From the NCBI RefSeq assembly GCF_020521555.1, contig NZ_BPWA01000001.1, positions 992,001 through 1,056,000 of the forward strand: DNA of 64,000 nt. Reading direction: 5' to 3'. The notes beneath the pieces were generated by a model. That model did no database searches. It was not told the DNA's origin and was given only the letters and a program-made list of their open reading frames with translations. Each line of letters opens with the position of its first letter. Position 1 is the first letter of the stretch. Of the stretch, positions 1 to 64,000 are shown in pieces. Made by a program: the position numbers and the translations under genes. Source of the stretch: Rodentibacter sp. JRC1 (GTDB lineage: Bacteria; Pseudomonadota; Gammaproteobacteria; Enterobacterales; Pasteurellaceae).

Positions 1-1
1 T

Positions 2-616
2 GAATACGCCTTAGAAGGCTCAGTATTTATCGCCGGAGCTTCCATTCAATGGCTGCGTGATGAGCTCAAAATCGTTCACGATAGTTTCGACTCCGAATAC
101 TTCGCCCAAAAAGTACCTGATAGCAATGGCGTGTACGTTGTTCCTGCTTTCACCGGCTTAGGTGCGCCATATTGGGATCCTTACGCTCGTGGTGCAATCT
201 TCGGTTTATCTCGCGGAGCTAATCGTAACCATATCGTACGTGCGACTCTTGAATCCATTGCCTATCAAACCCGCGACGTATTAGAGGCAATGCAATCGGA
301 CTCTGGTGAACGCTTACAATATCTTCGTGTAGATGGCGGGGCAACAAACAACAACTTCTTAATGCAGTTCCAAGCGGATATTTTAGATGTGAATGTGGAA
401 CGTCCTGTCGTGAAAGAAGTGACCGCACTGGGAGCTGCTTATCTTGCGGGTCTCGCAACCGGATTTTGGAAAGATTTGGATGAACTCCGCGATAAAGCAC
501 GTGTAGAACGCACTTTTACGCCGGATGATGACAACGAAAAACGCGAACGCCGTTACAAAGGTTGGAAAAAAGCAGTAAAACGCTCCTTAGAGTGGGCGAA
601 GGAAGAGGAAGAATAA
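2..616 (+). CDS. glpK: glycerol kinase, C-terminal part (5' end outside window)
   Basis: Phosphorylates glycerol to glycerol-3-phosphate with ATP in the cytoplasm. Only the last 204 codons are present: the frame is open from base 2 and reads [20 protein letters not shown], a stretch typical of the FGGY kinase C-terminal domain. Next come [15 protein letters not shown] and the ATP-side segment [20 protein letters not shown]. The GTG at 131 is an internal valine codon, not a start. The gene converges on glpR, the glp repressor, which fits its role. The family assignment is secure; only the 5' part is missing. Confidence 0.95.
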
Positions 617-645
617 ATAAGGCTTATTAATTCCTAAATATAAGT

Positions 646-676
646 AAAAGTGCGGTGAATTTTCACTGCACTTTTT
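646..676. terminator. USS-type hairpin between glpK and glpR
   Basis: AAAAGTGCGGTGAA pairs with TTCACTGCACTTTT around a short T loop. It carries an uptake-signal core on one arm, lies between two convergent genes and overlaps the glpR stop codon. It probably terminates both genes. Confidence 0.7.
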
Positions 677-1430
677 ATTTACACACTACTAATTTTGTTT
701 TTGTGCTTTGTAAATATTGGTTAATTGAAGGAGGAACATCATCCGTAAACAGATATTCCACATCCTTTAGTTCTCCCAAGCGCACAATCGCTTGCCGCGT
801 AAACTTTGAATGATCGGCAACCAATAAGGTTTGGCGCGAACTTTCAATAATCGCACGTTTAACTTGTACTTCATGGAAATCATAATCAAGTAAAGAACCA
901 TCGGGATCAATAGCACTAATCCCTAAAATCCCAAAATCCAAGCGGAACTGAGAAATAAAATTCACGGTGGCTTCGCCGATAATCCCGCCGTCCATACGTA
1001 ATGATCCGCCGGCCATAGTGATATCAAAACTTTTATTTTGACGCAATAAATGGGCGGCATTGAGATTATTCGTTACAATGCGTAAATATTCATGATTAAG
1101 TAACGCATTTGCCACCGCTTCCGGTGTCGTACCTATGTCGATAAATAACGATGCACCATTTGGAATGAGCTTTACGACTTCTTGTGCAATACGATTTTTT
1201 TGAGAAGAAAAGAATTGTTTGCGATCGACATAATCGGAATTTTCTACTGAGGAAGGCGAAGCGGCACCACCATGGTGACGGCGGATTAAATCAAGTTCGG
1301 CGAGAATATTTAAATCTCGGCGAATCGTTTGAGGACTTACTTCAAGTTGGCTAACTAAATCGTCCGTACTTAAATAACCATATTGGCTCACCAACTCAAT
1401 AATTTTTTGATGACGAATAGATTGTTTCAT
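675..1430 (-). CDS. glpR: DeoR-family glycerol-3-phosphate regulon repressor
   Basis: Transcriptional repressor of glycerol and glycerol-3-phosphate genes. The N-terminal winged helix-turn-helix (about residues 6-60) contains the DeoR signature STDDLVSQLEVSPQTIRRDL. The rest is a DeoRC effector domain with the loop DIGTTPEAVANAL and the C-terminal LLVADHSKF motif. Its 251 residues are the usual length. The start ATG at 1430 lines up with the family N-terminus MKQSIRHQKI. The position next to glpK supports glpR over other DeoR-family members. Confidence 0.9.
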   Translation of the reverse strand: MKQSIRHQKIIELVSQYGYLSTDDLVSQLEVSPQTIRRDLNILAELDLIRRHHGGAASPSSVENSDYVDRKQFFSSQKNRIAQEVVKLIPNGASLFIDIGTTPEAVANALLNHEYLRIVTNNLNAAHLLRQNKSFDITMAGGSLRMDGGIIGEATVNFISQFRLDFGILGISAIDPDGSLLDYDFHEVQVKRAIIESSRQTLLVADHSKFTRQAIVRLGELKDVEYLFTDDVPPSINQYLQSTKTKLVVCK

Positions 1431-1449
1431 ATTTTGTTCCTTAAGATTT

Positions 1450-1590
1450 GGTGCGTTACGGCAAGCCTAACGCCCCCTACGCATCTACATATCTAATTGT
1501 TTGTAACCGACAAGAAAAGAACAGTTAAAACCCGGTATTATGGCGTTGTTACAACAATGTAGGTGCTGTTAGGCGAAGCCGTAACGCACC
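1450..1590. repeat. MITE-like palindromic repeat, copy A (degenerate)
   Basis: Inverted arms GGTGCGTTACGGCAAGCC at the left and GGCGAAGCCGTAACGCACC at the right enclose about 100 bp. An internal CGGTATTATGGCGTTGTTAC is an end-like sequence. It occupies most of the glpR-glpG gap, upstream of glpR. It belongs to the family described at 43939-44110 but is rearranged. Confidence 0.65.
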
Positions 1591-1599
1591 GTTAAAACC

Positions 1600-2181
1600 T
1601 TACTCTACCCGATTGAAATAAATTTTACTATCGACAAATCCCCAAATTAATCCCACCAATAAGCCTGAGATATGAGCGGCATTACCGATATAAATATCAA
1701 ACAAAGGGCTAATAAATCCAAATGCCAAGCCGACTAATAACATTGTGAAAAAACCTTTCGGTAAATCAAAAAGATTGGCGTTAAGCTTATCCATCACGAA
1801 AACATAACTCAACACGGCATACACCACACCGGATAAACCGAAAAAATCAGGGCCGGAAAAATAATTCTGCACAACTCCGCTAATCACTGCAGAGACAAAA
1901 AACAATAAGAGTAATTTAAAACCGCCAAAATAGCGTTCAATCACACCGCCAAACAACCAAAACCACGATAAGTTTGCAATAATGTGAATGTTCGATAAAT
2001 GTACTAACGAATGTGTTATATAACGCCATAACTCTCCGTCTTGGTTGGGATAAATAGGATAATGGAAGGCTTCCATAATGTCTTCTTCAAATCCCAGCTG
2101 TTGCAGGATATATACAACAATACAAATCGCAGTGATGAGGTGTAACGGCGTGAGATAACGGGATAAATTCAGATTCTGCAT
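1600..2181 (-). CDS. glpG: rhomboid intramembrane serine protease GlpG
   Basis: Six-helix inner-membrane protease that cuts transmembrane substrates. From the ATG at 2181 it is 193 aa. The catalytic serine lies in GLSGVVYAV (Ser117) and the histidine in GNAAHISGL (His170), one residue off the numbering I remember for H. influenzae GlpG. The oxyanion-side motif HSLVHLSNIHIIANL is also present. There is no N-terminal cytosolic domain, so this is the short Haemophilus form. An in-frame upstream ATG (2202) would add seven residues without homology, so I prefer 2181. The glp name is historical; the protein is not a glycerol enzyme. Confidence 0.93.
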   Translation of the reverse strand: MQNLNLSRYLTPLHLITAICIVVYILQQLGFEEDIMEAFHYPIYPNQDGELWRYITHSLVHLSNIHIIANLSWFWLFGGVIERYFGGFKLLLLFFVSAVISGVVQNYFSGPDFFGLSGVVYAVLSYVFVMDKLNANLFDLPKGFFTMLLVGLAFGFISPLFDIYIGNAAHISGLLVGLIWGFVDSKIYFNRVE

Positions 2182-2225
2182 AAAATAAACTTCTCTAAAC
2201 AAATTCTTAATGATAACGGTGCAAC

Positions 2226-2792
2226 TTATTGCAAATCTTTCAGCGTATTAAAATTCACAAACGTCCCCTCATTGGGGGCAAATTTCACTGCGACACCGCC
2301 GTTTTCTTGCATAAAGCGTAATAAACGGCGTTCTCCAGAGGCAAGATAATCACGGAGTTTGTCTTTTAATGAAGCGGACATTAAACAAAAAGTCGGATGT
2401 TCACGTTCTTCATTGCACGCATAAGCAATCAAAGTGCGGTCATTTTCGACCGCACTTTTCAATTTTACGAGGAGATTTCCCGGAAAGAAAGGGCTATCAC
2501 AAGGCGTAAACAATACGAAATCGGTGTTTGCTTTTTCCAGAGTTGTCAGCATTCCGCTTAACGGGCCTTGGAAATCCGGTAATTCATCAGCAAAAACGGG
2601 AAAACCAAATTTCTCGTATTCTGAGTGATTGCGATTGGCATTGATCGAAATTTCTTGAATTTGCGATTGTAAATTTTCAATCATATGCAAAATTAAAGGT
2701 TTTTCATACAAAAGTTGTAAACCTTTGTCACGCCCCCCCATTCGACGCGCTTTTCCTCCGGCTAAAATAACCGCACTTATTGTGATCGCCAT
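2226..2792 (-). CDS. mobA: molybdenum cofactor guanylyltransferase MobA
   Basis: Transfers GMP from GTP to Mo-molybdopterin to make the bis-MGD cofactor of DMSO-reductase-family enzymes. The nucleotide-binding signature LAGGKARRMGGRDKG lies at residues 10-24. The metal-site motif PCDSPFF has its Asp at about 99. The length of 188 aa is normal. The start MAITISAVILAGG is supported by the signature close to the N-terminus. Its partner mobB lies at 6.7 kb in the same window, separated by unrelated genes. Confidence 0.95.
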   Translation of the reverse strand: MAITISAVILAGGKARRMGGRDKGLQLLYEKPLILHMIENLQSQIQEISINANRNHSEYEKFGFPVFADELPDFQGPLSGMLTTLEKANTDFVLFTPCDSPFFPGNLLVKLKSAVENDRTLIAYACNEEREHPTFCLMSASLKDKLRDYLASGERRLLRFMQENGGVAVKFAPNEGTFVNFNTLKDLQ

Positions 2793-2813
2793 ATTTTATT
2801 CCATTTTTATTTC

Positions 2814-2932
2814 CAGTATTATGTACCAATCGCACAAAGAGATTTTATATCCAATATTTGTTATGGTAGGGTGCGTTAGCTTTGCGTAACGCACCCTACC
2901 GTGTTTTGTTCAACGGCTACATCATAATACCG
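2814..2932. repeat. MITE-like repeat, copy B
   Basis: The left end CAGTATTATGTACCAATCGC is followed by ACAAAGAGATTTTATATCC. The core palindrome is GTAGGGTGCGTTAGC/GCGTAACGCACCCTAC, and the right end is GGCTACATCATAATACCG. No flanking direct repeat is visible. It ends 53 bp before the yihD start codon, so it sits in that gene's 5' region. Confidence 0.8.
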
Positions 2933-2985
2933 CTCACTTCAAGTATGATTTAGCCTTATTTTTCTACATAGGAAAGGAAATAGCA

Positions 2986-3252
2986 ATGAAATGTAAGCGT
3001 TTAAATGAAGTTTTGGAACTTTTACAACCTTATTGGTCTAAGTCGCCTGACTTAAGTCTAATGCAAATTTTGCAAAAAATCGCTGATGAATCGGGTTTTA
3101 ACAAACCGCTCAACGAGTTAACCGATGAGGTCATTATTTATCAGTTAAAAATGGACGGTACGGATAAACACGAACCGATTCCGGGCATCAAAAAAGATTA
3201 TGAAGACGATTTTAAAACGGCGATCTTAAAAGCGCGCGGTATCATAAAATAA
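2986..3252 (+). CDS. yihD: YihD-family (DUF1040) small protein
   Basis: An 88-residue soluble protein recognised as YihD/DUF1040 by its sequence and by its place directly upstream of dsbA. Its molecular role is not established. A strong AGGAAAG ribosome-binding site precedes the ATG. The stop is 9 bp from the dsbA ATG, and the GGAG for dsbA lies in that gap, so the two are probably co-transcribed. No signal peptide or membrane segment is seen. Confidence 0.85.
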
Positions 3253-3261
3253 GGAGATCAA

Positions 3262-3867
3262 ATGAAAAAATTTTTATTCGCATTAGGTGCATTCATTTCC
3301 ATCAATGTGTTCGCCACAGATTTAAAAGAAGGTAAACAATACGTTCAAATCAGTCAGCAAGCTTCCCCGCAACAAGAAGTAATCGAATTTTTCTCTTTCT
3401 ATTGTCCGCATTGCTATACTTTTGAGATGGAATATAAAATTCCACAACAGGTAAAAGAAAATTTACCTAAAGACGTTGCCTTTAAACAATATCATGTGAA
3501 TTTCTTAGGTCGTCAATCGGAAAATTTAACCCGTGCTTGGGCATTAGCCATGGCATTGGGGGCAGAAAGTAAAGTAAAAGCGCCATTATTTGAAGCGGCA
3601 CAAAAAGATCGTTTAGCCTCTATGGAGGATATTCGTGCGATTTTCCTAGATAACGGCATTAGTGCAGAACAATTCGACGGTGGCATTAACAGCTTCGCCG
3701 TCAATGGCTTAGTGAATAAACAAGTAAATGCAGTGGATCAGTTCGGTGTACGCGGCGTACCGGATTTTTATGTAAACGGTAAATTCCGTGTGAATCCGGA
3801 AGGATTGAATTATGATGATTTTGTCAAAGATTATGTGGAAACCGTAAAAGGTTTATTGCAAAAATAA
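3262..3867 (+). CDS. dsbA: periplasmic thiol:disulfide oxidoreductase DsbA
   Basis: Introduces disulfide bonds into exported proteins. A signal peptide of about 19 residues (MKKFLFALGAFISINVFA) is followed by a thioredoxin fold. The active site is FYCPHCY (Cys48-Pro-His-Cys51), the classical DsbA CPHC pair. The cis-proline is in RGVPDFY (about Pro167), and an inserted helical domain lies between. The length of 201 aa is standard. Several adhesins and outer-membrane proteins need DsbA, and the window encodes plausible clients such as LptD. Confidence 0.97.
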   Translation: MKKFLFALGAFISINVFATDLKEGKQYVQISQQASPQQEVIEFFSFYCPHCYTFEMEYKIPQQVKENLPKDVAFKQYHVNFLGRQSENLTRAWALAMALGAESKVKAPLFEAAQKDRLASMEDIRAIFLDNGISAEQFDGGINSFAVNGLVNKQVNAVDQFGVRGVPDFYVNGKFRVNPEGLNYDDFVKDYVETVKGLLQK

Positions 3868-3922
3868 TGAAAAATTGGTTTAATGCCCGCCGTTTTTAGT
3901 AAATGAAAAAAGAGAGATGATC

Positions 3923-4258
3923 ATGGCTGCAAGTTTCAGTGTTACCCGTCGTTTTTTTGACGATAAAAACTATCCGCGCGGATTTTCACGTCACGGTGAT
4001 TACACCATTAAAGAATCGCAAGTGCTTGAACAATACGGTCAAGCCTTTAAAGCGTTAGATTTAGGCGAACGTGAACCTGCGACAAAAGAGGAAAAAGAGT
4101 TTGTTGCGTTCTGTCGCGGTGAGCGGACACCGGAAACTTTCTTTGAAAAAACATGGAATAAATACCGCACCAAAATCAATACCACCAAGCGCGTCTATAC
4201 TTTATCAAGTGATGTGAGCGATGCAGCCTCCGGCGGTGAAGATTATTCCGGCGAATAA
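3923..4258 (+). CDS. maoP: MaoP/YifE (DUF413) protein
   Basis: A 111-residue protein close to E. coli YifE/Mao[21 protein letters not shown] and [20 protein letters not shown] match the family I remember. In E. coli MaoP works with the maoS site to organise the Ori macrodomain; whether that holds here is unknown. The second ATG (3923) is chosen because the family begins MAxSF and a GAGAG motif lies just upstream. The in-frame ATG at 3917 would overlap that motif. Confidence 0.85.
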
Positions 4259-4268
4259 GAAAATAAGC

Positions 4269-4297
4269 AAGGCAGGCAAAGGTCTGCCTTTTGTTTT
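4269..4297 (+). terminator. Rho-independent terminator after maoP
   Basis: AAGGCAG pairs with CTGCCTT across an 8-base loop, followed by TTGTTTT. It begins 10 bp after the maoP stop. Confidence 0.8.
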
Positions 4298-4342
4298 AAT
4301 ACGTAATTCCAAATTATTCACGCCTTACAGAATACAATCAAG

Positions 4343-5434
4343 ATGCAACTACCCGTTTCCCAATACACTGAACTTCTTCAAAAAAAACAGGAAAAACTGA
4401 CCGCACTTTTACAACCGTTTAATGCGCCTGAAATTCAAGTTTTCGATTCGCCGACATCTCATTATCGTATGCGTGCGGAATTTCGTATCTGGCATGATAA
4501 AGACGATTTCTATCACATTATGTTCGATCAAACTACGCATCAACGCTATCGTGTGGATACGTTTCCGATTGCAAGCCAACTCATTAATCGAATGATGGAA
4601 GCCTTGCTCCCTCTGCTCAAAAAACAGGAAATCCTACACAAGAGATTGTTCCAAATCGATTACCTCAGCACATTAAGCAATAAAATCATTGTTAGTTTGC
4701 TCTATCACAAATCCCTTTCGGAAGAATGGCAAAAAGCGGCACAAACCTTGAAAACACAGCTAATCGAACAAGGCTTTGAAGTGCAGATTATCGGGCGGGC
4801 AAGCAAGCAAAAAATTTGTTTGGATCAGGATTATATCGATGAAATTTTACCTGTTTTGGGGCGTAATTATGTGTATCGACAAGTAGAAAACAGTTTCACC
4901 CAGCCGAATGCGGTGGTGAACTGCAAAATGCTGGAATGGGCGATTAATTGCACTCGAAATAGTACGGGCGATTTGTTGGAACTCTACTGCGGCAACGGTA
5001 ATTTTTCTATCGCATTGGCGCAAAATTTCCGCAAAGTTTTAGCTACTGAAATTGCCAAACCTTCCGTGGCGGCAGCGCAATTTAACATTGCTGAAAATGC
5101 TGTGGAAAATTTACAAATTATCCGAATGTCGGCGGAAGAGTTTACCCAAGCCATAAACGGCGTGCGTGAATTTAATCGTTTGAAAGGCATTGATTTAAGT
5201 GCTTACCAATGCAACACGATTTTTGTCGATCCGCCACGTGCGGGTCTTGATCCCGACACGGTGAAATTGGTGCAAAATTATGAGCGTATTTTATATATTT
5301 CCTGCAATCCTCATACATTGTGCGATAACTTAACGGAACTCTCTAAAACCCACCGCATTGAAAAAGCGGCGTTATTTGACCAATTCCCTTACACTGATCA
5401 TATGGAAAGCGGCGTATGGCTGGTTCGCAAGTAA
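4343..5434 (+). CDS. trmA: tRNA (uracil-5)-methyltransferase TrmA
   Basis: SAM-dependent enzyme that makes m5U54 (the T of the T-loop) in tRNA. SAM-binding motif [14 protein letters not shown] at about 212-225; [10 protein letters not shown] at about 295-304; nucleophile Cys321 in YISCNPHTL; base Glu355 in DHMESGVW near the C-terminus. The length of 363 aa matches the family. The ATG at 4343 is the first in frame and lies 45 bp past the maoP terminator. The 3' end overlaps rsmJ by 19 bp, suggesting translational coupling. Confidence 0.96.
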
Positions 5435-6189
5435 AAATTCAACTGATTTCTGAATCCACGGAAAAAACGTTGCAGGAATTGACCGCACTTTGCCTTCCTC
5501 TTGGCATTGAACATTACCACGAAAGCCCGCTTGCTTTAGTGCAAACTAACGAACGTTTAGAACTACGTAAACTTGATGAACCCAAACTTGGTGCGGTATA
5601 TGTAGATTTTGTCGGCGGAGCGATGGCTCATCGTCGAAAATTCGGCGGTGGCAGGGGGGAAGCGGTGGCAAAAGCCGTCGGCATTAAAGGCAATGAATTA
5701 CCCACCGTGATTGATGCCACCGCAGGGCTTGGGCGTGATGCATTCGTACTGGCAAGCCTCGGTTGCCAAGTTCGTTTGGTGGAACGACACCCCATTGTAC
5801 ATTTATTATTACAAGACGGCTTGAAACGTGCCTATCAAGATGAAGAAATCGGTACAATGTTACAGCGGAATTTGCGTTTGTTGAAGGTTCGTCATATTAA
5901 TGAACTCAATCCTAAAACGGATTGTGCGGATGTGGTATATCTTGATCCGATGTATCCACATAGGCAAAAATCCGCTTTGGTGAAAAAAGAAATGCGTGTA
6001 TTCCAGCATTTGATCGGTGCGGATCTAGATGCAAATGCATTACTTGCTCCGGCACAACAATTAGCCAGAAAACGGGTTGTAGTGAAACGCCCTGACTACG
6101 CAGAATTTCTCTGTGAAAAACAACCGCACTTTAGCCGCGAAACAAAAAATCACCGTTTTGATATTTATATGGGAGAAGCTCGATGTTAA
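5416..6189 (+). CDS. rsmJ: 16S rRNA (guanine1516-N2)-methyltransferase RsmJ
   Basis: Methylates G1516 of 16S rRNA. SAM-binding motif [13 protein letters not shown] (about 98-110), catalytic DPMYP at 177-181, and the conserved [16 protein letters not shown] segment at 67-82. At 257 aa it is slightly longer than usual because the start ATG lies inside trmA (19-bp overlap). A start a few codons later cannot be excluded. The order trmA-rsmJ-rseC, with overlaps at both junctions, suggests one transcript. Confidence 0.93.
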
Positions 6190-6617
6190 AAGAAAGTGCG
6201 GTCGTAATCGGTTATGAAAAAGGTATGGCGCGCGTAAAATGCCAATCACAAAGTGCTTGCGGCCAATGTGCGGCAAAAAATAGTTGCGGTACATCCGGTC
6301 TTTCCGAACTCAATGGCAAACGCGGCGAACATATCTTCAATATAGAAACGCTAATGCCGTTACGGGAAGGACAAATAGTGGAAATCGGTTTGGAAGAAAA
6401 ATCGGTGCTGTTTTCCGCTTTATTAATGTATATCGTTCCACTGTTCACTTTACTTTTCTCAACTTTGCTTTCCGATTACATCAGTGAAAATGAAATCATT
6501 CGTGCCGGATTAATTTTCCTTGTTACCGCGCTCTCTTTCTTCGTGGTTAAAAATTATACGAGAAAGTTAGGACAACAAACGGAATTTCAACCTGTTTTGT
6601 TGAGAGTGTTGTCTTAA
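6183..6617 (+). CDS. rseC: RseC-family membrane protein
   Basis: A 144-residue inner-membrane protein of the RseC/MucC family. In E. coli RseC modulates the sigma-E and SoxR-reducing systems. The cytoplasmic N-terminal domain has a four-cysteine cluster (C20, C26, C29, C35, within [18 protein letters not shown]), probably binding Fe-S or metal. Two transmembrane helices follow at about 75-97 and 106-125. Its start overlaps rsmJ by 7 bp. No rseA, rseB or rpoE is next to it, so its partner here is not shown by context. Confidence 0.85.
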
Positions 6618-6623
6618 ATGTTC

Positions 6624-6663
6624 GGTATTATGGTAGGGTGGGCAACATTTTGCCTACCCTACA
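6624..6663. repeat. short hairpin repeat, copy C
   Basis: CGGTATTATG (the end sequence of the MITE-like family) runs straight into a hairpin, GTAGGGTGGGCAA pairing with TTGCCTACCCTAC. This appears to be an internally deleted copy. It sits between rseC and mobB, 29 bp before the mobB ATG, and could form a hairpin in the 5' leader. Confidence 0.65.
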
Positions 6664-6692
6664 CGACTTTTATTATTTTTAGGGTCATTGTG

Positions 6693-7214
6693 ATGAAAAC
6701 TTCCATTCCTCTATTTGGTATTACCGGTTACAGCGGTAGCGGTAAAACCACATTATTAGAAAAACTGATCCCCGAACTTATTTCACGGGGAATTCGTGTT
6801 TCGGTGATAAAGCACAGCCACCACAATACACAAATAGATAAAGAAGGCAAAGACAGTTGGAGAATGAAAGATGCCGGTTCGGCACAAGTGATTTTAGCCT
6901 GTGATAATCGTTGGGCTATGATGACAGAAACCACAACATCCGTATCACTTGAGTACTTGGCGCAGCAGTTTGATCACCGATTAACCGATTTGGTATTAGT
7001 GGAAGGTTTTAAGCAAGAACCGATTCCCAAAATACTTTTACATCGCCAAGAAATGAATAAATCATTACCGAACATTGATGAAAACGTTCTGGCTATAGCC
7101 GCCGATTATTCCCTTGAAACCGACCGCACTTTGTTAAATATTAACCACATTCCTCAGATTGCCGATTTTATTGAACATTGGTACAGACAAAAAACCAACG
7201 GTAATTATTCATAG
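6693..7214 (+). CDS. mobB: molybdopterin-guanine dinucleotide adapter MobB
   Basis: A 173-residue P-loop GTPase that assists MobA in making MGD. The Walker A motif GYSGSGKTT is at residues 12-20, and KHSHH follows at the usual distance. The start at 6693 is chosen because the family begins a few residues before FGITGYSGSGKTT. The longer frame back to 6618 reads through the repeat hairpin and has no homology. Confidence 0.92.
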   Translation: MKTSIPLFGITGYSGSGKTTLLEKLIPELISRGIRVSVIKHSHHNTQIDKEGKDSWRMKDAGSAQVILACDNRWAMMTETTTSVSLEYLAQQFDHRLTDLVLVEGFKQEPIPKILLHRQEMNKSLPNIDENVLAIAADYSLETDRTLLNINHIPQIADFIEHWYRQKTNGNYS

Positions 7215-7349
7215 GGAATTAAATCTTAGATCAATTTGTTATAATCAAGACGATTTTTTTATTTAAGAAAAAGCGGATTTGCTTATATCTTAATGGCATT
7301 TTAGTTGAGTAAACTTAATCCAACATTCATTATCACTGATAGGATTAAT

Positions 7350-7524
7350 CGGTTATTATGTAGTACTTGCACAAAACATTGTAGGGTGCCGTTAGGCGAA
7401 GCCGTAACGCACCGCTTCATCATTAAATCTTGTTGTTGGTGCGTTACGGCTTCGCCTAACGACACCCTACCCCAAGAAATTATTGGAGATAAAATTCTCT
7501 TTGTGCAACTGCTACATAATATCG
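7350..7524. repeat. MITE-like repeat, copy D, with flanking direct repeats
   Basis: The element runs from GGTTATTATGTAGTACTTGC to TTTGTGCAACTGCTACATAATATCG. It contains two core palindromic arms (AGGCGAAGCCGTAACGCACC and GGTGCGTTACGGCTTCGCC). The 9-base word GGATTAATC flanks it at 7342-7350 and 7524-7532, so the target duplication is 8-9 bp. It fills most of the 345-bp mobB-hbpA gap and ends 35 bp before the hbpA ATG, so the hbpA promoter must lie in or before it. Confidence 0.9.
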
Positions 7525-7559
7525 GATTAATCCTGTCTTATGCAATTCAAGGAGCGAGA

Positions 7560-9203
7560 ATGAAATTAAAAGCAACCCTAACCCTTGCCGCGGCATCATT
7601 ATTTTTAGCCGCTTGCGACCAATCCGGTTCTGCCGATAAAAACACGCAAACCACCAATAATGCAAAGCAATCAAATAAAACCTTCGTTTACTGTACGGCA
7701 AAAGCGCCGTTAGGTTTCAGCCCGGCACTCGTGATGGAAGGCACTTCTTACAATGCGAGTTCACAACAGGTATATAACCGTTTAGTGGAATTTAAAAAAG
7801 GTTCTACCGATATTGAGCCTGCGTTGGCAGAGAGTTGGGAAATCAGTGATGACGGTTTAACTTATACTTTCCATTTACGCAAAGGGGTGAAATTCCATAC
7901 CACCAAAGAATTTACACCAAGCCGTGATTTTAATGCAGATGATGTGTTGTTCTCATTCCAACGTCAGCTAGATCCGAATCATCCGTATCACAACGTTTCA
8001 AAAGGGACTTATCCGTACTTCAAGGCAATGAAATTCCCTAGTTTATTGAAATCCGTAGAAAAAGTGGATGACAACACCATCCGTATTACCTTAACCAAAA
8101 AAGATGCCACTTTCTTGGCAAGCCTTGGTATGGACTTTATTTCCATTTATTCCGCAGAATATGCCGATGCCATGTTAAAAGCAGGTAAGCCAGAAACCAT
8201 TGACAATCGCCCGGTGGGAACAGGTCCGTTTATTTTTGTAGATTATAAAACCGACCAAGCGGCGCAATATGTGGCGAATGAAAATTACTGGAAAGGTCGT
8301 ACTCCTCTCGATCGCTTAGTGATTAGCATTGTACCTGACGCCACCACACGCTATGCCAAACTACAATCCGGTTCTTGTGATTTAATCCTGTTCCCGAACG
8401 TGGCGGATCTCGCCAAAATGAAAACCGATCCGAAAGTCCAATTATTGGAGCAAAAGGGTTTGAATGTGGCATATATCGCATTTAATACGGAAAAAGCCCC
8501 ATTTGATAATGTGAAAGTACGCCAAGCATTGAATTATGCGGTAGATAAAAAAGCTATCATTGAAGCGGTTTACCAAGGCGCGGGAACGGCAGCGAAAAAC
8601 CCATTACCACCAACAATCTGGAGCTATAATGATGAAGTTCAAGATTACCCGTACGATCCGGAAAAAGCGAAACAGCTTTTAGCGGAAGCAGGTTACCCGA
8701 ACGGCTTTGAAACGGATTTTTGGATTCAACCGATAGTGCGTGCATCTAATCCGAATCCAAAACGCATGGCAGAGCTTGTGATGGCAGACTGGGCGAAAGT
8801 GGGCGTAAAAGCGAATCCCGTTACCTACGAATGGGCAGATTACCAAAAACGAGCAAAAGCCGGTGAATTGACCGCAGGAATTTTCGGTTGGTCAGGAGAT
8901 AACGGTGATCCTGATAATTTCCTATCACCATTATTGGCAAGTGTTAATGCAGGGAACTCAAATTTCGCCCGTTTCAAAAACCCGGAATTTGATGCTTTGT
9001 TAGAAAAAGCATTAAGCTTAACCGACAAAGAAGAACGCGCAACACTTTATAAACAAGCGCAAGTCATCGCTCACGAGCAAGCTCCATGGATTCCGGTGGC
9101 TCACTCCGTTGGCTTTGCACCGCTTAGCCCGAGAGTGAAAGGCTATGTTCAAAGCCCATTCGGTTATGATGCCTTTTATGGTGTGAGCGTTGATGAAAAA
9201 TAA
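7560..9203 (+). CDS. hbpA: haem/glutathione-binding lipoprotein (peptide ABC transporter binding-protein family)
   Basis: SBP_bac_5 (DppA-like) substrate-binding protein, 547 aa. MKLKATLTLAAASLFLAAC is a lipoprotein signal with lipid-modified Cys19. The mature part is nearly identical over long stretches to H. influenzae HbpA as I remember it (VYCTAKAPLGFSPAL, VFSFQRQLDPNHPYHN type segments). HbpA was first described as haem-binding and later as a glutathione-binding protein feeding the Dpp permease (GbpA), so the ligand may be glutathione as well as haem. The start at 7560 follows AAGGAG; the frame further upstream runs through the repeat. No permease genes are adjacent. Confidence 0.93.
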   Translation: MKLKATLTLAAASLFLAACDQSGSADKNTQTTNNAKQSNKTFVYCTAKAPLGFSPALVMEGTSYNASSQQVYNRLVEFKKGSTDIEPALAESWEISDDGLTYTFHLRKGVKFHTTKEFTPSRDFNADDVLFSFQRQLDPNHPYHNVSKGTYPYFKAMKFPSLLKSVEKVDDNTIRITLTKKDATFLASLGMDFISIYSAEYADAMLKAGKPETIDNRPVGTGPFIFVDYKTDQAAQYVANENYWKGRTPLDRLVISIVPDATTRYAKLQSGSCDLILFPNVADLAKMKTDPKVQLLEQKGLNVAYIAFNTEKAPFDNVKVRQALNYAVDKKAIIEAVYQGAGTAAKNPLPPTIWSYNDEVQDYPYDPEKAKQLLAEAGYPNGFETDFWIQPIVRASNPNPKRMAELVMADWAKVGVKANPVTYEWADYQKRAKAGELTAGIFGWSGDNGDPDNFLSPLLASVNAGNSNFARFKNPEFDALLEKALSLTDKEERATLYKQAQVIAHEQAPWIPVAHSVGFAPLSPRVKGYVQSPFGYDAFYGVSVDEK

Positions 9204-9305
9204 TAAATTTCTGCAAAGTAGTATATACATATAATCGATATGAAATCGGTAATATCAAAAATGATATATCACAAGTCTCATTGACGAACCCCTTTGAAGG
9301 TTTGT

Positions 9306-9478
9306 GTAGGGTGGGCAAATTTTTGCCCACCGTTTCCAACCGCTACATTTTGGTGGGCAACAGTTGCCCACCCTACATATCTTAACGTACAATTCGATTA
9401 TCACCCCTGTAAATCGGTGCGTTACGTCTTCGCCTAACAGCACCTTACCGATGATTTGTGCAACTGCTACATAATCAT
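9306..9478. repeat. composite repeat, copy E
   Basis: Two hairpins of GTAGGGTGGGCAA type face each other (GTGGGCAAATTTTTGCCCAC, then GGTGGGCAACAGTTGCCCACC). They are followed by the right half of the MITE-like family: GGTGCGTTACGTCTTCGCC, then TTTGTGCAACTGCTACATAAT. Together with 9204-9305, where I see nothing certain, this fills the 303-bp hbpA-pdxH gap. It ends 28 bp before the pdxH ATG. Confidence 0.7.
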
Positions 9479-9506
9479 GATTTTTCCCTATTTTTAAGGA
9501 GGAAAA

Positions 9507-10139
9507 ATGGATCTTCACAATATCCGAGAAGAATACCGTAAACGGGCACTCTCACAACATGATTGCAATGAAAACCCTATTTCACAATTTGAATTATGGA
9601 TGAATGAAGCCATTACAGGTCAAGTTAATGAGCCCACTGCAATGAACTTGGCGACAGTAAATCAAGATGGAAAACCAAGTAGCCGAATGGTGTTATTAAA
9701 AGAAGTGAATAAACAAGGTTTTGTATTTTTTACGAATTATCACAGCCACAAAGGGCGAAATATTGAACATAATCCTTATGTCGCCCTCACTTTCTTTTGG
9801 GCGGAATTAGAACGCCAAGTACGCATTGAAGGCAAAGCAATAAAAATACCTGCCGAACAATCCGATGAATATTTTGCAACCCGCCCTTACACCAGTCGTA
9901 TCGGAGCTTGGGCAAGCGAACAAAGTGCGGTTATTTCCGGCTATAAATCTTTACTGGCGAAAGCCGCACTGATTGCCGCCAAACACCCTATCAGCGTACC
10001 ACGTCCCGAGCACTGGGGAGGTTATTTAGTCGAGCCGGATTGCATTGAATTTTGGCAAGGCCGCCCAAGCCGTTTACACGATCGTATTCGTTATCGTTTG
10101 GAAAATAATGATTGGATTCGTGAACGCCTTTCACCTTGA
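9507..10139 (+). CDS. pdxH: pyridoxamine 5'-phosphate oxidase
   Basis: FMN enzyme that oxidises pyridoxine/pyridoxamine 5'-phosphate to pyridoxal phosphate. Recognised by FMN-site segments [10 protein letters not shown] and [11 protein letters not shown], by ASEQSAVI, and by the C-terminal PLP-binding [15 protein letters not shown]. 210 aa, normal length. The ATG at 9507 is preceded by a very strong AAGGAGG. The stop codon abuts the 109-bp repeat at 10140. Confidence 0.96.
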
Positions 10140-10248
10140 TATAGTAAATTAAATTTTAAAATATTGACGATCATTGCTTCGCCTTACCGTGCTATCTGCA
10201 CTGTGTTCGGCTTGCGGCTTTGTATCCATTTAAATTTAATTCACTATA
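10140..10248. repeat. Neisseria-like inverted-repeat element, copy 1
   Basis: Ends TATAGTAAATTAAATTT and AAATTTAATTCACTATA form terminal inverted repeats. The interior contains CTTCGCCTTACCGTGC and GGCTTGCGGCTTTGTATCC. It is the reverse complement of the element at 19953-20058 with about four bases in five identical by eye. It starts one base after the pdxH stop and ends 12 bp before the next gene's ATG. Confidence 0.85.
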
Positions 10249-10260
10249 AAAATAAGAAAA

Positions 10261-11058
10261 ATGACCGCACTTTCTAAACTTGATCATCTTTATGTACCGC
10301 TGCACCGCCTTATTCCTTTTTCGAATGTGGAAGGACAAGGCAATCGTACTAGTATTTTTCTGCAGGGTTGTAAGCTTAATTGCCTGTATTGCCATAATCC
10401 GGAAACAATTCCACGCTATGCCGAAGGGGTGAAACAAGTGAGCCTTCGCTATCTTTACGATCAAGTAATGGAGGCCACGCCTTTTATTCGTGGCGTAACG
10501 ATTTCAGGCGGAGAACCTACGCTTCACTATAAAAAACTTCTCCCTCTCTTTGAAGCATTACGCTTGCAAGGTTTAACCTGCTATCTCGATAGCAGTGGTT
10601 TTTTTGATTTCGAAAAGATCCTCCCGTTGATTAATGTTACCGATAAATTTCTGTTCGATCTAAAAGGCGAAGGCTTAGGCTTACAATCCCTTTGTTTTGA
10701 CAGACAAAATCGTAGCGGTATGGTTTATCATCAAATAATTCCGACGGAACAGCGAATTAAAACGGATAATCTTACGCACAACTTAACCAACCTTTCAAAA
10801 CTACTTTCCCTCAATAAGGTGGAAGAAGTGCGGTTGGTTTTTATAAAGAATTTTTTTGATGCTTTCAAACTCATTGAGCAAACCGCTCGGTTACTTAAAC
10901 CTCACCCACAGATTCTGCTAAAAATTATTCGTGTTCACACTAAAGGTGTGCGTGATGAAGAAGGATTGAAACCTTTTGTACCGACTCAGGCAGAAACGGA
11001 TCAACTGGCTGATTACGCCAAAAAATGTGGACTCAATCACATATTGACAATTTATTAG
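10261..11058 (+). CDS. radical-SAM glycyl-radical-enzyme activase, YjjW-like, compact form
   Basis: A 265-residue radical SAM protein with the cluster motif CKLNCLYC (C37, C41, C44; CX3CX2C) preceded by IPFSNVEGQGNRTSIFLQG, as in PFL-activase-like enzymes. TISGGEPTLHY is the SAM-binding GGE motif. The order with nupC and deoD matches the yjjW neighbourhood I recall from H. influenzae. E. coli YjjW carries a ferredoxin-like insert with two further Cys clusters; that insert is absent here. No glycyl-radical protein (YjjI) precedes it. The first codons ATGACCGCACTT are themselves an uptake-signal word. Substrate unknown. Confidence 0.75.
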   Translation: MTALSKLDHLYVPLHRLIPFSNVEGQGNRTSIFLQGCKLNCLYCHNPETIPRYAEGVKQVSLRYLYDQVMEATPFIRGVTISGGEPTLHYKKLLPLFEALRLQGLTCYLDSSGFFDFEKILPLINVTDKFLFDLKGEGLGLQSLCFDRQNRSGMVYHQIIPTEQRIKTDNLTHNLTNLSKLLSLNKVEEVRLVFIKNFFDAFKLIEQTARLLKPHPQILLKIIRVHTKGVRDEEGLKPFVPTQAETDQLADYAKKCGLNHILTIY

Positions 11059-11156
11059 AGGATTACATTACATTTTTTGGAAAAAGTTCACACAATTTAG
11101 AAAAAAAACAGTAAAATTACGCCGATTTTTATCTTTAGCGATTGTGAGGTGTATAT

Positions 11157-12404
11157 ATGAGTGTTTTAATGAGTATTCTTGGTATGGTGGTATTAATTGC
11201 CATCGCATTTTTGTTATCAAATAATCGTCGATCGATTAATTGGCGAACCGTATTAGGGGCGTTTGCAATCCAACTTGGATTTGCCGCCCTTATTTTATAT
11301 GTGCCGGCAGGCCAAAAAGCATTAGGTGCAACGGCAGATGCGGTGGCAAATGTTATTGCTTACGGCAACGAGGGAATAAACTTCGTATTTGGCGGACTTG
11401 CCGATCCAAGCAATCTTGGTTTTATCTTTGCCGTAAAAGTACTTCCTATTATCGTCTTCTTCTCCGGCTTAGTCTCTATACTTTATTATTTAGGCATTAT
11501 GCACGTAGTAATAAAAATCATCGGTGGCGCATTACAAAAACTATTAGGTACGTCAAAAGCGGAATCGCTGTCTGCCGCTGCAAATATTTTCGTTGGTCAA
11601 ACCGAAGCGCCATTGGTGGTAAAACCTTATGTTAGCCGAATGACCGAATCTGAGCTTTTTGCCATTATGGTGGGCGGAACCGCCTCCATTGCAGGTTCAG
11701 TAATGGCGGGTTATGCCGGAATGGGCGTGCCTTTGACTTACTTAATCGCCGCCTCATTTATGGCTGCGCCGGCAGGTCTATTATTTGCGAAAATTCTTTA
11801 CCCTCAAACGCAGCAATTTACGGATATTCAACCTGAATCGGATAATGAAGCAAAACCGTCTAATGTCTTAGAAGCAATGGCCGGTGGTGCAAGTGCCGGT
11901 ATGCAATTAGCATTAAACGTCGGCGCAATGCTTATCGCCTTTGTGGCATTAATTGCGTTAATTAACGGCATCTTGGGCGGTATCGGTGGCTGGTTCGGTT
12001 ATGGCGAACTCACCTTACAGTCTATCTTCGGTTGGATCTTTAAACCTCTCGCTTACTTAATCGGCGTATCTTGGGAAGAATCCGGTATCGCAGGTCAAAT
12101 GATCGGAATGAAATTAGCGGTAAACGAATTTGTCGGTTATCTTGAATTTGCTAAATATTTACAACCGGATACCACTGTCGTATTAACAGAAAAAACCAAA
12201 GCGATTATTACTTTCGCACTTTGCGGTTTCGCCAACTTCAGCTCTATCGCAATCCTCATCGGTGGTTTAGGCGGTATGGCACCGAATCGCCGTGGCGATA
12301 TCGCCCGTTTAGGCTTAAAAGCCGTTATTGCCGGTACGCTTGCGAACTTAATGAGTGCAACCATTGCCGGTCTTTTCATAGAATTAAGTGGTGCCGTACT
12401 CTAA
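11157..12404 (+). CDS. nupC: concentrative nucleoside transporter NupC
   Basis: CNT-family H+/nucleoside symporter in the inner membrane, 415 aa with about ten hydrophobic helices. Family segments include the substrate-site stretch [14 protein letters not shown] and, near the C-terminus, [20 protein letters not shown]. The ATG at 11157 follows GTGAGGTG. The purine nucleoside phosphorylase deoD follows, so imported nucleosides can be split at once. Confidence 0.93.
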
Positions 12405-12432
12405 AAGTGCGGTCAAAATTCGGACTGTTTTT

Positions 12433-12461
12433 GCACCACGGTTACACGTGGTGCCTTTATT
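12433..12461 (+). terminator. hairpin between nupC and deoD
   Basis: GCACCACG pairs with CGTGGTGC over a 6-base loop, followed by CTTTATTTT. It lies 29 bp past the nupC stop and 28 bp before the deoD ATG, so it probably attenuates deoD expression rather than fully separating the genes. Confidence 0.75.
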
Positions 12462-12488
12462 TTAATTCAATCAAAAGAGGGAAATACA

Positions 12489-13208
12489 ATGACTCCACAT
12501 ATTAACGCACCTGAAGGCGCATTTGCTGATACCGTACTAATGCCAGGCGATCCGCTTCGAGCAAAATATATCGCAGAAACATTTTTAGAAGATGTGAAAG
12601 AAGTGACGAATGTACGTAATATGCTTGGTTTCACCGGCACTTACAAAGGCCGCAAAATTTCGGTGATGGGACACGGTATGGGTATTCCGTCTTGCTCTAT
12701 TTACACAAAAGAATTAATCACAGAATACGGCGTAAAAAAAATCATTCGTGTAGGTTCTTGCGGTGCAGTAAAAATGGACGTGAAAGTTCGTGATGTAATC
12801 ATTGGTTTAGGAGCTTGTACCGATTCTAAAGTCAATCGCATTCGTTTCAAAGATAACGACTTTGCGGCGATTGCCGACTTCGGTTTAACCAGCGCAGCGG
12901 TTGAAGCGGCGAAACAAAAAGGCATTGCAGTAAAAGTGGGCAATCTTTTCTCTGCCGATTTATTCTACACACCGGATGTAGAAATGTTCGATGTAATGGA
13001 AAAATACGGCATTCTCGGCGTTGAAATGGAAGCTGCCGGTATTTATGGCGTTGCCGCTGAATTTGGCGCACGAGCGTTAACCATTTGTACGGTTTCCGAC
13101 CATATCCGCACACACGAACAAACCAGCCCTGAAGAGCGTCAATTAACCTTCAATGAAATGATAGAAATCGCGTTAGAAAGTGTGTTAATTGATGATAAAA
13201 ATGCCTAA
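12489..13208 (+). CDS. deoD: purine nucleoside phosphorylase DeoD-type
   Basis: Phosphorolysis of purine nucleosides to free base plus (deoxy)ribose-1-phosphate. It is 239 aa, the same length as E. coli DeoD. Conserved residues include His4, the phosphate-binding [13 protein letters not shown] (Gly20, Arg24), RVGSCGA at 87-93, [10 protein letters not shown] at 177-186 and the catalytic Asp204 in [18 protein letters not shown] ribosome-binding site precedes the ATG. Confidence 0.96.
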
Positions 13209-13225
13209 TTTGTGCAACTAAAGTA

Positions 13226-13378
13226 CGGTATTATTTAGCGCTTGCACAAAACAGAGTAGGGTGTGTTTTAGCCAAAGGTGTAACGCACCATTAAACCCAA
13301 GTTTGGTGCGTTACGGCAAGCCTAACGCACCCTACATTTGAATTAAAAACAGCCTTTTGTGCAACCGCTAAAATAGAG
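13226..13378. repeat. MITE-like repeat, copy F
   Basis: Left end CGGTATTATTTAGCGCTTGC, right end GCAACCGCTAAAATAGAG; the core contains GTGTAACGCACC and GGTGCGTTACGGCAAGCC. Both ends share a G-to-T change relative to the consensus GTAGC. It lies between the deoD stop and the IS3-family element. Confidence 0.8.
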
Positions 13379-13450
13379 AAAGAGCGGTCAAATTTGATCT
13401 GCCCCCCAAAAGTTGGACAAAATAAACCAACTTAGTCAGGGGCAGATTTT

Positions 13451-13978
13451 ATGACCAAATACAATCAAACATTCAAACAACAAGCCATCGATTTTTATCT
13501 TAAAAATCACTTAGATGTTTCACTTACAAAAAAACAATTTCAACTTTCCGACACCACCTTAAGACGTTGGATTACCCAATATCAACATTCAGGCAATGCA
13601 GGGCTTGCCCTATTGCCCGGCAAACGCATTTATTCCGCTGAATTTAAATATCAAGTCATCCTTGCCGTTCAAAAAGGGGATTTCTCTGCAAGGCAAGCGA
13701 CAATCCATTTCGGCATAAGTAATTCAGGTCTTATCAGCCAATGGTTGAAAGCCTTTGAAAAAGACGGTATAAACGGTTTACACCCCAAACCGAAAGGAAG
13801 ACCGACAATGTCCCCGAAAAAACCAAAATACGCCAAAATGCCACCGCCGCCGAAGACCGAAGAAGACCGCTTACGGTTAAGGATTTTGGAGCTTGAAGCG
13901 GAGGTGGCATTTCTAAAAAAGTTGGACGAAGTGATACGGGAGGAAGAAGCCGAACGGCGGCGATTATCCAAAGATTGA
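13451..13978 (+). CDS. IS3-family transposase OrfA (DNA-binding subunit)
   Basis: 175 residues with two helix-turn-helix segments (about 5-45, containing LTKKQFQLSDTTLRRW, and about 57-97, containing SARQATIHFGISNSGLISQW). A leucine-rich coiled segment near the C-terminus (LRLRILELEAEVAFLKKLDE) is typical of OrfA multimerisation. Two HTH domains point to the IS150 group. The protein binds the terminal inverted repeats, and its last codons overlap the orfB frame. Confidence 0.9.
   Translation: MTKYNQTFKQQAIDFYLKNHLDVSLTKKQFQLSDTTLRRWITQYQHSGNAGLALLPGKRIYSAEFKYQVILAVQKGDFSARQATIHFGISNSGLISQWLKAFEKDGINGLHPKPKGRPTMSPKKPKYAKMPPPPKTEEDRLRLRILELEAEVAFLKKLDEVIREEEAERRRLSKD
13915..13921 (+). promoter_or_regulatory. 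programmed -1 frameshift heptamer A_AAA_AAG
   Basis: In the orfA reading frame the sequence reads CTA AAA AAG, the classic A AAA AAG slippery heptamer. The -1 frame is open from here through the orfB start region at 13975. Slippage would give a fused OrfAB transposase of about 444 residues. Confidence 0.85.
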
Positions 13979-14784
13979 GAGGGACGTTTCCGCTTAACAT
14001 CTTGCTTTCATTGGCAAATTTGTCTCGTAGTGTGTTTTTCTATCATTTAAAGCCGAAGGCGGATAAAAATACCGCACTTAAAGCGGAAATCAGGCGGATT
14101 AAAGCAGAAAATCCGGCGTATGGTTATCGCCGAGTAAGTGCGTTATTGAAAGGCGTTAATCACAAACGGGTACAACACTTAATCCAACAAATGGGGCTAC
14201 AGGTGAAGGGCAAAAAAGCGAGAAAGTACGCCGCCTATCGCGGTGAAATCGGAAACATCGCCCCAAACCGCTTACAACGGGATTTCACCACAACCCGACC
14301 AAACGAAAAATGGCTTACCGACATCACGGAAATCAAAGCCAAAGACGGCAGTAAATGTTACGTCTCACCGATTTTAGACTGCTTCAACTCGGAAATCATC
14401 AGCGTTGCTATCAGTCGAAGCCCGAATTGGCAACAAGTGAAAGTAATGTTGCAACAAGCGGTCGAAAAATTACCCAAAGAGGCGAAGCCGATACTGCATT
14501 CGGACCAAGGTTGGCAATATCAAATGTGTGCGTATCAACGCATCTTACAAGAAAACGGCATAGTGCAGAGTATGTCAAGAAAGGGAAACTGCCTAGATAA
14601 TGCGATGATGGAGAGCTTTTTCGGGCGGATGAAAACGGAATGTATCTATGGTAAGCATTTTGACAATGCCGAGGAGGTTGCACAAGCGGTGAGGGAGTAT
14701 ATACGGTATTACAATGAGGAACGAATACAATTAAAATTAAACGGCTTGAGCCCGATACAATATCGAACTCAAACCATGTGTTAA
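13975..14784 (+). CDS. IS3-family transposase OrfB (DDE catalytic subunit)
   Basis: rve-type DDE integrase core with Asp116 (WLTDITEI), Asp177 (ILHSDQGWQYQ) and Glu213 (NAMMESFFGRMK), a D-35-E spacing. An HTH_21-type segment (YGYRRVSALL) precedes it. The first possible start is a weak TTG at 13975 overlapping the orfA stop, so expression most likely depends on the -1 frameshift at 13915-13921. No frameshift or premature stop is seen. Confidence 0.92.
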   Translation: MRGTFPLNILLSLANLSRSVFFYHLKPKADKNTALKAEIRRIKAENPAYGYRRVSALLKGVNHKRVQHLIQQMGLQVKGKKARKYAAYRGEIGNIAPNRLQRDFTTTRPNEKWLTDITEIKAKDGSKCYVSPILDCFNSEIISVAISRSPNWQQVKVMLQQAVEKLPKEAKPILHSDQGWQYQMCAYQRILQENGIVQSMSRKGNCLDNAMMESFFGRMKTECIYGKHFDNAEEVAQAVREYIRYYNEERIQLKLNGLSPIQYRTQTMC

Positions 14785-14835
14785 ATGGTCTAACTTTTTG
14801 GGGTCAGATCAATTCGACCGCTTTTTCATATCATT

Positions 14836-16059
14836 TTATCGTCTTGGTAAATAACGAACCGGATCCACCGATTTACCTTTGTAACGAATTTCAAAATGGA
14901 GTTTCACACTATTGGTACCCGAGCTTCCCATTTTGGCAATTTCTTGACCCGCTTTGACTTCTTGCTGGTCGCTGACAAGGATTCTATCGTTATGCGCATA
15001 AGCACTCAAGAAATCATCATTGTGTTTAATAATGATCAAATTGCCGTAACCGCGTAATGCGTTACCGGCATACACAACACGCCCTGCCGCCGCCGCTTTC
15101 ACCGCTTGTCCGCGCGAACCGGCAATATCAATCCCTTTATTGCCGCCGTCCGAGTTAGAGAACCCTTGAATAATATTGCCACTTGCGGGCCATAACCATG
15201 AGATGTTAGAAATAACCGGAGCCGCTACATTTGCGTTTACCGGTGTGGTATTTCCTGTCGCTGCAGGCGTTGTAGGAACATTTGCTGGTGTGTTATAAGC
15301 CGGTGCAGAGGAAGGAACGCCTGCACCGGATTTAATTGGCCCTATAATCGTACCATCAGAGCCTATTTTCGTACCATTTGCACCGGCGGTATAAGTCACC
15401 GCTGGTTCAACAGGTTTTGCCGTAGAAGCAGTTTCCGTTGCATTAACCGGCACAGTAGTTGTTACCGTTTTAGTAGTACATTTACCGATTTTTAAAGTTT
15501 GACCGATACTTAAACTATAAGGCTCTGACATATTATTCATTGCCGCAAGTTCTTTTACATCCATTCCTGCCAAGTAAGCAATAAGGAACATCGTATCGCC
15601 TTTATTCACTTTATAAGTGCCGCCTTTGTAAGAGCCTTTTTGAATTTGGCTATAATCCGGCGCATTGGTATTCGGATTTCTCGGCACATTGATTGCAATG
15701 GAATTGGTACAATCCGAAACGGTCTTTGTAATGGTTTTGGTTTGTGACTGTGTTGGCGCAATCGGTGCTGTTACTGTCGGAGCCGTAGGCTGAACCGGTT
15801 GATAAGTCGGCTGAAAATTCGGTTGCGGTGTTTGCGTTCCAGTTGGAACATTACTACCTACGTTGTTTGAACCCATCGTATTCGGCATATTACTTCGTTG
15901 AATCTCAGGCTGCCAACTTCCGTTACGGTTTCCATCAACCGGTTGCATAATTCCCGGAGACAGTGTCCCATCGGCATTTTCAATAGGTGCTTGCGTGTTT
16001 GATGAACACGCAGTTAAAATCGCAGCACTCAGGGGTAATAATAAAAACGATTTTTTCAT
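14836..16059 (-). CDS. nlpD: murein hydrolase activator NlpD (lipoprotein LppB)
   Basis: Lipoprotein of 407 aa: the signal ends LTAC, with lipidated Cys18. A Pro/Thr/Gln-rich linker, a LysM domain at about 148-193 (YKVNKGDTMFLIAYLAG) and a C-terminal M23 (LytM) domain at about 300-405 follow. The LytM domain has KGIDIAG where active enzymes have a zinc-binding His, as in E. coli NlpD, so it is expected to activate the amidase AmiC at the septum rather than cut murein itself. It is last in the truD-surE-yqaA-lipoprotein-nlpD run. In E. coli rpoS follows nlpD; here an IS3-family element lies there. Confidence 0.93.
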   Translation of the reverse strand: MKKSFLLLPLSAAILTACSSNTQAPIENADGTLSPGIMQPVDGNRNGSWQPEIQRSNMPNTMGSNNVGSNVPTGTQTPQPNFQPTYQPVQPTAPTVTAPIAPTQSQTKTITKTVSDCTNSIAINVPRNPNTNAPDYSQIQKGSYKGGTYKVNKGDTMFLIAYLAGMDVKELAAMNNMSEPYSLSIGQTLKIGKCTTKTVTTTVPVNATETASTAKPVEPAVTYTAGANGTKIGSDGTIIGPIKSGAGVPSSAPAYNTPANVPTTPAATGNTTPVNANVAAPVISNISWLWPASGNIIQGFSNSDGGNKGIDIAGSRGQAVKAAAAGRVVYAGNALRGYGNLIIIKHNDDFLSAYAHNDRILVSDQQEVKAGQEIAKMGSSGTNSVKLHFEIRYKGKSVDPVRYLPRR

Positions 16060-16072
16060 TTATTCTTCCTTT

Positions 16073-16258
16073 TTATTTCATTGTATTTGGCATAGCTTGA
16101 TGTTCGATTTCCGGCATAAAACTGCCGCCTGCGACAGCGCCCGTCCCTTCCACCGGCTGCATAATACCGTTCGGTAACGCATTCGGATCTTTCACCTCAG
16201 GCGAAGAGCAAGCTGCTAAAACTAACGTCATAGACAACGCAAATAAATATTTATTCAT
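16073..16258 (-). CDS. small lipoprotein resembling the NlpD N-terminus
   Basis: 61 residues from the ATG at 16258. MNKYLFALSMTLVLAAC is a lipoprotein signal with Cys17. The mature part contains GIMQPVEG, GSFMPEI and MPNTM, which match GIMQPVDG, GSWQPEI and MPNTM near the start of the neighbouring NlpD. It therefore looks like a duplicated NlpD N-terminal segment without LysM or LytM domains. It lies 13 bp before nlpD and 11 bp after the yqaA-like gene, so it is co-transcribed. Function unknown. The upstream extension to 16318 lacks homology. Confidence 0.8.
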   Translation of the reverse strand: MNKYLFALSMTLVLAACSSPEVKDPNALPNGIMQPVEGTGAVAGGSFMPEIEHQAMPNTMK

Positions 16259-16269
16259 AACATATCCTA

Positions 16270-16845
16270 TTATTTCAAAATGAGGTAAGCGGCCACAGCA
16301 AGGGCAACAACCGACCAACCGATAACTTCAATCGATTTACGTAATTTCGCTGCAAATTTTTCGCCTCCCCAAGCAGCCAATTTCGCTACAAGTAAGAAAC
16401 GTGCCGCACGGGAAACAAATGCCGTGATCACAAACGGAAAAAATGCCATTTGCATTACACCGGCGCAAATCGTAAAAACCTTATAAGGGATCGGGCTGAA
16501 ACCGGCAACAAAGACAACCAACACGCCCCATTGTTCAAACCAACTCACCGCTTTTGCCCAATGTTCGCCGTAGCCCCATTGTTGAACGATACCTTGTACC
16601 CAATCCGTTGCAAAATAACCTATGCCATAACCTACGATACCACCAACGGCAGAAGCAATAGCCGTATAGAGCGCAAATCTGACCGCACTTTTCGGCTTTG
16701 ACATCGACATAGGGATTAACATCACATCAGGTGGAATCGGAAAAAAAATGGCTTCAATAAAACTAACAAAAGACAACCAAAATGCCGCAAAGCGATGTTT
16801 TGACCATTCCATTGTCTTATCGTACATTGCACCAAAAATATTCAT
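16270..16845 (-). CDS. YqaA/DedA-family (VTT domain) inner-membrane protein
   Basis: 191 residues with four to five hydrophobic helices. The DedA/SNARE-associated (VTT) hallmarks are FFPIPPDVMLIP near 36-47 and the Gly/Arg-containing amphipathic segment VAGFSPIPYKVFTICAGV, with a reentrant-loop arginine in SRAARF. Some members of this superfamily affect lipid-carrier recycling and membrane homeostasis; the substrate here is not known. Its position between surE and nlpD suggests an envelope role, but that is inference. Confidence 0.8.
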   Translation of the reverse strand: MNIFGAMYDKTMEWSKHRFAAFWLSFVSFIEAIFFPIPPDVMLIPMSMSKPKSAVRFALYTAIASAVGGIVGYGIGYFATDWVQGIVQQWGYGEHWAKAVSWFEQWGVLVVFVAGFSPIPYKVFTICAGVMQMAFFPFVITAFVSRAARFLLVAKLAAWGGEKFAAKLRKSIEVIGWSVVALAVAAYLILK

Positions 16846-16885
16846 TCAATATACCTTATGTCCTAAATTTAGCCAAAGCGCCACA

Positions 16886-17626
16886 TTATTCACGCTCCAA
16901 CCAATCTTGTAAAGATTGAATTGAGTGATGCGCCGTCATATCCGCCTGAATTGGCGTGATTGAAACATAACCGTTCTTCACTGCGTGAAAATCCGTCCCT
17001 TCTTGTTCATTTTCAGGCAAGCCGGCAGGCCCGATCCAATAGATTCGTTCGCCACGGGGATCTTCTTGCTTAATCACTTCCGCCGCAGAAGAGCGATAAC
17101 CTAAATGACAAACTTTGTAGCCTTTAAGTTCTTCGAAAGGTATATCAGGAACATTGATATTAATGATTTCACGTGGGTTTAATAATTGATGGTGTAATTT
17201 AGGAATCAAATCTACCACGACACGTGCCGCCGTTTCATAATGTAAACGTCCGTCTAAAGACACGGCAATTGAAGGTAATCCCAAATGGCGACCTTCTAAT
17301 GCCGCGGCGACCGTGCCGGAATAAATCGTGTCATCCCCCATATTACAGCCGGCATTAATTCCAGAAACCACCAAATCAACTTGTCCGGATAAAAAACCGT
17401 TCAATGCCAAATGCACACAATCGGCCGGTGTGCCGTTAACACAATAATCACCATTATCCAAATGACGAGGGCGTAACGGCTCAACTAAAGTAAGGGCGCT
17501 TGAAGCCGCACTGCGATTACGATCCGGTGCTACAATCACGACATCGGCGATTTTGCGCAATTCCGCCGCTAAAATTTGAATACCTTCTGCGTGAAAACCA
17601 TCATCATTACTTAATAAAATTCGCAT
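16886..17626 (-). CDS. surE: 5'/3'-nucleotidase SurE
   Basis: Metal-dependent phosphatase acting on nucleoside monophosphates. The N-terminal metal-binding motif ILLSNDDGF has Asp8 and Asp9. [15 protein letters not shown] (the conserved serine region), NGTPADCV and [23 protein letters not shown] follow. 246 aa, normal length. It begins 11 bp after the truD stop, in one operon with it. Confidence 0.95.
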
Positions 17627-17637
17627 TATATTTCCCT

Positions 17638-18660
17638 CTAATTCAATTCACTATAATTCACTAATTCTCGAACCAATGCCGTCGCATAAGAACCTGCCGG
17701 CAAATAAAAATACAGTTTTAAACCGACATCGGTAAATTGCCAATGAAGATCCTGCGCCTGCATTAATAACGGGCGACGTGCCGCTTTCATTTTCTCTTGT
17801 TTCATTAAAGATGAAAAAACATTGTGTTGTTCCACAATGGCGTTTTCAACCGAGGAAGCCATCAAATTTTCTTCGCCGATCAAAGGCGCGGTGAGTAAAA
17901 TATCCCGTTGTGCCAATCGAGTTTGCAGCGCAGCCAAATCTTCCGATTCATCGGCTTTAAACCAACTGTGGGAACCGGTTAACTGCACAATATCATTCGG
18001 CAGAACTTCCTCTGTTACACCTTGTTCAATACGTGCCGCCACAACCAAATTAAAAATTTCACTGCGTGCGGCTGAAAGATAAAAACTGCGTTTTTTACGA
18101 TCTTTCACTTTAATTTCGCCTTGCGCCCAACGCAATGCCTGCGTGAGATTATGACCGTCACGTCCAAAGCGTTGTTCCGTAAAATAATTAGGAAAACCGA
18201 CATTTTTCACAAAATCTAAGCGCACTTTTAATTCATCGGTTTCTTCCGCACCACGCAGTAAAATTTCAAAATAATTACCTTGCAGACTACCGGTTCGGAT
18301 CTTCCGATTATGGCGCGTAACCTCTAAGATTTCTACACCTTCCAATTGAAATTGACTAAAATCCGGCGTTGCTTTTCCCGGCATTTGTAAGCAAAACCAT
18401 TGTTCCGTAACGGCTTGGCGATCTTTCAAACCGGCATAACCCATATTTCGTTCCGACACACCGGCGAATTTTGCCAGTTTTTCCCCCACAAATAAGGTGT
18501 TACAGCCTGTTTTTCTTATTTTTAACGCCACAAATTCCCCCTCACCCGACATTTCATAGCCCAGCACTTCTTTCACAATGAAATCGGCACATTCCAGCTT
18601 TAAAAGTGCGGTCGATTTTGGTGGCGTTTTTAAGGTGAGATAAGGAAGTTGTTCAAGCAT
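17638..18660 (-). CDS. truD: tRNA pseudouridine(13) synthase TruD
   Basis: Converts U13 of tRNA-Glu to pseudouridine. Catalytic Asp80 lies in [11 protein letters not shown], and [14 protein letters not shown] is the TruD family motif. 340 aa, typical length. The ATG at 18660 is the first gene of the minus-strand run and faces rraB divergently across about 106 bp containing a single uptake word. Confidence 0.95.
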
Positions 18661-18766
18661 AATTTTGAGGTGTTTTGATAGAAAATAGCCGTGCGAAATT
18701 TTATGCGACTTTTGGGGATTTATCCACTAAAATAACCGCACTTTTATTTCAATTAAGGAATTAATT

Positions 18767-19189
18767 ATGACAGATTTTGCCGAACTTCAAGCGGAAACCC
18801 GCGATATTATCAGCGATTTATTAAACGATGGTAGTGATCCGACGGCACTTTATATCATTGAACATCATATCGCTCACTATGATTTTGATTTATTAGAAAA
18901 AATTGCGGTAGATGCGTTCAAAGCGGGCTATGAAGTTTCTGAAGCCGAAGAATTTGAAGATGACAACGGCAAAGCGATCTTCTGTTTCGATATTATTAGC
19001 GAAGTGGAATTAAAAGCGGAAATTATTGATGCACAACAAAAAGAATTGTTGCCGCTCATTGAGAAACATAAAGGCATTTATGACGGTTGGGGCACGTATT
19101 TTGAAGATCCGAACGCTGATGACGATGAATATGGCAATGACGGTGAATTTTTCGATGAAGATGAGGTCGAAGACCCACGCTTACACTAA
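18767..19189 (+). CDS. rraB: RNase E inhibitor RraB
   Basis: 140-residue, strongly acidic protein that binds RNase E and changes mRNA decay. The core DGSDPTALYIIEHHIAHYDFD and a C-terminal Asp/Glu-rich tail (from about 117) match RraB. AAGGAAT precedes the ATG at 18767. It lies 40 bp upstream of the SIMPL-domain gene, and an uptake word sits in that gap. Confidence 0.93.
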   Translation: MTDFAELQAETRDIISDLLNDGSDPTALYIIEHHIAHYDFDLLEKIAVDAFKAGYEVSEAEEFEDDNGKAIFCFDIISEVELKAEIIDAQQKELLPLIEKHKGIYDGWGTYFEDPNADDDEYGNDGEFFDEDEVEDPRLH

Positions 19190-19229
19190 TCTAACCGCAA
19201 TGAAAGTGCGGTCATTTTTGAGAGAAATT

Positions 19230-19964
19230 ATGAAATTAAAAACACTTGCTCTTGTAGTTTTAGCTCTACCTTTCAGCACGGCGACATTAGCTGAAAATAC
19301 GACAACCAAACCCGCTCAAATCGTTTCCTTTAACACGGAAGTTGAAACGGAGATTGAACGGGATTTATTACAGGTTCGACTATTCTATCAAGTTGATGGT
19401 AAAAACTTAGCCGACTTAAATAAAACCATTTCCGAACGCTTAAATAAAGCAGTGGCAATCGCAAAGGCACAAAGTGCGGTCGAAATTAAAGGCAATTCCC
19501 GTAATACCTCCGTTCGTTATGATGCACAAGGCAAGAAAAACGGTTGGATTGCTCGTGCCGAATTGGTATTGGAAAGTAAAGATTTCCAAGCGATTTCTAA
19601 CCTCATATCCACACTAGATGATGTAATGGCTGTGGAAGATATAAACGCCTCTGTTTCTTCCGAAAAACTAATGAGCGTAGAAAATGATTTAACACAAGCT
19701 GCGATTGAAAAATTCAAAAAGAAAGCCGATTTGATTCAAAATTCGTTGAAAATGAAAGATTACCGAATCTTAGATTTAGATATTTCCTCTGTAAACGAAC
19801 AATCGCCGATCCGTGCTTATAGTGCAGCACGTGCTGCAAAAGTCTCGATGTTATCTGCGGACTACGCCGAAGCAGATCAAGCATTCCTAGAAAATGGGAA
19901 AGAAACCGTTCGCATACGGGCAAATGCACGAATCGAATTACTCAAAGACGATACAGTGAATTAA
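19230..19964 (+). CDS. periplasmic SIMPL-domain (DUF541) protein
   Basis: 244 residues beginning with a cleavable signal peptide (MKLKTLALVVLALPFSTATLA). A SIMPL/DUF541 domain follows, the family of E. coli YggE, whose biochemical role is poorly defined. The domain segments INASVSSEKL and YSAARAAKVSML are typical. The ATG at 19230 is preferred because the signal peptide starts there; the longer frame overlaps rraB. The last three codons and the stop lie within the terminal repeat of the element at 19953, so an insertion may have changed this gene's C-terminus. Confidence 0.8.
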   Translation: MKLKTLALVVLALPFSTATLAENTTTKPAQIVSFNTEVETEIERDLLQVRLFYQVDGKNLADLNKTISERLNKAVAIAKAQSAVEIKGNSRNTSVRYDAQGKKNGWIARAELVLESKDFQAISNLISTLDDVMAVEDINASVSSEKLMSVENDLTQAAIEKFKKKADLIQNSLKMKDYRILDLDISSVNEQSPIRAYSAARAAKVSMLSADYAEADQAFLENGKETVRIRANARIELLKDDTVN

Positions 19965-20058
19965 ATTAAAATGGATACAAAGCCGCAAGCCGAAGGCAGT
20001 GCAAGCAGCACGGCGAGGCGTAGCAATGCGGCAGGCATTTTTAAATTTAATTTACTGT
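19953..20058. repeat. Neisseria-like inverted-repeat element, copy 2
   Basis: Ends ACAGTGAATTAAATT and AATTTAATTTACTGT are inverted repeats. The inside reads GGATACAAAGCCGCAAGCCG and then GCACGGCGAGGCGTAGCAA. It matches 10140-10248 in reverse complement. The left end overlaps the last codons of the SIMPL gene. Confidence 0.85.
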
Positions 20059-20124
20059 AATTCCTATACAATTCTTTTTTATTCTATACAATGACAACAT
20101 TTTTTACACTGTAAGGAAACCTCA

Positions 20125-20724
20125 ATGAATGTAGCAAAAAATGTGGTGGTGAGCATTGCTTACCAAGTCCGCACCCAAGATGGTGTATTAGTCGATGAAG
20201 CACCGGCAAATCAACCGTTAGAATATTTACAAGGACACAACAACTTAGTCGTAGGGCTTGAAAAGGCCCTTGAAGGCAAAGCGGTTGGGGATAAATTTGA
20301 AGTTCGCGTACAACCGGAAGAAGGTTATGGTGAGTACAACGAAAATATGGTTCAGCGCGTACCAAAAGAAGTATTCCAAGGGGTTGATGAACTTGTTGTA
20401 GGTATGCGTTTCTTAGCGGATACCGACATAGGCCCTGTTCCTGTGGTGATTACCGAAGTTGATGGGGATGAAGTGGTTGTTGATGGCAACCATATGTTAG
20501 CCGGTCAAGAATTGCATTTTACCGTTGAAGTTGTAGCAACACGTGAAGCGACTTTAGAAGAAATTGCACACGGCCACGTTCACGGCGCACACGATCATCA
20601 CGATGAAGAGGGTCACGGTTGTGGTTGTGGCGGTCATCACCACCATCACGATCATGAACACGAGGGCTGCTGTGGCGGTGGTCATAAACAGGGTCACGGT
20701 GGTTGCGGCTGCGGCGGTCATTAA
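20125..20724 (+). CDS. slyD: FKBP-type peptidyl-prolyl isomerase SlyD
   Basis: Cytoplasmic prolyl isomerase, chaperone and nickel-binding protein. The FKBP domain (about 1-70 and 130-150) is interrupted by the insert-in-flap chaperone domain. From about residue 152 the tail is rich in His, Cys and Gly (GHGCGCGGHHHHHDHEHEG), the metal-binding tail of SlyD used in nickel enzyme maturation. 199 aa, as in E. coli. The ATG at 20125 follows AAGGAAA. Confidence 0.95.
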   Translation: MNVAKNVVVSIAYQVRTQDGVLVDEAPANQPLEYLQGHNNLVVGLEKALEGKAVGDKFEVRVQPEEGYGEYNENMVQRVPKEVFQGVDELVVGMRFLADTDIGPVPVVITEVDGDEVVVDGNHMLAGQELHFTVEVVATREATLEEIAHGHVHGAHDHHDEEGHGCGCGGHHHHHDHEHEGCCGGGHKQGHGGCGCGGH

Positions 20725-20742
20725 TCACTAAAAGGAAAACAA

Positions 20743-20767
20743 AAAAGGCAACGAAATGTTGCCTTTT
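20743..20767 (+). terminator. terminator after slyD
   Basis: AAAAGGCAAC pairs with GTTGCCTTTT over a 5-base loop; T-rich sequence follows. It starts 18 bp after the slyD stop. Confidence 0.85.
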
Positions 20768-20794
20768 GTTATTAAACAATGTTTCCACATAACA

Positions 20795-20823
20795 AAAATG
20801 CCACTTTTCGGTGGCATTTTTAT
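20795..20823 (-). terminator. terminator after the YagU-family gene
   Basis: AAAATGCCAC pairs with GTGGCATTTT. It lies directly downstream of the minus-strand gene ending at 20831 and may work both ways. Confidence 0.85.
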
Positions 20824-20830
20824 TTAATCA

Positions 20831-21454
20831 TTATTCGGTTGCGTCTTTTAATGCAACTTCAGGATCAGGTTGACCTGTGATTCGGTTACGTAAATCACGG
20901 CGAATCACTTCAATCGTCCAGAACCAGAAAATGTGTCCGACTAATTCGGAAATATGTTCATATGGTGGCCACTCGCCAACCGGTGGGGTTAAGCCTAACA
21001 ATGGGAAAGAGATGTAATGTACAGCGATATTAGCAAGAATACCTGCGCCAATCCCTTGCCAGAATTTGATTTTCGGAAAACGCTCCGCTACCACACAGTA
21101 ACCGATGGCGAATACCAATGAGAAAAGTATATGGGTTACACCGATCCAGTTAAATCCGTGGTCGGCAAAGGTAAATACCGCTTCAGTCGGGTCAATACCA
21201 ATATAATCACGTAAGAAAACGTGTGGTGGGTTTAAAAACGCACGTGAACAAACTTGAAGAATTTGATCTTGCGTTAAACCGCTGATATCCACTTTACACG
21301 CCGCGGCGAAGAAATCAATCGGGCTACGTGGAGGGAAAGGATGTTCCGCCCCCCATTTTACAAAGGCGGAAATGATACCTGCGATAATACCGACAAAAAC
21401 AGCCACGCCATAACGACGACGATTTGCCGGAGTTTGAGTGAAAATACCTGACAT
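20831..21454 (-). CDS. YagU-family (DUF1440) inner-membrane protein
   Basis: 207 residues from the ATG at 21454 ([16 protein letters not shown]); an upstream ATG at 21490 would add 12 residues. Three to four hydrophobic helices are visible ([54 protein letters not shown]). Conserved family pieces include [14 protein letters not shown] and [21 protein letters not shown]. coli YagU contributes to acid resistance; the role here is unknown. Confidence 0.8.
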
Positions 21455-21523
21455 ATTTTGCTCCGAAAATGTTGAAAAAATTACCCGCACTTTTTACATT
21501 ACAAAATGCAGTGCGGAACTCTA

Positions 21524-21643
21524 TTACCTCTTATACGATTGATGATCCCACTTCGCAATAACTAAAGAGAAATTATCTGCAATCCAAGGTAAACATCGGG
21601 ATAAATTTTTCCCTAATTTGGCTACCCCGTCAAGATTTAAATT
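21524..21643 (-). other. possible C-terminal gene remnant, 39 codons
   Basis: In the 284-bp gap between tal and the YagU-family gene the minus strand is open for 39 codons after a TAG. It reads LGKNLSRCLPWIADNFSLVI near its middle and ends IAKWDHQSYKR. It has no start codon or ribosome-binding site. The composition looks protein-like, so it may be the end of a decayed gene. I do not recognise the family. Confidence 0.25.
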
Positions 21644-21679
21644 CTATTTTCTTTCGAAAATAGCAAGAACTTCAGTGCT

Positions 21680-21717
21680 AAAAAAACGGTTGTTATTTGA
21701 TGTAAATAACAACCGTT
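21680..21717 (-). terminator. terminator after tal
   Basis: AACGGTTGTTATTT pairs with AAATAACAACCGTT. In the minus direction the stem is followed by a run of T (A-run at 21680-21686). Very strong hairpin, 21 bp past the tal stop. Confidence 0.92.
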
Positions 21718-21738
21718 ATGCTGATGATATTTAGGGAA

Positions 21739-22692
21739 TTATAATTTAGCCGCAAGCATTGCTTCTAATTTTTCTTGATCCACGGCAAATTTGCGGATAC
21801 CTTCCGCTAATTTTTCCACTGCCATCGGATCGCTATTGTGTTGCCAGTAGAACTCCGCTTCGGTTAACGCTTGAGGTTTCGCTTTCACTTCGCCTTTAAA
21901 TTCAAGTTTACGCACAAGTGCGGTTGAATTTTCTTGTAATTCTTTCAACAATGGAGGAGCAATAGTTAAGCGGTCACAACCTGCAAGCTCGGTGATTTCT
22001 CCGACATTACGGAAACTCGCCCCCATCACAACGGTGTTGTAACCGTATTCTTTGTAGTAATTGTAAATTTTAGTGACGGAAATCACGCCCGGATCTTCTG
22101 CCGGTGCATATTCTTTTTTATCGGAATTCGCTTTGTACCAATCTAAAATTCGACCCACAAACGGTGAAATTAAATAAACACCGGCTTCTGCACAAGCACG
22201 TGCTTGCGCTTCGGAGAATAATAAGGTTAAGTTACAGTTGATACCTTCTTTTTCAAGAATTTCCGCTGCACGAATCCCCTGCCAAGTTGAGGCGATTTTA
22301 ATCAGAATACGATCGTTAGAAATACCTGCAGCATTGTAAAGTGCGATGAGTTTACGTGCTTTTTCAACAGTGGCTTGCGTATTGTAAGAAAGGCGGGCAT
22401 CTACTTCCGTTGAAATACGTCCCGGTACGATTTTTAAAATTTCTAAACCAATGTTTACCGCTAACTTATCTTCCGCATCAATAAGTTGTTGGGCTTTGTC
22501 ATTACTTTGTGCTTTTGCGTAAGCCACCGCTTCATCAATGAGTGGGGCGTATTGCGGAAGAGCGGAAGCACTGAGGATTAATGAGGGGTTAGTAGTTGCA
22601 TCTTGTGGTTGGTATTTTTTAATGGCATCAATATCGCCGGTATCCGCTACCACCACAGTCATATTACGAAGTGAATCCAATTGAGTTGTCAT
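21739..22692 (-). CDS. tal: transaldolase
   Basis: Non-oxidative pentose phosphate pathway enzyme moving a dihydroxyacetone unit between sugar phosphates. The Schiff-base lysine is Lys132 in [21 protein letters not shown] at 31-40 and [18 protein letters not shown] are family motifs. 317 aa from the ATG at 22692, which follows AAGGAGAA. The upstream in-frame ATG (22728) adds residues unlike the family. Confidence 0.96.
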
Positions 22693-22998
22693 AATGTTCT
22701 CCTTGTCTCTATTGATAAACGTTACCATACCATAAATTGAATTCTAAGTGATAGTGAGAAATCGAAATATAGCGAATAGTTTTTATCAAAATGCGATGGT
22801 TAACCGGTCTAAATCAAACCTTATGTGAGAGGTTAAGTAAAATCATATCTTGCCTACCTTTTTACATCATTAAATATCAAAAGTGCGGTTGAAAAATGAG
22901 ATATTTTTCCGATATTATGTCGCCCAAATTGATGCCGAACGATAAAATGTTCAAGCAATCATCACGTAATATTTAATAAATCATACCGTTTGATCATT

Positions 22999-24537
22999 AT
23001 GACAGAAAACAATCTTGCTCTCAGGCTTTGTGCCGATGAGTTTATACAAGAGCATTTTAAAAAAGAATTCTTAGATACCTTAACGATTATCCCATGGGCT
23101 AAAAATCACGGTGCGAAAAATAGACTTAATTTTATTCAAATGAATAGCCTTAATGTGCTTTTTGTTGGCTGTGATCTTTTTTATTCCGATGAAGCGATTT
23201 TATGTTGGTCAAGAGCATTAAAAAGCAATGGTATATTGATTTTAGAAGCAACGACAGAACGTAAAATTGAGCAAATTGCTTTACAATTCTCACCTATTTT
23301 TACATTCGTACCGAATGGCAATGCAAATGTATGGATTTTACAAAAAGAGATAAAAGAAAATGCCGATCAATGCTATAACCAACTTCGCCGAACAGTTCTA
23401 GAAAAGCAACCGTTAGAATCCGTTTTGACGGCAATCAAGAATTTTGAAATGGTTGAGCCGAATCACACCATCTCTTTCTTTACTCGGCATAAATTAAAAG
23501 CACAAGGATTCCAACAACCTGCTTACGATATCTGGAAAACCTATGCAGGAAGAGTCTCTACAAATTTAGGTCTGTTGTATCAGGCTTTAGGTTTATTGGC
23601 TGATGGAGACTACCAACGAGGATTTAAGGAACGGGAAATGTTACTTGGCGATCAACATACCCGTAGAACGAAAGTACCGCCTAAGGAAGAATGGCTGCCA
23701 AAACGTTGGAAGGGGGAATCACTTACCGGAAAAACATTAGTCGTGTGGAGTGAATTTGGCTTGGGCGATGAAATTATGTTCGCTCAACTGGCGCATTATT
23801 TAAAAATACAGGGGGCTATAACAATATGGATGGTACAAACTCCGATTTTATCGTTGGTTAAAACCCATCCTGATATTGATCAAGTTATCGGAATTGATGA
23901 ACTTGAAAAATTAGGGGAATTTGACTATTGGGTTTATCCTCACGAAATACTGGCATATATTGATACGCCGTTTCAGGATTTACCTAAACGATTACCTTAT
24001 CTGTCCGTACCTTCGCAAAAAATGGCGGATAGTGCGAATTTATTCCATCAGACCGAAAACCTAAAAGTCGGCATTGTTTGGCGCGGTGATTCCACGCACG
24101 AAAATGATAAATACCGTTCTATTCATAATCTAGAGTATATTGAAAGGCTATTTAAGCTAAAAGGGATTGATTGGTATTGTGTACAAAAAGCCTGCAATGA
24201 TAATGAAACGGCGTTGTTGGAAAAATACAATATTCCGAATATGGCCAAAAACAGTGGTGATTTTCTGGATACCGCCGCCATATTAAAACACTTTGATCTT
24301 CTTATTGCAGTCGATACTTCGGTTGCACATGTTGCCGGCGCATTGGGTGCGCCCACATTCTTAATGTTACCCTATATCGTTGATTGGCGTTGGGGCATGA
24401 CGGAAAAAACCAATATGTGGTACAAGGATATGGTTTCTTTCAGAAATAACTGGCCATCAATGGAATGGGACAATGTCATTGAAGAAATCAGCCAAGCCTT
24501 AGAAGAAAAAGTGAAACTTAAAAAAGCAAAAGATTAG
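22999..24537 (+). CDS. GT9-like glycosyltransferase with unusual N-terminal domain
   Basis: 512 residues. The C-terminal half resembles ADP-heptose:LPS heptosyltransferase (GT9)-like proteins: VVWSEFGLGDEIMFAQLAHY at about 250, VGIVWRGDSTHENDKYRS at about 355, and VDTSVAHVAGALGAPTFLML at about 440, the sugar-nucleotide site. The first 120 residues (NVLFVGCDLFYSDEAILCWS, SNGILILEATTE) look like a degenerate Rossmann or methyltransferase-like domain. A helical, TPR-like stretch (about 140-225) follows. The ATG at 22999 is used; an upstream TTG (22990) is less likely. Probably modifies a cell-surface glycan or protein; the acceptor cannot be read from sequence. It is monocistronic. Confidence 0.65.
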   Translation: MTENNLALRLCADEFIQEHFKKEFLDTLTIIPWAKNHGAKNRLNFIQMNSLNVLFVGCDLFYSDEAILCWSRALKSNGILILEATTERKIEQIALQFSPIFTFVPNGNANVWILQKEIKENADQCYNQLRRTVLEKQPLESVLTAIKNFEMVEPNHTISFFTRHKLKAQGFQQPAYDIWKTYAGRVSTNLGLLYQALGLLADGDYQRGFKEREMLLGDQHTRRTKVPPKEEWLPKRWKGESLTGKTLVVWSEFGLGDEIMFAQLAHYLKIQGAITIWMVQTPILSLVKTHPDIDQVIGIDELEKLGEFDYWVYPHEILAYIDTPFQDLPKRLPYLSVPSQKMADSANLFHQTENLKVGIVWRGDSTHENDKYRSIHNLEYIERLFKLKGIDWYCVQKACNDNETALLEKYNIPNMAKNSGDFLDTAAILKHFDLLIAVDTSVAHVAGALGAPTFLMLPYIVDWRWGMTEKTNMWYKDMVSFRNNWPSMEWDNVIEEISQALEEKVKLKKAKD

Positions 24538-24553
24538 GGTAAATCAGGTAATA

Positions 24554-24598
24554 AACAGCACACTCAAAAGAAAATGGGTGGGCTGTTTTATTTTTATC
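24554..24598 (+). terminator. terminator after the GT9-like gene
   Basis: AACAGCACAC pairs with GGTGGGCTGTT (one bulge) and is followed by TTATTTTTATC. It begins 17 bp after the stop. Confidence 0.75.
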
Positions 24599-24608
24599 AC
24601 AAAAAACA

Positions 24609-24635
24609 AAAAAGCCGGCATAAGCCGACTTTTTA
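24609..24635 (-). terminator. terminator after mscL
   Basis: AAAGCCGGC pairs with GCCGACTTT (one mismatch) around ATAA, with A/T runs on both sides. It lies 15 bp past the mscL stop in the minus direction. Confidence 0.75.
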
Positions 24636-24649
24636 TTCAGAGAGAAGAA

Positions 24650-25039
24650 CTATTTTTTCAATAAATCACGAATTTCAGTAAGTAATTTTTCTTCATTTGA
24701 CGGCTCTGCCGGCGCTTTTTCTGCCGGTTTTTTAAGTTTATTAATGGCTTTCACCATTAAGAAAATAGCAAATGCAATGATAACGAAATCAAAGACGTTT
24801 TGAATGAACATACCGTAATTCAACGTTACTGCCGGAATATCACCGTTTGCAGGTTCTAAAACATATTTTAAATCTTTGAAATCCACACCGCCGGTTAAAA
24901 TACCCAATACAGGCATGACAACATCACCAACAAGTGAGCTGACAATTTTGCCGAATGCACCACCAATGATCACACCGACAGCCATATCAACAACATTGCC
25001 ACGCATCGCGAATTCACGAAATTCCTTTATAAAGCTCAT
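24650..25039 (-). CDS. mscL: large-conductance mechanosensitive channel MscL
   Basis: Homopentameric emergency-release channel opened by membrane tension. 129 aa: N-terminal amphipathic [15 protein letters not shown], the pore helix TM1 [22 protein letters not shown] (A/G-packed), TM2 at about 72-95 and a charged C-terminal bundle ([14 protein letters not shown]). Typical length. It follows trkA in the same direction; together they handle ionic and osmotic stress. Confidence 0.96.
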
Positions 25040-25116
25040 AAAATTTTCCTTCTTGTTTAAATATTACGCGCTAAGCGCGCGCGTCATTATATGACCTTCC
25101 TTTAAAAAGTAAACCT

Positions 25117-26493
25117 TTAAATGAAGAATGAGCTCGGTTGGAATAATTTTTCTATTTCAGAAACTGCCTTTTTATCACTCAAATAGATGAGTACGTGATC
25201 ACCATCTTGAATTTCTACATTTTTATGCGCAATGATTACCTCATTCTCCCGTAAAATCGCACCGATGATACACCCTGTCGGTAGACGGATATCACGAATG
25301 GCTCTTCCCACAATATTTGAGGTATTTAAATCCCCATGTGCCACAATTTCAATCGCTTCGGCAATACCATGACGCAGACTTGCGACATTTTTAACATCTC
25401 CTTTACGCACGTGCCCCAATAATGCCGAAATCGTAGCCTGTTGTGGAGAAACCGCAATATCAATTGTTCCGCCTTGGATAAGGTTGATATACGCCATACG
25501 CTGAATCAGCACCATGGCTTTTTTCGCTCCCAAGCGTTTTGCCAGCAATGCAGACATAATATTGGCTTCATCATCACTGCTTAACGACAAAAAAGCATCA
25601 ATGTTCTCAATGTGTTCCTCAAATAATAAATTTTGATCCGAAGCATCGCCGTGAAAAACGAGGGTTTTAGAAAGTTTTTCGGCTAAAACTTGCGCACGCT
25701 CCGCATTACGTTCAATGAGTTTAACGGAATAAGAATGTTCCAACTGTTTCGCAACCCCGGCCGCAACATTGCCACCACCGACAATCATTATGCGTTTATA
25801 GGGCTTTTCAAGGCGTTGCAGTTCGCTAATGACGGCTTTGATATGCTCCGTTGCGCAAATAAAGGTGATTTCATCACCGGCTTCAACAATAGTCGAACCC
25901 TGAGGGCGGATAATTTTATCGTTACGTAAAATAGAGACAATACGGCAATCGATATGCGGCATATGTTCTTTAAACGCCGATAACGCATACCCGACCAATG
26001 CACCGCCATAGTAGGCTTTCACCACCACCACACTAATACGATTCTTCGCAAAATGCGCGACTTGCAATGCTCCGGGATAAGTAATCAGACGGGTGATTTC
26101 TTCCGTAACGAGATTTTCCGGCGAAATTAAATGATCGATAGGCACATTTTCATCATTAAATAATTTATCTTTTTCACGTAAATATTCCGAATTACGGATA
26201 CGCGCAATACGTGTCGGCGTATTAAATAAGGTATAACCCATTTGGCACGCCACCATATTAATTTCATCAGAAGCCGTTACCGCCACCATTAAATCCGCAT
26301 CCGCCGCACCGGCATCACGCAACACTTTAGGCGAAGAAGGCGAACCTTGCACAACCCGTAAATCGTGTTTTTCCTGTAATGCGTGTAATTGCGGTGATTG
26401 TTCATCTACTAAGGTAATATCATTATCTTCACTCACAAGATTTTCTGCCAAGGTCGTCCCCACTTGACCGGCTCCGAGAATCATAATTTTCAT
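25117..26493 (-). CDS. trkA: Trk potassium uptake regulatory NAD-binding protein TrkA
   Basis: Cytoplasmic gating subunit of the Trk K+ system. It has two tandem RCK units, each with a Rossmann nucleotide motif: [16 protein letters not shown] at about 3-18 and [17 protein letters not shown] at about 233-250. Each is followed by a TrkA_C domain. 458 aa, normal length. Its ATG overlaps the upstream GT2 stop by 4 bp (translational coupling). No trkH/trkG is in the window. Confidence 0.95.
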
Positions 26494-27299
26494 CCCTCAC
26501 TCCTTGTTAATGTCAAAGGGCGAATACCAACATTCGGCGAATTTAGACCGCACTTTAAAGCTTCAATTTGACGGCAAATTTCGTCTGTTACCGCATTCGC
26601 CTGTGAGATTTTTTCTTCCGTAATACATTGTGGTGATTTTTGGAACAAAACGGCATCTAATAATCGTTCGGCGTGCATTCCATCACGGCAATAATGTAGT
26701 ACACCGACCTCATCAAATAAGGTCGCCACTTTCGCAATTCTTGTTGTCGCAATACCTAATGCGCCGTCTTCACCGCCTAATTCACGAAATAGCGCATCTT
26801 GCGGGAAACCACCGCAAGCTAAAAAGAACGAACGGCGGAATACAATATTACCGCCACAAGTCATTCTCATATGTTGCCACGCAAAATCAAAATTCGGATG
26901 CTCCGCATAACGTGCCGACAAACCGATAGGCTTTAATGCCAAGCGCACCACTGAAGTATCGGGTTGAAAATGAAAAGTCGCCGCAGCCACTTCCAGTGCG
27001 CCGGGTTCATAAGCATCGTCCGCATCTAAAAAAGCAATAAATTCATTACCGGATTGCAATGCACCCCAATTTCGTGCCTTTGCCACTCCGCCATTTTTCG
27101 GCATAGATTCCACATAAACCCGCTCCGGATATTTTTCCGCAAAAGCTTCCAAAAGAGCAAGGGTATTGTCTGTCGAGCTGTCATCAACTAACCAAATATT
27201 ACCTAAGCAAGGTTGATTTAGCACGGATTCCACTGCACGAGCTAATGTTTTCTCAGCATTGTAGCAAGGGATAATAACATCAATATTCGGGAACATCAT
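26490..27299 (-). CDS. family 2 glycosyltransferase
   Basis: About 269 residues with a GT-A fold. [20 protein letters not shown] starts at about residue 6, [15 protein letters not shown] at about 38, and [14 protein letters not shown] at about 92 supplies the DxD-type metal motif. [17 protein letters not shown] is the acceptor-side segment. The ATG at 27299 is placed 9 bp after an AAAGG that overlaps the rsmB stop; GTG 27305 and ATG 27296 are alternatives. It is inserted between rsmB and trkA, overlapping trkA by 4 bp. Probably adds a sugar to lipo-oligosaccharide or another glycan; the substrate is unknown. Confidence 0.85.
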
Positions 27300-27307
27300 T
27301 GCCACCT

Positions 27308-28663
27308 TTAGGTACGCTTACGCAGTTTTGCATAATAAAACCCATCTCCACCGTTTTCTTGCGGAATAAACTGAAAACCAACCGCACTTTTATCATCAGT
27401 AAAGGGTAACGGCAATAACTCCGCATCTTCTTGTTCAGTCAAAAAAGTATTGATTTGGTCAAGATTTTCATCCGGCAATACGGAGCAAGTGGCGTAAAGT
27501 AAAATACCGTTTGGTTTCAATTTTGCCCACAGTGCTTTTAGAATTTTCTTTTGTAATTCGGCAAGTTGGACAATATCCGTTTCTTGGCGAAGCCATTTAA
27601 TATCGGGATGACGGCGAATCACCCCGGTGGCTGAACAAGGCGCATCTAATAAAATGCGGTCAAATTTCACCGCACTTTGCCCGATCTCAGCCAGCCATTC
27701 ATCCGGTTGGCTTGCATCTCCACACACAACAATAGCCTGTTGATTTAAACGATCAAGATTTTCTTCCACCCTTTTTAAGCGATGCGCTTCCACATCCAAA
27801 GCGATCACCTTAGCTTGCGGTGCAAGTTCTAAAATATGAGTGGTTTTGCCACCCGGTGCGGCACAAGCATCTAAAATCCATTCTCCGTTTTGCGGTTCAA
27901 GTAAGGTTGCAGCCCATTGGGCATTCAAATCCTGCACCGTTACCGCCCCTTCCATAAATTGCGGTAATTTTTGTACGGCAATCGGTGAAGTTAAACGAAG
28001 CGCATTGAGAGAGGCGCTACTTTCTGCGGAAATCGCCATATTTGTCAATAAAGTGCGGTAGTTTTCCGTGCTGTTTTTTTGAGAATTAACACGTAACCAC
28101 ATGGGTGGTTTTTGATTGTTGGCATTGATAATGTCGCGCCAATTCGGGTAGGCTTTTTTCAATTTATTGACAAGCCATTCCGGATGAAGTGTTTGCCAAT
28201 GTTTATCCACCAGCGCCAAAATTTCTTCTTGTTCACGCAAAAAACGGCGCAACACGCCATTTACCAGCCCACGGAAACTATCTACTTTTAAAGGTTTAAC
28301 CGCATTCACCACTTCATCTACCGCGGCATGTGGCGGCACACGCATATACAGTAGTTGATACAATCCCACCAGCAACAAGCAATGCACGATTCGCGTTTTT
28401 CCTTTGAGCGGTTTATCCACAAGGCGTTTGATAATCTGCTCCAAACGCGGCAATACACGGCAAACACCAAAACAAATTTCCTGCAATAATGGTAAATCTT
28501 GCGCTTTCACGCAAGATTGTATTTCCGGAATCAGCGATGAAAGTGATTTTCCTTCGTCTAACACTTGCAAAATCACTTGCGCAGCCATTGCTCTGGTTGA
28601 AAGTGCGGTCGATTTTGACGGTGTTTTTGCTATCGTTTTTTTAGGCGAACGTCGATTTTTCAT
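27308..28663 (-). CDS. rsmB: 16S rRNA (cytosine967-C5)-methyltransferase RsmB
   Basis: 451 aa. An N-terminal NusB-like RNA-binding domain (about 20-150) is followed by a Rossmann SAM domain with [37 protein letters not shown] (motif IV Cys) and [13 protein letters not shown] (motif VI catalytic Cys). Makes m5C967 in 16S rRNA. The stop of fmt (28663) shares a base with the rsmB start, so fmt and rsmB are tightly coupled, as in many gammaproteobacteria. Confidence 0.95.
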
Positions 28664-29619
28664 TAAGCCAGCACCTTACCGATTTGAAACCATTCGGCAC
28701 GACCATTAAGTAAATCCTGCGCCGACATCGGCTTTTTGCCTGCCGGTTGCAGTTGTTGCAAATTCAACACGCCTTCTGCCGTTGCAATTTGAATACCGCT
28801 TTTATCTGCACGTAAAATCGTACCTACCGGTTTATCTTGATGAGGCAATACTTCCGCTTGATACACCTTCAAGGTTTGGCTATTGCCGTCTTTGTCTTCC
28901 GTGTTGAAATAAGCGATCGGCCAAGGATTGAAGGCGCGAATATTGCGTTCAAGTTGTGCTGCAGAAAGTGACCAATTTAATTTTGCTTCCTCTTTAGAAA
29001 GTTTTTCTGCGTAATTACTTTGGCTGTTATCTTGTTTTTCAGCTAAGAATTTGCCGTTTTCTAAACCGTTTAACACTTCGATGAGTGCAGGCGGCGCAAT
29101 TTCTGCCAATTTTTGATAAAGATCGGCAGAGGTTTCTTGCGACAAAATATCACAATACACTTTATGTAGCATATCACCTGTGTCTAAGCCTTCGTCCATT
29201 TGCATAATAGTAACGCCGGTTTGCTTGTCACCAGCCCAAATTGCCCGTTGAATCGGCGCAGCACCACGCCAACGCGGTAAAATAGAGCCATGTACGTTTA
29301 AACAACCTAAACGAGGGGTATCCAATACGACTTTTGGCAAAATTAACCCATAAGCCACTACCACCATCACATCAGCATTAAGTGCTTTCAATTCGGCTTG
29401 AGCCTCTTCCTTGCGTAAAGATTTTGGTTGATAGATCGGAATATTGTGCACGCTAGCAAGCTGTTTTACCGGACCGACTTGTAATTTTTTGCCCCGCCCC
29501 GCCGGCTTATCCGGTTGCGTGTAAACGGCAATCACTTTATGTTCGGAATCTAGTAAGGCTTGTAAATGTTTTGCTGCAAAATCCGGCGTACCGGCAAAGA
29601 TAATATTGAGTGGTTTCAT
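28663..29619 (-). CDS. fmt: methionyl-tRNA formyltransferase
   Basis: Formylates initiator Met-tRNA using 10-formyl-THF. 318 aa from the ATG at 29619 ([15 protein letters not shown]). Catalytic Asn108, His110 ([12 protein letters not shown]) and Asp146 (DEGLDTGDM) are in the expected places. The C-terminal OB-like domain ends [19 protein letters not shown]. An ATG one codon upstream is possible; the open frame back to 29778 has no homology. The companion deformylase def lies upstream beyond a repeat. Confidence 0.95.
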
Positions 29620-29647
29620 CATGTTCTGCGTTATGGTTAAAAAGAGG

Positions 29648-29676
29648 AAAAGTGCGGTCGAAATTAACCGCACTTT
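29648..29676. terminator. paired uptake-signal hairpin upstream of fmt
   Basis: AAAAGTGCGGT and ACCGCACTTT form a perfect inverted pair of uptake words with an 8-base loop. It could terminate def transcription or be an uptake site only. Confidence 0.6.
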
Positions 29677-29733
29677 GCACCTTAGTACCGTGAATATTTC
29701 CTCAGTTGGACGCATTACACGGACTGGAAAAAG

Positions 29734-29915
29734 CACATTATTATGTATCTGTCGCACAAAGAAAATAATATTATCCAATATTTATTTGGGTAAGGTGTGT
29801 TAGCCATAGACGTAACGCACCTTTCTGTCAATTCATCAATAAATTTCATTACGGTGCGTTACGGTTTCGCCTAACAGGGTCCTACAAGGATTTGTGCAAC
29901 AGCTACATAATATCG
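29734..29915. repeat. MITE-like repeat, copy G
   Basis: Left part TATTATGTATCTGTCGCACA, core GTGTGTTAGCCATAGACG and GGTGCGTTACGGTTTCGCC, right end TTTGTGCAACAGCTACATAA. It fills the 306-bp def-fmt gap and so splits the usual def-fmt operon. Its core is nearly the same as the copy interrupted by the IS110 element. Confidence 0.8.
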
Positions 29916-29925
29916 CGTAAATCAC

Positions 29926-30435
29926 TTACTGTTTTGCAATCTGTTTTTTATATTTCACCAATTTTTCTTTAATACGTTGGCGTTTGAGCGGGGAAAGATA
30001 ATCTATAAATAAAATGCCGTTTAAGTGATCGATTTCGTGCTGAATACAGATTGCGAGCAAACCGTCAGCGTTTAGAGTAAATTCTTTACCTTCACGATCT
30101 AATGCTTTCACCGTCACCTTTTCTTTACGTGGTACCAAAGCACGAAAGCCCGGGATAGACAAACAGCCCTCTTCAATACCGGTTTCCCCCTCAGAAGCCA
30201 AAATTTCCGGATTAATAAGTACCAGCTGATTTTGTTTATCACCTTCAATATCAATGGTAATAATGCGTTGTAAAATATCCACTTGCGGTGCAGCTAAACC
30301 GATGCCTTCTTGCTGATACATCGTATCGAACATATCATCTATAATTTGACGAATATCATCATTTACTTCGGCAACAGGCTCACAAACTACTTTTAAATGC
30401 TCTTCAGGATAAATTAATACATTAAGTGCGGTCAT
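29926..30435 (-). CDS. def: peptide deformylase
   Basis: Removes the N-formyl group from new proteins. 169 aa with all three motifs: GIGLAAPQV (45-52), EEGCLSIPG with metal ligand Cys91, and QHEIDHLNG with His133, Glu134 and His137. The first codons ATGACCGCACTT are an uptake word, giving MTAL. It is the first gene before fmt and rsmB in the same direction. Confidence 0.96.
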
Positions 30436-30606
30436 AATTTCTCTTATTTTTAATTACAAATTGTGGCGGGATTGTAGCACAGGAAGTGAAATCTCACCAA
30501 AAAATCCTACTCGTTCAGACATCGACAACTATTACGGGAATAAGTCATCTCAAAAATTCAAATAAGTCATATTAGTTATAACAACAAATTGACTTTCCCC
30601 CTATAT

Positions 30607-30646
30607 AAACACAGCCTCGATTATTTGATTATACGGGGCTGTGTTT
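30607..30646 (-). terminator. hairpin after the TonB-dependent receptor
   Basis: AAACACAGCC pairs with GGCTGTGTTT over a 20-base loop, 30 bp past the receptor stop. The T-run is weak. Confidence 0.55.
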
Positions 30647-30676
30647 AATGAAAGGAATGTGGCTTTTAATATTTTA

Positions 30677-33280
30677 TTAGAATTGGTAGCTTAAACTAAT
30701 TTTTGCAGTACGGCCTCGAGCAAAATTATTCATTACGGCCAGATCACCCAATTCCATTAGATAATAGCGTTGGCTTGCTGCATCATTACTACTATCTAGA
30801 GGATCAATATAACGTTTATCAAATGCATTTATCAGTTCTGCTTTGATAATAAGATCTTTTATAGGCTCATAACTAACATAAAAATCAAAGATTATAGGTT
30901 GTTTAGCAATTTCTTCCGTTTTCTTGGTTCTTACATTATTAATACCGTGCAGATGATCCATCCCATAAATGTAATCATGTTCTAGCGTTGCCCGTTTACT
31001 TTTTCCGTAATAGCGGGCGACAGTTGCCAAAGTTAATCTTTGATCAAACCAACGTGTGCCTAATTCCAATCTGCCATAGTCTCTCGGTAAAGTAGAAATT
31101 TTACTTAGACCATAAATTTGCTCTAAATCCTCATTGTCGATATTGTCCGGACCTGCATCACTGAAATTAGTCGGCTGGTTGCTTTTCTGATAAGCATAGG
31201 ATAAATTTGTAAAGAATCGACCATTATCGTAACTTAGCTCTAACTCCAACCCTTTCTTTCTTACCGGAAAACGATAATTTTGAAAATGCACCGTATAAAG
31301 ATAACCGTTTAAATGAGACCATTCCGGTTGCTCTCCTCCCCAAAAACTATACACATTATGGATATAATTTTTAATTTTGCTACGGTAAAAGACTAACTTT
31401 AGACCAAGTCTATCATTATCGGAAATAACCCCTTCTTTTGCACTATTGAAACCGATTTGATACGTTTGTGCTTGTTCAGGTTTTAAGTTGGTATTTACGC
31501 CGACATTACCTATTTGAGAAAAATACATTTCTTGAATATTTGGCATTCTGTGCGTTTTAGAATAACTGATAAAGGGATTAAATAATTCATGAATATCGAC
31601 ATTCAACGCCAAAGAATGATTGATAGCATTTCGTTTACCGCCCTTTTTCATAATCGGTTCATGTAATTCGCAAGCATAACCATTTTCTCCCTCAAGATCT
31701 TCGTCTTTATTGCAGAATCTTCTCAAAATTTCATCTTGAGAGTAATGTTTTATATAATCTTTATACTCACTAAAGTAGCCTGCATATTCTCCATTAAATC
31801 GATAATCTACAAAATTAACACTATAATTCAAATTGAAAATATCTTTTGTAAAACGATTATCTATATAGAAAGTTGTGAATTTTTGTTTTCCTGACGGCTG
31901 AAAAATAGAAGAAGTTCTTGGTAAAATATCTTTAGGTCCAAAAAAACTTTGACCATAAAATAATCCAAACTCTTCCGGAAAACGGTTTTTACTGTATTTA
32001 TTTATAAATAAATTTGCTCCCAAAGTTAAATCATACTTTGTATTCTTAGGCAGGAAGAATGAAAAATGGTTATTTATATCTAAAGTATCGGATGTATTAT
32101 TTGCCTGTAAATATTCCTTTACCTCTTTACCTGAAAATAAACTCCCTTTAGGGTATTTTTGTTTGCCGGAATTATGGGAATATAATAGACTTAAATCAAT
32201 GAGATCACCGGAGGAAAAATTATAATTAAGTTGATATGTTTTATTCTCAATTTTTCTTCCTGCAATCATATTATTAAATATGCGGTACTGTAAATTAAGA
32301 ATATTATAATTATCCACGTATTCAATTTTTGCTAAATGGCTTTGTGATTTCTGGCGTAACGCATTCGCATCAAAGGGGGTGGTGTCATATTGTCCGCTCG
32401 TTTCGTTCCATACGTCTTCGGCACGTTCCCCGCAGCTTTTACCCCATTTTCTTAAACATTTAGTCTCTTCTTCAGGCGTATCAACCCATCTACCGTCAGG
32501 GGTTTCTTTTAACCCTCCAAAAAGAAAATCTTCACGTTTAAGCCGATTTAAAATATCTACCCCAAGTTCAGTAATTCTTTTTCCTCCTCCGACTTTATAA
32601 TTCTGTGAAACCTCACGTTTACTTGCACCATAAAGAATGCCTAAATAGCCTCCATTATTAAGCTCCTGCCGGTAAGCCGCCGTTGCCATATAGTCATATT
32701 TCGACTGATTATTTCCAATAGTACCTTTTGTCAAGATACCGAATTTATCACCGACTTTTACGACATCATTTACCCCTAAAGTGCGAAAATTAGCTGAACC
32801 ACTAAGGGAATTTCCACCACTTTTGCCATCAAAAGTACCTTTAGTCAAATCAATCCCGGCAATAAAATTGGGATCCAATACCGCACCGAATTGTGATGAT
32901 CCTCCGGAACGATTATTACCATCCGTTGCAGAGGCATAAAAAGTTTGAGCGACGCCATCAACCATTGAATTAACTCGTCCAAAACCACTGTCACCACGAA
33001 TATTCAAAGATACGATACCCGAACTTTTATCCTGCTGAGTAAATGCGCCGGGCATACTTCTTATGGTTTCATCAATAGTTGTTGTAGATTTATAAACCTG
33101 TTCTTTACTACTTGATGCGGTAGGTTGTTTAAAAATCTTATAATTTGATGTTTCCGTGTTTTTCGCTTCAACATTAATCTGCTCAAGCTGCAAAGGTTTT
33201 TCATCTTCCGCAGAGGCAAAATTAAACAGCAACAGGGCAAGCAGAGTGGAATAATGTATTGTTTTTTGTATGTTCTTCAT
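30677..33280 (-). CDS. TonB-dependent outer-membrane receptor
   Basis: 867 residues. Signal peptide of about 24 residues (to FASA), TonB-box-like LQLEQINVEA, plug domain (TTTIDETIRSMPGAFTQQ to SLSGSANFRTLGV), then a 22-strand barrel ending in Phe. The plug has NIRGDSGFGRVNSMVDGVAQ, typical of haem, siderophore or transferrin-type receptors. Two extracellular regions have cysteine pairs (KCLRKWGKSC; FCN...YACEL) that may close loops. No CCAA tetranucleotide tract is seen, so it is not an hgp-type phase-variable gene. A Fur-like box lies upstream, implying iron control. The exact ligand cannot be called. Confidence 0.85.
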   Translation of the reverse strand: MKNIQKTIHYSTLLALLLFNFASAEDEKPLQLEQINVEAKNTETSNYKIFKQPTASSSKEQVYKSTTTIDETIRSMPGAFTQQDKSSGIVSLNIRGDSGFGRVNSMVDGVAQTFYASATDGNNRSGGSSQFGAVLDPNFIAGIDLTKGTFDGKSGGNSLSGSANFRTLGVNDVVKVGDKFGILTKGTIGNNQSKYDYMATAAYRQELNNGGYLGILYGASKREVSQNYKVGGGKRITELGVDILNRLKREDFLFGGLKETPDGRWVDTPEEETKCLRKWGKSCGERAEDVWNETSGQYDTTPFDANALRQKSQSHLAKIEYVDNYNILNLQYRIFNNMIAGRKIENKTYQLNYNFSSGDLIDLSLLYSHNSGKQKYPKGSLFSGKEVKEYLQANNTSDTLDINNHFSFFLPKNTKYDLTLGANLFINKYSKNRFPEEFGLFYGQSFFGPKDILPRTSSIFQPSGKQKFTTFYIDNRFTKDIFNLNYSVNFVDYRFNGEYAGYFSEYKDYIKHYSQDEILRRFCNKDEDLEGENGYACELHEPIMKKGGKRNAINHSLALNVDIHELFNPFISYSKTHRMPNIQEMYFSQIGNVGVNTNLKPEQAQTYQIGFNSAKEGVISDNDRLGLKLVFYRSKIKNYIHNVYSFWGGEQPEWSHLNGYLYTVHFQNYRFPVRKKGLELELSYDNGRFFTNLSYAYQKSNQPTNFSDAGPDNIDNEDLEQIYGLSKISTLPRDYGRLELGTRWFDQRLTLATVARYYGKSKRATLEHDYIYGMDHLHGINNVRTKKTEEIAKQPIIFDFYVSYEPIKDLIIKAELINAFDKRYIDPLDSSNDAASQRYYLMELGDLAVMNNFARGRTAKISLSYQF

Positions 33281-33313
33281 AATAATCTCCTTCTAATGCA
33301 ATAAAAAAGTAAA

Positions 33314-33328
33314 TGATTATAATTCTCA
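33314..33328 (-). promoter_or_regulatory. Fur-box-like operator
   Basis: TGATTATAATTCTCA matches 12 of the 14 specified bases of the 7-1-7 Fur motif TGATAATnATTATCA. It lies about 35 bp upstream of the receptor start codon. The rest of the 305-bp gap 33281-33585 is AT-rich and holds the dnaE terminator. Confidence 0.7.
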
Positions 33329-33482
33329 TTTATTAAAAAGCAAGAAAAAACTTAAAAGTAAGTTTTGTTATAGTTTAAAGTTAAGAAAATCGTTTTATGA
33401 TGTTAAAACGATAGTAACACTCGGGTAAAACCTCCCCATTTTTATCTTTTTCTAATTTTACCCCTTCCAAATTTCACCCAAT

Positions 33483-33513
33483 AAAAAAGGGCAATTTCCA
33501 AAAAAGCCCTTTT
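33483..33513 (-). terminator. terminator after dnaE
   Basis: AAAAAAGGGC pairs with GCCCTTTT around a 13-base loop, with T-rich flanks on both strands. It is downstream of dnaE and could also act on the other strand. Confidence 0.75.
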
Positions 33514-33585
33514 ATCTTTTTCGACCACTTAATTCCACATAATCCAATTAAAATCCTATTTTCTTATAATTTAGTATTTAAATTA

Positions 33586-36500
33586 TTATCCGAACTCCAA
33601 TTCAACCGCACTTTCCCCCAGCATATTCACCAATTCAGTGAGAATATCATCTGTTGGTGTAATCGACCATTGAACGCCAAGACGCAATAATGCTCTGCCT
33701 TTCGGACTTTGATAATACACATTGATGGGTAATGTGCCACCACTAGCCGGCGCAAGCATATCCTTTAATTGCTTGATAAATATTGGTGTAATTTGTTCAT
33801 CGGAAAGGCTAAGTGCAAGCGATTTGGCATAACGTGAGCGAGCTTCGTCTAAGGTCATCATATCGCGTACCGTCATTTTCAAACCGCCGGAAAAATCATC
33901 CTCACTGACTTGCCCTGAAACCACGACAATAGTGTCTTTCTGCAACTTTTCGCCAAATTGCTCTAAACTTTCGCCAAACAAAGTAATATCCAAACGTCCG
34001 GAGCGATCATCCAAAGTGGCAATACCAAGCCGATTTCCTTTTTTGGTCATCGCAATACGCGAAGACACAATAAGCCCCGCTGCCGTACTAGTTTGCCCGC
34101 GGCGATTCGGCACAAGTTCTTTTAATCGGGTTGAACTGTAGTGAGAAAGCTCTTTTAAATAACGACTTACCGGATGGCTACTCAGATAAAGCCCTAAGGT
34201 TTCGCGCTCGCCATCTAAAATTTGTTTTTCCGTATAAGCCGGCGTGTTCGCATAGGCGTTTTCCACCTCTTCGTGAGATTCGGTCAGCACGCCGAACATA
34301 TCCGATTGTCCCATGGCTTCATCTTTGGCGTGTTGATCCGATGCTTTGAGTGCATCTTCCAAATTCTTGGCAAGGGCGGCACGGTGCGGTCCGAGTTTAT
34401 CAAATGCCCCCGACATAATCAGGCTCTCAAAGGTTCGGCGATTGATTTTTTTCAGATCTACTCGCGCACATAAATCAAATAAATCTTTAAAAAATCCACC
34501 CTCATTACGCGCACTAACCAATGCTTCAATCGGGCCCTCTCCCACGCCTTTAATCGCACCGATCCCATAAACGATTTCACCATTTTCGTTTACACTAAAA
34601 TGATGTTTCCCCACGTTAATATCCGGTGGCGTAACTTTCAATCCCATACGTAAACATTCGTCATACAAGCCAACGATTTTATCGGTGTTATCCATTTCCG
34701 ATGTCATTACTGCCGCCATAAATTCCGCCGGGAAGTGGGTTTTCAACCATAGGGTTTGATAAGATACCAAGGCATAAGCGGCAGAATGGGATTTATTGAA
34801 ACCGTAACCGGCAAATTTTTCCACCAAGTCGAAAATCTTCATGGAAAGCTCACCGTCAATACCGTTTTTGATCGCTCCTTTCTCAAATACGGAACGCTGT
34901 TTTGCCATTTCTTCCGGTTTTTTCTTACCCATTGCACGGCGTAATAAATCAGCGCCACCCAAAGTATAACCGGCAAGTACCTGTGCAATTTGCATTACTT
35001 GCTCTTGATACAAAATAATGCCGTAAGTCGGTTCTAAAATCGGTTTTAGGCTTTCGTGTTGATAATTGGCATCGGGGTAGGAAACCTCTTCACGTCCGTG
35101 TTTACGATCAATGAAATTATCCACCATACCGGATTGTAACGGCCCCGGGCGGAATAACGCGACCAATGCGATAATATCCTCAAAACAGTCCGGTTGAAGG
35201 CGTTTAATCAAATCTTTCATACCGCGCGATTCCAACTGGAAGACGGCTGTCGTTTCGGCACGTTTTAATAAATCAAAAGACGGCTGATCGTCCAATGGAA
35301 TAGAAGCAATATCGACCATCGGTTTGCCTTCACGCACCATACGCGCATTGATCATATCCAACGCCCATTTAATGATAGTAAGCGTGCGTAACCCAAGGAA
35401 ATCGAATTTTACCAAGCCGGCATACTCCACATCGTTTTTATCGAAATGGGTGACGGGATGTAAGCCTTCGCTATCACAATAAAGCGGCGCAAAATCCGTA
35501 ATGAGTGTCGGCGAAATCACTACACCACCGGCGTGTTTACCGGCATTTCGCGTTACCCCTTCCAGTTTACGCGCCATATCGATAAGTGCTTGCACCTCTT
35601 CATCACTGTCATAAGCCGTTTGCAACTGCGGTTCTGCTTCGAAAGCCTTAGCAAGAGTCATTCCCGGATCAGGAGGAACGAGTTTTGAAATGCGATCAAC
35701 AAAGCCGTAAGGATGTCCCAGTACACGCCCAACATCCCGAATCACCGCTTTCGCCGCCATCGTACCGAAAGTAATAATTTGCGATACCGCCCCACGACCA
35801 TAGGTGTCCGCCACGTGTTCAATTACGCGATCGCGCCCGTCCATACAAAAATCCACGTCAAAATCGGGCATCGAAACCCGTTCAGGATTTAAGAAACGTT
35901 CAAAAAGCAAGTCAAATTCTAACGGATCAAGATCGGTAATTTTCAAAGCATACGCCACGAGTGATCCCGCTCCCGAACCACGCCCCGGTCCCACGGGAAT
36001 ATCGTTATCTTTCGACCACTGAATAAACTCCATCACGATCAAAAAATATCCGGGGAAGCCCATTTGGTTAATAACATCCAATTCAACTTGTAAACGTTGA
36101 TCATATTCCCCGCGTCTTTCCGACCGCACTTTTTCATCAGGAAATAAAAACACCAAACGTTCTTCTAACCCTTCTTTGGATTTCTTTATCAAGTATTCTT
36201 CGGTACTTAATTCTCCCGTTGGAAATTGCGGTAAAAAATATTCTCCAAGGCGTAATGTTACGCTACAGCGTTGGGCGATCAATAAGGTATTTTCAAGGGC
36301 GGAAGGAATATCCGCAAACAGTGCACACATTTCGTCTTCACTGCGGAAATATTGCTGTGCGGTGTAAAGTTTCGGACGTTTCGGATCATCTAAAGTATAA
36401 CCGTCGTGAATCGCTACACGGATTTCGTGTGCTTCCGCATCGTCCGCTTTTAAAAATACAACATCATTAGTTGCCACCAAAGGTAAACCTTTTTCTTCTG

Positions 36501-37062
36501 CAAGATGGCAGGCTGCTTTGATGTAACGTTCTTCGTCAGGCTTGCCGGTGCGTGTTAAGGCAAGATAAAAATGATCGGGAAAAAATTCTTGATAAAATTT
36601 GACCGCACTTTCCGTCTCTGCGGCATTTTCTTTCAACAATTTTTTGCCTACATCGCCTTTTGTTCCACCGGATAAAATAATGACCCCTTCACGATGATCA
36701 ATCAGCCAATCCTGATCGATATAAGGCAAATCCTCGTACCCCCGCTGATAAGCTTTCGATAGCAATAAAGTGATGTTCTTATAACCGACATTATTTTTTG
36801 CCAACAAGGTCAGTTCAAACAATTCATCACCGCATAACGCACTGCACACCCGCACATCCGCACCGATAATCGGCTTAATACCGGCGGAAAGGGTTTCACC
36901 ATAAAAGCGTACCACGCCGCAAAAGTTGGTGAAATCCGTCAACGCCATCGCCACCATATTATTTGCCGCACAAGCCTTTACCAATGGTTTCACTTTGGCG
37001 ATCCCATCGATCATAGAGAAATCACTGTGTGTGCGAAGGTGAACAAAACGAGGTGTGGTCAT
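33586..37062 (-). CDS. dnaE: DNA polymerase III alpha subunit
   Basis: Replicative polymerase, 1158 aa. N-terminal PHP domain ([15 protein letters not shown]), then a C-family catalytic core with [15 protein letters not shown] and the acidic PDFDVDFC segment (catalytic aspartates), [13 protein letters not shown], and HhH, OB-fold and tau-binding regions. No intein or frameshift is seen. The family length is about 1160. It starts 51 bp from the repeat at 37113. Confidence 0.97.
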
Positions 37063-37112
37063 TTGAAATCCTTACTGTTTAAAGATTAAAGTGCGATCGA
37101 TAGTGAATTAAA

Positions 37113-37225
37113 CGCTATTATGTATTCATCGCACAAAGAAAACTTTATATCTAATATTCATTGGTGCGTTACGGCTTCGCCTAACAGCACCCTACAGTGA
37201 CTTGTGCAACTGCTGTATAACGCCG
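37113..37225. repeat. MITE-like repeat, copy H (short)
   Basis: Left end CGCTATTATGTATTCATCGC, right end GCAACTGCTGTATAACGCCG; only one core arm (GGTGCGTTACGGCTTCGCC) remains. It sits just upstream of dnaE. A fragment like the other repeat family (ATAGTGAATTAAA) lies beside it at 37100-37112, and a paired uptake word at 37265-37289. Confidence 0.75.
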
Positions 37226-37300
37226 TATTTTAATGGTATTTTTTTCGCAGCTCAATCAAACAAAAATGCGGTGAAAAATCACCGCACTTATGGAATTACT

Positions 37301-37352
37301 CGGTATTATGTAGCAGTTACACAAAGGAAATTTTATATCCAATATTTATCAG
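37301..37352. repeat. MITE-like repeat, copy I/J: left half, cut by IS110
   Basis: CGGTATTATGTAGCAGTTAC followed by ACAAAGGAAATTTTATATCC is the intact left end. It stops near ATTTATCAG, where the IS110-family element begins. The right half is at about 38530-38650. Confidence 0.8.
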
Positions 37353-37391
37353 GAGTAGCAACTGTGTCTAACATAAAAAATTAGACCTTGT

Positions 37392-38520
<1,129 letters not shown>

Positions 38521-38529
38521 TTAATATAC

Positions 38530-38650
38530 AAGGGTGCGTTAGCCATAGGTGTAACGCACCTTTCTGTCAATTCATCAATAAATTTCATTATGGTGCGTTA
38601 CGGCTTTGCCTAACGGCATCCTACTTTGTGCAAGTGTTACATCATACTGG
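38530..38650. repeat. MITE-like repeat, copy I/J: right half
   Basis: GGGTGCGTTAGCCATAGG, then GGTGCGTTACGGCTTTGCC, then TTTGTGCAAGTGTTACATCA. It continues the family sequence where the left half (37301-37352) breaks off. Copy G at 29734-29915 is the closest intact relative. Confidence 0.8.
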
Positions 38651-38665
38651 CATTAATTCGTTATA

Positions 38666-39133
38666 TTATTTTCTTGCGAGAGGTGGAACGAACATTAAAC
38701 CCAAATCCCAAGGTTGTTCAATCCAAGTGTTTTGCGGAATGTCGATCACATAATCGTCCACCAATTCCGCACCTGCCGGTTTGGCGAAAACGGTGACGAA
38801 TTTTGCATTCGGATACATTTCACGAATCGCACGTGCCGTATTGCCGGTATCCACTAAATCATCAACAACGATAAAACCTTCACCGCCATTTGGCACTTCG
38901 GCTGCATGTAAAACCTGAAGTTCGCCTTGACTGGTGTGATCATGATAGCTGGCGATACAAACGGTTTCTACATGACGAATGCTCAATTCACGTGCCAATA
39001 CGGCTGCCGGAAATAAACCGCCGCGGCTTACCGCAATAATGCCTTTCCATTGAGAGGCGGGAAGTAAACGTTCTGATAATTTACGGGCATGCATTTGAAA
39101 CATATCCCAAGTCACCACATATTTTTCGCTCAT
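38666..39133 (-). CDS. gpt: xanthine-guanine phosphoribosyltransferase
   Basis: Purine salvage: guanine or xanthine plus PRPP gives GMP or XMP. 155 aa; the PRPP-binding loop [14 protein letters not shown] at about 87-100 and [20 protein letters not shown] at about 28-47 mark XGPRT. Typical length. It is divergent from pepD. Confidence 0.95.
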
Positions 39134-39237
39134 AGTTAAACCTTACAATTTGTCAGTAAATAAAAAATGCATAAGGATAACCTGAAACGGGGTTTTATGC
39201 TATTATTTCGTGAAATTTTTCAAAAAAAGGAGAGAAT

Positions 39238-40704
39238 ATGTCTGAAATTACCACATTACAACCGCAATTATTATGGAAATGGTTTGATCAAATTTGTGCA
39301 ATCCCCCACCCTTCTCATTATGAAGATACGTTGGCTAACTTCATTGTAAATTGGGCAAAAGAAAAACAATTTTTTGTGGAACGTGATGAAGCCGGCAATG
39401 TGCTGATTCGTAAACCTGCCACGCCGGGTATGGAAAATCGCACACCGGTTGCACTCCAAGCGCATTTGGATATGGTGCCACAAGCAAACGAAGGCAATCC
39501 GCACGATTTCACCAAAGATCCGATTCGCCCTTACATTGACGGCGATTGGGTGAAAGCGCAAGGCACAACATTAGGGGCGGACAATGGAATCGGTTTGGCT
39601 TCAACCCTTGCCGTGTTAGAAAGTAACGATATTGCACACCCACCTCTTGAAGTCTTGCTGACGATGACGGAAGAAACCGGTATGGACGGTGCGTTAAATC
39701 TCCGCAGTAACTGGTTACAATCCGAAATTCTTATTAATACGGATACGGAAGAAATCGGTGAGATTTACATCGGTTGCGCCGGCGGCATTAACGCCAATTT
39801 GGAAATGCCGATTCAACGCGAAACCAATACCTTTGAGCATTGCCTTCAACTTACTTTAAAAGGTTTACGTGGCGGGCATTCCGGTTGTGATATTCATACC
39901 GGCAGAGCCAACGCGATTAAAGTACTTGCCCGAGTATTGGCAAAACTTTCGCAAAATCAACCGCACTTTCAGCTTGCCGAAATCCGCGGCGGTTCAATTC
40001 GTAATGCAATTCCTCGAGAAGCGGCAGCCGTACTCGCCTTTAATGGTGAAGTAAAATCCCTTGAAAGTGCGGTCAAAAATTTGGAAGTTTTACTCAAAGA
40101 AGAACTAGCCATTGCCGAACCAAATTTAACCCTTTCTATTGAAACCTCAAAAAAAGCGGAAAAAGTTTTCACAGCCGAAAGCACACAAAGCGTGATTCAT
40201 CTTCTCAACGCTTTACCAAATGGCGTTATTCGCAATAGTGATGTGATTAAAAACGTAGTGGAAAGCTCATTGAGCATAGGTGTGTTAACAACCGAAAATG
40301 ATAAAGTAACAGGCACAATCTTAGTGCGTTCATTAATTGAAAGCGGCAAAGATTACGTGACGGAACTCCTCAACTCCTCCGCAATCTTAGCCGGTGCAAA
40401 AGTCGAATTCTCCGCCCCTTATCCCGGCTGGAAACCGGTAAATGATTCCGCCATCGTCAACCTCACCGCCAAACATTATGCGGAGCTTTTGGGCAAACAA
40501 CCTGAAATCAAAGTGATCCACGCCGGTCTCGAATGCGGTTTATTAAAAGAACATTATCCGCATATTGAAATGGTTTCCATCGGACCGACTATCCGCAACG
40601 CCCACTCACCGGATGAAAAAGTGCAAATTTCGGCGGTGCAGACTTATTGGGAAGTGTTGGTGGGGGTGTTGGAAGTATTACAGTTAAGTAAGATACAAAA
40701 ATAA
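39238..40704 (+). CDS. pepD: cytosol non-specific dipeptidase (aminoacyl-histidine dipeptidase) PepD
   Basis: M20-family di-zinc peptidase, 488 aa. Zinc and catalytic motifs: LQAHLDMV (about 79-86), [12 protein letters not shown] (about 115-126, bridging Asp), [10 protein letters not shown] (catalytic Glu, about 147). A lid/dimerisation domain lies between. It degrades Xaa-His and other dipeptides. AAAGGAG precedes the ATG at 39238. It ends 74 bp before the ATPase gene. Confidence 0.95.
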
Positions 40705-40778
40705 CTGAGTATAATTGCTCTAAATAATATAAAATATCAGAGTTAAGTTGAGTATAAATGAAAGGAGCTACTAATAAT

Positions 40779-42059
40779 ATGGCTAAAATTGATGGTTTCC
40801 GCATAAAAAACTTTAGATCATTAAAAGACATAACCTTAGGTAAATTGTGGAATCAAAGAAGTAATATTCCTTTAACTCCACTAACTGCCGTAATAGGAAA
40901 AAATGGTGTTGGGAAAAGTACTATTTTTGACGCTTTTGGATTCCTCTCGGATTGCCTAAAATTTGGAGTTGAAGAAGCGTGTGATAGAAATGGAAGAGGA
41001 GGATATCAACGTCTATTATCAAAAGGACAAGAGGGACCAATAGAATTTGAAATTTATTATAAAGAAGATGGAAATGCCCGTCCGATTACTTATGAAGTAG
41101 CTTTTAGTATTGACAGTTCTGGTCGTCCATTCGTGTCAAGAGAAAGGCTAAGACAAAGAAGAAAAGGACAAAGCAAAGGATGGCCTTTTTCTTTTCTTGT
41201 GCTAGAAAATGGTAAAGGGGTTGTTTGGTCTGGAGAACAAGCAGGAAAACAGATTGATGATTCGGTAAATTTCAATGTTCATGATTTGATTGATTCATTA
41301 GATGATAGCAACGAAGAATCTAAAGAAACAGAGGTTGTTGAATTAAGCGATAAAAGAAGACTTGGGATAGCAACTTTAGGCTCCTTAAAACAACACCCAA
41401 GAATTTCAGCTTTCCGTCAATTCATCGAGGGTTGGTACTTAAGCTATTTCACCCCAGATGCTGCCCGTAGCCTACCACTAGCTGGTCCACAACAACACTT
41501 AAATATTCATGGGGATAATCTTGGTAATGTAGTTCAATATATGGAACGAGAGTACTCTAAAAAATTTCAACTTATCTTAAATAAAATTACTCAAAAAATT
41601 CCTGGCATAGAAAAAATTTCAACTGAGAAAACTAATGATGGCCGCCTACTACTGAAATTTAATGACAGAGGGTTTGAGGATCCATTTTATGCTCAACAAA
41701 TGTCTGATGGAACATTAAAAATATTTGCATATATGTTGTTATTAGAAGATCCTAATCCTCCACCTTTTTTATGTATTGAGGAACCAGAAAATGGTTTATA
41801 TCACAAATTACTAGAATCTTTAACCAAGGAGTTTAGAGAACACGCAAATGGTAAAAAAGGAGGATCACAAGTATTTATAACAACCCATCAACCATATCTT
41901 GTAGATACATTACTTCCAGAGGAGCTATGGATTTTAGAAAAACAAACCGACGGATTTTCCTATATACGTAGAGCTAGCGATAAAGTTCTAATAAAAGAGT
42001 TAGTTGGAGAAGGTTTACCACTAGGTAGCCTTTGGTATAGCGAATATTTAGATGAGTAA
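40779..42059 (+). CDS. AAA/ABC-type ATPase (OLD/SMC-like), first gene of a candidate defence pair
   Basis: 426 residues from the ATG at 40779, which sits after AAAGGAG; the ATG at 40758 is upstream of that site. AAA_21/AAA_15-type fold: KIDGFRIKNFRSLKD at the start, Walker A GKNGVGKST at 40-48, an ABC-signature-like QQMSDGTLKIFAYMLLLED, Walker B FLCIEEPENGLYH, and the H-loop ITTHQPYLVD. A low-complexity acidic insert (SLDDSNEESKETEVVE) lies mid-protein. The DUF4276-like gene follows 8 bp later. The region is AT-rich, uses many AGA/GGA codons and has no uptake words, all unlike its neighbours, suggesting recent acquisition. No restriction or nuclease domain is seen in this protein itself. Confidence 0.75.
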   Translation: MAKIDGFRIKNFRSLKDITLGKLWNQRSNIPLTPLTAVIGKNGVGKSTIFDAFGFLSDCLKFGVEEACDRNGRGGYQRLLSKGQEGPIEFEIYYKEDGNARPITYEVAFSIDSSGRPFVSRERLRQRRKGQSKGWPFSFLVLENGKGVVWSGEQAGKQIDDSVNFNVHDLIDSLDDSNEESKETEVVELSDKRRLGIATLGSLKQHPRISAFRQFIEGWYLSYFTPDAARSLPLAGPQQHLNIHGDNLGNVVQYMEREYSKKFQLILNKITQKIPGIEKISTEKTNDGRLLLKFNDRGFEDPFYAQQMSDGTLKIFAYMLLLEDPNPPPFLCIEEPENGLYHKLLESLTKEFREHANGKKGGSQVFITTHQPYLVDTLLPEELWILEKQTDGFSYIRRASDKVLIKELVGEGLPLGSLWYSEYLDE

Positions 42060-42067
42060 AATTTATT

Positions 42068-42706
42068 ATGCACTTTGAAATTCTAGTCGAAGATAGCTCT
42101 GGAAAAGAAGCTTTAAATATTTTGCTCCCGAAAATCCTTAATAATGAACATACATTTAAAATACACTCATATAAAGGAGTAGGCCACATTCCTAAGAGCT
42201 TAAAAATTGCAGACGCTAAAACTACAGCTCTCTTAAATAAATTACCTAGATTAGTAAGTGGATACGCAAAGTCATTTAAAAATTATCCAGCTGTTCTTTT
42301 CATTATTTGCGATCTTGATAACAAAAATCTAAAAAAATTTAACCATGAATTAACTACATTAGTTAATAAATATAAGGGGCAACTAAACACAGAAATTTGT
42401 TTTGCAATAGAGGAAGGAGAAGCATGGCTATTGGGAGATATATCTGCAATAAAACAAGCGTATCCAAATGCTAATGATTCTATCTTATGTAGCTATAAAA
42501 ATGATGCAATTTGTGGGACATGGGAAACTTTAGCAAATGCAATATATGACGGTGGTGCAGGTAAATTAAAGACCAAAGGATATCAAGAGATTGGTACTAT
42601 GAAATCTGAGTGGGCAAAGAAGATCTGCCAATTCATGGATATCAACAATAATCAATCTCCCAGCTTTAATTATTTCCTAAAAAAATTAACGCAGTATATA
42701 AATTAG
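42068..42706 (+). CDS. DUF4276-like (TOPRIM-type?) protein, second gene of the pair
   Basis: 212 residues. ILVEDSSGKEAL near the N-terminus (Glu8), VLFIICDLDNK (Asp82, Asp84) and ICFAIEEGEAWLLGD (Glu115/116/118, Trp120) give the E...DxD...E pattern of DUF4276 proteins, which are thought to be TOPRIM-like nucleases or effectors. It is probably the effector controlled by the upstream ATPase. It starts 8 bp after that gene and ends 11 bp before a terminator. The family call is from remembered motif patterns; catalysis is inferred. Confidence 0.7.
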   Translation: MHFEILVEDSSGKEALNILLPKILNNEHTFKIHSYKGVGHIPKSLKIADAKTTALLNKLPRLVSGYAKSFKNYPAVLFIICDLDNKNLKKFNHELTTLVNKYKGQLNTEICFAIEEGEAWLLGDISAIKQAYPNANDSILCSYKNDAICGTWETLANAIYDGGAGKLKTKGYQEIGTMKSEWAKKICQFMDINNNQSPSFNYFLKKLTQYIN

Positions 42707-42717
42707 AAAAGTTCATT

Positions 42718-42742
42718 GCCCCCTTAAAAGGGGCTTCTTTTA
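42718..42742 (+). terminator. terminator after the ATPase/DUF4276 pair
   Basis: GCCCC pairs with GGGGC around CTTAAAA, followed by TTCTTTTATT. It closes the two-gene unit. Confidence 0.8.
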
Positions 42743-42828
42743 TTAATCAAAAAATTAGTAGTATCTAATTTAATTTCTTATATAACTATGAAAATCTTTA
42801 GCTATTAACTAATTAACAAATCAATATG

Positions 42829-43773
42829 TTACTTAATTCTAAATTCTTCCTTTATCAACTTCCACAATGTCATCACCCCAAGCAATCCAATCATCAAATT
42901 TGCAAAAATAAAGGCTGCAATGGCAACACTGCTCAAAATATGATTGTGATAAAAGGAAATCGCACTATTCGCCATTGAAGCTAAACCGAATGAAAATGCC
43001 CATAAGCCGATATTTAAGCCTTTTTCGATAATCCATGGGAAAAGGCGTAGTAAAAAGAAAAGCTGTAAAAAGCCGTATCCCCATAGAATTTTAACAAAAG
43101 TATCAACCTCCCCTTGATTTAGCGATAAATAAGCCGAGGCACCTACAAAAGCGGGGGCAAGAACAATTCCCATGGTCGCACGGAACGGCGGTTCTAAAGA
43201 TGAAATACGTAAATGTTGGAGTAGAATCGGCTCAAAAATAATCCACGCAATCAAGCCTGCTCCAAAGAATAAATAACCAAGATCCTGATAGCCGAGTAAC
43301 GCAAGGGAGCTTCCGGCAGTGAAATTCGCCGCAACGGCAGGTAAATAAAACGGAGGGCGGGTCGATTTCTGTTCAAAAACACCGCCTTTCCAAAGCTCAC
43401 TGATTCTTAAAGAAGAAAACAATAATTGCCCGATAACACCAATCCAGATCATTATTTCTGCGATAACAAGATTCCAACGATAAATAATATCTCCTGCCAG
43501 CATTGTCGTGATAGGAATCAATGCAATAAAAGAAAAACGCACAGGGCATTGGTATTCTTCCCTCACTTCGTGGAAGTAATAACGAAGTTTATATCCATAC
43601 ATCGCAATAAATATTATCCAAATCACCACTGCGATAATGCCTAAACTATCACTGATATTTTCCGCCCAAGGGAAGAAATGGCTCAAGTGCCACCAAGCTA
43701 AAGACAATGCGGATAAGCCTAGAGGGATACCGAAATAGCCGGTAGGTAAAGGAAAGGGTTTGGTTGTACTCAT
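42829..43773 (-). CDS. tehA: tellurite-resistance/dicarboxylate-family anion channel TehA
   Basis: 314 aa, ten-helix TDT-family membrane protein, very close to H. influenzae TehA (SLAC1-type anion channel) as I remember it: PFPLPTGYFGIPLGL, FSFIALIPITTML, GYQDLGYLFFGAGLIAWIIFEP, LWAFSFGLASMANS (region of the gating Phe). It confers tellurite resistance when overexpressed; the normal substrate is uncertain. tehB is not adjacent. The start MSTTKPFPLP matches the family. Confidence 0.93.
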   Translation of the reverse strand: MSTTKPFPLPTGYFGIPLGLSALSLAWWHLSHFFPWAENISDSLGIIAVVIWIIFIAMYGYKLRYYFHEVREEYQCPVRFSFIALIPITTMLAGDIIYRWNLVIAEIMIWIGVIGQLLFSSLRISELWKGGVFEQKSTRPPFYLPAVAANFTAGSSLALLGYQDLGYLFFGAGLIAWIIFEPILLQHLRISSLEPPFRATMGIVLAPAFVGASAYLSLNQGEVDTFVKILWGYGFLQLFFLLRLFPWIIEKGLNIGLWAFSFGLASMANSAISFYHNHILSSVAIAAFIFANLMIGLLGVMTLWKLIKEEFRIK

Positions 43774-43938
43774 TTTTTATTATCCTGTTGAAAAAATTGT
43801 TAGTAAGTCTAACACAGTGTCAACAAATACACTTTCCCAAAAGTATCAAACTTTTGTCAAAATACTCAACATCAAATAGGATTTATTTGTTCAACCTGAT
43901 TCGTTAACAAAGTGCGGTCAAAAATTCATTAGATTTTT

Positions 43939-44110
43939 CGGTATTATGTAGCAGTCGCACAAAGAGAATTTTATGATCAATGTTTATTGGAAGTAGGGTG
44001 CGTTAAGCTTTGCGTAACGCACCATTTCATCATTAAACCCTCTATATGGTGCGTTACGTCTTCGCCTAACGACACCCCACGATGATTTGTGCAAGTGCTA
44101 CATAATACCG
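43939..44110. repeat. MITE-like repeat, copy K (best-preserved; target duplication visible)
   Basis: 172 bp. The left end CGGTATTATGTAGCAGTCGC and the right end, read inwards, CGGTATTATGTAGCACTTGC form about 25-bp terminal inverted repeats. Internal arms are GGTGCGTTACGTCTTCGCC and GCTTTGCGTAACGCACC. The 8-bp word AGATTTTT flanks it exactly on both sides (43931-43938, 44111-44118). It accounts for most of the 429-bp rpoC-tehA gap; an uptake word lies on each side. Confidence 0.92.
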
Positions 44111-44158
44111 AGATTTTTAACCGCACTTTTCGCCAAAACTAAGAAAATCAAGCAAACA

Positions 44159-44186
44159 AAAAAGCCCCATTCGGGGCTTTTCATTT
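44159..44186 (-). terminator. terminator after rpoC
   Basis: AAAAGCCCC pairs with GGGGCTTTT around ATTC, with A/T runs outside. It lies 22 bp past the rpoC stop. Confidence 0.9.
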
Positions 44187-44202
44187 TATCTACTTTGCAA
44201 TA

Positions 44203-47200
44203 TTAATCTTCCATTTCGGAATTTAATAATGCGGCAAGACTTTGGGTTGCATCGTCAGCGACAAATTCAAATTCCGCTTCGATGTCCGCATCTGTCACAA
44301 AAGATGAAACCGGTGTTTCTTCAATCGCTTTCACTGATGACTCCAATGCTTTTTGGCGGTTTTTAATGCGATTTTGGTGATACGCAAAACCGGTACCCGC
44401 CGGAATCAAACGACCTACTATGACGTTTTCTTTCAAGCCGCGTAATTCATCACGTTTACCTGCGACCGCCGCTTCCGTCAATACGCGGGTTGTTTCTTGG
44501 AATGATGCCGCAGAAATGAAGGATTCCGTCGCAAGAGAAGCTTTGGTGATACCCAATAGCTCACGTTCGAACTCAACAGGTGGTTTACCCTCTGCAACAC
44601 GTTTACGGTTCACGATTTTCACGCGCGCAACTTCTACTTGTTCCCCTTCGAGGAATTCGGAGTCATAGGCATTGGTAATAATCGCTTTACGCAACATTTG
44701 GCGAACGATAACCTCAATGTGTTTATCGTTGATTTTTACCCCTTGTAAGCGGTAAACATCTTGTACTTCGTTCACGATATACTCGGTTACTGCACGTACA
44801 CCGCGTAAACGTAAGATATCGTGTGGGGTTTCTGCACCATCGGAGATCACATCGCCACGCTCTACCATCTCACCTTCAAATACGTTAAGCTGACGCCATT
44901 TAGGAATCATTTCTTCGTACACTTCACCTTCAATCGGGGTGATCAGTAAACGGCGTTTGCCTTTGGTTTCTTTACCGAATGAGACGACACCCGAGATTTC
45001 TGCCAAAATTGCAGGCTCTTTCGGTTTACGGGCTTCAAAGAGATCCGCTACGCGTGGAAGACCACCGGTAATATCTTTCGTACCCACAGATTCTTGCGGA
45101 ATACGTGCCAATGGTTCACCCACTTTCACTGCGGCGCCATCATCTAAGCTGACGATAGCTTTACCCGGTAAGAAATATTGCGCAATAACATCGGTTTCAG
45201 GCAAGAAGATGTCATTGCCCTTCGCATCAACCAATTTGATGGTTGGACGCAAATCTTTACCGGCAGTCGCACGTTCACCTACATCTTGTACCACAATAGA
45301 AGAAAGACCTGTTAATTCATCAGTTTGACGTGTTACGGTTAAACCATCCACAATATCAATGAATTTCACAAAACCTGCCACTTCGGATACAACCGGCATA
45401 GTATGCGGATCCCAGTTTGCAACCGTTTCGCCTGCATTTACTTCTTGACCGTCAGCTTTATTCAATACTGCACCGTAAGGCACTTTATAATGTTCTTTGG
45501 TACGACCGAATACATCTGTAACCGTTAATTCGGTGTTACGTGAAGTTAAGACCAATTTGCCTTCATCATTCGTTACGAATTTTGCGTTAGCTAAATGTAA
45601 AGTACCGGTATTTTTCACCTGTACGCTAGATTCTTTAGCCGCCGCAGATGCCGCACCACCGATATGGAACGTACGCATGGTTAACTGTGTACCCGGTTCA
45701 CCGATTGATTGTGCCGCAATAACACCGATAGCTTCACCTTGGTTGATCAAATGACCACGAGCCAAGTCACGACCGTAACATTTCGCACATACACCGAAGT
45801 CGGTATCACAGGTTACAACCGAACGTACTTTTACGCTATCTACGGAGTTTTCATCTAACACATCACAGAGTTTTTCATCTAATAATGTGTTACGTCCAAT
45901 TAAAACTTCTTCCGTACCCGGTTTGTAAATATCTTCAGCCGCAACACGACCTAATACTAACTCGCGAAGTGGTACTTTTTCATCACCACCTTCGATTAAC
46001 GGGGTCATTACAAGACCTTCGTGCGTGCCACAGTCGTCTTCAACGATCACTAAATCTTGTGCTACGTCAACCAAACGACGGGTTAAATAACCGGAGTTTG
46101 CCGTTTTCAATGCGGTATCCGCCAAACCTTTACGCGCACCGTGAGTGGAAATAAAGTATTGTAATACGTTCAAACCTTCACGGAAGTTTGCGGTGATCGG
46201 CGTTTCAATAATCGAGCCGTCCGGACGAGCCATCAAACCACGCATACCGGCTAACTGACGAATCTGTGCCGCAGAACCACGCGCACCGGAATCCGCCATC
46301 ATAAAGATGCTATTGAATGAAGCTTGTTTTTCAGGATTACCTTCACGGTTGATAACTTCTTCCGTTGAAAGGTTTTCCATCATTGCTTTTGCGACGCGTT
46401 CATTCGCAGCAGCCCAAATATCGATTACTTTATTATAACGTTCACCTGCGGTAACAAGACCCGATTGGAATTGTTCTTGAATTTCCGCCACTTCTTCTTC
46501 CGCCGCAGAAATAATTTCGTATTTCTTCTCAGGAATCACCATATCGTCAATACCGACAGATGAACCTGAACGTGCTGCGTAAGCAAAACCGGTGTACATA
46601 ATTTGGTCTGCAAACATTACCGCTTCTTTTAAACCTAAACGGCGATAAGCCTCGTTAATCAATTTTGAAATGGCTTTTTTACCTAAGGTTTGATTGAATA
46701 ATGAATACGGCATACCTTGTGGTGCAATCATCCACAAAATTGCACGGCCGATAGTGGTATCCGTCAATGTGGTTTTCGCATCAAATTCGCCTGCTTCATT
46801 TTTCACATATTCGGTAACACGTACTTTTACACGAGAATGTAATTCCGCCTGACCGGTGCGGTATGCTTTTTCCGCCTCACGTGGGTCTTGCAATAGCATT
46901 CCTTCGCCTTTACCGTTCACTTTTTCACGGGTCATATAGTAAAGACCCAACACCACGTCTTGTGACGGAACGATAATCGGATCACCGTTTGCCGGTGAAA
47001 GTACGTTGTTGGTTGACATCATCAACGCACGCGCTTCCAGTTGTGCTTCCAAGGTTAATGGAACGTGAACCGCCATTTGGTCACCATCGAAGTCCGCATT
47101 AAACGCCGCACAAACAAGCGGGTGTAATTGAATCGCTTTACCTTCGATCAAAATCGGTTCAAAGGCTTGGATACCTAAACGGTGAAGTGTCGGCGCACGG

Positions 47201-48474
47201 TTCAAAAGAATCGGGTGTTCGCGAATAACTTCCGCAAGAATATCCCATACGATAGCGTCTTCACGCTCAACCATTTTCTTCGCCGCTTTAATGGTAGTTG
47301 CATAACCACGGCTTTCTAATTTCGCATAGATAAACGGACGGAATAATTCCAGTGCCATTTTTTTCGGCAAACCGCATTGGTGTAAATGTAAGTATGGACC
47401 TACAGTGATTACGGAACGACCGGAATAATCCACACGTTTACCAAGTAAGTTTTGACGGAAACGACCTTGTTTACCTTTAATCATATCCGCTAATGATTTC
47501 AGCGGACGACGGTTAGAACCGGTGATTGCACGACCACGACGACCATTATCCAACAACGCATCCACAGATTCTTGTAACATACGTTTTTCGTTACGTACGA
47601 TAATATCCGGCGCGATTAAATCCAATAAACGTTTTAAACGGTTATTACGGTTGATAACACGGCGATACAAGTCGTTCAAATCTGAAGTGGCAAAACGCCC
47701 CCCATCAAGTGGTACTAACGGACGCAAATCAGGTGGAAGAACCGGTAATACGGTCATCACCATCCATTCCGGTTTATTGCCGGATTGGACGAAGGCTTCT
47801 AATAATTTTAAGCGTTTAGTGATTTTTTTACGTTTGGTTTCGGAATTGGTTTCTTGTAATTCTTCACGTAATTTTTCACATTCCACCTCAAGATCCATAC
47901 CTTTTAAAAGATCTTGGATAGCTTCCGCACCCATTTTCGCTTCAAATTCATCTTGCCAACGATCTTCTGCTTCAAGGTATTGTTCTTCAGTTAACAATTG
48001 ACCACGTTCCAAGTCCGTCATGCCCGGTTCGGTAACGATGTACATTTCAAAATAAAGTACACGTTCAATATCACGCAACGGCATATCAAGTAATAAACCG
48101 ATACGGGACGGAAGTGATTTTAAGAACCAAATGTGTGCCACAGGTGAGGCTAACTCAATATGCCCCATACGTTCACGGCGAACTTTGGTTTGGGTAACTT
48201 CTACACCACATTTTTCACAAATTACACCACGATGTTTTAAACGCTTATATTTACCACATAAACATTCGTAATCTTTTACCGGCCCGAAGATACGCGCACA
48301 GAAAAGACCGTCACGTTCAGGCTTAAATGTACGGTAGTTAATGGTTTCAGGTTTTTTCACTTCACCGAACGACCATGAACGAATCATATCCGGTGAGGCC
48401 AACCCAATTTTAATCACATCAAAATCTTCACTGGTTTTTGATTGTGCTTTTAAAAACTTAACTAAGTCTTTCAC
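44203..48474 (-). CDS. rpoC: RNA polymerase beta' subunit
   Basis: 1423 aa. N-terminal zinc finger [19 protein letters not shown], zipper/lid region, active-site NADFDGDQM (three magnesium-binding Asp), bridge and trigger-loop segments (TRTF-like [14 protein letters not shown]), and the second zinc cluster ([19 protein letters not shown]). Full length with an acidic C-terminus. It follows rpoB by 116 bp, which contains a paired uptake-word dyad. Confidence 0.98.
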
Positions 48475-48504
48475 AAATGTTCTCCTGTCGGAGTTAAAGG
48501 TTTA

Positions 48505-48544
48505 AAGTGCGGTTGAAAATCTCGGAGAATTTTGACCGCACTTC
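48505..48544. other. uptake-word dyad in the rpoB-rpoC spacer
   Basis: AAGTGCGGTT and ACCGCACTT face each other across about 18 bases, inside the 116-bp gap between rpoB and rpoC. It can form a hairpin in the rpoBC mRNA. Read-through is expected, so it is more likely an uptake/processing feature than a full terminator. Confidence 0.5.
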
Positions 48545-48590
48545 GGCGATTTTCTTTCGTAGAGAGGATATTTACATTCCCTACTTCTTA

Positions 48591-51500
48591 TTACTCTTCG
48601 TCTAACTCGATATTTAAACCAAGTGAACGGATCTCTTTCATAATTACATTGAAAGATTCCGGCGTACCCGGATCCATGTGTTGGTTACCGCCTACGATGT
48701 TTTTATACATCTTCGTACGGCCGTTCACATCATCGGATTTAACGGTTAACATTTCTTGTAAGGTGTAAGCCGCACCGTATGCTTCAAGTGCCCATACCTC
48801 CATCTCACCGAAACGTTGACCACCGAATTGTGCTTTACCGCCCAATGGTTGTTGCGTTACAAGGCTATAAGAACCGGTTGAACGAGCATGCATTTTGTCA
48901 TCAACCAAGTGATTCAATTTGAGCATATACATATAACCTACGGTTACCGGACGCTCAAATTTTTCACCGGTACGACCATCATACAATGTGATCTGACCTG
49001 AAGTCGGCAAGCCGCCGAGTTTTAATAACTCTTTGATTTCCGCTTCAGCCGCACCGTCAAATACAGGTGTCGCTACCGGTAAACCTTTACGTAAATTTTC
49101 GGCTAAACGTAATACTTCTTCGTCAGTGAAGGTACTTAAATCCACTTTTTGCGAACCATTACCCAAATCATACGCTTTTTGAATATAGCTGCGTAATTTT
49201 TCCACTTCTTGTTTTTGTTTGAGCATCGCATTGATTTGATCACCAATACCTTTTGCCGCTAAACCTAAGTGGGTTTCGAGAATCTGACCGATATTCATAC
49301 GGGACGGTACGCCCAGTGGATTCAACACGATTTCAACCGGCTGACCGTTTTCATCGTATGGCATATCTTCAACCGGGTTGATTTTTGAAATAACACCTTT
49401 ATTACCATGACGGCCCGCCATTTTATCACCCGGTTGAATTTGGCGTTTCACCGCAAGGTAAACTTTCACCACTTTCAACACGCCCGGTGCAAGATCATCG
49501 CCTTTGATGATTTTCTTACGTTTCACTTCAAGTTTATGTTCAAACTCTTTACGAAGTTCTTCGTATTGCTCTGCAAGCTGCTCTAATTGGTTTTGTTTTT
49601 CTTCATCAGCAATGGTTTGTTCCAACCATTTAGTGCGATTCAATTTATCTAATTGCGCTGCATCCGCACCACCTGCGATAAGAAGATTGCGTACACGTGC
49701 GAATAAACCTGCTTCCAAGATTTCCAATTCATCAGAAAGGTCTTTCTTCGCTTCTTTTAATTGCATTTCTTCAATTTCTAACGCACGTTTGTCTTTTTCC
49801 ACGCCATCACGGGTAAATACTTGCACATCAATAACCGTACCGGTTACGCTATTTGGCACACGTAATGAAGAATCTTTCACATCAGATGCTTTTTCACCGA
49901 AAATTGCACGTAACAATTTTTCTTCCGGCGTTAATTGGGTTTCACCTTTAGGGGTCACTTTACCCACTAAGATGTCGCCGCCTTTCACTTCAGCACCTAC
50001 ATAAACAATACCGGATTCGTCCAATTTGCTTAATGCGGATTCACCAACGTTCGGAATATCTGCGGTAATTTCTTCCGCTCCCAATTTCGTATCACGAGCG
50101 ACACAAGAAAGCTCTTGAATGTGAATTGTTGTGAAGCGATCTTGTTGAACGACACGCTCAGACACTAACATTGAGTCTTCAAAGTTATAGCCGTTCCAAG
50201 GCATAAACGCGACACGAATATTTTGACCCAAGGCTAATTCACCTAAATCCGTTGACGGACCATCAGCCAATACTTCACCGCGATTAATCGGATCACCTAA
50301 ATTTACACAAGGGATTTGGTTGATACAGGTGTTTTGGTTAGAACGGGTGTATTTGATTAAATTATAAATATCAATACCCGCTTCACCGGCAATCGTTTCA
50401 TCTTCATTTACTTTGATAACAATACGTGAAGCATCAACATATTGCACCGTACCGCCACGTTTTGCAACAACCGCTACACCGGAGTCAAGGGCGATTGGTT
50501 TTTCCATGCCCGTACCCACTAACGGTTTATCCGCACGTAATGTCGGCACTGCTTGACGTTGCATGTTCGCACCCATTAAAGCACGGTTCGCATCATCGTG
50601 CTCAAGGAACGGAATTAATGCTGCCGCCACAGATACCACTTGCTGGGTTGAAACGTCCATATAGTGAATGTCTTCCGGTTTATATAAACCTGATTCACCA
50701 CGCTCACCACGTGCTGTGACAAAGGCATCGGTAAAGCGGTTGTTTTCGTCTAAATTTGAGTTTGCCTGCGCAATAATATAGTTTGCTTCATCAATTGCAG
50801 ATAAATATTCGATTTCTTCCGTAACTTGACCATTAATAACTTTACGATACGGCGTTTCTAAGAAACCGTAATCATTAGTACGCGCAAATGCAGAAAGTGA
50901 GTTGATCAAACCGATATTCGGACCCTCAGGGGTTTCAATCGGACACAAACGACCATAGTGGGTATTGTGTACGTCACGCACCTCAAAGCCGGCACGTTCA
51001 CGGGTTAAGCCGCCCGGACCCAATGCAGAAATACGACGTTTGTGCGTTACTTCAGATAACGGGTTGTTTTGATCCATAAATTGCGAAAGTTGTGAAGAGC
51101 CGAAGAACTCTTTTACTGCCGCAGAAATCGGTTTCGGGTTAATTAAGTCCTGTGGAGTAATCGCATCTAAATCGCCTAAAGATAAACGCTCTTTAACCGC
51201 TCTTTCCACACGAACCAAACCAATACGGAACTGGTTTTCCGCCATTTCACCCACAGAACGGATACGACGGTTACCTAAGTGGTCGATATCATCTACTTCA
51301 CCACGGCCGTTACGAATATCAATGAGCTTACGCATTACGCCGATGATATCTTCATTGCTTAAAATACCGCTACCCACACCTTCAGGAATACCTAAAGAGC
51401 GGTTAAACTTCATACGACCTACCGCTGATAAATCATAGCGTTCCGCAGAGAAGAATAAGTTATTGAATAAAGCTTCTGAAGATTCCGGTGTCGGCGGTTC

Positions 51501-52619
51501 ACCCGGACGCATCATACGGTAGATTTCGTATAAGGCACTGATTTTATCGTAAGTCGGATCAACACGTAATGTCTCGGAAATATACGGACCGTAGTCTAAA
51601 TCGTTAGTAAATAATGTTTCTATGATGTTGTAGCCGGCTTGTGCTAATTTTGCCAAAATTTCTAAAGAAATTTCACCATTAGCAGAACAGATGACTTCAC
51701 CGGATTCTAAATCCACATAATCTTTTGCTGCCACTTTGCCGACAATATATTCGGTCGGCACAACAACCTGAGTAACTTTATCTTTCTCTAACGCTTTGAT
51801 ATGACGTGCGGTAATACGACGACCGCGTTCAACATATACCTTACCGTTCGCTTCAATATCGAAAGAAGCGGTTTCACCACGTAAACGTTCCGGCACAAGC
51901 GCCATTAATAATTGATTATCGGCGATCTCAAAAGTAACTTTATCAAAGAATAAATTTAAAATTTCTTCTGTGGTATAACCTAATGCACGAAGAATAATCG
52001 TTGCCGGCAATTTACGACGACGGTCGATACGTGCGTATAAATTATCTTTCGGATCAAACTCGAAATCTAACCAAGAACCACGGTAAGGGATAATACGTGC
52101 GTTATAAAGCACTTTACCCGAAGAATGTGTTTTACCTTTATCGGAATCAAAAAATACGCCCGGACTACGGTGTAGCTGTGAAACGATAACACGCTCGGTA
52201 CCATTGATTACAAAAGTACCATTGTCAGTCATTAATGGGATTTCCCCCATATATACTTCATTCTCTTTAATATCTTTAACTGCGCGTGAAGATGATTCTT
52301 TATCATAGCTCACTAAACGTAATTTTACCCGTAAGCCTGCCGCATAAGTTGAACCTCGGATTTGACACTCCCGTACATCAAATTCAGGATCCTCTAAACG
52401 GTAATCGACATATTGTAATTCGGTATAGCCATTATTGCTAACAATTGGGAAGACTGAACGGAAAGCGGCTTCTAAACCTTGCTGACCTTCAGGATCTTTT
52501 TGAATAAATTTATCAAACGAATCTAATTGAATAGTTAATAAATAAGGTACATTTAAAACTTGCGGACGTTTGCCGAAGTCTTTACGAATTCGTTTTTTCT
52601 CAGAATAGGAGAGACCCAT
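48591..52619 (-). CDS. rpoB: RNA polymerase beta subunit
   Basis: 1342 aa from the ATG at 52619 ([16 protein letters not shown]), matching the H. influenzae start; the in-frame ATG at 52640 would add seven residues. The rifampicin-binding cluster [32 protein letters not shown] region looks wild type, with none of the usual resistance substitutions (S, H and S positions intact). The C-terminal [20 protein letters not shown] is present. Confidence 0.98.
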
Positions 52620-52842
52620 TGGTTGGTTTTCCTCTATCAATTTTAGTGAGACTGAGTTGATACAAGAAAAAGTGCGGTCATTTTTACTGACATTTTCTTA
52701 CATCAAAGTATGGACACCGTTTTCAGAAACCGCACTCTGAACCTTACTTCTGTAGTGGGTTACTCAAATTAAAACCTTTATTTATTCTTTAAATTTGAGT
52801 GGAAACAGATGCTATTAAACGGAAAATAATCACCTGTTTTTT

Positions 52843-52891
52843 TATGCTATTTTGATAGCACAAAATGGCTGATGGTAAACCACCAGCCATT
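52843..52891 (-). promoter_or_regulatory. tandem hairpins between rplL and rpoB (attenuator or processing site)
   Basis: AATGGCTG (52864) pairs with CAGCCATT (52884), and TGCTAT with ATAGCA (52845-52860), followed in the minus direction by a short T/A tract. They lie in the 306-bp rplL-rpoB spacer (52620-52925), where E. coli has a partial terminator and an RNase III site. They probably reduce rpoBC transcription relative to rplJL. Confidence 0.6.
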
Positions 52892-52925
52892 AAGCCTGAA
52901 GAACAGGACATAAGCGAATCAAAAA

Positions 52926-53297
52926 TTATTTGATTTCTACTTTCGCGCCTGCTTCTTCTAATTCTTTCTTAAGCGCTTCAGCTTCTTCTTTAGAAATGCC
53001 TTCTTTTAAGTTAGCCGGAGCAGATTCAACTAAGTCTTTAGCTTCTTTTAAGCCTAAACCGGTTGCACCACGTACTGCTTTGATTACTGCTACTTTGTTA
53101 GCACCTGCTTCAGCAAGAACTACGTCAAACTCAGTTTTCTCTTCTGCTGCCGCTGCCGCACCGCCTGCTGCCGGAGCTGCTGCTACTGCCGCTGCTGAAA
53201 CACCAAATTTTTCTTCCATTGCTGCGATTAATTCAACAATTTCAGTTACAGATTTAGAAGCAATCGCTTCAATGATTTGTTCGTTAGTTAATGACAT
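52926..53297 (-). CDS. rplL: 50S ribosomal protein L7/L12
   Basis: 123 aa from the ATG at 53297 ([12 protein letters not shown]). N-terminal dimerisation segment, Ala/Gly-rich hinge (about 36-52) and C-terminal domain [21 protein letters not shown] that binds translation factors. Two upstream in-frame start options (to 53306) lack family support. It lies 54 bp after rplJ. Confidence 0.97.
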
Positions 53298-53351
53298 AAC
53301 AATCAATTCCTAAAGTAAATAAAGTTAAATGAAGTAAGAAACGCTTAACAA

Positions 53352-53843
53352 TTAAGCCGCTTCTTGTAATTTGTCGCGTAATGCCGCAAAAGTGCGAACA
53401 AGTTTGCCTGCCGCAGCTTCTTTCATTGTGCCCATTAAACGTGCAATCGCTTCTTCGTAAGTTGGTAATGTTGCCAAGAATTCAACATCTTGGATTTTAC
53501 CTTCAAAGGCTGCACCTTTAATTTCAAACTTATCGTTTGCTTTAGCAAACTCTTTGAACAAACGTGCTGCTGCACCCGGATGTTCGTTAGAGAACGCGAT
53601 AAGTGTCGGACCTACAAACGTATCTTTTAAGCATTCGTAATCTGTGCCTTCAACTGCACGGCGTAATAAAGTATTACGAACCACGCGCATTGTCACACCT
53701 GATTCACGAGCTGCTTTACGTAACTCAGTCATTTTATCAACAGTTACACCGCGAGAATCTGCGATTACTGCTGAAAGTGCACCTTTGGCTGCTTCATTTA
53801 CTTCAGCAACAATTGCTTGTTTGTCTTGAAGATTTAATGCCAT
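53352..53843 (-). CDS. rplJ: 50S ribosomal protein L10
   Basis: 163 aa. The N-terminal [19 protein letters not shown] and [13 protein letters not shown] are L10 hallmarks; the C-terminal helix binds L7/L12 dimers. L10 with L7/L12 binds the upstream leader to repress its own mRNA. The ATG is preceded by CAGGAGC. Confidence 0.97.
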
Positions 53844-53849
53844 TGGCTT

Positions 53850-54060
53850 TTAGCTCCTGAATACACTCCGATTTCTCGGAATTAATTTACCTAATACTAA
53901 GATTAGGGCGACTTCGGTGCCCAGAAGCAAGAAAAATTCTTATTCTGTACACCATCTACGTAGGATTATTAAGATATCCATCCCCTACGGTCTTGGACGG
54001 GGCTTGAATAGGTCAAGCACCAACCAGAAATTAGGTTATAGTCTATAAGCTATAACAAAG
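53850..54060 (-). promoter_or_regulatory. L10 leader, autoregulatory 5' UTR of rplJL-rpoBC
   Basis: About 215 bases of structured, gene-free sequence from the promoter to the rplJ start. It contains GC-rich arms around 53980-54010 and GGGCACCGAAGTCGCCC in the transcript sense. Its position and length match the known L10 leader. The structure was not folded here. Confidence 0.65.
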
Positions 54061-54067
54061 ACGCAGA

Positions 54068-54096
54068 ATTATAGAGTGAATCCATTTTCTTGTAAA
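54068..54096 (-). promoter_or_regulatory. strong sigma-70 promoter for rplJ
   Basis: In the transcribed sense: -35 TTTACA (54091-54096), exactly 17-bp spacer, -10 TATAAT (54068-54073). Transcription should start near 54061. Confidence 0.85.
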
Positions 54097-54135
54097 GCTA
54101 TTTGTCGGAAAAAGATCCAAAAACAATACCTTATA

Positions 54136-54525
54136 TTATTTTCTTACTGCGATGGCTTCGATTTCTAAACCGACATCTTTTGGTAAACGAGCCACTTCTA
54201 CGCAAGAACGAGCGGGGAAATTAGGGTGATTATTTTCTTTGAAGAAACGTTCATATTCTGCATTTACCGCCGCAAAATCACCTAAATCTTTCACAAAAAC
54301 CGTTGTTTTTACGATATCGGCAACCTTTAAACCGGCTTGCTCAACAATCGCTTTTACATTTTCCAAAGATTGGCGGGCTTGCGTGACAATATCAGCGGGC
54401 ACTTCACCGGTTGCAGGATTGACGGGAATTTGACCTGAAGTCAGCACCAAATTACCTAAATCCACCGCTTGAACATAAGGACCGATTGCCGCCGGGGCTT
54501 TTTCTGTATGAATAATTTTTGTCAT
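54136..54525 (-). CDS. ridA: RidA (YjgF) reactive intermediate deaminase
   Basis: 129 aa. Hydrolyses 2-aminoacrylate and related enamines/imines made by PLP enzymes. TSGQIPVNPATGEVP, NVKAIVEQAGL and the active-site Arg in PARSCVEVARLP are RidA-class motifs. AAGGAGAA lies before the ATG at 54525. It is separated from mlaA by a USS terminator. Confidence 0.94.
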   Translation of the reverse strand: MTKIIHTEKAPAAIGPYVQAVDLGNLVLTSGQIPVNPATGEVPADIVTQARQSLENVKAIVEQAGLKVADIVKTTVFVKDLGDFAAVNAEYERFFKENNHPNFPARSCVEVARLPKDVGLEIEAIAVRK

Positions 54526-54542
54526 TGTTTTCTCCTTCTTTG

Positions 54543-54572
54543 AAAAGTGCGGTCAAAATAACCGCACTTTTT
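54543..54572 (-). terminator. paired uptake-signal terminator after mlaA
   Basis: AAAAGTGCGGT and ACCGCACTTTTT form a perfect dyad with a 7-base loop directly after the mlaA stop. Confidence 0.8.
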
Positions 54573-54573
54573 A

Positions 54574-55317
54574 TTAGTCAATTTCTTTTAACACGTCATC
54601 GGAAAGCTCTTTTTGAGAACTTTCTGTTACTTTGCCGTCATTCACTTTAAATTCTAAGTTTTGGAAGTAAGCCTCACGGAATGTCACATAAGGATCTTGC
54701 GCTTGACGCAGTAATTCCGCATTATCCAAGTTCTTCGCACGGGAATCCACCGCTTGGACACCGTATTTTACTAATGACCACGGACCACCAACCCAATCCC
54801 AAAACGGATACATATAAGCTGCATCCACCACAGCACCGCTTAATTGGCGAGGGGTCGTTGCGTTATAAAGCGGCAATACCATATAAGCCCCGGCATCAAC
54901 GCCATAACTCCCCAATGTCTCACCAAACCCACGTTGCTCGTAAACTTGTAATTCTTTGCTCGCACTGGCGAAATCAAATAAACCACCGATACCGAATACG
55001 GTATTTATCCAAAAGCGGTTGAAATGCACAAATGCTTTTTTCGGCTCACCTTCAATCATACGGTTCACAAAACTTACCGGTTCGTCTAAGTTATTCGCTA
55101 CATTAGAAAGCCCCTTTGTTATCGGAGTCGGTACATAATCACGCCAACCTTTTGCCGCCGGTTCTAACACATAACGATCTACCACATTGTAATTGAAATT
55201 CCACATGGTACGATTAAACCCTTCCATCGGATCATTACGTTCACCATTTGATTTTGTTGCACAACCGGCTAATGTCATCACTCCTAAAAGTGCGGTCAAA
55301 ATTACCTGTTTTTTCAT
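54574..55317 (-). CDS. mlaA: outer-membrane lipoprotein MlaA (VacJ)
   Basis: Removes mislocalised phospholipids from the outer leaflet of the outer membrane and passes them to the Mla system. 247 aa; lipoprotein signal ending LAGC (Cys19); core RNDPMEGFNRTMWNFNYNV, EPVSFVNRMIEGEPKKAF and FGIGGLFDFA; VVDAAYMYPFW. The N-terminal family features are complete. No mlaBCDEF genes are in the window. Confidence 0.94.
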   Translation of the reverse strand: MKKQVILTALLGVMTLAGCATKSNGERNDPMEGFNRTMWNFNYNVVDRYVLEPAAKGWRDYVPTPITKGLSNVANNLDEPVSFVNRMIEGEPKKAFVHFNRFWINTVFGIGGLFDFASASKELQVYEQRGFGETLGSYGVDAGAYMVLPLYNATTPRQLSGAVVDAAYMYPFWDWVGGPWSLVKYGVQAVDSRAKNLDNAELLRQAQDPYVTFREAYFQNLEFKVNDGKVTESSQKELSDDVLKEID

Positions 55318-55361
55318 AAGTATCCCGTATAAACAATTGTGTATAAATAATAGATCAAAGC

Positions 55362-57704
55362 TTATAGACTATACGCCTTAATATAAGGTAGTTTACCTTT
55401 TTCAAGCATTTCCTGAATACCGCTTTGGTGATCATTGTTGCCTAAACCGCGCAACTCGAAAGTCACTCCGATACTATGATCATACACAATGTCGTCTTGT
55501 TTTTGATTTTGACGGCTGGTGACATAACGTCTTGCGCTAATACCAACAGCCCAACAACAACTGTTATATTGCACACCGATATATTGTTCCACCGGTTTTT
55601 TCAATGCTAAATCTTGATAGTATTTTCCGACAATCGCCCAATTATCCGACACTTCCCATGCGGCAACCACTCCCAATTGTTTAATATCTTGGTTGTAAGC
55701 ATTTAATGAACGACCTAAATTTTGGTCGATATAAGCCTGGCTTGCATAACGGTAATTCAACTGAATCAAATTATTTCTTGCCGGATTATATTCAATACCG
55801 GTATTTGCCAATGAGGTTTTCTTAAGCTGAGTATCATATTGATAACTTCCGCGCCAATTCCAATTATCATTGAGTTTCCAGTTAGATTCCAACGCCCAAG
55901 AGGAAGAAGAGCGCTGAGTGCTATTTGAAGGATTATTATCAATTCGGGAATCCGTTAAATAATAGATTTGCCCCGCAGATAAATTAAAACGCTCCGTTGA
56001 ATGTCTGTCATAAAAGCGTGTAGTCCCTCCCACTGTGACTTGATTTGCGGAAGAAATTCGGTCTAAACCGCTATAACGACGATCGCGAAACAAGGAATAA
56101 TAATCTTGTTGAACTAAGGCTGAATCATAACCAAAGCCTAAATAATCATTGGTTAATTTTGATCCGATACTGCTTTGATCGCGATATGGACGATACAAAT
56201 ATTGCACACGAGGTTCAAAAGTTTGAGTGTAGTTTTTTAAGAAGGTCGTATCACGCGCCAACACAGTTTGTAAATCAACTTTAAGCTGTGGAATAACGCG
56301 ATTGACCGTACGCTGAACATCCTCGGCTCCTACACCGTGACCTTTTTTCTGATGATAACGGGTCGCATAAAGTTTGGTTTCAATATTCAGGCTTCCGTAT
56401 TTATTTGACATTGAACTCGCCAAACTCGGTTCTAGGTGAAAACGCCATGCTGTCGGCATAAGACTACTGTCGTTATCAAAACGAACGGCTTGTGAGAACA
56501 ATTTAAAATCTAACCGACCATTTGCTAAATCATTTTTGTAATAATTAAAATCGATTTGCGGTAAAGCACGGTAAGGCCCCACCGAAACTTCATCAAAAAT
56601 TTGGAATTGGCGTGCCGAAATTGAGAAATTGTAATGAGGTTGATAGTACGCAATTTTGGCATATTGGTCAGCATAACCATCCGTACTATTTCCATAATCA
56701 GAGGTAAAATCCGTAAAATAACGCTTATCGCTTACACGGGTGTAATCCACATTAAAACGCCAATTTTGAAGGAAAGAAGAGCTATGATTCCAATAGAAAA
56801 GATGGCGTTTGCGATTATCGCCATAATATTCATCATAACGATCCCGTCCTAAATATTCACCGGCGATTTTGCCTTCACCGATGGGAGTTAAATAACGAAA
56901 TTCGCCGTTTAATTGCCAACCTCGGTGAGACATATATTTCGGCGTGATTGTCGCATCATAATTCGGCGCAATATTCCAATAAATCGGTTGGGCAAACCAA
57001 TAACCGTCACGGCTAGAACTCCCCGCACTTGGCATTAATAAACCGGAGCGGCGGCGATCACCGATTGGTAATTGCAAATAAGGAGTATAAAAAATCGGTA
57101 CACCAAGTACTTTGAAACGGGCATGCCACATTTCCGCATATTCTTCTTTTACATACTGACGAATTTCCGAAGCCTCTACCGCCCAAGCCTTATCCCCCGG
57201 CAAACAGGAAGTAAAAGTTGCATTTTTCATCACACGCATATCATTATGCAATGCAATATGCTGTGCTTTTCCTCGCCCCTGACGACCTACTAATTGATAA
57301 TCCGCCTCAGTCACATTACCGTCTTTGGAATCAAGATTAAAATCGGCACTTTGTCCCAACATATTGATTTGATCGTCTTTATAATCAAATCCTCCGTTTA
57401 CATAAGCAAAACGTTGAAGTGCCGTACCTTCACCGAGTTGTTTTACTTCCACTGAATCCGCTAACAAATGGCGATTGCCTTGTTTAAGATCCGCCTTTCC
57501 TTTGTAAATTGCGCTTGTCGGCTGATTGATTTCCGCCTCATCCGCTTCAATGTAAACCGGTAAATCGTTCTGATTACCGGATACCGCTTCACCGGAAAAT
57601 TTCGGCACGCCCGCTAAACATTGTAAACGCAAATCTGCAAAGCTCATTTGGCTATAAAGTGCGGTCAAAATAGAAAGCGAAATTAAAGTATATTTTTTAT
57701 TCAT
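55362..57704 (-). CDS. lptD: LPS-assembly protein LptD
   Basis: 780 aa outer-membrane beta-barrel that inserts lipo-oligosaccharide with LptE. Signal peptide of about 23 residues, N-terminal OstA/jellyroll domain (DLPVYIEADEAEINQPTSAIYKGK) and C-terminal 26-strand barrel. Cysteines near the N-terminus (LQCLAGV; FTSCLPG) and a CC pair at NSCCWAVG fit the inter-domain disulfides that DsbA helps make. Essential in most relatives. Confidence 0.94.
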   Translation of the reverse strand: MNKKYTLISLSILTALYSQMSFADLRLQCLAGVPKFSGEAVSGNQNDLPVYIEADEAEINQPTSAIYKGKADLKQGNRHLLADSVEVKQLGEGTALQRFAYVNGGFDYKDDQINMLGQSADFNLDSKDGNVTEADYQLVGRQGRGKAQHIALHNDMRVMKNATFTSCLPGDKAWAVEASEIRQYVKEEYAEMWHARFKVLGVPIFYTPYLQLPIGDRRRSGLLMPSAGSSSRDGYWFAQPIYWNIAPNYDATITPKYMSHRGWQLNGEFRYLTPIGEGKIAGEYLGRDRYDEYYGDNRKRHLFYWNHSSSFLQNWRFNVDYTRVSDKRYFTDFTSDYGNSTDGYADQYAKIAYYQPHYNFSISARQFQIFDEVSVGPYRALPQIDFNYYKNDLANGRLDFKLFSQAVRFDNDSSLMPTAWRFHLEPSLASSMSNKYGSLNIETKLYATRYHQKKGHGVGAEDVQRTVNRVIPQLKVDLQTVLARDTTFLKNYTQTFEPRVQYLYRPYRDQSSIGSKLTNDYLGFGYDSALVQQDYYSLFRDRRYSGLDRISSANQVTVGGTTRFYDRHSTERFNLSAGQIYYLTDSRIDNNPSNSTQRSSSSWALESNWKLNDNWNWRGSYQYDTQLKKTSLANTGIEYNPARNNLIQLNYRYASQAYIDQNLGRSLNAYNQDIKQLGVVAAWEVSDNWAIVGKYYQDLALKKPVEQYIGVQYNSCCWAVGISARRYVTSRQNQKQDDIVYDHSIGVTFELRGLGNNDHQSGIQEMLEKGKLPYIKAYSL

Positions 57705-57750
57705 AATTCAATTTTTTCATTGACGAAATTGGAGCGATTATACTGGAAGA

Positions 57751-59117
<1,367 letters not shown>

Positions 59118-59669
59118 TTATCCTTGTCTAAAAAGTTGGTTGGTGAGCAAATCCCGAATCTCGGAGGGATTTTCTGCATGACCGACCGCTTCATTCAATA
59201 CGGGGAAATTCTCGCCGAATTGCAACCGCACTTCCTCTGCCGTACGGCAAGGTGAAGCCCCTGTCAAATTCGCACTGGTGGAAGTAAGCGCAAAACCGGT
59301 TGCTTCACAAAGCGCTTTCACCGCAGAATGATGGCATAAACGCACCGCAATGCTATCGAATTTTCCGGTCAGAAAGTTTGGTACATCGGCTTTTGCCGGC
59401 ACAACCCAAGTTGTAGGGTTGGCGTACTCACCTTTTAATAAAGCAATATGTGCCTCATTTAAACGGGTAAAATCAATAAACGGCAAAAAATAAACCAAAC
59501 TTGGCGCAACCAAAATCAAGCCTTTTTCCATTGGTCGTTGTTTTAAATCAAGCAATTTTTTGACCGCACTTTCACTTAACGGATTGCAACCTAAACCGAA
59601 TACCGCTTCGGTTGGGTAAGCGACAACTTGATTTTGCAGCAAATATGTAGCGATTTGTTGTAAATTCAT
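59118..59669 (-). CDS. tsaC: threonylcarbamoyl-AMP synthase TsaC
   Basis: Makes threonylcarbamoyl-AMP from Thr, bicarbonate and ATP for t6A37 of ANN-decoding tRNAs. 183 aa with YrdC motifs: [31 protein letters not shown] and [14 protein letters not shown]. Normal length for the short TsaC (no Sua5 domain). It overlaps the zinc-finger gene by 4 bp. Confidence 0.95.
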
Positions 59670-60223
59670 TTGGAAATCTCAAAAATATGGCGACAAGTTT
59701 TTTTTGCACATTGCATAACCTTCCGTTCCTCATTCTCAGTTTTCACTAAAGCAAGGGGAAAATAGCATTTCGGGCAAGGGGATTCACAGGGTTTCGCCGG
59801 AAGAGAAAATTTACAATGGGGAAAATTATCACAACCGTAGAAGGTTTTTCCTTGTCGCCCACGGCGTGCGACTAAATTCCCCTTTTGACATTCCGGACAA
59901 GCCGTTTGCGCTTCCGTTTTCTGCTCTTCGTGTACGACAAAATCGCATTCCGGATAAGCACTGCAACCGATAAACATACCAAATGCGCCTTGTTTCAATT
60001 GCAAAACCGAGCCACATTGAGGACAAGTTTCGTTCAGTTCCTTCAATACTTTATTTTCCACACGCTGCAAGGGGCGTAAATAATCACATTGCGGATAGGC
60101 ACTGCAACCTAAAAACAGCCCTTTTTTGCCTTGTTTTATTTGCAAAATCGAACCGCATTGAGGGCAATATTGTTCTTGTTTTGTGTGCTGAAAAAGGGAT
60201 TGACTCATCTTATTAATATCCAC
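59666..60223 (-). CDS. topoisomerase-I-type zinc-finger protein (YrdD family)
   Basis: 185 aa made almost wholly of four zinc-finger units: [58 protein letters not shown] and [14 protein letters not shown], each followed by a second Cys pair. Fingers 1 and 2 are near-duplicates ([10 protein letters not shown] / [10 protein letters not shown]). These are like the C-terminal fingers of DNA topoisomerase I, without the enzyme. It lies between yheS and tsaC, as yrdD lies near tsaC in E. coli. Role unknown; nucleic-acid binding is likely. Confidence 0.85.
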
Positions 60224-60226
60224 GTC

Positions 60227-62161
60227 TTAGGCATTCAACATTTCTTCTAAGCTTTCTTGCGATGCCATCCATTCTGTTTCCACGTCTTCTAACGCTTTTT
60301 TGGTCTCCACTTGTTGGCTCAAAAGTGCGGTCAATTTTTCTTTATTTTCTGTCTGATAAAGCGCCGAATCCGCCAGTTGATTTTCCATTTCAGCCAATTG
60401 CTCGGAAAAACGGGTCATTTTTTCTTCCAATTGGGCAATTTTTTTACGCAATGGTGCGCTTTGTTGGCGTAATTCGGCTTCACGGCGTTTTTGTTCTTTA
60501 CGGTTGAGATAAGCGTTAGGCTCTGAGTTCCTGCTTTCTGTGTACGTATTTTCTTCCTTTGGCTTTGCAGAAGAGAGATTATTTTGCTCCATTAACCACT
60601 TTTGATAATCTTCCAAATCACCCTTAAATTCTTCTACTTGTTTATCATGCACTAAATAAAACTCTTCCACGGTATTGCGTAATAAATGGCGATCGTGCGA
60701 TACAACCACCAGTGAGCCTTCGTAATCTACCAAGGCTTCAGTGAGTGCTTGGCGCATATCAAGATCTAAGTGGTTGGTCGGTTCATCAAGCAACAGTAAA
60801 TTAGGACGTTGCCACACAATTAAGGCTAAAACCAAACGGGCTTTTTCACCGCCGGAAAAAGATGAAACGGGCTGATTGACTTTATCGCCGTGAAACGCAA
60901 AGCTACCGAGATAATCACGAACTTGTTGCTCCGTTTGTTCCGGTGCAAGTTTTTGCATATGCCATAAGGCGGATTCTTCGGCACGCAACGTATCCAGCTG
61001 ATGTTGCGCGAAATAGCCGAGTTGTACGCCTTTAGCAAGCTGAACCGTGCCGGAAAGTGCGTCCAATTCCCCGGCTAAAAGCTTAATCAGGGTGGATTTT
61101 CCCGCACCATTTTTTCCCAGTAAACCAATGCGTGAACCCGGCACGAGATTAAGTTTAATTTTACGCAAAATTTCAACCGCACTTTCACCACAGCCATAAC
61201 CTGCACTTGCTTGTTCAAGCATCACTAAAGGATTCGGCAAGGATAACGGCGGTCGAAAGGAAAAAGTGAACGGGTTGTCCGCATAAGCAGGCGCAATCAA
61301 CTCCATACGCTCCAAGGCTTTCACTCGGCTTTGTGCTTGTTTTGCCTTGGTCGCTTTAGCTTTAAAGCGATCAATGTAACTTTGCAAATGGGCGATTTTT
61401 TGTTGTTGCTGACGATACATTGCCGCTTGTTGTGCCAACTTGGTTGCCCGTTGCACTTCAAAAGAGGAGTAATCTCCCGTGTATTCATTCAATTTTTGCT
61501 GCTCAATATGCAGGATTTTATTGACTATCGGATCAAGAAAATCACGGTCGTGAGAAATCAATACCAATGTGCCTTGATAATTCACCAGCCAGCGTTCCAA
61601 CCAAATTACCGCATCCAAATCCAAATGGTTGGTCGGTTCATCAAGCAATAATAAATCCGAGGGGCAAAGCAATGCTTGCGCCAAATTCAATCGCATTCGC
61701 CAACCGCCTGAAAACGATTTCACCGCCTGCATCGTTTCCGCTTGTGTAAAACCTAAACCGTGTAGCAATGTTTCCGCGCGTGATTGAATCGTCCAAGCAT
61801 TAATGGTATCAAGCTTGTCGTGAATATGCGCAATCGCATTGCCATCATTGCGTTCATTTGCTTTCGCAAGCTCCGTCTGTAAACGGCAATATTCACGATC
61901 TCCTTGAATTACGTAATCCAGCGCAGAAATTTCCAACGCCGGAGTTTCTTGATTCACCCACGACACCGCCCAATTTGACGGATAGCTGATTTCTCCACCT
62001 TCCGGTTGAAGTTCTTTTTTTAACAAAGCGAACAAAGAGGACTTACCACAACCGTTTTTTCCCACCAAGCCTACTTTTTGTTTCGGATTAATTGTTGCCG
62101 TTGCATTTTCAAGCAATTCGGTTTGCCCGCGTTTTAAAGAAATATTATTAAATATAATCAT
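60227..62161 (-). CDS. yheS: ABC-F ATPase YheS
   Basis: 644 aa cytoplasmic ABC-F protein, a class that acts on the ribosome. Two ABC cassettes: Walker A GKNGCGKSS at about 35-43 and GKNGAGKST in the second half. Signatures are FSGGWRMRL and FSGGEKARL; each Walker B is LLLLDEPTNHLDLD. The linker between them is the PtIM-type interdomain, with a coiled-coil C-terminus (QKRREAELRQQSAPLRKKIA). The N-terminus MIIFNNISLKRG and the sequence follow E. coli YheS rather than Uup. Confidence 0.92.
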   Translation of the reverse strand: MIIFNNISLKRGQTELLENATATINPKQKVGLVGKNGCGKSSLFALLKKELQPEGGEISYPSNWAVSWVNQETPALEISALDYVIQGDREYCRLQTELAKANERNDGNAIAHIHDKLDTINAWTIQSRAETLLHGLGFTQAETMQAVKSFSGGWRMRLNLAQALLCPSDLLLLDEPTNHLDLDAVIWLERWLVNYQGTLVLISHDRDFLDPIVNKILHIEQQKLNEYTGDYSSFEVQRATKLAQQAAMYRQQQQKIAHLQSYIDRFKAKATKAKQAQSRVKALERMELIAPAYADNPFTFSFRPPLSLPNPLVMLEQASAGYGCGESAVEILRKIKLNLVPGSRIGLLGKNGAGKSTLIKLLAGELDALSGTVQLAKGVQLGYFAQHQLDTLRAEESALWHMQKLAPEQTEQQVRDYLGSFAFHGDKVNQPVSSFSGGEKARLVLALIVWQRPNLLLLDEPTNHLDLDMRQALTEALVDYEGSLVVVSHDRHLLRNTVEEFYLVHDKQVEEFKGDLEDYQKWLMEQNNLSSAKPKEENTYTESRNSEPNAYLNRKEQKRREAELRQQSAPLRKKIAQLEEKMTRFSEQLAEMENQLADSALYQTENKEKLTALLSQQVETKKALEDVETEWMASQESLEEMLNA

Positions 62162-62184
62162 TTTATTTCAATTAAAGCCAAAAA

Positions 62185-62502
62185 CTAATATGCCGTATCC
62201 ACCGGCAATTCTGCTTTCATCCAACCATCAAACCCACCAATCACACTATATAAATTATCATAGCCTTGTTCTGCTAAGAATGTTGCTACACTGCGACTAC
62301 TTACGCCATGATAGCAACTAATAATGATTGGCGAGTCAAAATCCACCCGTTCTTCAAATTGTAAAAAACTTTGATTAGTTAGGTGAAACGCACCTTTAGG
62401 GTGAGAATAAGCATAACGTTGTTCATCACGTACATCGACAAGCATTGCGCCTTGTTGCGCCATTTCCCAAGCTTGTTGCGGGGTGATTTCTTTAAATGAC
62501 AT
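62185..62502 (-). CDS. glpE: thiosulfate sulfurtransferase GlpE
   Basis: Single-domain rhodanese, 105 aa; catalytic Cys63 in the loop [14 protein letters not shown], plus [20 protein letters not shown]. It moves sulfur from thiosulfate to cyanide or thiol acceptors. Its ATG shares a base with the rarD stop (TAATG), so it is translationally coupled to rarD. Confidence 0.94.
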
Positions 62503-63380
62503 TATAAAGATCCTTTTGCGTGCTGTTTGTACACGCCATCAATAATCACAAGGCTCATCGCCAATACTAAACAGATAAAAAGCGGATAACTTTCCACATC
62601 AATTTTTTCACCGATAAAAAATGAAACAAACACCATCATAATGGTTTCGACATAGCCCAAAAGCCCAAGCAAATTCATCGGCAACATATTACTGGCGATC
62701 ACATAGGCAATTAGCGCCGTACCACTGATAAAACCAAGCATAACCAGCAATCCCCAAATATTCGGGTTACTTTGTTCAACCGTCACAAAATTTGTCTGCA
62801 AGGCAAAATAAATACTTATCGGCATTAAACAGAGCATTTCAAGACAAAAGGAAGCAAGATCGGTATTTTTCAATGCTTTTCGGATAGAAAAATAAGTGGT
62901 GTAGCCCACGCAAACGACAATAGCCTCCCAAGATAATCCGCCTTTCATAATGATATTTGAAATCACACCAATCGCTGCGATGATGACAGCAATAAATTTA
63001 AAGGTGGAAATGCGTTCTTTAAAAATTAATCTTCCTGCCGCAACCATCACTATCGGCAATAATAAATAACCGAAAGAAACACTCATTGAGCTACCGTTAT
63101 TCGGCGCCCAAAGAAAAAGCCACATTTGAAAGCCCATTAATGCGCCACAAAACAAATAAGAGAGGGCAAAGTGCGGTTGTTTTTTAAGATGTTTTAGGCG
63201 GGTAATTAATGCCTCTTTCTGTTTAAATATCAATACGGCGAACACAACAAACGGAAAGGTAAAAATCATTCGATAGCCAAAAATATCCGTTCCACTTAAA
63301 GGTTTGAGCAGCGTGGAAAAATAATACATATAGCCGAATAAAAAAGAGGCTAATAATGAAACGAGAACACCTTTGAGCAT
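62502..63380 (-). CDS. rarD: RarD-family EamA transporter
   Basis: 292 aa inner-membrane permease of the drug/metabolite superfamily with about ten helices. [20 protein letters not shown] and [15 protein letters not shown] are RarD-type N-terminal segments; [23 protein letters not shown] is the repeat-1 core; VYTTYF-type Tyr-rich segments follow. Substrate unknown. Coupled to glpE downstream; ilvY is upstream. Confidence 0.88.
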
Positions 63381-63413
63381 AGACCCCCCTTAATTTGAAG
63401 ATTGCTATCCATT

Positions 63414-64000
63414 CTATTCCAACATTGCCCAAAATGCACGGATTAAGGGGAGTTCTAAGTTCCTTTTCTGAGTACAAATTCCCAATTCAAAAGGTTCAAT
63501 CGGTACATCTAAATTTAAACGGGAAATTTGGTTATTCATCGGACTGTTATTAATTACTTCATCGGGCAACATCGCCAAGCCGAATCCTAACCCCACCATA
63601 GGCACAATCCCTTCGTGTCCGGCAACAGTGGCATAAATTTTAGGATGCTTAATTTTTTTCTCATGTAGCCATTGTTCAATCCGCTGCCTCGCATGACCTT
63701 CCACGGGAAAAATAAAAGGCATTTGTTGCCAATTAATCGGTTTTTCTTGCAACAACTGTGTTGCTAAGCAAGCGACACGCGGTGCAATCAAAGAAAGTTT
63801 AATCTCATCAATTTTATGAAATGCAACGCTTACCGGCAGGTTATTAGGCTTTCCTGCAAGGGCGAGATCCGCTTGTTGGGTTTGAATTAACTCTACCGCT
63901 AATGCCGGATCGCCGGTGGTGAGTTGAATTTCCACTTTCGGATAACGCTGACGAAACTGTTTTAATATCTGTGGCAAATGACTGTAAGAAGCGGTTACGG
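63414..64000 (-). CDS. ilvY: LysR-family regulator IlvY, effector-binding part (5' end outside window)
   Basis: Activator of ilvC, responding to acetolactate. Only the C-terminal effector domain is in the window; the minus-strand frame is still open at the last base and reads VTASYSHLPQILKQFRQRYP, the IlvY core. The TTG at 63977 is internal. QLTTGDPALAVELIQTQQADLA and VAGHEGIVPMVGLGFGLAMLP complete the domain. The N-terminal HTH and ilvC lie beyond the edge. Confidence 0.85.
   Translation of the reverse strand, partial: VTASYSHLPQILKQFRQRYPKVEIQLTTGDPALAVELIQTQQADLALAGKPNNLPVSVAFHKIDEIKLSLIAPRVACLATQLLQEKPINWQQMPFIFPVEGHARQRIEQWLHEKKIKHPKIYATVAGHEGIVPMVGLGFGLAMLPDEVINNSPMNNQISRLNLDVPIEPFELGICTQKRNLELPLIRAFWAMLE

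Follow-up and report, generated by a model that had tools for sequence, protein, structure and literature searches.

A HEC-01-type ATPase and DUF4276 gene pair, a candidate anti-phage module, at the variable pepD-tehA junction of a Rodentibacter genome

Described ATPase and nuclease systems and the pair in the window

Known defence systems in which an ABC ATPase acts with a nuclease distribute the two activities differently between genes. In the OLD proteins of classes 1 and 2, in GajA of Gabija and in IbfA/HEC-04, the ABC ATPase and TOPRIM activities are joined in one polypeptide. PARIS has been described as an OLD-type ABC ATPase with a separate TOPRIM protein (PMC10568477, PMC12839542), and WonAB, itself located in a prophage, as a two-gene operon of an OLD-ABC ATPase and a small nuclease (PMC12137116). 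The Hma-embedded candidates (HEC) include HEC-04, reported to be protective against T4 and T5 (PMC12111858), and HEC-06, reported to be active (PMC12988326), and one paper names HEC-01 as a system present in strains of Desulfovibrio piger (PMC12724379). In the literature searched, to which the HEC-01 source does not belong, no statement on the phage activity of HEC-01 itself was found, nor any mention of "DUF4276". That source is reportedly a preprint, Payne et al. 2024, cited in PMC12111858 and PMC11411939.

The pair considered here lies in a 64-kb stretch of Rodentibacter sp. JRC1 DNA, hereafter the window. Both of its proteins match HEC-01 component profiles of PADLOC-DB 2.0.0 (5027 models, listing threshold E<=1) near full length and from adjacent genes, the ATPase matching HEC-01A (PDLC04182, E 4.8e-194, residues 8-432) and the DUF4276 protein HEC-01B (PDLC04205, E 9.9e-88, residues 1-209); at that threshold the latter, the putative effector, matches HEC-01 profiles only. 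A preliminary description of this DNA had proposed a candidate anti-phage cassette with a DUF4276-like protein, and both proposals hold, as the pair fits a catalogued candidate system and Pfam PF14103 recognises the second protein at 43.1 bits, above the cut-off of 30.2. The ATPase also matches AAA_21 at 3.5e-47; in NCBIfam all of its matches lie below the cut-offs, and the DUF4276 protein has no match in NCBIfam or PHROGs. In one search 1974 relatives of DUF4276 were found. Judged by sequence, the window pair is an added member of the already catalogued candidate system HEC-01. Unlike the embedded candidates it stands outside Hma, alone at the chromosomal pepD-tehA junction; one relative, L008, does sit inside Hma, and such embedding is how the class was discovered and is not required of each copy.

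The cassette fills an interval (40705..42828) which, in a comparison of 14 genomes, is variable in the genus, between pepD on the left (39238..40704, + strand; in 15/15 genus genomes searched, the G003 copy being cut by a contig end) and tehA on the right (42829..43773, - strand; in 12/15, not found in G011, G013 and G014). The names pepD, tehA, gpt and dnaE, in part those of the preliminary description, are putative. An ATPase gene with two Walker motifs and, 8 bp further on, a gene for a small protein with an E...DxD...EEGEAW pattern had been described. Both are present as + strand ORFs, 40758-42059 and 42068-42706, separated by 8 bases; the first encodes GKNGVGKST (Walker A) and CIEEPEN (Walker B), the second E8, DLD at 82-84 and EEGEAW, and the first start codon calls for revision. 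The ATPase relatives in the alignment start MAKIEGFR or similar and a Shine-Dalgarno-like AAAGGAG, read by eye, stands 3' of the first ATG (40758), so that translation probably starts at ATG 40782, giving 425 aa. The cassette then comprises the OLD-type ABC ATPase gene of the HEC-01A family (AAA_21; 40782..42059, +) and the gene of the DUF4276 protein of the HEC-01B family (42068..42706, +), a predicted TOPRIM-type nuclease effector. The single terminator reported after them corresponds to one terminator-like hairpin on the + strand at 42718..42734, two overlapping stems in a consensus scan, but the stretch folds no better than shuffled sequences (z -1.07); no promoter-like site was found 5' of the pair in the scan.

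Compositional claims of the preliminary description fared unevenly. The cassette is AT-rich, with a GC content of 35.1% in the ATPase gene and 31.6% in the DUF4276 gene against 40.6-45.7% in gpt, pepD, tehA, rpoC and dnaE. Richness in AGA codons applies to the ATPase gene, where AGA/AGG account for 15 of 24 Arg codons (0-12% in rpoC, dnaE, pepD and gpt, 30% in tehA); the DUF4276 gene has one Arg codon in all, an AGA. The cassette does lack uptake words, of which the window holds 52; as a sign of foreign origin this was rejected as uninformative, since, of 1238 equally long sliding windows within the 64 kb, 223 lack them too. At about 0.8 kb from pepD, dnaE and gpt are separated by an IS110-family transposase gene (37392-38435, - strand; NCBIfam 4.3e-60).

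Predicted folds of the two proteins

The DUF4276 protein looks TOPRIM-like and is predicted to be a metal-dependent nuclease, with E8, D82xD84 and E116/E118 as predicted metal ligands. Its structural model (mean pLDDT 79.5, with residues 38-53 below 50) has strands at 2-8, 29-35 and 75-82, and carries, in the order of the TOPRIM/OLD motif definition given in PMC6755086, a Glu after beta1, a Gly after beta2 and a DxD after beta3, E116/E118 coming after beta4. In an alignment of 36 rows E8 is kept in 90% or more, and G37/G39 and D82/D84 are invariant. When the metal-B ligands reported for Bp OLD in the same source (E404, T506 and E508) were compared, E404 mapped by constant offset to the invariant Gly12 of the DUF4276 protein. 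The nearest structural matches of the model are class 2 OLD TOPRIM domains, at a small margin in a second structural comparison (8.2 for OLD, 8.0 for unrelated folds); Foldseek against the PDB gave no match at E<=0.001, and its top 50 contained no OLD/TOPRIM entry. Against the sequences of solved structures the single sequence gave nothing at E<=10 and the profile a chance-like best value of 0.12, and hhalign gave no match when the TOPRIM parts of neighbouring cassettes were the target. The model and the order of the motifs speak for TOPRIM rather than PD-(D/E)xK, and here the pair would differ from WonAB, as WonB is by description a PD-(D/E)xK variant (PMC12137116). The first protein is predicted to be an OLD-family ABC ATPase; its fold matches have SMC/Rad50 heads on top.

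Relatives, inheritance and competing readings

In nearly every relative examined, the ATPase and DUF4276 genes occur as a pair, side by side. By ORF reading, the ATPase stands directly 5' of DUF4276 in 12 of 13 GTDB loci (it is interrupted in L011), in 4/4 viral contigs from IMG/VR, in the single match from a phage collection, an unannotated record, and in G058; among the GTDB loci, L014 has a broken DUF4276 gene and no clear ATPase, and the match in L015 covers query residues 1-74 only. Eight plasmid records have a DUF4276 match, and in the two examined for neighbours the gene directly upstream is in one an annotated AAA ATPase, while in the other it is annotated as hypothetical and has the size of the ATPase. 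A metagenomic protein, P0039, has the C-terminus of the ATPase and DUF4276 fused in one frame. As to surroundings, the pair of L008 is flanked by HmaB (4.2e-115) and HmaC (8e-74) in PADLOC and preceded by a ThsB/PDC-S60-like gene. On the Rahnella plasmid PRA1 the order is an antitermination gene, the pair, three hypothetical genes, and then lysozyme and lysis genes, and on the Pseudomonas conjugative plasmid pGLE121P3 the pair has T4SS-side genes on one side and mobF on the other. By ORF reading, many of the 13 GTDB loci resemble lone insertions among housekeeping genes and not defence islands; a PADLOC scan of ten neighbour proteins from six of these loci gave matches in L007, L008 and L009 and none in L004, L010 and L012.

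DUF4276 of the HEC-01B kind was found in one of 140 family genomes, the window's own, and in 2 of 61 genomes of a wider set of relatives, five of which have the ATPase, the two strong matches being those of G058 and of the window's genome. Its absence from 139 family genomes bears out the non-vertical inheritance on which the preliminary description had made its proposal depend, and the pair is horizontally acquired, not vertically inherited within the family.

The pair is likely to be an anti-phage module of two genes, gained by horizontal transfer and belonging to the HEC-01 candidate type, working as a sensor with a nuclease. In the uninfected cell the nuclease would be inactive or scarce; upon infection the ATPase would sense a phage product or a phage-caused change and thereby allow the nuclease to cleave either RNA, for example tRNA, or DNA; this cleavage would stop the infection, the cell being sacrificed. 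The split into sensor and effector and the activation of the nuclease are carried over by analogy from WonAB and from PARIS as described in PMC12409363; activation of the effector, rather than the release surmised in the preliminary description, is suggested by the reported requirement of the ATPase for toxicity in WonAB, the nearest tested two-gene system of an OLD-ABC ATPase and a nuclease among those consulted (PMC12137116). The cassette would have entered one lineage at pepD-tehA, probably through homologous recombination in the flanking genes, because no integrase was noticed. On the sequence evidence, a defence function is supported by the HEC-01 identity, the Hma embedding of a relative, the mobile contexts and the company kept at the site. 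DUF4276 is a domain of unknown function; taken as a TOPRIM nuclease paired with an ATPase of its own, it would give HEC-01 a testable mechanism.

Within defence, it is possible, although we think it somewhat unlikely, that the pair cuts DNA directly in the manner of Gabija or OLD, destroying phage DNA and sparing the cell, instead of cutting RNA abortively. The class 2 OLD TOPRIM domains to which the model comes nearest are described as DNA cutters (PMC6755086); however, one metal-B ligand differs, the substrate is not readable from sequence, and an ATPase with a separate small nuclease is the layout of PARIS and WonAB, for which the sources describe tRNA cleavage or a stop of translation. Membership in PARIS itself is highly improbable: the ATPase does match the AriA profile (PDLC02980, 4.5e-42), over 304 positions, the very ones that the general AAA_21 model covers, and the ATPase plus TOPRIM layout is common to both, but the window's effector belongs to the DUF4276 family and has no AriB match at E<=1, on which ground the assignment was rejected. 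AbiL (AbiLi/AbiLii) was set aside as well, an AbiLi-like score (1.9e-28) being obtained for the ATPase only and the second protein matching HEC-01 alone. Having two genes, the pair also differs from the OLD nucleases of classes 1 and 2 with their single polypeptide.

A role outside defence, as a selfish toxin-antitoxin-like pair or a genome-maintenance pair of an SMC/Rad50-like ATPase and a nuclease carried on mobile DNA, appears improbable. It would suit the SMC/Rad50 heads among the ATPase fold matches and the relatives standing alone among housekeeping genes, and an archaeal OLD ATPase with a cell-cycle role has been described (PMC12796447). Against it stand the HEC-01 match, the relative within Hma and another in a prophage-like position, the patchy presence of the pair, and the other defence-like cassettes at the same site, which also belong to the case for the anti-phage module.

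The pepD-tehA site across the genus

The preliminary description had suspected a recurrent defence insertion site, and interval comparison agrees, as the junction holds varied, mostly defence-like cassettes in related genomes. With pepD, tehA and rpoC as anchors, 15 genus genomes were searched and 14 intervals judged, G003 being broken at contig ends. The site is empty in five: in G001, G004 and G006, 64-65 bases separate the pepD and tehA match ends, and in G013 and G014, where tehA was not found, 116-124 bases lead from pepD to rpoC. The other nine are filled, with seven cassette types. Besides the HEC-01 pair of the window's genome (G000), these are a SIR2_2 protein in G005 and G007 (76% identity between the two), an AAA_15 protein whose TOPRIM match is OLD-like and weak in G008 and G010 (88% identity), G005 and G010 being typed by their identity to G007 and G008, and, between pepD and rpoC in G011, the nearest relative of the window's genome by pepD, a set of three proteins, one of 334 aa, one of the GNAT type and a PDC-M11B protein (1.7e-43). 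In G002 a single HEC-04-like ATPase protein (4.5e-44) occupies the same pepD-tehA site. G012 carries an aldehyde dehydrogenase gene and a retron-type RT remnant (L088 1943-3870), whose 88 aa match retron reverse transcriptases in their C-terminal part (RT_I-A, 7.5e-33). The two-gene cassette of G009 (424 and 350 aa; L086:1753-4079) has no match in Pfam, PADLOC or NCBIfam and is a candidate new defence pair; read by eye, its 350-aa protein has a D...DxK-like stretch recalling PD-(D/E)xK nucleases. Among the seven types, five therefore show a PADLOC match in an intact gene, that of G009 having none and that of G012 being mainly metabolic.

By ORF direction the window's cassette is co-directional with pepD and the other eight are opposite; ORF inspection noticed no integrase or transposase in the nine filled intervals. 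About 100 bases separate gpt from pepD wherever this gap was measured. The pepD and rpoC trees disagree in places, which is compatible with recombination here or with weak support. The HindII genes that the preliminary description places between tehA and rpoC in H. influenzae Rd were not confirmed: the sole HincII-type gene found among 140 family genomes lies off the contig of rpoC. A limited literature search, by title and the start of the abstract, found no earlier description of such a swap site.

As a tentative proposal, which we hold with less than even confidence, the pepD-tehA/rpoC junction could be an integrase-free docking site at which naturally competent Pasteurellaceae swap defence modules of one to three genes by homologous recombination in the conserved flanking genes. 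The right border would repeatedly be the rpoC 3' end with its terminator, copied in the process and then decaying, and DUF4276 would be a separate TOPRIM nuclease lineage in the pool. Natural competence is suggested as the transfer route by the number of uptake words in the 64 kb and by family membership. Cassette exchange at the site seems to proceed without need of a mobile-element enzyme. The swap site is a less expected result than the pair itself, and offers a simple place for mining small defence modules.

The border part of this proposal comes from a decayed rpoC 3' end between cassette and tehA, seen in six of the eight filled intervals that bear tehA (G002, G005, G007, G008, G009 and G010). 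These decayed ends with terminator take up the final 84-165 bases of the interval, next to tehA (L080, L082, L084, L085, L086, L087), and all six outscore every one of 200 dinucleotide shuffles, that of G010 narrowly (37 vs 33). No such tail was found in the window's own interval (score 20 vs a shuffled mean of 21.9), in G012, or in the empty G004 and G006, both queried with the tail of G001; in the empty G001, 3 of 200 shuffles reached the score. The control sample comprised 60 loci from other genera of the family, 59 of them long enough. Over 3.9 kb after rpoC, one of the 59 exceeded all 100 shuffles, and over 2.8 kb, a length that ends before the G015 copy, none did. The sole exceeding control is G015, which holds a real rpoC 3' copy: in L140 (1913-5280), rpoC is followed by ThiF-like, 127-aa and MFS-like genes and then by a shortened rpoC 3' copy, an arrangement resembling the insertion of a cassette at rpoC with duplication of the end. 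This gene set is reminiscent of microcin C-type operons. The decayed copies mostly score higher against rpoC tails than against one another, G005-G009 excepted, which fits largely independent decay. Our reading is that the copies are duplications made while cargo joined the rpoC end, the cargo in this genus being either tehA or the cassettes. Extra rpoC 3' ends in G145 (L139), alternating with N-rich adhesin-like copies of one ORF, were rejected as an assembly artefact, since each of the two is identical to the main copy in 832/832 bases, with N-rich ORFs between.

The tehA-rpoC junction is likewise variable, G004 having about 9.9 kb between the two genes with TerD/TerC/TerY-like genes by reading (L199 435-9252). 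The gap measures 179-430 bases in ten genomes, and G006 breaks there. The longest is the window's own, about 430 bases (43774-44202) against 179-294 between match ends in the nine others, and it contains repeat-like GGTGCGTTACG words.
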